From a virus, in IMG/VR virus record IMGVR_UViG_3300033571_012914, positions 1 to 32,683 of that record: a DNA stretch of 32,683 bases; one strand, 5' to 3'. Below, piece by piece: positions 1 through 32,683 of the stretch (positions are counted from its first letter, which is position 1; each line of letters begins with the position of its first letter). Made by a program: the position numbers and the translations under genes. Under the pieces are notes generated by a model, which ran no database searches, was not told the DNA's origin, and saw only the letters and a list, made by a program, of their open reading frames with translations.

Positions 1-69
1 CCGCCCCCGCCACCCCCGCCGCCCGCCGCGACGGGCAAGCCTGCTGCCACCGCCAAGGCTGGTAAATAG
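1..69 (+). CDS. C-terminal end of an unidentified protein (partial, 5' truncated)
   Basis: The window opens inside a reading frame that runs to a TAG stop. The visible 22 codons give eight prolines, then AATGKPAATAKAGK. Such a proline-rich, then Ala/Lys-rich tail is low-complexity and carries no domain signal. Its position just ahead of the head and tail genes makes the major capsid protein, or another head protein, a reasonable guess, because T7-like phages place the capsid gene just before the tail tubular genes. That is inference from gene order only. The frame could also be chance, since GC-rich DNA stays open easily over so short a stretch. Confidence 0.45.
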   Translation, partial: PPPPPPPPAATGKPAATAKAGK

Positions 70-79
70 GGCTTACTGC

Positions 80-102
80 GCGCCGCGTATTGTGCGCGGC
101 GC
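80..102 (+). terminator. GC-rich hairpin after the first gene
   Basis: GCGCCGCG pairs perfectly with CGCGGCGC around a 7-base loop, starting 10 bases after the TAG stop. There is no clear T-run after it, so it may slow or stabilise transcripts rather than act as a classical intrinsic terminator. A second, weaker hairpin (AGGGC with GCCCT, near 122-144) lies just before the ribosome binding site of the next gene. Confidence 0.4.
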
Positions 103-161
103 CAGCCTTGGTTTCATTGCCAGGGCGCATAGCGTCCCGGCCCTAACAGCGGAGAGACGCT

Positions 162-1064
162 ATGCTTGAAGACGACAAACTCATTACGAGAATTTTCAGC
201 AACGCAACACAGATCGAGGCTATTCCGGTAAATGGCCTCGGAAATGTTGGCGTGTTTATGGTGTTTGCTGGCGTTACGGGCGCCAATTTCACCTACGAAG
301 CCTCGCTTGACGGAACGAATTGGTTTGCGATTTCTGGATTGCGGACCAATAACGCCGCGCTTGAGGCCGCGTCTGGTGCGCTGTCCGCCACCCCGGCCTA
401 CGGCTGGCAATTCGACGTGACATGCTTCAACTGGTTTCGCGTGCGCGCTACGGCGGGAACCTTCGGCACGGTAACGTGTCAATTTGCACCAGGGCGCAGC
501 CCAAAGGTAGTATCTCTGGTGAACGGCATTTCTGGTGTTCAACCCGTGAGCGGGACCGTGAACGCGGCAGGCCCCGCCGCGCGAGACAGCGCCACCCCCG
601 GCAACCCGCTTTACATCGCCACCGGGCGCAGCGCGAACCTCGCGGGGGTCACGTCGGGGCGCAATATTGATCTTTGGGCCAATTTAGAAGGCAAGCTTAT
701 CGTAAAGGATTTTGCGCCTGCCGAGCTTGATTGGCAGTATCGCGCCGCCGCCGACAGCACGCCGATCAACAACACCACATTGGTCGCGCTGGTTGCCGCC
801 GTAGCCACCTTCCGAAACTACCTCACGGCGCTACAAGCCATCAACACAAACGCGGTCGCCACGGAGCTTGTTATTCAGGACTCAACCGCCACGCCTGCGG
901 TGCTGTTTCGCACGTTTCTCCCGGCGAATATGACTGTTCCGGCAAGCTTCGCCTTTCCGACGCCCTTGCGGGCAGGCTCCGGCACGGCCAGCGCCATCAA
1001 CGCGCGTTTGGTTACTACGGGCGCTTCTGTCCACCTGTCCGCCCAAGGCTTCGCAGGGCTGTAA
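162..1064 (+). CDS. Phage structural protein, beta-rich two-domain (putative decoration or head-associated protein)
   Basis: A 300-aa protein preceded by GGAGAG eight bases before ATG. Residues about 20-115 look like a compact beta-sandwich with many aromatic and small residues (TNWFAISGL, NWFRVRATAG). A linker rich in Gly, Ala and Pro follows. Residues about 185-300 form a second domain with the pattern NYLTALQAINTNAVATE, then FPTPLRAG and VHLSAQGF. I recognise this second pattern as recurring in phage virion proteins, but I cannot tie it to a named family. There is no signal peptide or membrane segment. Position between the capsid-side gene and the tail adaptor suggests a virion-surface or head-decoration role. 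This is inference. Confidence 0.6.
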   Translation: MLEDDKLITRIFSNATQIEAIPVNGLGNVGVFMVFAGVTGANFTYEASLDGTNWFAISGLRTNNAALEAASGALSATPAYGWQFDVTCFNWFRVRATAGTFGTVTCQFAPGRSPKVVSLVNGISGVQPVSGTVNAAGPAARDSATPGNPLYIATGRSANLAGVTSGRNIDLWANLEGKLIVKDFAPAELDWQYRAAADSTPINNTTLVALVAAVATFRNYLTALQAINTNAVATELVIQDSTATPAVLFRTFLPANMTVPASFAFPTPLRAGSGTASAINARLVTTGASVHLSAQGFAGL

Positions 1065-1074
1065 GGAGAACCAC

Positions 1075-1368
1075 ATGCCTAAGATGGTTGACGTGCGGCC
1101 AGAGCCGCAAGAAACAGAAGAACCGGCCATGCACGGCAATTATGGCTTGCGCTTGTGTCTCAATGAAGACGTGCTGGAAAAGCTCGGCCTAGACATGCCG
1201 CTGCCAATCGGCGCCACGGTGCAGATCACGGCAAACGCCGTGGTCGTCGCCGGTCGCGCCGACGGCGATATGAAAAGCATGGAGCTACAAGTCGTGGAAA
1301 TGGGCATGGACAAGCCGCGAAAGACAGCGGCGGGTATGCTTTATCCATCTGCCTCAGAAGACGATTAA
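1075..1368 (+). CDS. Putative capsid staple protein
   Basis: A 97-aa protein with a strong site, AAGGAG, just before ATG. The core (about residues 20-75) reads YGLRLCLNEDVLEKLGLD, then an IGATVQITANAVVV strand and a MELQVVEMGM strand, with a charged, disordered-looking start and end. This pattern (Tyr-x-Leu-x-Leu, an acidic 'edl' turn, a Gly-containing strand pair, a closing 'lqv.dM.v' strand) matches what I know of small capsid-staple proteins of tailed phages. Those bind between capsomers and stabilise the shell. The gene sits 10 bases after the previous gene and 17 before the tail adaptor gene, in the same late operon. Without a profile search this is a moderate call. Confidence 0.5.
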   Translation: MPKMVDVRPEPQETEEPAMHGNYGLRLCLNEDVLEKLGLDMPLPIGATVQITANAVVVAGRADGDMKSMELQVVEMGMDKPRKTAAGMLYPSASEDD

Positions 1369-1385
1369 ACGAAAGGTAGCGCGCA

Positions 1386-2171
1386 ATGACGACGAAAACA
1401 GAGATCGCTAATCGCGCGCTAGCCGCCATATCGGCGCGCGCTACCATCGTCAATGTCGATCTTGAAGCAAGCTCGGAAGCCAAGCAAACGCGGCTCATTT
1501 ACGACAGCACGCGAGACGCCATGCTTCGTTCTGCGCATTGGAATTTTGCCAAGCGCACAACCTACCTAACGCTGCTCAAGAGCGCCCCAGGCACGCCGGA
1601 GAACCCGACAGGAGGCGCGTGGAATGACCAAACCATGCCTGCGCCGCCGTGGCTATACGAATACGCATACCCAAGTAATTGTCTTCTGGTGCGCTACATC
1701 ACCGCGCCGCCCACGGACACCGGAGCGGTAACGCCGCCAATGTTCTCGTCCGGTTTTTCGGGGCCTTCGCCTGTGCCTCAGATAAGGACGGCGCCTTTCG
1801 AGATTGCTTCTGGCTTGGACAACACATTGCAACCTATTAACGTGATCCTTACGAATGTGCGGACAGCGATTGGTTGCTATACCTTTCGCGCCGACAGCGA
1901 GGATTTGTGGGATGCGAGCTTTTCCGAAGCCATGATATACGCCTTGGGCGCGCGGCTCGCGCTTCCCCTAACAGGCAACGTGGACGTGCAGCGGAATATC
2001 TCGCAGCAGGCGATAGGCTACATCAACGCGGCCAGAGCCAGAGACGGCAACGAAGGTATCACGCAGATGAACCACACGCCTGATTGGCTGGTGGCGCGCG
2101 GGTATTCTCCCGGCATAATGGTGGAGAATTTCGTTTCTTCCTGGGTAACTCCTTCTTTCTTGGTGGTGTGA
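1386..2171 (+). CDS. Tail tubular protein A-like head-tail adaptor (T7 gp11-like)
   Basis: A 261-aa protein with the hallmark opening of tail tubular A/gatekeeper proteins: TEIANRALAAI, then a 'reaction' region SSEAKQTRLIYDSTRDAMLR and the signature SAHWNFAKR. Next comes PPWLYEYAYPSNCLLVRYI, the Trp/Tyr-rich 'W.Y.YA.P.DCL..R' motif of the family. In T7 this protein forms a dodecameric ring between portal and nozzle. Length is somewhat above T7 gp11 (about 196 aa), because of a Pro-rich insert around residues 110-140. AAAGG lies before ATG. The stop is one base before the start of the nozzle gene, which fits the usual A-then-B gene order. Confidence 0.88.
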   Translation: MTTKTEIANRALAAISARATIVNVDLEASSEAKQTRLIYDSTRDAMLRSAHWNFAKRTTYLTLLKSAPGTPENPTGGAWNDQTMPAPPWLYEYAYPSNCLLVRYITAPPTDTGAVTPPMFSSGFSGPSPVPQIRTAPFEIASGLDNTLQPINVILTNVRTAIGCYTFRADSEDLWDASFSEAMIYALGARLALPLTGNVDVQRNISQQAIGYINAARARDGNEGITQMNHTPDWLVARGYSPGIMVENFVSSWVTPSFLVV

Positions 2172-2172
2172 C

Positions 2173-5100
2173 ATGGCCGAGGATTTCATCAAAACGAGCT
2201 TTGCTGGCGGCGAGCTTTCCCCGTCTCTGTCGGGCCGTGTCGAGATCGACAAATACCGCGTAGGCGCTGCCGTCATGCGCAATTTTTATGTCGATCCGCA
2301 AGGCGGCGCCAGCACGCGGCCAGGAACAAGTCATGTCGGAATGTGCAAGCTGTATGCGGGCAACCCAAAGCCTTGTTTGATACCTTTCATTTTTAATTCA
2401 GATCAAGCCTATATGCTTGAGTTTCACTCAAACAAAATGCGCGTAATCTATCGCGGTAACTATGTGCTGGAAACAGCTAAGATCATCACCGCCGTAACCA
2501 AAGGCGCGGCGACGGTCATAACCGCCGTGGCCCACGGCTTTAGTGTGGGCCAGTTTGTCGTCATTCTAAATACTACAGGCATGAACAGGCCGAACGGAAT
2601 TTCTGGCCTAAACACCAGAACATTTTACGTCGGCGATGCAACAGCAAACACAGTCACACTCTATGAGTTTGGTCGTATTGGTGTTGGCGATTATGTCCCT
2701 GTGGTGTCTTCGTCTTGGTCGTCGTGGGTTAGCGGCGGGACAATCCAGCGCGTGTATGAGGTCGCCAGCCCTTACGCCGGAGCCGACCTATTTGCTTTGA
2801 ATTATACGCAATCTGCCGACGTGCTGACTATCGTTCATCCAGATTTCCCGGCCTACGACGTGAAGCGCATCGCTCAAACTAATTGGCAGATCGTCCAGCA
2901 AACCTACGGCGCGGCGCTCGGCCCGCCGACAGGCGCGACAGCTACGGCGGTCAACAACATTCCCGCCAATCCACAGTATTTCTATGCTTACGTCGTCACT
3001 ACCGTCGATCAGGAAGGCCGCGAGAGCGTGCCCACGGCGGCGATCACGGTTGTCATGGCAGCGCTAGATCAAAACGCCAGCCCGAACCGCGTTGTTCGCC
3101 TTGCTTGGACGGCGGTATCGGGCGCCTACAAATACCGCATATACAAGGCTACGCCAGTCCCTAACGGCCAGCAAGGCGGCGGACCCTATTTCTATGGGCT
3201 GGTAGGCAACAGCTTCGAGGCAAGCTTTGTGGACGTGAATTTCTCCATTAAGTTTGAACAAGGCCCGCCACAGGGGCGCAACCCTTTCTTGGACAAGGCA
3301 ATAGCTTCTGCGACCATCTTGACCACAGGCCAAAATTACGTTTCGCCATACGTCAACATAACGGACACCACCGGCTCCGGCGCGCAGATCGCGCTTACTG
3401 CCGATCTATCAGCAGGCGCTTCGCCTTATGGCGAATTGGCGGTGGCTAATGTGCTTGTCGGCGGCACAAACTACACCGCGCCCACCGCCGCCGTGCTAGA
3501 CGCCGCGCCAGCAGGCTCCGGCTTGGTGTTGGCGTTCAACGGCTCTTGGGTTGCTAACCCGCTTGGCACTAATTTTGTTCCCGCGCCGGGCAGCATCACG
3601 ATTGTCAATGGTGGCCAAAACTATCACAAAAATAGCTATAACAATTTCATTGACGCCATCGCGGTATCAAACCGGGTAGGCACCAATAAATTGCAGATCG
3701 ACATTACCGGCGTGGTGAACGGCATTGTCACAGCTATTTCTTGGGCCAATACAGACATAACCCCTAGCTCGTCCACCGGCATGACGACCAACAACGCGGA
3801 CACCATAGCCTTCACTATTGTAGGCGCCGACGTAGCCGGGTCGGGCGGAACCGTGAGCTTGGCGCTTGGCGGCACAACCAACCCATCTGTGGTGGCGTAT
3901 GTCCAGCAGCGCCGCGCCTTCGCCGCAAGCCGTGGCGCCCCCGCTACGCTTTGGTTGAGCAAGCCAGGGCAATTCACTAACTATGACGTTTCCGATCCTG
4001 TGCAAGACGACGACGCGATAACCGCTTCGCTCTATGCGCAAGAGGTAAATGCTATCAACGCGCTTGTCCCTATGACAAACGGAATGATCGCCCTTACCTC
4101 TGGCGGCGCCTATCTCGTATCAAGCGGCTCAAGTGACGCAGCGCTCACGCCGAGCAACATCAAAGCGCCACCCCAAGCTTTCAGCGGATCGCAAGCCTTG
4201 AGGCCGCTGCGCATCGGCGACCACATCATTTATGCGCAGGCTCGCGGGAGCGCGGTGCGCGATTTGGCCTTTAGCTTCTATTCCAACAATTTCACCGGCT
4301 CCGACATTTCTATCCTCGCACGTCACCTTCTGGAAGGACGGAAGATAGTGCAATGGTGTTACGCGGAAGAACCAAGCAAGCTCGTGTGGGCGGTGCGAGA
4401 CGATGGCGTGCTGCTGTCGCTCACATACCTCAAAGAGCAGGAGGTTTATGGGTGGGCGAGGCACGACACCCAGGGCCAAGTTATATCAATCGCCACAATT
4501 CCAGAAGATCGAGAAGACGCGGTGTATGCCGTGGTGCGGCGCTACCGGCCTAACTTTGGTTTTCAGTATATGGTGGAACGCTTCGCTTCTCGACTGTTTG
4601 GCGCGAACCCCGCCGCAAATATCCCGGCGCAGCCCGAGGAAGCGTGGTGCGTGGACGCAGGCGCGGCCTATCCGCTCTCAAAGCCCACGACGGCCATCCT
4701 ATACGGCGAAGCTTTCAGCATTGGCGCTCTGTATGCGGTGACAATCGAAGCAGGCGGCACGGGCTACGGCGGAACGCTGACGGCGGTTATTGAAGACTTG
4801 GAAGGCACAGGCGGGCAAGTGACGGTGACGCAAACAGGCGGCGTCATTACCGGCGCCGTGCTCGCGCTGGCCGGGCAGAATTATGTGGCGCCGCGTATCA
4901 CAGTCACAGGATCGACAGGCGGCTCCGGCGCCGTTCTATCCCTGCGCGTGGTGACAAAGTTTCGCATAACCACGGAAGGAGCGCCTTTTGTTATAGGTGA
5001 CGTAGGCAAGATCGTCCGTGTGCGCGGCGGTAAAGGCCCGGTCCTGGCTGTGCCTGCCACAAACCAGATCGAGGTTGATTTTTTTGACGCACTACCGGCA

Positions 5101-5706
5101 GGGGTGCCAAATATCCCAGGAATTGTTTTGCCGCGTGTGGAACAAGGCGATTGGTCAATGACGGCAGCAATAACTACCGTAGGCGGTTTGGACCATTTGA
5201 ACGACAGCGTAGTGCAAGTGTTGGCCGACGGAAACGTGCAAACACCAAAGACTGTCGTGGATGGCTGTATCGTTCTCGACGAGCCAGCCACCAAGATCAT
5301 CATAGGACAAGGCTTTACCGCGCAGCTTCAAACCATGCGGCTTGAGGTAAAGCAGCCAACATCGCAAGGCGCTCGCAAACTTATTGCGGCAATGCACCTT
5401 CGCGTAAAGGACACACGCGGCCTAGCGGCTGGCGCTGATTGGTCAAACCTTACGGAAGTGAAAGAGCGCGATAACGAGCCTATGGGCGAGCCTATCGTGT
5501 TTCAAGACGGCGGCGGGTTGCCGTTGTCAGAGCTTTTCGCCGGGGCACCTACAGCGCCGCGCCCGCTTTGGTATGCCGACAAATTTATCATACTGTCTTC
5601 GGGGTGGGATGATGATGGTGTTGTCTGCTTGCAGCAGAGCTACCCGCTGCCGGTAACAGTGTTGGCGGTAATCCCGAGCATCCTATTGGGAGACAACATG
5701 CAATGA
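2173..5706 (+). CDS. Tail nozzle protein, tail tubular protein B-like (T7 gp12-like) with inserted domains
   Basis: The N-terminus (FIKTSFAGGELSPSLSGRVE, then NFYVDPQGGASTRPGT) is the standard opening of phage nozzle/tail tubular B proteins, which form the hexameric DNA exit channel. At 1177 aa it is far longer than T7 gp12 (about 794 aa). Extra length comes from inserts: residues about 102-175 resemble the small beta-barrel often annotated as an FCCH-type domain in phage nozzles (VAHGFSVGQFVVI...FYVGDATANTVTLYEF); residues about 246-330 resemble a fibronectin type III fold (YFYAYVVTTVDQEGRES...WTAVSGAYKYRIYK); several Gly-Asn-Tyr repeats follow. The region ARHLLEGRKIVQWCYAEEPSKLVWAV is typical of the conserved nozzle core. 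Its last bases overlap the next gene by ATGA. Confidence 0.88.
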   Translation: MAEDFIKTSFAGGELSPSLSGRVEIDKYRVGAAVMRNFYVDPQGGASTRPGTSHVGMCKLYAGNPKPCLIPFIFNSDQAYMLEFHSNKMRVIYRGNYVLETAKIITAVTKGAATVITAVAHGFSVGQFVVILNTTGMNRPNGISGLNTRTFYVGDATANTVTLYEFGRIGVGDYVPVVSSSWSSWVSGGTIQRVYEVASPYAGADLFALNYTQSADVLTIVHPDFPAYDVKRIAQTNWQIVQQTYGAALGPPTGATATAVNNIPANPQYFYAYVVTTVDQEGRESVPTAAITVVMAALDQNASPNRVVRLAWTAVSGAYKYRIYKATPVPNGQQGGGPYFYGLVGNSFEASFVDVNFSIKFEQGPPQGRNPFLDKAIASATILTTGQNYVSPYVNITDTTGSGAQIALTADLSAGASPYGELAVANVLVGGTNYTAPTAAVLDAAPAGSGLVLAFNGSWVANPLGTNFVPAPGSITIVNGGQNYHKNSYNNFIDAIAVSNRVGTNKLQIDITGVVNGIVTAISWANTDITPSSSTGMTTNNADTIAFTIVGADVAGSGGTVSLALGGTTNPSVVAYVQQRRAFAASRGAPATLWLSKPGQFTNYDVSDPVQDDDAITASLYAQEVNAINALVPMTNGMIALTSGGAYLVSSGSSDAALTPSNIKAPPQAFSGSQALRPLRIGDHIIYAQARGSAVRDLAFSFYSNNFTGSDISILARHLLEGRKIVQWCYAEEPSKLVWAVRDDGVLLSLTYLKEQEVYGWARHDTQGQVISIATIPEDREDAVYAVVRRYRPNFGFQYMVERFASRLFGANPAANIPAQPEEAWCVDAGAAYPLSKPTTAILYGEAFSIGALYAVTIEAGGTGYGGTLTAVIEDLEGTGGQVTVTQTGGVITGAVLALAGQNYVAPRITVTGSTGGSGAVLSLRVVTKFRITTEGAPFVIGDVGKIVRVRGGKGPVLAVPATNQIEVDFFDALPAGVPNIPGIVLPRVEQGDWSMTAAITTVGGLDHLNDSVVQVLADGNVQTPKTVVDGCIVLDEPATKIIIGQGFTAQLQTMRLEVKQPTSQGARKLIAAMHLRVKDTRGLAAGADWSNLTEVKERDNEPMGEPIVFQDGGGLPLSELFAGAPTAPRPLWYADKFIILSSGWDDDGVVCLQQSYPLPVTVLAVIPSILLGDNMQ

Positions 5707-6149
5707 TCGTCGTAGTCCCGGCCACGATAGAACACGCCGAGCGCATGGCGCCCGTCATGCGCAAGGAGGACAGCACGGAGGTTATAGCTTTAGGATACTC
5801 GCCAATCCAGGCTTTACGTTCTGCAATATCTGAGAGTATGGTGGCCGAGACGGCGCTTTTGGGCGAAGATATTGTGGCGATGTGGGGTGCCACCCCGCAC
5901 ACTCAATTAGGGCACAAGGCGCTCATGTGGATGCTCGGCACGGAGTTAGTGCCAAAGCATCCTCGTGAATTACTACGAGGATCGAAAAGCTTTCTTGAGC
6001 ACATTCACCAGCAGTATCCGCTTCTCGAATGTTTGGTGGATACCCGATACACCAAAGCGGTGCGCTGGATAAAATGGATGGGGTTCAGAGAGTGTTTTGT
6101 GTTTCCTATGAACGGTGTTCCTTTCGCGCTTTGCCAGAAGGAGGCATAA
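5703..6149 (+). CDS. T7 gp13-like protein with GNAT acetyltransferase-like fold (DUF2833 type)
   Basis: A 148-aa protein that overlaps the nozzle stop by four bases (ATGA), indicating translational coupling. It begins with a strand (MIVVVPAT), then IEHAERMAPVMRKED. The C-terminal half has the 'YTKAVRWIKWMGFRECFVFPM' segment that closes GNAT folds: a helix after 'Tyr-Thr-Lys-Ala', then 'Met-Gly-Phe'. T7 gp13 occupies the same place between the tail tubular genes and the internal core genes and belongs to this family. In T7 it is needed for proper assembly of the internal core. Whether this copy has catalytic activity cannot be judged; no clear acetyl-CoA loop (R/Q-x-x-G-x-G/A) stands out. Confidence 0.78.
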   Translation: MIVVVPATIEHAERMAPVMRKEDSTEVIALGYSPIQALRSAISESMVAETALLGEDIVAMWGATPHTQLGHKALMWMLGTELVPKHPRELLRGSKSFLEHIHQQYPLLECLVDTRYTKAVRWIKWMGFRECFVFPMNGVPFALCQKEA

Positions 6150-6800
6150 ATGGGTATCGAAACTCTGGCTCTCGCTGCCATAGCTACAACCGTTATTGGC
6201 ACAGGCGTAAGCGCCTATGGCGCCTACCAGCAAGGGCAGTCACAAGCGGAAGCCGCGCAGATGCAAGGCATAGCTGCCGCGCAGCAGGCGCAGTATCAAG
6301 CGGCTATCGCGGACATTAACCGGCAAACCGCCGAGCGCAACGCAGGCTTGGCGGAAACCAATGCCCAATACACAGAGGTTGCCGGAGCGCGATTGCAGGA
6401 AGACAGAGCGCGGCGCATACGCTCGCTGATTGGCGCGCAGCGCGCCGGGCTGGCGGCAAATGGCCTTATGATTGACGAAGGAACAGGCGTCGATTTGCAG
6501 GAAGACGTGGCGGATTTGGGGGGCCTAGCTATTGCTGAAATCAGAAGCAATGCCGGGCGGCAAGCGTCGGGCTATCGTATCCAGGGCGCAAACGCCATGG
6601 ACGAAGCCCTGGCAGCAACCCTACGCGGAGAGGCATACCGCGTTTCCGCCAGCAACGCGCTCCTGGCAGGTAATTTCGCAGCGGACGCATACTCAACAGC
6701 AGGCACCATTGCGGCGGGTAGCTCGCTTCTCGGCGGGGCGACGAGCACATTTGATCGCTTTGGCCGTATGCAATCTGCTGGTATTCCAGCAATCATATAG
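6150..6800 (+). CDS. Internal virion protein, T7 gp14-like
   Basis: A 216-aa protein with AGAAGGAGG in front and the start codon immediately after the preceding TAA. The N-terminus (LALAAIATTVIGTGVSAYGAYQQGQ) is one hydrophobic Ala/Gly-rich segment. Long Ala/Gln-rich helices follow (residues about 28-110), containing RIRSLIGAQRAGLAANGLMIDEGTGVDL, a pattern typical of gp14-like core proteins. The end is Gly/Ala/Ser rich. In T7, gp14 is ejected first and forms the outer-membrane part of the DNA channel, so the hydrophobic start fits. Order (gp13-like, then this, then large internal proteins) matches T7. Confidence 0.8.
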   Translation: MGIETLALAAIATTVIGTGVSAYGAYQQGQSQAEAAQMQGIAAAQQAQYQAAIADINRQTAERNAGLAETNAQYTEVAGARLQEDRARRIRSLIGAQRAGLAANGLMIDEGTGVDLQEDVADLGGLAIAEIRSNAGRQASGYRIQGANAMDEALAATLRGEAYRVSASNALLAGNFAADAYSTAGTIAAGSSLLGGATSTFDRFGRMQSAGIPAII

Positions 6801-6807
6801 GTGGAAC

Positions 6808-9800
6808 ATGGCCCGTATCCCTACCGTTACGACAGTCGATCAACAACCAGCCGGAGCAATACCGGGGCAGTTTGCGCAGCGTAGCGAAGCATCGCCTTCC
6901 GATTTCGGGCAAGGCGCGGCAAGGCTTATGGGCCAAGCGTCAAGCGCGGTGCAACAAGCTTTGGCAGGCTTCGGCGAGCAGATGCAGCGGGCGGGCGGCG
7001 CGCTGGCGGAACAAGCTATCCGTGACCAAGAAATAAACAATGAGACTTTTGCGACCGAAGCCGCTACCTCGATGCAAAACAGCATCAATCAGGAATGGGC
7101 GTCGTTTAGTGAATTGCAAGGCAGGGCAGCTACCGAAGCCTACCCGCAATACCAGCAACGCATAAAAGAGATTACGGAAAGCGCTTTGAACAGCGCGCCA
7201 AATGATCGTGTGCGTCGTATGCTTGCGGGGCGTGTCGGCCAAGCCGGTAACGCAGCCCTAATGACAGGCGCGCAATGGAACACACGCCAAACGCGCACGG
7301 CCAGCGTCAACGCTTCCGAAGCAGCAGCCAATCAAGCCATCGCCGACGGTATGCTTAATCGTTTCAACCCGGCAGGGCTTACGGCGGCGCTCGCCGTCGG
7401 GCAATCAGAGCTTGTGAAGATTGGCGAGATTGGTGGGTGGGACGCGGTAACTCTCGCGCAAAAGCAATCGGAGTATCGCGGTAGGTTCTATGGCGCCGTC
7501 ATTGCCACTATCGCCGAAGACGATCCTCTTGCAGCGAAACGCATGTTCGATAGCGTGCGCGAGAGCTTGGACGCTGGCGCGCAAGTCCGCATTGAAAACT
7601 CGCTATCAGCGCCCGTAAGGGTTCGCACGGCGGCGAATATCGTAGCCACGGTTACTGCGCCGACCGAAACAGAAAACCCGCGCTCTGTGGTGGACGTGGT
7701 GTTTCGTGCAGAAAACCCGGCTGGCGATGCGCGCCGCAACCCTAGAAGCTCGGCAAGCGGCCCCGGCCAGATAACGGACGAAACTTGGTCCGCGTATTCT
7801 GCGCGGCTTGGCCTTCGACCGGAACAGCGCAACGAGCGCGCGGCGCATGTGGCTATCTTTGAAGCATACCAATCCGATGCGCGGATAGCGATAGGGCGCG
7901 TGTTGACGCCGGGCGAGCAATACGCGGCTTGGGTTCTAGGCATCGGCGGCGCCAAAGCTTTCATTGAGGCTTCGCCTGATACGGACGCACGGGCGCTATA
8001 CGGCAGGGTCGCAGGAGAAAACCGTGCGCGCCGGGCGTTCTCCACCAATGGCGAGCTTATGCGCCCCGGCATGTCCACCGGCCAAGTATTGCAGGCGCTT
8101 TCAGCGCGAGTATCGCCGAGCGCGCCACGCGGAGACACGCGGGCCTTGCTTGGCCGCGCTATGGAAATGGCGGGCGGCGACCCACAGCTTCAAGCCGCTG
8201 TCATGTCGCAATTCAATATGTGGCAGAATGTTCAAAATGCCACGCAGGCTCAGGATCGCGCGGCGCTTGACAGGCAAATTTCTGATCTCGGCAAGGCGCT
8301 ACAACAAGGCGCGCAAGTATCTATTCCAGAAGCCGAGATACGGCGCCTAATGCCGCCCGAGCAAGCGGACAGAACGCTTGACGCGCTCTATACATCGCAG
8401 ATCGCAGGCCAAGTGTTTTCTTCTGTGCAGCTTGCTACGCCGCAAGAGCTACAAGCTCTGCGTCAGGATTTGATTGAAGGGCGCGGGCCGGTTACGGATA
8501 TGCTGCGCCTGCGTCGAGGCACGAGGATGGACGAAGCGGGTGTGCTGGAAGCCGACCGAGCAGGCGACGTAGCCTCGCGCGGAGAATTGCGACAAGTCCT
8601 CGATCAACGCATTGAAGAACGCAACCGGCAGCTTTTGGCCGACCCCGCGCAATACGCGCTGGCAGACCCCGGCGTGCGTGAGCAGGCAGCAGCAGCGGCA
8701 AACGACAATCAAGCGCTTGGCGGCTACGTTACGGCAACGCTCGCGGCGCAGGCGAGGCTAGGCGTGCCGGAGCCGGAACGTCGCATCCTGTCCAAAGCAC
8801 AATCGCAAGCCATCGCCTCCGACATTATGCGTAGTGATCCGGCGCAGGGCGATCCGCAAAACCCTGACGGCCCGGCTATTCGTCTTCGCAGTTTGGCAGA
8901 AGCTTACGGCGAAGCGTGGCCGCGAGTGTTTCAGGATTTGGCGCGCGATGGGAATTTACCCGCCGAATACCAAATACTCGCCAACATAGATAGCGCTGTG
9001 GGGCAGGCAGATTTCTCGCGCATGTTGGCGGCGCAAAAGGCGGCGGGCGGTGCCGGGCCTTTCCGCGAGGGCGTGCGCCGTGCGTTTCCTGCCGAAGAAA
9101 GCAGGCTGTCCAAAGAGATCGGAACCTACATTCAACCTTTTGTTGCTACCGCTTTGGCGAGCGGCCAGACAGGCGGCGACAGGCTGGCGGCGATGGTCGG
9201 CGGCGCTATTGAAAATCTCGCCGCATACTATGTGTTTCGTGGCGCCGACGCAACAACCGCGATGCAGCGCGCCGCCGACAGGATTGTGAATGACAAGTAT
9301 GATATTCTTGGCACCATGCGCGTGCCCAAGAAAACGAGCGACGGTAGGCCGCTTGGCTTGCCTCCCGTGCAGCGCGCGCAATCGTTTGTTATGCGAAACC
9401 TTACCCCGGAGCAGATTGTCGATTTAGAGGGAGCGCCAGGGGTTCCCGCCGACGAGAACAGAAACATCGTTTGGCGTTCTGCGCAGCGCGGTTTTTGGGT
9501 TCCTAACCAGCGCGACACCGGCCTTGTGCTCATGCGTGAGCTAGAAAACGGAGGTCGGTTGCCTGTTCATGTCACGGAAAACACGCCTAACGCGGTGCGG
9601 GACCAAAACGGTAGGTGGCGCATTGAGCTTTTCTTTGACAGCCTTCCAAGGCCTACGTTGACCGGCGCAAGCACATTGCAGCGAGACAACCCGGCCCGCG
9701 CAGTTACGCCAATCGAAGGCTACGACGTGCCCGCTCCGGCAGAGAACCGCCGTGGTCCTGGGTTCACGCCACAGCAAGCGCCCGCGCCCGCCGCGCCTGT

Positions 9801-9867
9801 GCTGCCGGGCGAGCGCCGTGGTGCGCGAGGATCGCAACCACGCGGCTCGTGGGTGCCGCCGCAATGA
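6808..9867 (+). CDS. Large internal virion protein with lytic transglycosylase (SLT-like) domain
   Basis: I start this at the ATG after AGGTGG, eight bases past the previous stop, giving 1019 aa. An open frame extends further upstream but overlaps the gp14-like gene and has no support. Residues about 290-395 carry an SLT-type muramidase pattern: VVDVVFRAENP with candidate catalytic Glu302, then NPRSSASGPGQITDETWSAY and GEQYAAWVLGIGGAKAFIEA. This cuts peptidoglycan during genome entry. The rest is helical and Gln/Ala/Arg rich, and the C-terminus is Pro-rich. In T7 the transglycosylase domain sits at the N-terminus of gp16. Here it is internal to the first of three large core proteins. The stop overlaps the next start by ATGA. 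Confidence 0.82.
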   Translation: MARIPTVTTVDQQPAGAIPGQFAQRSEASPSDFGQGAARLMGQASSAVQQALAGFGEQMQRAGGALAEQAIRDQEINNETFATEAATSMQNSINQEWASFSELQGRAATEAYPQYQQRIKEITESALNSAPNDRVRRMLAGRVGQAGNAALMTGAQWNTRQTRTASVNASEAAANQAIADGMLNRFNPAGLTAALAVGQSELVKIGEIGGWDAVTLAQKQSEYRGRFYGAVIATIAEDDPLAAKRMFDSVRESLDAGAQVRIENSLSAPVRVRTAANIVATVTAPTETENPRSVVDVVFRAENPAGDARRNPRSSASGPGQITDETWSAYSARLGLRPEQRNERAAHVAIFEAYQSDARIAIGRVLTPGEQYAAWVLGIGGAKAFIEASPDTDARALYGRVAGENRARRAFSTNGELMRPGMSTGQVLQALSARVSPSAPRGDTRALLGRAMEMAGGDPQLQAAVMSQFNMWQNVQNATQAQDRAALDRQISDLGKALQQGAQVSIPEAEIRRLMPPEQADRTLDALYTSQIAGQVFSSVQLATPQELQALRQDLIEGRGPVTDMLRLRRGTRMDEAGVLEADRAGDVASRGELRQVLDQRIEERNRQLLADPAQYALADPGVREQAAAAANDNQALGGYVTATLAAQARLGVPEPERRILSKAQSQAIASDIMRSDPAQGDPQNPDGPAIRLRSLAEAYGEAWPRVFQDLARDGNLPAEYQILANIDSAVGQADFSRMLAAQKAAGGAGPFREGVRRAFPAEESRLSKEIGTYIQPFVATALASGQTGGDRLAAMVGGAIENLAAYYVFRGADATTAMQRAADRIVNDKYDILGTMRVPKKTSDGRPLGLPPVQRAQSFVMRNLTPEQIVDLEGAPGVPADENRNIVWRSAQRGFWVPNQRDTGLVLMRELENGGRLPVHVTENTPNAVRDQNGRWRIELFFDSLPRPTLTGASTLQRDNPARAVTPIEGYDVPAPAENRRGPGFTPQQAPAPAAPVLPGERRGARGSQPRGSWVPPQ

Positions 9868-11753
9868 CCGGGTTCTTCACAGAGGGAGAGATCGGCAACA
9901 GCCTCGCGGAAGCCGAAGGCACCGCGCGCATCCCGGCCACAACCGGCGAAGTGTTGGGTGCGCAATTCTCGCAATCCTTCGCCGAAAACCCGGCCTCTCG
10001 GTTGTTCCGTTTTGTGCAGCGGAACCTCGAAGCCAATCCGATAACCATGTCGCCAGAGGAAGCCAATCAGGAATACGGCGTTCCAGGCAGGCTTACGTTT
10101 GACGAGCCGGTATCGCGGACGACGGCGCGCGATCTAAACGAGCACCACACAAACAGCGCGATCCGAGAAGACGTGATAGCGCGGCGGCAAGGCGGTGTGG
10201 CTACGGGCGGTGTTGCGCGCTTCGGCGCCGGGCTTGCGGCCAGCATCCTAGACCCTATCAACATCGCGTCCGCGTTTATCCCAGGCGTGCGCGAGGCGCG
10301 CATTGCGGCGGCGCTTGGCGGCGCTGCCGCTGGTGCAGGCGGCAGGGCTTCCGTGCGCGCCCTGGCTGGTGCGTCTTCTGGCTTTCTTGGTGCGGCGGCG
10401 GTTGAGCCTTTGAATTTCTTTCTGTCGCAGAAAGACAAAGACGACTACGACATGGGCGACGTTCTTACCAATCTCGCCTTCGGCACGATTTTGGGCGGCG
10501 GCTTGAACACGACCATAGGCGCGGTGCGGGATCGTCGCGGCCTTCCGCCTTGGTCGCCAGAAATGCACGAGGCTGGTTTTCGCCAAGCCGTGTCGGCGCT
10601 GGCGGAAGGGCGCCCGGTAAGCGCAGCGGCAGCGATGGAATTTACCGCTGCTCGCACGGCACGCCAAGAGCTTGAGAATTGGTATTCCTCGCAAACCCGT
10701 GTCGCGGCAGAAGCCGACCGAGCGATAGACAAACTTGACAACGCTTCGCAGCGCGTGGGCGCCGAGCGCGAGCGGCTTGACGCGCTAAGAGCGGACGCCG
10801 AGCAAGTCCGCGCAGAGCTTGACGAGGCGCGGGCGCGGCTCACGCAGGCGGGCATTGATCCAGAAACATCAACGCGGCTTGCGGAGATCGACGCCGAATT
10901 GTCTGGCGCCATACCTCGCGCTCGGCGCGCGGCGCTTGAGCAAGAGCGCACAATGCTTATGGAAGGCCGCGACTGGACGGCGGACGATCTCGAAGCAGGA
11001 CGCACACAAGCCGAGATTGAAGGGCTGGAAGCTGTGCAGGCGCGCGCTGCTCGGCAAGTCGCGCTGGCCGAGGGGCGCCTGTCTCGCGCCGCCCAGGCAG
11101 AGAACAAAGCCGAAGGCATCTTCAACGCCAAGAGCGCCGCGCTCGCCGCCCGCGAAGGCGTTGTGCGCGCGCTCATGGAGCGCAGCATAAGGCGGCTCGC
11201 GGGCGAGCTTGGCGTCCGTCTCGAAGACGGGGAAGCAGCCGAGCTTGCTTCTCGCGCGGCCACGGCAAACAGCGCGTCTTATCGTGGTGTCATGGACGAC
11301 ATTGTTAGAACGCTGTCCAATAAAGCTCCAATGGGGCCTTACTTGCCGGAGCAAGTTTTCACACCGCCCGGCGCTGTTGTGCTAGAGCGTGCCTCTGCCG
11401 CGTTGCGCGCCCGAGAAGCCAATGCGGAGCGCGCCCTGGCCGACAGCCTGCGCGGCGGCGCCGATCCCGACATTGTTGCCGCCGACCGCGCAGCCGCCAC
11501 GCTCAAAGCCGAGACGCCTGCCGTTGAAGGCAATGTGGCCGACGACATTGCGCAGGCAGAGAAATCCGTCAAAGAGCTTGCGGAAACTTTGCGCCGCGCC
11601 GATCAAGCTTTCGCCGACGCAGAGATCGCGGCAGGCAGGCAACCGCCGAAGCCTGATCCTGAATTAGCTTTGGCGGACGAGCTTGGTAAAGAGGGCGAAG
11701 CCATGGCGCGCGCCTATGACGCGGCGGCTGTTTGCAATATCGGGGGAAGGTGA
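9864..11753 (+). CDS. Large internal virion protein (gp16-like N-terminal portion, putative)
   Basis: The ATG of the ATGA overlap with the previous gene is the best start (629 aa, MTGFFTEGEIGNSL). A GTG 15 bases earlier is possible but less likely. Residues about 115-220 are Ala/Gly-rich with moderate hydrophobicity (FGAGLAASILDPINIASAFIPGV, then ASSGFLGAAAVEPLNFF, then VLTNLAFGTILGGGLNTTIGA). These resemble the membrane-interacting segments of phage ejection proteins. Residues about 280-420 are a long, highly charged coiled coil (RAERERLDALRADAEQVRAELDEARARL pattern). It ends in ALADELGKEGEAMARAYDAAAVCNIGG. It may be one half of an ejection protein that is single in related phages. Encoded directly before the 827-aa protein with one base between. 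Confidence 0.7.
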   Translation: MTGFFTEGEIGNSLAEAEGTARIPATTGEVLGAQFSQSFAENPASRLFRFVQRNLEANPITMSPEEANQEYGVPGRLTFDEPVSRTTARDLNEHHTNSAIREDVIARRQGGVATGGVARFGAGLAASILDPINIASAFIPGVREARIAAALGGAAAGAGGRASVRALAGASSGFLGAAAVEPLNFFLSQKDKDDYDMGDVLTNLAFGTILGGGLNTTIGAVRDRRGLPPWSPEMHEAGFRQAVSALAEGRPVSAAAAMEFTAARTARQELENWYSSQTRVAAEADRAIDKLDNASQRVGAERERLDALRADAEQVRAELDEARARLTQAGIDPETSTRLAEIDAELSGAIPRARRAALEQERTMLMEGRDWTADDLEAGRTQAEIEGLEAVQARAARQVALAEGRLSRAAQAENKAEGIFNAKSAALAAREGVVRALMERSIRRLAGELGVRLEDGEAAELASRAATANSASYRGVMDDIVRTLSNKAPMGPYLPEQVFTPPGAVVLERASAALRAREANAERALADSLRGGADPDIVAADRAAATLKAETPAVEGNVADDIAQAEKSVKELAETLRRADQAFADAEIAAGRQPPKPDPELALADELGKEGEAMARAYDAAAVCNIGGR

Positions 11754-11754
11754 C

Positions 11755-14238
11755 ATGGCCAAAGCTGTTCCAAACTACATGCGCTGCATCACAGCGGTCG
11801 AGACTGCCGCTGGTAGGACGCTCAAGGAAGACGAGCTTGAAACTATTTTCTCGCGCCTGCACGGTCGCGCACGACGCTACGCGCAGCAAGGCATGAACGA
11901 CACGGACGCTTTGCTTCGTGCATCGCGCGAGCTTGGCGACGATATGAAGCTGGCCGGGATAATCGAAAAGCGCAACAAGCTTATCAATGCCGCGCGCCGC
12001 CGTGAAATTGAAATGCGAGTGAAGGACGGCACAGAAGCCGCCGACCTACGACGCATTATTAACGAGACAGACAGCAAGGCGCACGGCCTTACCGCCGAGA
12101 TATTTGGCCCGATGGTAGCGGCGCTGCGCAAGGAAGGGCTTACGCGCGTCTTGGCCGCTGGCGACAAGGATTTCGACAGAGCGGTAATACGAGAGCTTTG
12201 GGCTATCGAGAGCAGCGGTAAGTCCGTCACAGGCAACGCGCAAGCTAGGCGCGCGGCAGAGATCATCAACGAGGCCCAGGAGCGGGCGCGCACCATGCAG
12301 AACGGCGCAGGCGCGTGGATAGGAAAGCGCGAGCACTACGTTACGCGGCAATCGCACGACATGGCAAAGGTGCGCGGCGACGGCACCGAGAACGCTTTTG
12401 CTAGGTGGCGTGATTACATTCTCCCGAGGCTCGACGATACGACATTTGACAGTCTTGACGAGGTTACACCAAAGTCTGTTGACGAATTTCTGTTGAGCAC
12501 ATGGAAGGCGATAGCTTCTGGCATACACGACACGACGCGCGGCCAAGTGAAATACGGCGACGTGGGCGCGGCAACCGGCCCAGGCAATTTGGCAAAGCGC
12601 GTCTCCCAGGAACGAAAGCTGTTGTTCAAAGACGCCGACGCTTGGGCGGACTACAATCAGGAATTTGGTCGCGGCACGCTTATGGATGCGGTGCGCGGGG
12701 GGCTTGAGAACGGCGCGAAGAACACCGCGCTAATGCGCGTGTGGGGGCCAAACCCCGAAGCGATGCACGACACCATCACAAAGGCGGCAGCGGAACGCGC
12801 ACGCGACCGCGCAGATTTTTCAGCGGTTGACGCGCTCAAGGCTAAGACGAATGAGCGTTATTTCTCGATCCTGACAGGCAGCACGAGTATTGACGCCAAC
12901 ATGCAATTTCCGGGCATTGGCAAGCTTGTTGCGCGCTTCAACGGCACAGGCTTGACCTACGGGCAGATCACGGTAGCCGGGCAAGCACTACAAACCTTGA
13001 GCAAACTCGGCGGCGTTGTTCTCGCTTCTATTCCAGATTTTGCAAGCAATGTCGCTGTGCTTCGGCACAACGGCGTGCCGCTTTTTGAAGCGTATTTCAC
13101 GCGGCTTACGGCGTTCCTGCCAAAAGGCAAAGAGGCCAGAGAGATTTCCGATCTATCAGCGGCAGGCATTGACAGCATACTAGGCAACATCGCTTCTCGC
13201 TTTTCAGGCATGGATGCGGTGCGCGGGCGCTCGGCAAAGCTGGTTGATATTTTCCACAAAATAAACCTGTTGTCTTGGTGGACGGACAGCTTGAAAAGCG
13301 GCATGGGTTCCATGCTTACGCACAATCTCGGGCGCCGTGCCGGGCAGTCTTTTGACCAGCTTCCGCCGCTTCTGCAAACTACGCTTGGGCGCTTTCAGAT
13401 CACGGCGGCGGATTGGGATATTGCGCGCGGCTTCGCGGCCAAAGCGTCGGATGGCCGCGATTATGTGCTGCCTGCGCATATCGAGAATGATGCTGTGCGT
13501 TCCAAGTTTTTCGATTACGTCACCTATCAAATTCGTGATGCGATGAACGAGCCTAATCTGTTCTCTAAAAACGCCACCACGTTTGGCACCCAGGCGGGCA
13601 CGCCGGAGGGTATGGCCGCGCGCCTTATCATGCAGTTTAAGACATACCCGCTCACGTTCATGTCGCGCGTGCGTGAGCGTGAAATACGCGGGCCAAACGG
13701 CGTGGACGTGTTCGGGCTGGCACACCTTATCGTGGCGACCAGCCTTCTCGGCTACGCATCTATGGAATTGAAAAACATGGCGCGTGGGCGCGACCCACGC
13801 ACGGCGAACACCAGGGAGCCGGGCGAATACGCCAAGCTGGTTTTTGCCTCAATGATGCAGGGCGGCGGCTTTGGGCTGTATGGTGATTTTCTATTTGGTG
13901 ACACGTCGCGCATGGGCAGCGGCCCGGTTACGTCGCTATTTGGCCCGACGGTCGGCACGCTAGACGACCTCGCAAAGCAGCTTCAATCGTTGCGTAAATG
14001 GACGCTGGAAGGCGACCCCCAGGCTGGCCGGGATTTCCGTAGCGGCGCTGTTGGTTTGGTGCGGGACAACACCCCTTTCATCAATTTGTTCTATACCAGA
14101 ACAGCATTGGACTACCTTGTAATTTATCGGTTGCAGGAAGCCTTGAACCCAGGCTATCTTGCCCGCTACGAAGAACGCATGAGGCGCGAGAACCAAACAA
14201 CCTTCATGCTCTCCCCGACCGCTAGCCCTTATAGGTGA
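11755..14238 (+). CDS. Large internal virion protein (gp16-like C-terminal portion, putative)
   Basis: I start at the ATG one base after the previous TGA (MAKAVPNYMRCI), preceded by GGGGGAAGG, giving 827 aa. An in-frame upstream ATG lies inside the previous gene and is not needed. The first 200 residues are charged helices (KLAGIIEKRNKLINAARRRE). The middle has amphipathic and hydrophobic patches (LSKLGGVVLASIPDFASNVAVL). The C-terminal part contains MIMQFKTYP-like RLIMQFKTYPLTFMSRVRERE, followed by VFGLAHLIVATSLLGYASMELKNMARGRDPR, a feature I associate with the C-terminal region of giant phage ejection proteins. Role inferred: DNA-translocating channel through the cytoplasmic membrane, as for T7 gp16. 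No enzymatic motif is visible. Confidence 0.72.
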   Translation: MAKAVPNYMRCITAVETAAGRTLKEDELETIFSRLHGRARRYAQQGMNDTDALLRASRELGDDMKLAGIIEKRNKLINAARRREIEMRVKDGTEAADLRRIINETDSKAHGLTAEIFGPMVAALRKEGLTRVLAAGDKDFDRAVIRELWAIESSGKSVTGNAQARRAAEIINEAQERARTMQNGAGAWIGKREHYVTRQSHDMAKVRGDGTENAFARWRDYILPRLDDTTFDSLDEVTPKSVDEFLLSTWKAIASGIHDTTRGQVKYGDVGAATGPGNLAKRVSQERKLLFKDADAWADYNQEFGRGTLMDAVRGGLENGAKNTALMRVWGPNPEAMHDTITKAAAERARDRADFSAVDALKAKTNERYFSILTGSTSIDANMQFPGIGKLVARFNGTGLTYGQITVAGQALQTLSKLGGVVLASIPDFASNVAVLRHNGVPLFEAYFTRLTAFLPKGKEAREISDLSAAGIDSILGNIASRFSGMDAVRGRSAKLVDIFHKINLLSWWTDSLKSGMGSMLTHNLGRRAGQSFDQLPPLLQTTLGRFQITAADWDIARGFAAKASDGRDYVLPAHIENDAVRSKFFDYVTYQIRDAMNEPNLFSKNATTFGTQAGTPEGMAARLIMQFKTYPLTFMSRVREREIRGPNGVDVFGLAHLIVATSLLGYASMELKNMARGRDPRTANTREPGEYAKLVFASMMQGGGFGLYGDFLFGDTSRMGSGPVTSLFGPTVGTLDDLAKQLQSLRKWTLEGDPQAGRDFRSGAVGLVRDNTPFINLFYTRTALDYLVIYRLQEALNPGYLARYEERMRRENQTTFMLSPTASPYR

Positions 14239-14241
14239 TTT

Positions 14242-16656
14242 ATGACTATCGTAAATCAGAGCATTAAGAGGACGGTCCAGGGGAACGGTGTTCAAACCGT
14301 GTTTGATTACAATTTCTTGATCCCGTCCGCTGACACCGCCGAATTGTATTTTTTGGACGAGGTTACGGGCGACACATATTTGCTGCCTGCCGCGTCTTGG
14401 TCGCTTTCCGGCGCCAACAACCCGCTCGGCGGCACCTTCACCTATCCTCGTAACGCGGGCCAGCAACCGCTACAGGACACGCAGAAGCTTACGCTGGTGC
14501 GGACAGTCCCGAACACGCAGATTACCAGCCTGCAAAACCAGAGCGGCTTCCAGCCGCGCGCTGTGGAGAGTGCGCTAGACTGGATCGTGATGCAGATACA
14601 GCAATTCGTTGACGAGGTAGGCCGGTCGCTTCGCGTGCCTTTGGCGGAACAAGGCTTTGCGGAATTGCCGCCAGCGAGTGTTCGCACCAACACGATATTA
14701 AGCTTCGACGTGAACGGCTCGCCTTCGCTTCTGCCGCTGCAACCAGACAACAACACGACCGTCATAGCGCAAGGCAGCACGTTTGCCCGGTCGCTGGCGC
14801 AGCGTTTCGCCGACACAGTGAATGTGTTGGATCACGGCGCCGTGCCAGACTGGAACGGCACCAGCGGCACAGACAATGCCGCCGCGTTTGCTTCTGCATT
14901 TGCCTACGCGGCAATAAGCGGGCGCTTGGTCACGGTGCCTTACGGCGATTACTACGTCGGCTCTCCGATATGGTTGCAGGAAGGCGCGCAGGGTATCGTG
15001 ATGCAGGGCACCATTTGGGCGCCGGGCGGCTTCACGGTGTTGACGCTCGGCGGCAATCTCGCCACGCGCAACCAGAACAAGACGCTATACGGGCCGATCC
15101 GCGTCATGCGAACATCGCAATCCGATTGGTCCACAGAAGCCGACATTGGCGTGAAACTGTGGAACCTCGATAACTGCGTCGTCATGCTTGAGCGTGTCGA
15201 GAAATTCTGCATCAATGTTCAAGTCGCTTCCGATCTTCGCGGTGTTGAGGATAGCGATTTCTATTATGGCCGCATCATTGACGGTAAGGTGGGTGTTGAT
15301 TTTCGCACCTTCAACCCAGGGCCGAATAGCTACGTCAATTCGGCGCGGCATTTCGGCGGACACTTTGCTTGCTCTAGCAGCACAAACCAAGGGACCAATC
15401 GCTTCGGCGTGCGCTTCTCCCGCGATACTGCTGGCGATTACGATTTGCACAATTCGCATGTGTTCTATGGCCCGGCCTTTGAGCTACAGACTACGGGCGG
15501 ACAGTTAGCTATCCCATTTCTTATTGAGGTAAATGGTCGCTCTGTTATTGCGCGAGACATGCGTATGGAAGCGTGCTCGCCTTACGCAGCGTGGCACAGT
15601 GACGCGATGAACGATTGCCTATACGAGATCAGCTTTGTTGGCACCTACGGAACCTATGTGAACGTGCTATACACGGGCGCCACCAGGGCGGGCGGCACCA
15701 TCGTAATGCGGCACCAAGCTCTCGCTACACAGCACTCGCCGCGTCTCGTAGCCGCCGTCGATAACGTGAGGAACGCGGCTTTCCGCGACGTGCATCAAAC
15801 CGCAAACGGTGTTGGTTTTGAGGGCCTTGGGATTATGTCTAGTAATCCTTCTGGCCCACCCACAACCATGTCTGGTTTGATATTCTCCGGCCTTACCCTA
15901 ATGACCCTAAACGCGAATGATGTAACGCTGCCCACGTCGCGCGCTTTGGGCTTCGTTGTGGATTTGCAGAACCCGACGACAGATGCAGGAATAGCAAAGG
16001 AATTGACGCTGGCGGCAGAAGGACGCGAGCTTCGGCTTGTCGTGGCGCAGTTTGACGCAAGCGAGAACGCTTTGGACGAGACGCACCCACTATTGCTATC
16101 AAACGCCAATGCTCTTTGGAACCAAACCTTTTCTGGCAATACGAATTATTGGTGGGAAATGAACACCAATCTGGATCAGACAAGCGGCGGCTATCCGCTA
16201 TTCTATTGGCAGCGCATTACCTTCGCTCCTGCGTGCCGCTATGCTTTCGTAGGCGTGCGCGGCGGTTCATCCGGCGTGACCCCAATACCCGCCGACTTAA
16301 AGGCCATAAGGCTTTACGCGAACCCGCTGTTGGCGCCGCAAATTCTGGCGGGCGGTAGCCGCGATTGGGGTAGCCGCGACATGCAGGCGAGCGAAGCGTG
16401 GTCCGTGCCTACGCTTTCGCCGGGCGCCACGACGACTTTTGACATAACCGTGCCCGGCTTGCGCGGCGGCGATTTTGTGCAGGCCGGTTTCGCCAAGGCG
16501 AGCGGCTTCCAGAACGGCGGCGTAGTTTTTCACGCGGTCCAAGGCGGAACCGCGTCAACCAATCAGGTGCGTGTTACGGCGCAGAACCTATCGGCGGGCA
16601 CCATTACGGTAGGCGACGGCACGCTCTTTGTGCGAGGAAAGAGGCCAAAGCTATGA
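14242..16656 (+). CDS. Tail fibre or tailspike with beta-helix region
   Basis: An 804-aa protein with AGGTGA ahead of ATG, the site overlapping the previous stop. Residues 1-150 (SIKRTVQGNGVQTVFDYNFLIP, then LTLVRTVPNTQITSLQNQSGFQPRAVESALDWIVMQIQQ) are the conserved T7 gp17-type N-terminal domain that joins the fibre to the tail. From about residue 190, NVLDHGAVPDWNGTSGTDNAAAF starts a pectate-lyase-like right-handed beta-helix, as in tailspikes. Later repeats of Val/Ile strands support this. The C-terminus is a beta-rich, Gly-rich tip (about 720-804). The protein should recognise, and perhaps cut, a surface polysaccharide. The depolymerase active site cannot be read from the sequence. Confidence 0.85.
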   Translation: MTIVNQSIKRTVQGNGVQTVFDYNFLIPSADTAELYFLDEVTGDTYLLPAASWSLSGANNPLGGTFTYPRNAGQQPLQDTQKLTLVRTVPNTQITSLQNQSGFQPRAVESALDWIVMQIQQFVDEVGRSLRVPLAEQGFAELPPASVRTNTILSFDVNGSPSLLPLQPDNNTTVIAQGSTFARSLAQRFADTVNVLDHGAVPDWNGTSGTDNAAAFASAFAYAAISGRLVTVPYGDYYVGSPIWLQEGAQGIVMQGTIWAPGGFTVLTLGGNLATRNQNKTLYGPIRVMRTSQSDWSTEADIGVKLWNLDNCVVMLERVEKFCINVQVASDLRGVEDSDFYYGRIIDGKVGVDFRTFNPGPNSYVNSARHFGGHFACSSSTNQGTNRFGVRFSRDTAGDYDLHNSHVFYGPAFELQTTGGQLAIPFLIEVNGRSVIARDMRMEACSPYAAWHSDAMNDCLYEISFVGTYGTYVNVLYTGATRAGGTIVMRHQALATQHSPRLVAAVDNVRNAAFRDVHQTANGVGFEGLGIMSSNPSGPPTTMSGLIFSGLTLMTLNANDVTLPTSRALGFVVDLQNPTTDAGIAKELTLAAEGRELRLVVAQFDASENALDETHPLLLSNANALWNQTFSGNTNYWWEMNTNLDQTSGGYPLFYWQRITFAPACRYAFVGVRGGSSGVTPIPADLKAIRLYANPLLAPQILAGGSRDWGSRDMQASEAWSVPTLSPGATTTFDITVPGLRGGDFVQAGFAKASGFQNGGVVFHAVQGGTASTNQVRVTAQNLSAGTITVGDGTLFVRGKRPKL

Positions 16657-16729
16657 GGGTTTTGAGAATGAAATCCTATCAACTTTCGGTTGTCTTACCT
16701 TATAGGATACGGTAGGAAGGGGCTGGAAC
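16657..16729. other. Short intergenic region with nested inverted repeat
   Basis: The 73 bases between the fibre gene and the lysis-type genes contain ATCCTAT (16673-16679) and ATAGGAT (16702-16708), with an inner CAAC/GTTG pair around a TTTCG loop. This could fold after the fibre stop codon. No T-run follows, so termination is uncertain. A good ribosome binding site (AGGAAGGGG) for the next gene sits at the end. I see no convincing promoter hexamers. Confidence 0.3.
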
Positions 16730-17071
16730 ATGGACACCTTACTACAACCAACGGTTGACACCGACAACACATGGGAAGTGTTGTCTCGTATCGGAGACTG
16801 TCGAATGGATGCGATAGAAAGGCTGTTCCAGGCAGAGAAAGAGGCTTTGCGTTTGCAGGGCCTACTTACGAAGCACGAAGAAATATGCTCGCACAGATAC
16901 ACAGCAATAGAGAACGGCATGGCGCGAATGTCGGCCAATTTGAAATGGCTTGCGATTGCGGTATGTTGTCTCGCTTTGGTTGTGGTGGGCGTTGCGAGCG
17001 TGAAAGACATTTTGCGCTCAGGGGCCGGGCGTATAGGTGTCACCATTTCATCGGCCCAGGGAGATAGGTAA
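16730..17071 (+). CDS. Membrane-anchored coiled-coil protein, putative holin or lysis accessory
   Basis: A 113-aa protein behind AGGAAGGGG. Residues about 25-75 are a charged helix with heptad spacing, including KHEEICSHRYTAIENGMARM. That resembles the 'hE..C..ry..I' stretch of XhlA-like haemolysin/holin accessory proteins. One strong transmembrane segment follows (KWLAIAVCCLALVVVGVASV, about 77-96), then a short polar tail. N-in/C-out or the reverse cannot be decided. The TAA stop overlaps the next ATG (TAATG), so the two are probably made in a fixed ratio, like holin/antiholin pairs. Function is inferred from topology and from the position after the fibre gene. Confidence 0.55.
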   Translation: MDTLLQPTVDTDNTWEVLSRIGDCRMDAIERLFQAEKEALRLQGLLTKHEEICSHRYTAIENGMARMSANLKWLAIAVCCLALVVVGVASVKDILRSGAGRIGVTISSAQGDR

Positions 17072-17256
17072 TGCTTGATTGGTTTAGGGAACGTGCGCAG
17101 GAGCCTTCGACGTGGCGCGGCCTTGCGTTATTGCTGTCTGTCGTCGGCATCCCGCACGCGGAAGGCATCGTGCAGCACGCAAGCGTCATTATCGTGAGCG
17201 GTATCGGCCTGTTCGATGTTGTCCGCAAGGGTAGCAAATTCGGCCAAAGGCCGTAA
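17071..17256 (+). CDS. Small two-segment membrane protein, putative holin
   Basis: A 61-aa protein starting inside the stop of the previous gene. GGGAGATAGGTA provides the binding site. Residues 16-28 (RGLALLLSVVGIP) and 37-52 (ASVIIVSGIGLFDVV) are hydrophobic segments; ends are charged (MLDWFRER, KGSKFGQRP). Start 'W(F)RERAQEPSTWRGL' followed by two membrane helices is a layout I know from small phage holin-like proteins. It would form lesions in the cytoplasmic membrane that let a muralytic enzyme out or trigger lysis. No endolysin gene lies next to it, which is odd for a lysis cassette. Last gene of the + strand block. Confidence 0.55.
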   Translation: MLDWFRERAQEPSTWRGLALLLSVVGIPHAEGIVQHASVIIVSGIGLFDVVRKGSKFGQRP

Positions 17257-17353
17257 CAGATCGAGACGACGCTTGGCGGGTTTTTTCCTCGGCCACTCCA
17301 AGCGTCTCTTGAAGGGCGGCAAGGTGAATTGTTCCGGCACCTTGCCGCCCGCC
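17241..17353. terminator. Convergent gene junction with stacked hairpins (likely bidirectional terminator region)
   Basis: The + and - transcription blocks meet here. Three inverted repeats lie in about 110 bases. CGGCC-AAA-GGCCG overlaps the end of the holin gene. A 9-bp perfect stem (GACGCTTGG with CCAAGCGTC, 17268-17306) has a T6 tract in its 21-base loop. A 13-bp perfect GC-rich stem (17314-17326 with 17338-17350, 11-base loop) ends four bases before the stop of the - strand primase-helicase gene. No hairpin is directly followed by a U-run, so the mechanism is uncertain. The perfect 13-bp stem between convergent operons is unlikely to be chance. Confidence 0.6.
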
Positions 17354-19336
17354 CTACATGAACGTGACGCGATACGCGGAACCAGCACGCTTTACCTCGA
17401 ATGTTCCAGCCCGGCCAAGGCCGGTAGTGGCGATCTTAAAACCTTGCATCGCCTGTAGCGCGGCCTTAATCCCTTCGATCCCGTAGTCTTTCAGCATGGC
17501 GTCGTGAGCTATCGCCGCGACAACCTCTGTCGAAGCCATGTCGCCCTTACCTTCTGCCATAAGGAAATTGGCGCCAAGCTGCGCGATAAGTTTGAACATA
17601 TCCTCGCGGCGCCCGCGCATGTCTGTGACGTGTTCTAGCGCGCCAACATCTTCGCCGTTCCAAAGCTTTACGCCTTTCTTGCGCAGCCAGATCGGCTCGG
17701 AGCCTAGCACGCCACGATTTGCCTTGGCGCCATCCAAGCGCAGCAACGCGGCACGCTCATTAGGCCGAAGCGCGTAGCGCGCGGCGTCTTCGTCTTCTGG
17801 TGGGCCGAGCGTCATAACCGTGCGCGCACTATCCTTTACCGCGCTGGCGCCTTGGGAAATATCAGCGTTGCCGCTGCGCTTGAACGCGGCAGAACCTTTA
17901 CTGGTGTGGTGCGCAAGCAATACCGCCGTGTCCGTTTCTTCTGCAATGTATTCTAAAACGTCCATCACGAATGTCATGTGAACATTGTCATTGCCGTTGC
18001 CGGTATGCAGCTTGTTCAATGGATCGAAAGACACCATGGCGAGCGCTGGATCGGTAGCCAGAGCCAGGAAAGCTTGCACGGCTTCGTCATTGCGCGAAGG
18101 TTGCGAGCCGCCGTTGACAAAGCGAAGCCGGGTTCCGCTGGCTTTAGTTTCTCTGTCGCGCTTGCCGGAGATTAGCATTATGTAGGGCGCCACGTCGTCA
18201 AAGGCGACACCCATGACCGTGCAGATCGCGTGCAGGCGCATGGACATTTCGGCTATGCTGTCTTCTGCGTTGTAAATTATGCTCTTGGCGCGGCCCACAC
18301 AATTCTCGTGGCCAAGGAAGCTTTCGCCTCGCGCCAAATGCACGGCGATAACAAGGCTCAATAGCGATTTGCCTGCACCGCCCGGCGCCAGCAAAGCCGT
18401 AACCTCGCCGCGCACTAGGATACCGCGCAGAACGTGTGGGCGGGGCGCCAGCGCGTTCATCGGGAGCGCGTTGCCCCAAGAGATCGCAACCGGGATCAGC
18501 GGCGGCGGGGGCGGCGGCGGTTCAATATGCACGCCACCAAACACAACCTCGGGATGCTTGGCGCCTGCCGCGTTTTGTGCGTATTGATACGCATTTCCAA
18601 TTCGGCCCGATAGATCATCTGGCGCAATCGGCGGGACGCACCGGCTCGCCCAATCCTGCATGATGCTATTGCACATGGCTTCGGATATGCCTTGATCGCG
18701 GACAATACAGGCCAGCTTGTAGGCTTGTTCCGATAGCTGCCCTGCTGTCCCGCCCGGCGCCCGCTGCACGCGGGCCAGAGCCGCCGCAATAGCGGCTGGC
18801 GTGTCGAGATCAACGAGAGGAACCAAGGCGTTTTCTGCGCGCTGCCCAGGCGGGCGGCAGCGGCTTACTACGTCGGCAGGCGCTTGGAGCACGGGCTGGT
18901 CGATTTCGACCGCGTAGCCTTGCCCGTCCACGATAGAGCCAGGAGCCACCACATAGCCATTATGTGAGCGTATGTCTAAGCCGCTGCCGAGTGCGCCAGC
19001 CGACAACGCCACGTCCGCGCCGGAATAGTATAGGTGATAGCCGCCGCTCCTTGTCCGCACGGTAAGCGTGTCAAAGCCGCCGTGTAACTCCATCCACGCG
19101 GCCAAGCCGTTCTTACCGTTCTTCATGTCAATATCCACAACCAGCATCCCGGTTGTGCATACGGCAATGTTCTGGTCCGTCCCGGCCCACCAAGCTTTTA
19201 TCTTGTCGGGATCGGTTGTTGCGTGCTCCGGCCAGCCTTTCCAATCAGAGGAAGGTTTCGTGCCGTTTGGTGGCAAAGGGAATACGCGGAACCCGCGAGC
19301 CGCCCACGCCAAAGCTGCGTCTAGCTTTGAGGGCAC
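17354..19336 (-). CDS. Prim-Pol primase fused to RepA/DnaB-like AAA helicase
   Basis: The start is GTG, three bases after the preceding stop, with GAGGAA overlapping that stop (660 aa). Residues about 5-190 are a bifunctional primase/polymerase domain: FRVFPLPPNGTKPSS, the catalytic VVDIDMKNG (Asp68, Asp70), TRSGGYHLYY (His101) and GLDIRSHNGYVVAPGS. After a linker with a proline run (about 272-279) comes a RecA-like ATPase. It has Walker A APGGAGKS at 317-324, then IIYNAEDS, and a Walker B-type strand MVSFDPLNKLHTG followed by VLLAHHTSKG, as in RepA-type hexameric helicases. It should unwind DNA and prime synthesis at the fork, doing the job of T7 gp4 with unrelated primase chemistry. Last gene of the replication operon. 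Confidence 0.9.
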   Translation of the reverse strand: MPSKLDAALAWAARGFRVFPLPPNGTKPSSDWKGWPEHATTDPDKIKAWWAGTDQNIAVCTTGMLVVDIDMKNGKNGLAAWMELHGGFDTLTVRTRSGGYHLYYSGADVALSAGALGSGLDIRSHNGYVVAPGSIVDGQGYAVEIDQPVLQAPADVVSRCRPPGQRAENALVPLVDLDTPAAIAAALARVQRAPGGTAGQLSEQAYKLACIVRDQGISEAMCNSIMQDWASRCVPPIAPDDLSGRIGNAYQYAQNAAGAKHPEVVFGGVHIEPPPPPPPLIPVAISWGNALPMNALAPRPHVLRGILVRGEVTALLAPGGAGKSLLSLVIAVHLARGESFLGHENCVGRAKSIIYNAEDSIAEMSMRLHAICTVMGVAFDDVAPYIMLISGKRDRETKASGTRLRFVNGGSQPSRNDEAVQAFLALATDPALAMVSFDPLNKLHTGNGNDNVHMTFVMDVLEYIAEETDTAVLLAHHTSKGSAAFKRSGNADISQGASAVKDSARTVMTLGPPEDEDAARYALRPNERAALLRLDGAKANRGVLGSEPIWLRKKGVKLWNGEDVGALEHVTDMRGRREDMFKLIAQLGANFLMAEGKGDMASTEVVAAIAHDAMLKDYGIEGIKAALQAMQGFKIATTGLGRAGTFEVKRAGSAYRVTFM

Positions 19337-19339
19337 GGC

Positions 19340-19597
19340 TTATTCCTCGATCTTGCGGAGCCTATACGTTTTGCGCTTCTCGCCGGGCGCTATCCTGTAG
19401 CCGTGTGCCACAAGCCGCTTGTTCAACCGCGAGATCGTCGCGCCGATAAGCTGCTGTTGCTCTCGATGCTCACGCTTAATCGTGTGCAGCTTGTAGTAAA
19501 TCTTCGAGATCGGAACATCTTTGCCGCTGCTCACTAAATACAGTATCGAGCCTTGAGCGGGCGAGAGCGTTTTCATAAGTTTTTTGGCGCCGATCAT
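19340..19597 (-). CDS. Small winged-helix-like protein, unknown function
   Basis: An 85-aa basic protein between the polymerase and primase-helicase genes. GAGGGGG lies about seven bases before ATG; an internal Met at residue 7 is a weaker alternative. The core LSPAQGSILYLVSSGKDVPISKIYYKL, followed by QQLIGATISRLNKRLVAHGYRI and KRKTYRLRKIE, has the helix, turn, recognition helix and beta-wing spacing of a winged helix. Thr-Ile-Ser-Arg-Leu-Asn-Lys-Arg would be in the recognition helix. It may bind DNA or serve as a replication or transcription accessory protein. That is inference from predicted fold and neighbours. Confidence 0.6.
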   Translation of the reverse strand: MIGAKKLMKTLSPAQGSILYLVSSGKDVPISKIYYKLHTIKREHREQQQLIGATISRLNKRLVAHGYRIAPGEKRKTYRLRKIEE

Positions 19598-19607
19598 CTT
19601 TTCCCCC

Positions 19608-21812
19608 TCACTTAGAATACCGCGTGCCAGACCAGCCCTTTGCGGCCAGCGGGCACCCAGGCAACCACGTTTCCCCTGCCGTCATAATCGCTTCAAGCTC
19701 TTTCGCAGAGCCGTAATCTATTTTGGTTTCTGCCAAAACCTCGTCATGCACAGTGAGCACGATTGGGTAGCCGCGTGCCTCGGCGCGCATCATGCCGCCC
19801 ACCATAATGTCACGCGCGGTTCCTTGCACGATATGATTGAATTGCATCCCACCATACAGAGCGAAGGTTGACCATTTTCTTTTCTCGCCGTCAAAGCCTT
19901 CGTAGTGAACAGCTTTCTTTTCGCGGGATTTCAACACAAACCCACCAAACTCAACGTCCGCTGCAATCTCTGCGTCTGTCTTGCCTTCTGTGGCTGCGGT
20001 TTGCCCCGTAGCAGGATGCTCAAGCCACGTTTCTTTCTGCATCACGACATGCGGATTGCAGTAGGCGAGCACGCGACCGCTAGGCAGGCGGACATACAGA
20101 AAACTCTTGTGGCGCATGTAGGCCACGCGGCCTTCTAGCGCAGCGACGAATTGACCGGGCGCCAGCACGGCTTCGATAGCCGCGTCCTGTAGCTCCCACC
20201 AGCCGCCGACAATGCCGGGATGCTGCTTGCGCCAGCCTGCTACGACAGTCTTGATCGCGGCCCATTCGGGTTGCGCCAAACCTTTCTTGTCGCGCGATGC
20301 GGGGTAGGCCCGGCACCAAAATTCAAACGCTTCTGGCGAAGCAGCTTCAACAACCGGCACCAATGCTTCTGGCTTCAATCCGTAATTCTTGCCCATCGAA
20401 ACAAACGAGCCGACGCTGCCTTGGTAGCCAAGCGCAAGCTCCATCACTTTGCCTATCTGCCGTTGAAATGATGTAACTTGCTCTGGCTCAATGCCGAAAG
20501 CACGAGCGTAGGCGATCCGATACAAGTCTGGCCCGCGCCCTTCGTCGTAAGCGCGGAACGCTTGTAGCTTCCATTCTTCGCCAGCAATCCACGCGGCGCC
20601 TCGGCCCTCGATGTTCGCTAAGTCAACGCCGTGAAGCTGCTTGCCGCGCGCCGCGACAATCATGGTGCGCAGCGTCTTGGCGAGCATAGCCATGGGCGAA
20701 CCGAACAGCATATAAAGCATGTCGTGTGCGCCTTGCGCTTCAAACGACAACAGTATTTCAACGGCGCGTTGAATGTCGTCTCCGTCTCGATCTGGATCAA
20801 TGCGGTATAGGTTCTGAGGCTGGATCAGGCGACCGGCCCACCGGCCCGAGAACGCGCCGTGATATGCCAGCAAACCGCGCGCTCTGCCGTCCGCGCACAC
20901 CACATTAAGCATTGCTTGATACTTGGCCGTGCTGGTTTTGCTGGCGTCTTGGCGTAGCTCAATCGCTTCGCGCACATGCGGCAAAGCTTCCGCGTCCGCG
21001 TGCAGCAGTATTTCTTGCTGTTCCGCCTTGGCTACGCTCTCGCAATCAACACCTTGCGCTTGCACCCAGGCAACCAGCTTCGATACCTCTGTGCATTTTG
21101 TGACAGCGCCGCTCGTCAATTCGTTCATGCGTGCGTCAAGGCCGATGCGCGCAATATCGCGCACCTTGATCGCGTGCTCTATCGTTTCCACGTCAAGCTG
21201 AATACCGCGATCATTGATAGTTTGGTCCAGCGCCCACACTTGCTTTTCAGCTTCGCTTAGATCAGGGAGCAAGCCGCCAATTTCTGTTTCTGTCACTACG
21301 TCTTGATCGCAGTAGGCCGCTGTGCGGCTTAAAATCTCCGGCGTATCCCACCACGTCAACGTGCCGTCGGCCTCCACCTTGCGCGGCTTGGAAAGCTTGA
21401 GCATTACTGCGTTGCCTTCCGTATCCTTCTGCGCTCTGGCGCCAACAACCTTACTGATAACCTCAAGCGATTGCGGCAGGCCGACCGAAGCGGCGCGGGC
21501 CATAGTGCAATCCTGCTGCTCAATTTTAAGCTCCGGCCAATGAGGGCAATACCGCACGCGGATAAGTTTGTTCCAGATCGTGCGCTCAAAGACGGCATTG
21601 TGAACGCCAACAATGCCGCCTTGTGCGATGTGATGCAGCAACGCTTCTGGATCAGCAGCGCCCGGCCACCAGCGTTGCATCTGCTGTGTGCCCTCAAACC
21701 ACCACGACATGCACCATACGCGCGTGCTCCAATGCTCGGCGTATTTGTGGACGCCTGCCTTGCGGAGATCAACCGCCGATCCGGTTTCAAAATCGTGGTG
21801 GGCGATAAGCAT
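19608..21812 (-). CDS. Family A DNA polymerase with 3'-5' exonuclease domain
   Basis: 734 aa. The N-terminal exonuclease has all three motifs: DFET (Asp7, Glu9), GVHNAVFERTIWN (about 69-81) and YCDQDVVTE (about 167-175). The polymerase half shows motif A-like LHGVDLANIEGRGAAWIAGE, motif B-like QRQIGKVMELALGYQGSVGSF with the Lys and Tyr of the O-helix, and motif C-type VLTVHDEVLAET near the end. A GRWAGRLIQPQNL segment (template-binding, as in T7-like Pol I enzymes) precedes motif A. This is the replicative polymerase, expected to work with the primase-helicase and the DUF2815 protein. Its ATG lies eight bases after the stop of the DUF2815 gene, across a tandem CCTAG repeat. Confidence 0.93.
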   Translation of the reverse strand: MLIAHHDFETGSAVDLRKAGVHKYAEHWSTRVWCMSWWFEGTQQMQRWWPGAADPEALLHHIAQGGIVGVHNAVFERTIWNKLIRVRYCPHWPELKIEQQDCTMARAASVGLPQSLEVISKVVGARAQKDTEGNAVMLKLSKPRKVEADGTLTWWDTPEILSRTAAYCDQDVVTETEIGGLLPDLSEAEKQVWALDQTINDRGIQLDVETIEHAIKVRDIARIGLDARMNELTSGAVTKCTEVSKLVAWVQAQGVDCESVAKAEQQEILLHADAEALPHVREAIELRQDASKTSTAKYQAMLNVVCADGRARGLLAYHGAFSGRWAGRLIQPQNLYRIDPDRDGDDIQRAVEILLSFEAQGAHDMLYMLFGSPMAMLAKTLRTMIVAARGKQLHGVDLANIEGRGAAWIAGEEWKLQAFRAYDEGRGPDLYRIAYARAFGIEPEQVTSFQRQIGKVMELALGYQGSVGSFVSMGKNYGLKPEALVPVVEAASPEAFEFWCRAYPASRDKKGLAQPEWAAIKTVVAGWRKQHPGIVGGWWELQDAAIEAVLAPGQFVAALEGRVAYMRHKSFLYVRLPSGRVLAYCNPHVVMQKETWLEHPATGQTAATEGKTDAEIAADVEFGGFVLKSREKKAVHYEGFDGEKRKWSTFALYGGMQFNHIVQGTARDIMVGGMMRAEARGYPIVLTVHDEVLAETKIDYGSAKELEAIMTAGETWLPGCPLAAKGWSGTRYSK

Positions 21813-21814
21813 GG

Positions 21815-21830
21815 CCTAGCCTAGCCTAGC
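21815..21830. repeat. Tandem 5-bp repeat (CCTAG x3) between two replication genes
   Basis: Three exact copies of CCTAG plus one base. On the - strand the repeats read CTAGG and lie across the stop codon of the DUF2815 gene and the ribosome-binding region of the polymerase gene. The AGG in each repeat can serve as a weak Shine-Dalgarno sequence. Confidence 0.8.
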
Positions 21831-22600
21831 ATGTCTTCTAGGCTGGCGCCGGGCGGCGCTGGCGGCGCCGATACCGGCATGGGCGGCGGCATGATGCTAC
21901 TCGCAGGCGGCGGCATGGCGCCGGGCCTTGCCGCCGCGCCGAAGGCGAGCGTGGCATCAAAGCGCGCATCAACATTGACGCCAGCAAAGGCCGTCTTCGG
22001 ATCAATGCCGCCGCCAGAAAGTTTCTCGTCGTCCGCAATAATCATCACGCCTTGCAAGCCGAAGGAGTAGCCTTTCTTGGGGCGCGGCGGGCTTTTCCCA
22101 AACTCAAACATATTGAAAGCCAGGATCGCCCACACACCAGAATAAACCCTGTTCTCGTCAACGATAGGGTTCTGCGCCGGATCGACGACTTGCGGCTGGT
22201 ATTGCGACGTGAAGCGAATAAAGGGTAAGCCAGGAGTGTAGCCTGCGAATTGCTGCTTCTCGCCCTGGTCGCGCCAAGGCGGGCAATGCAAGCCGAAGGG
22301 CTGGCCCTGCGCATTGAAATTTTGCGGGAAGCTCTGCCGCAAGGCGGCGTAAAGCTCCGGCCACACGGAAGCGTCAAGCTGCGCCTGCGAACCGGGCGGC
22401 AGCAGCGCCGTAACCTCGTAGGAAGGCGTGCTCTTAGGCGTGCCGTCGTCGTTCTTCGCATTGGGGTTTGGCTTGATAATGTGGGCGAAGGCCAGCCGCA
22501 CCGGGCATGTGCGCCAATCGCCGTTTGGCATTTTCTGAAAGGGGTTTTGCGCAACCGCGCGCTGCACCCAATCATCCGTCATGCGAGAGTTTTTCATCAT
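21821..22600 (-). CDS. DUF2815 family single-stranded DNA-binding protein
   Basis: 259 aa. Residues about 1-205 match the DUF2815 layout as I know it: an opening region WRTCPVRLAFAHIIKPNPNAKNDDG, a central PSYEVTALLPPGS, and VYSGVWAILAFNMFEFG followed by KGYSFGLQGVMIIADDEKLSGGG. The family takes the place of T7 gp2.5-type ssDNA-binding protein in many phages, coating single strands at the fork. A long Pro/Ala/Met-rich linker (about 225-252) leads to a short acidic tip, SLEDMLG, much as bacterial SSB and gp2.5 have disordered linkers ending in an acidic protein-docking tail. AGGAG lies nine bases before the first of two ATG codons. Directly upstream of the polymerase gene, fitting a joint role. 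Confidence 0.85.
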   Translation of the reverse strand: MMKNSRMTDDWVQRAVAQNPFQKMPNGDWRTCPVRLAFAHIIKPNPNAKNDDGTPKSTPSYEVTALLPPGSQAQLDASVWPELYAALRQSFPQNFNAQGQPFGLHCPPWRDQGEKQQFAGYTPGLPFIRFTSQYQPQVVDPAQNPIVDENRVYSGVWAILAFNMFEFGKSPPRPKKGYSFGLQGVMIIADDEKLSGGGIDPKTAFAGVNVDARFDATLAFGAAARPGAMPPPASSIMPPPMPVSAPPAPPGASLEDMLG

Positions 22601-22612
22601 GGTATGGTTCTC

Positions 22613-22936
22613 CTATACCGGGTTGTTGCGTTGTTCAAAAAGCGGGATCGGCGTCGGCGCGGACAAGGCAACCATGTTCCGCCGCCATTGCTCCATCGCG
22701 TCGGCCATGTCGCGTGCATAGGCTACCGCTTCCTGATCCGTAAGCGGCGCGTTGCCTGCTACAATGCGTTCTTCGCGTTGATCCGCCCATTCGCGCAGAA
22801 GACGCGGCGCCTGCGTGTCGCGGCCCATAAGCATGAATACCGGCTCGCCGCTCATGGGTTCCTTAATGGTCCAGTGAGTGCGCGGTTGCTCTGCTGTCAG
22901 AAAGCTAGACCCAGGGCCAATCAAAAGCTTATCCAT
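22613..22936 (-). CDS. Hypothetical protein in replication operon
   Basis: A 107-aa acidic-to-neutral protein with GGGAGAAAAAGG just before ATG. It begins MDKLLIGPGSSFLTAEQPRTHW and has a charged helix (APRLLREWADQREERIVAG) and a second helix (TDQEAVAYARDMADAMEQWRRN). No membrane segment, signal or metal-binding motif. It lies between the DUF2800 and DUF2815 genes with about 12 bases on each side, so it is surely co-transcribed with them. A replication or recombination accessory role is possible. I do not recognise the family. Confidence 0.7.
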   Translation of the reverse strand: MDKLLIGPGSSFLTAEQPRTHWTIKEPMSGEPVFMLMGRDTQAPRLLREWADQREERIVAGNAPLTDQEAVAYARDMADAMEQWRRNMVALSAPTPIPLFEQRNNPV

Positions 22937-22948
22937 CCTTTTTCTCCC

Positions 22949-24217
22949 TTATTCCAAACTTGGCAGGACAACCCCGCCAAAAAGAGTTTGTGCGCGATTG
23001 ACAGCGGGGCGCCCGTCGGCATCCGACACAAGCGTAAGGTTCCCGCTTGACTGCTTCAACGTAAGGAAAGACATGGCATCGCGCATCGCTTTTGCTGCCG
23101 CGTCTTTCTTTCCCTTCTCTGCACAAGCACGCGCGCCCTCCACCAACAAAGCTTCAACCTTCGTCAGCGGAGCAAGAGAGCGCGGCATAACGTCGTCTTC
23201 GTCAAGCGCGTAGCCGGAAAGCTGAATAAGCTGCTCCGCGATCTCGTGCTCTTTGCCGTGCCATTGGCGGCGCGCTTGAACCTCGACAAGCTTGTGCCCC
23301 GGTATCGGCGTGCCAGACATAGCTTTCTGTTTGGCAAAAGCCTCGATACGGTTAAGCCAATCTTTCAGCGCGTCGGAGCTTTCTAGTATCAGCGCGATCC
23401 GATCAAGGCCGAGATCGGCAGGCTCCGGCAGAACGACGCCGCGCAGATCGCGCGCACCAGGGGCGCCGGGGATCACAGCCAAGGCTTGCCGCTCACGCGC
23501 AGGGCACGCGCTCTCGGCGGGGCAGTAGCGACACCACTCGCCCGCCGTAAGCCCCTCGCCGGGTTCTGGAACGCCTACCGTTATGCACGACGTTTCAAAA
23601 GCTTCTGCTGCCGCAATCGCGCCCTCGATCTCCATTTGAAATTCGGCAATCTCTAGCGGCCCGCATGACCACGTTCTAACTACGCCGTCGCGGTGATGCT
23701 TCACACGCGGCTGGATAATAACAAAATGCACGCGCGCAATAGGCTGGCGCCAAAGCAAGGAGACAGCGTTAAAAGCAAGCTGCCTGTTTTCGCGCGGCTC
23801 GACCGGGATACCCTGGCCGTATTTGAAATCAACAACCCAAGCCTCTTGGGCCATGTAATCTATGATAGTTATATCCGCAATTCCGCTTGCGTCTTCGTGC
23901 GAAACAACGCTTTGCGGGAATACGATAGGTTTCTCAATACGGATAGCCAAATGAGGGCCGCGAGCAATGAACAAATTTTCGATAAAATCGTGGACATATT
24001 CAAAAGCCTCTAGCATTTCTGGCGTGGCGTCTTTGTCAACCTTATTACCTAACAGAGACATTTGCAATAATTCGTGAGCGCGTGTGCCTTCGATACTGTG
24101 CTCGTTGTCAGGGGCAGGCCCCATCGCTTGCGCGAACATGACTTGCCCCCGACAACGCACAAAGCGGTGCGCGTTGCTCGCCGAGTATTTTGCGTGCTTC
24201 CGCGCACCGTGTTCCAC
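22949..24217 (-). CDS. DUF2800 family protein, PD-(D/E)XK nuclease-like with Cys cluster (Cas4/RecB-like)
   Basis: I place the start at GTG 24217 (422 aa), 10 bases after the upstream stop and with AAGG before it. The frame is open further upstream, but that would overlap the previous gene. The start gives MEHGARKHAKYSASNAHRFVRC, the usual DUF2800 opening ('HA..S.S.A.R...C'). The nuclease core is visible as GIADITIIDY followed by VVDFKYGQG, the D...D-x-K pattern of PD-(D/E)XK enzymes. A late GEWCRYCPAESAC (three Cys), together with the early Cys, matches the four-Cys iron-sulfur site of Cas4/AddB-type nucleases. Likely role: DNA end processing in recombination or nucleotide recycling from host DNA. 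Activity is inferred. Confidence 0.82.
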   Translation of the reverse strand: MEHGARKHAKYSASNAHRFVRCRGQVMFAQAMGPAPDNEHSIEGTRAHELLQMSLLGNKVDKDATPEMLEAFEYVHDFIENLFIARGPHLAIRIEKPIVFPQSVVSHEDASGIADITIIDYMAQEAWVVDFKYGQGIPVEPRENRQLAFNAVSLLWRQPIARVHFVIIQPRVKHHRDGVVRTWSCGPLEIAEFQMEIEGAIAAAEAFETSCITVGVPEPGEGLTAGEWCRYCPAESACPARERQALAVIPGAPGARDLRGVVLPEPADLGLDRIALILESSDALKDWLNRIEAFAKQKAMSGTPIPGHKLVEVQARRQWHGKEHEIAEQLIQLSGYALDEDDVMPRSLAPLTKVEALLVEGARACAEKGKKDAAAKAMRDAMSFLTLKQSSGNLTLVSDADGRPAVNRAQTLFGGVVLPSLE

Positions 24218-24227
24218 GACCGACGCC

Positions 24228-24680
24228 TTACGCCGTCGCTGCCGCGTAAAGCTCAGGCCAGCGAGCCGGGTCAACCTCGGCAATTTTCTTGGCCCCAAAC
24301 TGCTCAAGGATAGCTTTCACGGCGGCAGGCCCACCCTTCGCAGGATTGGTGCCAAGAGCTTGCAAGGCGCTTTGCACATGCTGGATGGTCCAGCCCTGCG
24401 GCGGTGCGCCGTGCTGTTGCTGCGCGACAGGCGCCGGAGCAACCACGGGCGCAGGCGGCGCGACCGGGGCAGCGACAGGCGGGGCTGGCGGCGCAGCAAC
24501 AGGCGCAGGCGGCGCAGCAACAGGCGCAGGCGGCGCAGCGACCGGGGCCGGGGCCGGGGCGGGCGCGGCAACAGGCGCAGGCGGCGCAACAGCCGGGGCG
24601 GACGGCCCGCCAGACATGAGCGCAGCGATCTTTGCGGCCAGAGCCGCGTCTTCGGTTGAGAAAGTAAAGGTATTCGGCAT
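24228..24680 (-). CDS. Protein with long Ala/Pro linker and small C-terminal helical domain
   Basis: GGGAG eight bases ahead supports the ATG that gives MPNTFTFSTEDAALAAKIAAL (150 aa); an upstream in-frame ATG overlaps the previous gene's end region and has no site. Residues about 25-85 are an APPAPVA-type repeat linker, disordered and presumably extended. Residues about 90-150 (GWTIQHVQSALQALGTNP, then VKAILEQFGAKKIAEVDPARWPELYAAA) look like a compact helical domain. This kind of C-terminal domain is common in phage proteins near the DUF2815/DUF2800 genes, but I know no function for it. The layout, with a flexible tether between two small ends, suggests an adaptor. Confidence 0.7.
   Translation of the reverse strand: MPNTFTFSTEDAALAAKIAALMSGGPSAPAVAPPAPVAAPAPAPAPVAAPPAPVAAPPAPVAAPPAPPVAAPVAPPAPVVAPAPVAQQQHGAPPQGWTIQHVQSALQALGTNPAKGGPAAVKAILEQFGAKKIAEVDPARWPELYAAATA
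24424..24600. repeat. Tandem imperfect repeats coding for an Ala/Pro linker
   Basis: A 21-base unit occurs twice exactly in succession (24487-24507 and 24508-24528), with a diverging third copy and related partial units on both sides. All lie within the 150-aa gene and encode Ala-Ala-Pro-Pro-Ala-Pro-Val blocks on the - strand. The length is a multiple of three, so loss or gain of a unit keeps the frame and only changes linker length. Confidence 0.8.
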
Positions 24681-24717
24681 CAGGGTTCTCCCTTCTGAGG
24701 TTGCAACAGTGAACAAG

Positions 24718-25011
24718 TTAAGCGAGCATCGCTTCTAGGTCAAGTAGGTTTTCGTCGTCATTCTCCTCTTTTTTCATAGGTTGCGAAAGCAGCCCCGCAC
24801 CAGCCGCGCCCATCGCGGCAAACAGGGTGGGGCCGGTTGCTTGGCGCCAGCAGTCCCGATCATAGCCGGTCACGCCCGCTCGCCCGCTTGTCTCAATGTC
24901 GCGGCCAAGATGGAACAAGATACACGTCCATGTGTTTTTCGTGCTCTCGCCGATATGCCAGATGCGCCAGCCTTGGCTACGCAATTCAGCATTGATTTCC
25001 TCGAATGTCAT
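24718..25011 (-). CDS. Hypothetical protein with acidic C-terminal tail
   Basis: A 97-aa protein with GAGGGAGGGG before ATG. The first 65 residues form a small mixed fold (MTFEEINAELRSQGWRIWHIGES, then WTCILFHLGRD and GRAGVTGYDRDCWRQATGPTLFAAM), rich in Trp. The tail KKEENDDENLLDLEAMLA is acidic with a hydrophobic tip, similar to tails that dock onto replication partners. The gene lies between the SNF2-type helicase gene (15 bases) and the linker-protein gene. Family not recognised. Confidence 0.72.
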   Translation of the reverse strand: MTFEEINAELRSQGWRIWHIGESTKNTWTCILFHLGRDIETSGRAGVTGYDRDCWRQATGPTLFAAMGAAGAGLLSQPMKKEENDDENLLDLEAMLA

Positions 25012-25026
25012 GTGCCCCTCCCTCGA

Positions 25027-26388
25027 TTAAGATAGCATAGCCGCCATGTCGGCCATCATGCCCATTTCAAGCTCTCCTACCGCCGCCGTCTTGTCGGCGA
25101 CAATGCGTTGCACGTCCACGTCAAAACTATTCGCCAGCGTGATAAGCCTCGCGCGGACGTTGCGTGTTTGCGTGATGCGATGCACGCGCTTGATCGCCTG
25201 ATAGTTTGACGCTGGCGCCCAATCGCTCTCTAGCATATCAATGTGCGCCGCCGCTGTGAGCGTCAAGCCTGTGCCTGCCGCGCGAATGTTGCACAAGATA
25301 ACGCGAAAATCGGGATCGCCTTGAAACGATGTTATGATTGCTTGGCGTTCCTTTTCCGACGTGTCACCGATAATGCAACCGGCCTTAATGCCGTGGCGCC
25401 AGAGATAATCACGCACAGATAGCAGCGCGTTCCTGTGATTGCCGAAGACAACCATCTTGTCTAAGCCGCCTTCAAGCTCGCCCAGGAGCATAGCGCCGTA
25501 AGGGAGCGCCTTGGCTTCCGCGAGAAGGCGGCGAAGCGTGGCGATGTGCGGCGCGTCAAGATTGGACAGCGCATGACCAGCTTCAAGCGCATCGCGTATG
25601 ATCTTGTCTAGGCCGGGGTGTTGCAGCAATAGCTCGCGGACAGCCTGTGTGTCTCCGTCCACTTGCGACGTGGTGATGAAGATCGGCGGAAGCTGCACGC
25701 CGGTTTCTTCCAAGGTGCGACACAGAGAGTTATTGGCGATCAGCGCGCGAAGCTCCGGCAGCATTTCGGGCTTCGCCCTTTGCGACGTGCCGTAGGTTTT
25801 GGCGCGGATTGTGAAATATCGCTTCGAGAACGCTGGCTTTTGCAGCGGCATGGCGTGGCAGAAGCGAAGGAAAGTAAAAATGTCAATCGGATCATTCGGA
25901 ACCGGCGTGCCTGTCAACCACCACGCCTGTTCTGCCCATTGCGTAAGCCCGCCCGCGCCGTCAGCGAATTGCCCGATAAGGTTCTTTGAGCGCATAGCTT
26001 CATCATTCTTCATGTAGTGCGCTTCGTCATAGATCACAAAATCTAGCGGCTCGCACGCTTCATGCACATAGCGCGACCACTTAGCTGCAAGCTCGTAGCT
26101 GGTAACGAGCACGTCAAACAGCCCATTTCTCCATGCTTGAAAATCGTGTATGTTGGTGCCTTTGCAGATGGTCCTTTTCCGCAAAGCAAACTTGTCAAAT
26201 TCGCCGCGCCAATTCTCGCGGACAGCAGCAGGGCAAGCTATGATACCGCGTGCCGCGCCCCTGAGATCAAGGGCGCGGATTGCTTGACACGTCTTGCCAA
26301 GGCCGGGTTTGTCGAGAAGGCCAGCGCGGTTCCTAGAAGCCAGGAAACGCGCGCCGTCTTCCTGATACGGCATTAGCGGTAGCGGCAT
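25027..26388 (-). CDS. SNF2-type DEAH helicase/translocase
   Basis: 453 aa. Q-motif-like LMPYQEDGARFLASRNR leads into Walker A KPGLGKT (about 27-33); motif Ia IIACPAAVRENWRGE; motif II VIYDEAHYMKN; motif III WWLTGTPVPNDPID. The second RecA lobe has DKMVVFGNHRNALLSV, motif V VILCNIRAAGTGLTLTAAAHIDMLE and motif VI YQAIKRVHRITQTRNV. These are the SNF2/Rad54-like motifs of compact phage helicases (short, no accessory domain). In phages, such enzymes are thought to remodel branched DNA or displace proteins during replication and recombination. It ends in ADMAAMLS. The start lies six bases after the RTX gene stop, with a weak GGGG-containing binding site. Confidence 0.9.
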   Translation of the reverse strand: MPLPLMPYQEDGARFLASRNRAGLLDKPGLGKTCQAIRALDLRGAARGIIACPAAVRENWRGEFDKFALRKRTICKGTNIHDFQAWRNGLFDVLVTSYELAAKWSRYVHEACEPLDFVIYDEAHYMKNDEAMRSKNLIGQFADGAGGLTQWAEQAWWLTGTPVPNDPIDIFTFLRFCHAMPLQKPAFSKRYFTIRAKTYGTSQRAKPEMLPELRALIANNSLCRTLEETGVQLPPIFITTSQVDGDTQAVRELLLQHPGLDKIIRDALEAGHALSNLDAPHIATLRRLLAEAKALPYGAMLLGELEGGLDKMVVFGNHRNALLSVRDYLWRHGIKAGCIIGDTSEKERQAIITSFQGDPDFRVILCNIRAAGTGLTLTAAAHIDMLESDWAPASNYQAIKRVHRITQTRNVRARLITLANSFDVDVQRIVADKTAAVGELEMGMMADMAAMLS

Positions 26389-26394
26389 ACTGGA

Positions 26395-27513
26395 TCAAAG
26401 CCCCAAGAAAGGCACGTCAACCGTGCTCAAGCCAACAAAGAAATAGCTTTCGCTTCCAGCGCGCGAAGCCATAAGCCCGGCTTCACTACCTACCGTGGCA
26501 TTGGCGAAGATGATGTTGTCCACATAGGACGGCGCCCAATCGTCAACACCCTTCTCAAAATCGGCAACGGTAATGGTGCCTGTGTGCGTGCCATCACGGC
26601 CAAAGGTATCAACGCCAGAGCCGCCCGTAAGGCGCTGCCCGCTTCCACCATACAGCGCGTCATTGCCGCCGCCGCCATTGATACTTGTCAAGCCGCTGAT
26701 ACCGCCGTTCACCACGTCGTCAAAATTGGTGGCGATCAAACCCTCGATAGCGGAGAAAGCAACGCCGCTGCTTGTGAGCACAATCTGAGGGGTTTGTGAT
26801 GATTGCACGATGATACCTTCGCCCCACCCTGAAAGATCGAGAGTGTCGGCGCCGGAGCCGCCGTTGACGGTATCGAAGCCTGTGCTCATAACGATGCGAT
26901 CATTGCCGTCTTCACCAAAGATCGCGTCATTGCCTGCACCACCATTCAAGGTATCGCCGCCAGCGCCGCCATAGAGTGCGTCATTGCCGCCGTCACCATT
27001 CACCGCGTCGTTGCCGTTCTGGCCTTGCAGATTATCAGCGCCGTCGCCGCCGTGCAGCGCGTCGTTGCCGTCGCCGCCCGTGATAATGTCATTCCCGGCC
27101 ATGCCATACATTAGATCGGCGCCAAAATTGCCAATCATGCGGTTGTCCAAGCCGTTCCCTGTGCCGGTAAAGCCGGAAAAGGAATTGCCATTGGTCAAAC
27201 CTTCGACGTTATCGTGCAGCGTCCAGGCGTTTGTGAACGTAATGCGAACCATATCAATTCCCTCGCCAGCGTTTTCATACACGCTGTCAAGAAAATTATC
27301 CACGTTGTAGTAATCATCGCCGGTTCCGCCATACATCACGTCGTAACCGCTGTTCCCGTTCAACACGTCGTTGCCGGAACCACCATACAAATAGTCGTCA
27401 CCCAGGCCACCTTGCAGCGTGTCGTGACCGCCTTCGCCATACAGGAAATCAGCGCCCCCGGTTCCTTGCAACCAGTTATTGCCGCCGTTTCCAAAAAGAA
27501 TACTACCGCTCAT
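26395..27513 (-). CDS. RTX-type calcium-binding repeat protein
   Basis: 372 aa. At least 15 glycine-rich nonapeptides of the form GGxGxDxLx run from residue about 8 to 75 (GGLGDDYLYGGSGNDVLNG) and from about 135 to 235 (GGDGNDALHGGDGADNLQG and similar), with a short third block near 280-305. Such repeats bind Ca2+ and fold into parallel beta-rolls, typically outside the cell after type I secretion. The end (TITVADFEKGVDDW, then a hydrophobic FFVGLSTVDVPFLGL) resembles an RTX C-terminal region. There is no N-terminal signal peptide, and no export genes are nearby. GGAGA precedes ATG. It is out of place between a resolvase and a helicase gene; see findings. Confidence 0.9.
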   Translation of the reverse strand: MSGSILFGNGGNNWLQGTGGADFLYGEGGHDTLQGGLGDDYLYGGSGNDVLNGNSGYDVMYGGTGDDYYNVDNFLDSVYENAGEGIDMVRITFTNAWTLHDNVEGLTNGNSFSGFTGTGNGLDNRMIGNFGADLMYGMAGNDIITGGDGNDALHGGDGADNLQGQNGNDAVNGDGGNDALYGGAGGDTLNGGAGNDAIFGEDGNDRIVMSTGFDTVNGGSGADTLDLSGWGEGIIVQSSQTPQIVLTSSGVAFSAIEGLIATNFDDVVNGGISGLTSINGGGGNDALYGGSGQRLTGGSGVDTFGRDGTHTGTITVADFEKGVDDWAPSYVDNIIFANATVGSEAGLMASRAGSESYFFVGLSTVDVPFLGL

Positions 27514-27543
27514 GTTTCAGTCTCCATCTGCTCGGGTTGTGTA

Positions 27544-28068
27544 TTACGCTTGCGTGCTCGCCCAAAAGGCCAGCAGCACCGCCTCTGCCCTGTCATGGCG
27601 CATGACCTCCTTACCGCCGCGCCCAACAGGGCGCCACAAAGGCCGCGCGTCAGGGAACAATTCTTCGGCGCGGACAGCAGCCTCTTTCTTGTCCTTCGGC
27701 GCCTTTACGTCCTTTTTCCATTTGCCAGGAGTGACAACCTCAAAAGGAAGCCGCTTCATAATCAGCACGGCATGAAGCGCGCCGACGCCGAAGCCAAACG
27801 CAAAGCCCGAAGCCTGCCCAGGCATACCGCCGACTTGTTCGACGATGATCTTGTCGGGGTTTTGCAGCATACAGATTTCGTCAAGCAGATCGCTAAGGCC
27901 GATCACATCAAGACGCTTGCGCTTTGTCTTGCCTACCGTGATCTCATTGACCGGCATATCCCACGCATTGATAACGTAAGGGGTGGCGGGGGCGCCCTTG
28001 CGCGCCTTGATAGGCGGAACATAGAGCGCAATCGCCCCGGTCCCGCCAGGATCAATACCAAGAAACAT
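27544..28068 (-). CDS. RuvC-like Holliday junction resolvase
   Basis: 174 aa with an RNase H-like fold and the acidic residues of the RuvC group: FLGIDPGGTGAIAL (Asp6), KIIVEQVGGMPGQ (Glu in strand 4), and the late RHDRAEAVLLAFWA (Asp) near the C-terminus. Between them are the usual helix (ASGFAFGFGVGALHAVLI) and VVTPGKWKKDV, a segment common in phage resolvases of this type. It should cut four-way junctions formed during phage recombination or before packaging. GAGGAAAGGAAA precedes ATG. It lies 26 bases after the helix-turn-helix gene and 30 bases before the RTX gene. Confidence 0.88.
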   Translation of the reverse strand: MFLGIDPGGTGAIALYVPPIKARKGAPATPYVINAWDMPVNEITVGKTKRKRLDVIGLSDLLDEICMLQNPDKIIVEQVGGMPGQASGFAFGFGVGALHAVLIMKRLPFEVVTPGKWKKDVKAPKDKKEAAVRAEELFPDARPLWRPVGRGGKEVMRHDRAEAVLLAFWASTQA

Positions 28069-28094
28069 GCGTTTTTCCTTTCCTCTGTTGGTGG

Positions 28095-28949
28095 CTATTC
28101 GCGGATTGCGGATAGCAGTTTCGCCGCTTCGGCAAGCTTGGCCGAGCGCAGATCAATCTCGGAGAGCATGACGCGGGCTTGTGCCAGCGAAAGCTTCACC
28201 TTGACCGTCTTGCCCGTGAGGTAATTGTGAACCGTGGATCGAGACACGCCCAGGCGCTTCGCCAGATCGGCGTCCTCGTAGGATGCGGCTTGCCCGAACA
28301 GGATCATGGCGCCGCGTGGATCGGCGCTTGTGGGCGGGCCTTCGACGGCGCTATGGGAAGGCGCTACCGCACTCAGGGCATCCTCCGTCGTCGGCGCTTG
28401 GGCATCCGCAATGTCGGCATACCCGCCCTCGTCTAAAGGGGCTGGGGATTCCTCCGACAAGCCGAGCATGTCGGCAAGCCCGTCGTCTTCCGGCTCTGGC
28501 GCGGCAGGCGTTGAAGCCGTGCTACCAGAACCAAGCGCGGCAATGTGTGATGCGACAATGCCGACCTTGGAAAGCCATTTGCCCCTGTGCATAGGCAGGA
28601 CAGGCTTCGCCATGATGATAGCTCGCGCCAGCGCGTAGCTCGTAGCTTGGTCTTCGATAAGCTCGTCAAATTGGGCGCTGATACCTTGCGTTGCAAAATC
28701 GGCGCGCACATCGGCAAGAAAATCGGGAGCCTTTGTGTCAAGCTCGACGCCCATCATATCCGCTAGATCGGAAGCCTCTTTTATTTTTTCTTCAATTTTG
28801 GCGCCGTTCTCTCCGGCGATGTAATCCTGCGCCGCTGAAACCAGAAGCGCCTTGGCATCTTCTCCGTCCGCCATGCCGATTTCCGCTTCGCGGACAATCG
28901 TTCTGATCGCGCTCTCGTCAAGCGCGATAATTCCGTAGGTCAAGCCCAT
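28095..28949 (-). CDS. Helix-turn-helix protein, putative regulator or replication initiator
   Basis: 284 aa. The N-terminal half (1-125) is helical and acidic (AKIEEKIKEASDLADMMGVEL), with a short basic stretch MHRGKWLSKVGIV. Residues about 135-215 are a disordered Pro/Ala/Ser/Asp linker that contains EDDGLADMLGLSEE. The C-terminus has a clear helix-turn-helix, DLAKRLGVSRSTVHNYLTGK (about 228-247), with a final coiled helix. The start uses GAAAGGGAGAATATC, a relative of the binding-site cassette used by the small genes. It is the first gene of the replication block, so a switch or origin-binding role is plausible; unproven. Confidence 0.75.
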   Translation of the reverse strand: MGLTYGIIALDESAIRTIVREAEIGMADGEDAKALLVSAAQDYIAGENGAKIEEKIKEASDLADMMGVELDTKAPDFLADVRADFATQGISAQFDELIEDQATSYALARAIIMAKPVLPMHRGKWLSKVGIVASHIAALGSGSTASTPAAPEPEDDGLADMLGLSEESPAPLDEGGYADIADAQAPTTEDALSAVAPSHSAVEGPPTSADPRGAMILFGQAASYEDADLAKRLGVSRSTVHNYLTGKTVKVKLSLAQARVMLSEIDLRSAKLAEAAKLLSAIRE

Positions 28950-28975
28950 GATATTCTCCCTTTCATGTGAACAAG

Positions 28976-29164
28976 TTAGGCATACTGCCTGCGCCGCTTG
29001 CGCTTGTCAAGCGTCACTTTTTGGGCCTTCGCCTCGGCCTCGATCTCGGCGTCGGTTTTGCAGGCTGGCTCGTCTCTGTCATTCATATCCCATCGCAACC
29101 GGCAACGAGAGCAATGCTTCTCGTCGCTGGATTGGCGGGCTTGGCAGCGTGCTACAGGAGCCAT
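28976..29164 (-). CDS. Small four-cysteine (zinc-ribbon-like) protein
   Basis: The second of two in-frame ATGs is chosen because GGAGG lies five bases before it and inside the longer version. The product is 62 aa. Cys7, Cys18, Cys21 and Cys35 with the pattern CSRCRLRWDMNDRDEPAC suggest a small metal-binding knuckle. The C-terminal part is helical and ends in a basic KRKRRRQYA, which could contact nucleic acid. Its first 13 bases overlap the end of the 31-codon ORF upstream, a sign of coupled translation. Family not named; function unknown. Confidence 0.65.
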   Translation of the reverse strand: MAPVARCQARQSSDEKHCSRCRLRWDMNDRDEPACKTDAEIEAEAKAQKVTLDKRKRRRQYA

Positions 29165-29247
29165 GTCTTCCTCCCCCATGTGACATACCAGCCCATGCGG
29201 TAAGGCGCCCTGCGCACGCGCGGAAACCAGCGGAAGCTACGCGGCAT
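29152..29247 (-). CDS. Very small ORF, 31 aa, basic and aromatic
   Basis: The - strand reads MPRSFRWFPRVRRAPYRM, then GWYVTWGRKTWLL, then stop. GGAGG six bases before ATG is among the best ribosome binding sites in the block. It overlaps the end of the upstream gene by 11 bases and the start of the downstream Cys-rich gene by 13, filling what would otherwise be the only gap between them. The peptide is strongly basic and rich in Trp, Tyr and Phe, as in nucleic-acid-binding or membrane-active peptides. It could equally be a leader that couples translation of its neighbours. Confidence 0.45.
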   Translation of the reverse strand: MPRSFRWFPRVRRAPYRMGWYVTWGRKTWLL

Positions 29248-29506
29248 GGCGGGCCTCCGGGTTCCGCACAATGGCGTCCTGCATCGCGGCACGGCTTGAC
29301 AGGAACGGCCCCTTGCACTCGCTGCCAGAATTGCGCACGATTACCGGCGCCCAATACCAGCCGATTTTCTTGCGGCGAGGATGGCCGGGCGGCTCGTAGC
29401 CGAATACCTCGACAATGCGGCGCCGATCAAAATACTGCACGATGATCGGCTGGCCGTTTGGCATTTCGGCTTCGCCAGCGTAGGCGTCTCTTTTACTTTT
29501 GGCCAT
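29237..29506 (-). CDS. Hypothetical small protein (89 aa)
   Basis: Starts MAKSKRDAYAGEAEM behind GAAAGGG; the preceding gene's TAA lies between site and start. The middle holds beta-strand-like IVQYFDRRRIVEVFGY and KIGWYWAPVIVRNSGSE, followed by a helix (SSRAAMQDAIVRN). Single small alpha/beta domain, basic, soluble. Part of the early small-gene run. No recognised family. Confidence 0.65.
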   Translation of the reverse strand: MAKSKRDAYAGEAEMPNGQPIIVQYFDRRRIVEVFGYEPPGHPRRKKIGWYWAPVIVRNSGSECKGPFLSSRAAMQDAIVRNPEARHAA

Positions 29507-29508
29507 GA

Positions 29509-29733
29509 TTAAACCCTTTCATGTTTGAGGTTTTCAAGGTTGCGAAGCGCGGCCACAATGGCACGCGCCGCTGCCGCGCTTTGCGCGACACATTCCCACA
29601 CAATCCTGTCTCCGATCCTGGCCGTCACCCAGGCGCCGCGCGTCTCGAAGACTTGCTTAGGTGGCTTCTCGGCGGGCAATGGCGGGCGATTAAGTCCGCG
29701 CACCAGCCGCGCTAGTTTCTCTGGCGTGACCAT
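29509..29733 (-). CDS. Hypothetical small protein (74 aa)
   Basis: Begins MVTPEKLARLVRGLNRPPLPAEKPPKQVF, then a beta-hairpin-like WVTARIGDRIVWECVA and a helix (SAAAARAIVAALRNLENL). GGGGAGC precedes ATG, and the stop of the 148-aa gene overlaps that region. It ends two bases before the next start, so the two are coupled. No known function. Confidence 0.65.
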   Translation of the reverse strand: MVTPEKLARLVRGLNRPPLPAEKPPKQVFETRGAWVTARIGDRIVWECVAQSAAAARAIVAALRNLENLKHERV

Positions 29734-29736
29734 GAT

Positions 29737-30183
29737 CTAGCTCCCCTGCGGCAATACGGTTGTCAGTGTTTCGATAAGCTCCTGCGTAGCGGCGCGCTGT
29801 GCTCGTTTGCTCTCAATAAGCTTCTCAAGCGCGGCAGCAATCGCCCGCTCGTCTTCCTTTGATAGCTGGTAGTTATCAAATATTTTTGCCAGCGTAATCG
29901 GCCAGGAGCCGGTCGCTATCTGCGCGTTGTGGTGTAGCTCGTGGTAATCTGCGATTACGCTCATAAAAGCGCCGGATTGCAGCAAAACCAAAGAAAGCTC
30001 GTCTCTTTCTCCTTTTGCGAGATTTTCGCCATTTTGGATTTTGTGCTTAAAATCCATAAGACGATAAGCAAGCTCTCGGCGCAGCCGGTGAAAGCCTTGG
30101 CTGTCTTTGGCGGCTACTGTGTTTCGTATTGTTTGCTCAATTCCTACCGGCGCCTGCATAGCGCTTTCCAAGATTGTTGTCAT
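29737..30183 (-). CDS. Hypothetical helical protein (148 aa)
   Basis: Almost entirely helical: FHRLRRELAYRLMDFKHKIQNGENLAKGERDELSLVLL-type stretches, then a His-containing ADYHELHHNAQIA, then a charged coiled-coil end (KEDERAIAAALEKLIESKRAQRAATQELIETLTTVL). GGAGGTCAGG precedes ATG, and the start overlaps the previous stop by ATGA. The HELHH run is reminiscent of metal ligands, but too little surrounds it to claim a protease motif. Unknown function. Confidence 0.68.
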   Translation of the reverse strand: MTTILESAMQAPVGIEQTIRNTVAAKDSQGFHRLRRELAYRLMDFKHKIQNGENLAKGERDELSLVLLQSGAFMSVIADYHELHHNAQIATGSWPITLAKIFDNYQLSKEDERAIAAALEKLIESKRAQRAATQELIETLTTVLPQGS

Positions 30184-30383
30184 TTCCTGACCTCCATCGT
30201 TGTTGGTTTAACGATCATATAGCGCGACGTGGGCAGTAAATCAGCGCGCGCTAGATACGCCATAGGCATAGCGCCGCTAAGATAATACTCGCCTTTCTTG
30301 GGCGCGCGGTAATCCACGCGCTCCCATTTGTATTTGCGGCCTCGCACGCCATGGCCTTCAAAATAGACATGCTCGGGCAGCAT
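30180..30383 (-). CDS. Hypothetical small protein (67 aa)
   Basis: A compact, basic protein: FEGHGVRGRKYKWERVDYRAPKKGEYYLSGA, then LARADLLPTSRYMIVKPT. The 'R.PKKGEYYLSG' stretch recurs in small phage proteins of unknown function, as far as I recall. It starts within the stop codon of the 75-aa gene (TAATG) and ends within the start of the 148-aa gene (ATGA), so three genes are tightly coupled. Confidence 0.68.
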   Translation of the reverse strand: MLPEHVYFEGHGVRGRKYKWERVDYRAPKKGEYYLSGAMPMAYLARADLLPTSRYMIVKPTTMEVRK

Positions 30384-30610
30384 TAGCGACCCTCCGAAAA
30401 AAGGCTTTTCGTAAGGTAGCGCTCGGGCTTGCCTTCCAGCAATGTGATCGGCTGGCCGGTATCAAAGAACGCTTCGCGCACGTCCCTGATACAAAGCTGG
30501 CGCGTCTGGAAGGGGCCGGTCGGCACAAGGCTTGTGTTATCTTCCGCCGTATCCCAAAACCAAAAGGTTCCTTGTTCCGACGGCCAAATGTGAACAGTAA
30601 TCACGCCCAT
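30383..30610 (-). CDS. Hypothetical small protein (75 aa)
   Basis: Starts MGVITVHIWPSEQGTFWFWDTAEDNTSLV, a likely beta-rich N-terminus with several Trp, followed by a helix (RQLCIRDVREAFFDTG). Uses the shared binding-site cassette ACAGGAAAGGACAAGATC directly before ATGGGC. No recognised family. Confidence 0.68.
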   Translation of the reverse strand: MGVITVHIWPSEQGTFWFWDTAEDNTSLVPTGPFQTRQLCIRDVREAFFDTGQPITLLEGKPERYLTKSLFSEGR

Positions 30611-30628
30611 GATCTTGTCCTTTCCTGT

Positions 30629-30892
30629 TTAAGCTTTTTCGACTGAGTAATGCGGGAAAGAACCAGTGACGCGGTATCGCTCTCCGTTGTTTGGCGGGAA
30701 CACGTCGCGCACCCACCGCTTGAAGGCCCGAACCTCCCCACGTTCAACGCGATAGAACCGCGCCACGCTGTCAAAGTCCACGCGGCAGCAGCGCCCGTTT
30801 GGCCAGCCACCCCTCGCGTCAAAAAAGCCGGGGGCGCCCATGCGTAGCGGTCCACAAGTTAGCCTGAAAGCAAAGTCGGGGTTTTTGCCCAT
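30629..30892 (-). CDS. Hypothetical small protein (87 aa)
   Basis: Chosen over an overlapping frame because its ATG follows the shared cassette ACAGGAAAGGACAAGATC. MGKNPDFAFRLTCGPLRMG opens a Gly/Arg/Phe-rich protein with VDFDSVARFYRVERGEVRAFKRWVRDVF and a final RYRVTGSFPHYSVEKA. Basic, no membrane segment. A 13-base stretch near its start is shared with the neighbouring 70-aa gene in another reading frame (see findings). Confidence 0.65.
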   Translation of the reverse strand: MGKNPDFAFRLTCGPLRMGAPGFFDARGGWPNGRCCRVDFDSVARFYRVERGEVRAFKRWVRDVFPPNNGERYRVTGSFPHYSVEKA

Positions 30893-30924
30893 GATCTTGT
30901 CCTTTCCTGTCTAAGAATTACGTC

Positions 30925-30953
30925 CAGATAAGCCTTGTTGTTGGCCCTGTCAA
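30925..30953 (-). promoter_or_regulatory. Candidate sigma70-type promoter in the early block
   Basis: On the - strand, a perfect TTGACA (30953-30948) is followed 17 bases later by TATCTG (30930-30925), a fair -10 match. It lies in the longest gap (68 bases) of an otherwise tightly packed - strand block, upstream of the 87-aa gene. The TTGACA overlaps a GGCCCT/AGGGCC hairpin (30943-30958) just after the upstream stop codon, so the same bases could instead end or process the upstream transcript. Confidence 0.4.
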
Positions 30954-30960
30954 GGGCCTT

Positions 30961-31173
30961 TTAGCGATAATATCGCAAGCCGTCATCGGGCGCGACAAAC
31001 CAGCGCTTAGGTATCCGCGTGCCGGGATGCACGATCTCCGCGACCGAGAAAGAACGGTAATGCGTGGCGCCGTAGCCTCTGCGTAGCTCGGCTGGTGTAG
31101 GGTTCCGCCAATAGGTAGCGCGCTCCACCCCCTCCCGTATCGGCAAGCGGTCCACAAGCTTACTTTTGCCCAT
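30961..31173 (-). CDS. Hypothetical small protein (70 aa)
   Basis: The ATG after the cassette ACAGGAAAGGACAGGATC gives MGKSKLVDRLPIREGVERATYW. The frame is open upstream, but that would overlap the neighbouring gene completely at its end. The centre LRRGYGATHYRSFSVAEIVHPGTRIPKRWFVAPDDG looks like a small beta-fold with a basic surface. Unknown function. Confidence 0.65.
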   Translation of the reverse strand: MGKSKLVDRLPIREGVERATYWRNPTPAELRRGYGATHYRSFSVAEIVHPGTRIPKRWFVAPDDGLRYYR

Positions 31174-31190
31174 GATCCTGTCCTTTCCTG

Positions 31191-31430
31191 TTAGGTTGCC
31201 AGCGTTGCATCTATGGCAATGCGGGAAACAAGTGTCAGATTGGCGTCTAGCACGCCTATGGGCTTGTCCCGCCCCTCCCATTGCACCGTGACCAGCGCGC
31301 GATTGCCAAAGGGTTCCACCCCTTGCACAATGCCGCGCGCCCGCGCTTCCCATGACGTGTGCAGGCAGAGAGATTTAAGCCACACGGCGGAATAGGCGAC
31401 TTTATCGCCGGGCTTGAAAACTTTGGCCAT
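31191..31430 (-). CDS. Small SH3/KOW-like protein (79 aa)
   Basis: MAKVFKPGDKVAYSAVWLKSLCLHTSWEARARGIVQGVEPFGNRALVTVQWEGR reads as a small beta-barrel: 'F.pGD.V.Y', a central 'A..RG.V' and 'LV.V.W.G'. This is the spacing of SH3-like/KOW-like barrels, which often bind nucleic acid or protein. Preceded by TAGGAAAGGACAAGATC. Its TAA is followed immediately by the cassette of the next gene. Fold inferred; function unknown. Confidence 0.68.
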   Translation of the reverse strand: MAKVFKPGDKVAYSAVWLKSLCLHTSWEARARGIVQGVEPFGNRALVTVQWEGRDKPIGVLDANLTLVSRIAIDATLAT

Positions 31431-31444
31431 GATCTTGTCCTTTC

Positions 31445-32041
31445 CTATTCAATCCGGCCACGTTCATCGAAGCGATATTCATTCGCGGCCATGCTTTCGG
31501 CGATGTTTTCGTCTGATGTTTGGAAATCTTGCGTGTCAATCGCAAGGCGGTAAATCCATTGCGAGAAATCGCGCATGGCTTCGCTGATAGCCCTTTCAAG
31601 CTCTGGCGTAGTGTCGCCGTATCTTGTCCGCCCGTCGGATACATCAACCGATATTGAGGTAGTGCGGCGCGAGGTTACGCTTGCAGTAAGCGCCCAAAAA
31701 GCGCGCCGTTGCGCTTCCTGTAAATCTTTCGCTATTTGTTGCAGCGTTTCATCTTTCGGATATTGCGCGCGAATATCCGACAAGGCGCCCTTTCGGTATC
31801 CATAGCTCCCGGCAAAGCTCGCGCCGTCGCTTTGGCAATGCCCCGCGCACCAATATACCGCCATATCTTTCCCTCTTTCTTCCAAGGAAATACCTAGCAT
31901 TTCTGCCGCTCCCTTGACCTCGCCCATGATCCAGTCCGCTTCACCCTCATAGCCCTCAAGCCACCAAGCGCGGGCGCGTTCTTTGGCGCTTTCGGATAGC
32001 TCCGAATAGGCAAAGACTGTCTTTTCGATTGTCTCTGGCAT
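31445..32041 (-). CDS. Conserved phage protein of unknown function (198 aa)
   Basis: Starts MPETIEKTVFAYSELSESAKERARAWWLEGYEGEADWIMGEVKGAAEMLGI. The pattern 'yseLse.AKerAr.WW', followed by a late GHCQSDGASFAGSYGYRKGAL and a helix (DETLQQIAKDLQEAQRRAFWAL), is a widespread phage/prophage family. I recall it being annotated as hypothetical, or loosely as part of a toxin-antitoxin stability system, with no mechanism I can cite. The C-terminal part is helical and acidic (ELERAISEAMRDFSQWIYRLAIDTQDF). Uses ACAGGAAAGGAAAGTATC before ATG. The largest gene of the early block here. Confidence 0.72.
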   Translation of the reverse strand: MPETIEKTVFAYSELSESAKERARAWWLEGYEGEADWIMGEVKGAAEMLGISLEERGKDMAVYWCAGHCQSDGASFAGSYGYRKGALSDIRAQYPKDETLQQIAKDLQEAQRRAFWALTASVTSRRTTSISVDVSDGRTRYGDTTPELERAISEAMRDFSQWIYRLAIDTQDFQTSDENIAESMAANEYRFDERGRIE

Positions 32042-32058
32042 GATACTTTCCTTTCCTG

Positions 32059-32229
32059 TTAGCGCAAAATATCGGAGATATTGCGCACGGTTTCATTTCC
32101 GCAAGCGTCACTTTCAGCCGCTTCACGCGAGGGAAAGCGGCGCGCATTTTCAAGGCTTCCCGTATAGCTTTTGGCGCTACCCGGTTGCGCGACGTAAAGC
32201 CGCCCTTTCATTATTACCCATGTGCCCAT
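32059..32229 (-). CDS. Hypothetical 56-aa protein
   Basis: Below common length cutoffs but well supported: the shared cassette TAGGAAAGGACAAGATC precedes ATGGGC, and the TAA stop abuts the next cassette exactly as in neighbouring genes. The - strand product starts MGTWVIMKGRLYVAQPGSAK and continues SYTGSLENARRFPSREAAES, then DACGNETVRNISDILR. It reads as a small beta-hairpin plus helix. Without it there would be a 200-base gap. Unknown function. Confidence 0.7.
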   Translation of the reverse strand: MGTWVIMKGRLYVAQPGSAKSYTGSLENARRFPSREAAESDACGNETVRNISDILR

Positions 32230-32243
32230 GATCTTGTCCTTTC

Positions 32244-32564
32244 CTATTTGAAGCCAAGCAAGCGCGACACGCGCGCATAGCTCGCGGCGGTTATGTTTTT
32301 CGGTGGGTGAATAGCGCGAGTTTCCACCGCGCCCGTTGCGTAGTCTTCGCGCCCGTCAATTTCCTGCCACCATCGCCCGCTATTTTCTTGCGGAGACGCA
32401 ATGCGCAGAGCTTCGCGCAAGCCCATGTTTATATTTTTAGGCGCGGCATTTTTTCGCGCGGGGCTTCCGTCACGCAATAGAAAACCGGCTTTTGCGTAGT
32501 CGCCCTTCCTCGCGCTTTCTTGCGTCACAATCTCAAAAGTAACGCGGAAACCGTTTTTGCCCAT
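32244..32564 (-). CDS. Hypothetical protein (106 aa)
   Basis: The ATG following ACAGAAAGGGAATGTATC gives MGKNGFRVTFEIVTQESARKGDYAKAGFLLRDG. A longer frame exists upstream but would bypass this site. The rest (NAAPKNINMGLREALRIASPQENSGRWWQEIDGREDYATGAVETRAIHPP) is a mixed alpha/beta pattern with a helix 'LREALRIA' and Trp pair, then ASYARVSRLLGFK. I note similarity in layout to small phage proteins with 'ES.r.GD....GF', function unknown. Confidence 0.68.
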   Translation of the reverse strand: MGKNGFRVTFEIVTQESARKGDYAKAGFLLRDGSPARKNAAPKNINMGLREALRIASPQENSGRWWQEIDGREDYATGAVETRAIHPPKNITAASYARVSRLLGFK

Positions 32565-32581
32565 GATACATTCCCTTTCTG

Positions 32582-32683
32582 TTAGCGCCCCGGCATGGGG
32601 CGCGTTGTGTCGTTGTGTCGTTGCGCGCGGCGCGCATGGCGCCAGCACGCGACGGGGCGCGCATGGCGTGGCAGGATCAGCAC
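32582..32683 (-). CDS. Possible 3' end of a further small gene (partial)
   Basis: On the - strand an open frame runs from the window edge to a TAA placed directly before the ACAGAAAGGG site, the same stop-then-site arrangement as three neighbouring genes. The visible product is about 33 residues, very Arg-rich (HARPVACWRHARRAQRH). The stretch has odd repeats (TTGTGTCG twice at 32605-32620; GGCGCGCATGGCG at 32629 and 32656), so it may be non-coding leader instead. Confidence 0.3.
   Translation of the reverse strand: MLILPRHARPVACWRHARRAQRHNDTTRPMPGR

Follow-up and report, generated by a model that had tools for sequence, protein, structure and literature searches.

A repeated translation-start leader, resembling start-associated sequences, before unrelated small genes of a viral genome

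Short repeats at the starts of unrelated genes have been described in several groups of phages, and their function has been open since 2011. In Cluster K mycobacteriophages, start-associated sequences (SAS) stand where unrelated non-structural genes begin; Pope et al. (2011; PMC3203893) argued that they are more than Shine-Dalgarno sites, left their function open and suggested that they may be targets of homologous recombination. In Microbacterium Cluster EF phages ten genes have a 13-bp repeat at their ribosome-binding site (PMC7302621), and in Citrobacter phage Mordin several unrelated small hypothetical genes are preceded by the same leader, a 26-bp start repeat (PMC4611695). Passages of PMC4503421 that cite Arbiol 2010 and Comeau 2014 describe T4-type mobile cassettes, repeated intergenic sequences that contain a promoter and a stem-loop, as proposed means of single-gene shuffling, and passages of PMC3029335 that cite Susskind & Botstein 1978 and Clark 2001 describe lambdoid boundary sequences, short conserved sequences at module joins, as proposed sites of homologous recombination. 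The locus described here extends start-associated repeats to a phage that belongs neither to the actinophages nor to the enterophages, the groups from which they were described. It separates the bases that other phages leave free from the bases that they keep, and it offers a clean natural example in which one gene has been replaced precisely between two cassettes, by which the exchange idea becomes testable.

The sequence analysed (the window) is an IMG/VR virus record of 32,683 bases. A leftward run of small genes at its right end lies upstream of replication genes for a Prim-Pol/AAA primase-helicase, DNA polymerase A, an Enc34-type ssDNA-binding protein, a DUF2800 protein and an SNF2 helicase. 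The window ends (position 32683) inside this run. A close relative, L007, extends beyond the window end with about 4 kb more of small genes and then divergently oriented genes that by eye look like terminase and portal (the terminase-like protein has no Pfam match), and the window record is therefore incomplete. We infer that the small-gene run is early, as it is on the same strand as the replication genes and upstream of them, and divergent from the terminase and portal of L007. Rfam and tRNA scans gave no match, and within the array the counts of predicted promoters and terminators were close to the shuffled background. A 372-aa protein rich in GGxGxD-type repeats (26395-27513, minus strand), RTX-like by eye, is encoded in the replication module between the RuvC-like and SNF2 genes, an odd location for such a protein.

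The leaders and genes of the array, numbered g1 to g13 leftward from the window end, include the following.

32565..32580, minus strand: loose leader of g1, AGAAAGGGAATGTATC, 6 mismatches to the consensus; the L007 ortholog has AGGAAAGGAAGGTATC
32244..32564, minus strand: g1, 106 aa, no family match; 97% identical in L007
32230..32245, minus strand: exact cassette before g2, its first bases overlapping the TAG stop of g1; identical in L007 despite a different following gene
32059..32229, minus strand: g2, 56 aa; in L007 the same two cassettes enclose an unrelated gene of 68 aa
32042..32057, minus strand: cassette before g3, AGGAAAGGAAAGTATC, 3 mismatches
31445..32041, minus strand: g3, 198 aa, phrog_5162 (unknown function), with relatives in many unrelated phages
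31431..31446, minus strand: exact cassette before g4, overlapping the TAG stop of g3
31191..31430, minus strand: g4, 79 aa, no family match
31174..31189, minus strand: cassette before g5, 1 mismatch (CAGG for CAAG)
30961..31173, minus strand: g5, 70 aa, phrog_38643
30893..30908, minus strand: exact cassette before g6, preceded by a 68-nt gap
30629..30892, minus strand: g6, 87 aa, no match in 50,697 phage records
30611..30626, minus strand: exact cassette before g7; absent in relative L008
30383..30610, minus strand: g7, 75 aa, no match in 50,697 phage records
29507..29522, minus strand: loose leader of g11, ATGAAAGGGTTTAATC, 6 mismatches; identical in L008, and GAAAGGGGGCGATC in the ortholog of the distant relative L013
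28950..28965, minus strand: loose leader of g13, TGAAAGGGAGAATATC, 5 mismatches; identical in L008

The consensus AGGAAAGGACAAGATC was matched six times in the window at three mismatches or fewer, always on the minus strand and always ending exactly at the ATG of an ORF, with no match on the other strand at the same threshold; 100 dinucleotide shuffles gave a mean of 0.05 matches and a maximum of one. The copies before g2, g4, g6 and g7 have no mismatch, that of g5 has one and that of g3 has three. The leaders of g13 (five mismatches), g1 and g11 (six each) are only loosely similar to the cassette, and those of g8, g9, g10 and g12 have 9-13 mismatches. The sequence-only reading, which had counted seven nearly identical leaders, was correct for five copies at one mismatch or fewer plus the one at three, and overcounted by including g1, which belongs with the looser copies. 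A repeat search grouped the starts of nine genes into a single 29-nt family (28944, 29501, 30605, 30887, 31168, 31425, 32036, 32224 and 32559).

The shared block begins at the stop codon of the preceding gene and reaches the second codon of the next one. Its layout is a stop codon, a Shine-Dalgarno stretch (AGGAAAGGA), the 7-nt spacer CAAGATC and ATGG. Columns are common to the five best copies from about -16 to +6 (ATGGGC or ATGGCC) and agreement drops beyond; about 24 nt are identical between copies, for example ACAGGAAAGGACAAGATCATGGGC in g6 and g7. At five of the six junctions the upstream stop codon overlaps the cassette or lies within 2-3 nt of it, and the gaps between genes are 14, 17, 14, 17, 68 and 18 nt, the 68-nt gap preceding g6. 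Within that gap (30909-30960) is a hairpin-like GCCCTTGACAGGGCC with a TTGACA hexamer, of which L007 has a near-identical copy at 6150-6167, after its first small gene. The likeness exceeds the needs of a Shine-Dalgarno site, as had been proposed from the letters: for the nine columns outside a fixed Shine-Dalgarno core, agreement is seen in 86 of 90 pairwise comparisons, against at most 56 in 200,000 draws from the base composition of the leaders. Paralogy of the small genes was considered as a source of the repeat and ruled out, since an all-against-all blastp found none; the coding parts are unrelated, as the same reading had held. The small proteins of the array are mostly orphans. The g5 family is one exception: this small phage gene, whose function is unknown, has travelled widely and has the conserved ending WFVA..DGLRYY. 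Its relatives in Rhodobacter, Achromobacter, Acidovorax and giant Caulobacter phages have leaders that differ from the cassette, and therefore the leader belongs to the place and not to the gene.

In its broad features the cassette is SAS-like. Both are short asymmetric repeats at the ribosome-binding position of unrelated small non-structural genes, in one orientation, conserved beyond Shine-Dalgarno pairing and not common in other phages (PMC3203893), and the relatives L007 and L013 have the cassette or related leaders, sometimes with other genes. The features specific to Cluster K, namely sequence, inverted repeats and wide gaps, are absent: the consensus there is GGGATAGGAGCCC and here AGGAAAGGACAAGATC, there are 11-19 copies there and 5-9 here, and gaps there are mostly above 50 bp as opposed to 14-18 nt here (with one of 68). 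About half of Cluster K SAS have upstream 17-bp inverted repeats (ESAS), which the window cassette lacks and for which there is no room because the upstream stop abuts the cassette at five of six junctions. The Cluster EF consensus GGGAAAGGACCCC shares GGAAAGGAC with the cassette, a likeness that lies in the Shine-Dalgarno part, whereas the phages are unrelated and the EF motif is linked to an upstream ESAS-like element (PMC7302621). The Mordin repeat is alike in being an identical leader, but its sequence and host differ and its noncoding gaps are longer. The cassette has neither the promoter nor the stem-loop given for the T4-type cassettes in those passages, although it too is a repeated intergenic sequence; and whereas the lambdoid boundary sequences, as described there, are common to different phages at corresponding joins, the cassette is common to joins within one lineage.

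An annotation-free scan for sets of at least three near-equal 16-mers that precede ATG and are followed by dissimilar sequence covered 61 sources (0.61 Mb, a non-random set); it replaced a first metric, 16-mers before any codon, that was confounded by other repeats of the window. The scan recovered Pixie (SAS), Mordin (AACTGGAGAATCTAAA before ATG, six exact copies), the window and, at two mismatches, L007; it also gave minor sets in Mordin and, in RcBigEagle, one candidate GC-rich set with three or four members.

Each part of the cassette would fit an ordinary strong translation start. The leader (GAAAGGA) would form an 8-nt pairing at normal spacing with a 16S tail of the CCUUUC type; such tails are of the alphaproteobacterial type. 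No stable structure is predicted for the leader. Equal and strong translation, one of the functions suggested by the sequence-only reading, is supported by this pairing, by the spacing and unstructured leader, and by the presence of a near-identical pattern at ORF starts of unrelated viruses and bacteria. The exact 20-mer that includes ATGG stands at ORF starts in six bacterial contigs, where the ORFs look like ordinary cellular proteins (e.g. elongation-factor-Ts-like and aminotransferase-like, named by eye and not from database matches); therefore the sequence works as a plain start. A longer ribosome contact, in which the GATC beside ATG would also pair with GAUC of the 16S tail, is highly improbable and was rejected. 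RNAduplex does give -13.0 kcal/mol for AGGAAAGG plus GATC with GGAUCACCUCCUUUCU, compared with -10.3 for g3, but random 7-nt spacers match this in 27% of cases, and on structural reasoning the four bases adjacent to an ATG in the P site are unlikely to reach the tail. GATC was also rejected as a rare or avoided methylation site, with 149 occurrences seen in the window and 104 expected.

Conservation beyond the Shine-Dalgarno core could be read as the mark of one RNA or protein regulator that binds the cassette and controls the small genes jointly, as the sequence-only reading had offered and as has been proposed equivalently for SAS (PMC3203893). This is very unlikely for the window: no antisense copy at three mismatches or fewer was found on its other strand or in the searched relatives' records, the leader has no Rfam match or stable fold, the 20-mer occurs at unrelated bacterial ORFs, and the copies drift at g1 and g3.

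Other phages indicate which bases a start of this kind leaves free. Besides L007, 38 viral contigs have one copy each of the relaxed pattern CAGGAAAGGANNNNATCATGG, and in 34 of them an ORF of 40 aa or more starts at it; none of the 38 could be aligned to the window. Elsewhere the four middle bases (NNNN) are free, the commonest four-letter filling having been seen once among those listed of the 27 distinct cases, while CAAG fills them in four of the five window leaders. With base frequencies taken from those 27 cases, the probability that at least four of five leaders share one 4-mer is about 5e-6, a rough estimate given the small sample. Near-identical starts in unrelated phages and bacterial genes are what would be expected if every gene had evolved the same optimal start independently, without copying. 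Such convergence is improbable and disfavoured here, since the middle bases that are free elsewhere are common in the window and other genes of the same phage do without the cassette: copies are confined to the non-structural part, no structural gene start bears one, and other leaders precede the structural genes and the upstream small genes of L007. The unusual feature is that even the free bases agree among leaders of one genome; this points to junction copying, which explains the shared CAAG better than constraint does. The cassette is accordingly read, with fair confidence, as an SAS-like translation start leader whose copies are probably alike through copying of the junction and not through a dedicated regulator that reads each base. 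In a tightly packed operon it would give every small gene a strong, uniform initiation leader, translation being raised by pairing of GAAAGGA in an unfolded leader with a CCUUUC-type tail, and the junction itself may have been copied during insertion or exchange of small genes, which would leave the copies more alike than initiation needs. Homologous recombination between copies may be one route of gene replacement.

Relatives were sought with RuvC-like, SNF2, g1, g3, g13 and terminase queries. The only close relatives found were L007, L008, L014 and terminase-side fragments; L062-L064 end before the array, and a genome scan with the SNF2 profile added none. Across the shared part, L007 has about 92-95% DNA identity to the window, and in it g1 and g3 flank a different gene in place of g2. 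Identity runs through the end of g1, the cassette and ATGGGCA, gives way to unrelated sequence and resumes at TAACAGGAAAGGA before g3; one ORF has been replaced from codon 3 to stop, exactly between two cassettes. An Erythrobacter phage encodes a weak relative of the replacing 68-aa gene. A search of related phages for the cassette beside different genes had been suggested, and here the cassette does stand beside one, being identical in both genomes and independent of the gene that follows. This comparison gives the one case in which a gene was replaced and both seams fall within the repeat, and on the L007 side it comes from one metagenome contig; misassembly at the 24-nt repeat, which would require false joins on both sides, is unlikely. 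With this one clean case, the cassette is plausibly an active exchange site.

The sequence-only reading had offered a gene-exchange rack as one option, with the copies as short homology blocks at which small genes are swapped. In a stronger form of this idea, recombination at the 20-24 identical bases would swap single genes and be the main reason that the copies are kept alike. The clean swap in L007 bears this out in part, as do the identity of about 24 nt between copies, the scattering of the g3 and g5 families over unrelated phages, and the Enc34-type ssDNA-binding and DUF2800 proteins that the phage encodes. L008, one of few genomes to compare, has two changes that fall at or off the edge of the repeat and lack cassettes on both sides. 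Its g7 is kept from the ATG onward with a different leader and upstream gene, so that the seam is at the ATG edge. At L008 780-920, compared with window 29680-30260, g9 (148 aa) is absent and the end of g8 is joined directly to the start of g10, with codons altered at the seam and no cassette involved. The loss of g9 lies at a cassette-free boundary, and therefore the cassette is not needed for turnover. Moreover, the exact 19-mer was found in no IMG/VR contig except L007, which argues against an exchange currency common to phages, and no single-strand annealing recombinase was identified. Exchange as the main cause of the likeness is on the whole unlikely, if still worth tentative consideration, and junction copying at plain translation starts is retained as the better reading.

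Variation among close relatives outside the AGG/GGA core, which had been put forward as the observation that would tell against the cassette, is mixed. The g1 leader differs from that of L007 at 3 of 16 bases and the g3 leader at 1 of 16, a divergence about equal to or above that of the flanks, and the g7 leader is gone from L008; the g11 and g13 leaders are unchanged there. Selection and recent copying are hard to separate because there is a single orthologous pair in which both copies are exact.

In the distant relative L013, whose SNF2 helicase is 60-61% identical to that of the window, the corresponding region has five starts with related leaders (contig positions 46210, 82, 304, 378 and 583). 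Those at 46210 and 82 share TGGAGACGATCATGGGCAA; that at 304 is in frame within another ORF and may not begin a gene. The Shine-Dalgarno half of the L013 leader differs from that of the window and the ATCATGGG half is the same. The recurrence of GATCATGGGC despite the different Shine-Dalgarno half hints that selection may act separately on the half next to the ATG. The pattern suggests that each lineage homogenises its own version of the leader, though five sites in L013 are few. A more speculative extension, which we regard as doubtful, is that the stop-to-start junction of about 24 bp is a self-propagating docking site: copies would flank each incoming small gene, so that recombination could swap single ORFs frame-neutrally, while lineages homogenise their own versions (AGGAAAGGACAAGATC in the window and TGGAGACGATC in L013, around a shared core ATCATGGGC).

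Other repeats were observed in the relatives. The L013 ORF that starts at 46210 contains a tandem 18-bp repeat, GCGCGGGTGTTCGGCAAT, at 46367-46565. L007 has a second gene-junction repeat of about 95 nt before two small genes (8330-8426 and 8769-8867), with a weaker copy (68%) at 7824-7876. Each of the two full copies folds as a long stem-loop (z about -4.8), in which the middle stem differs in sequence between copies and the pairing is kept.
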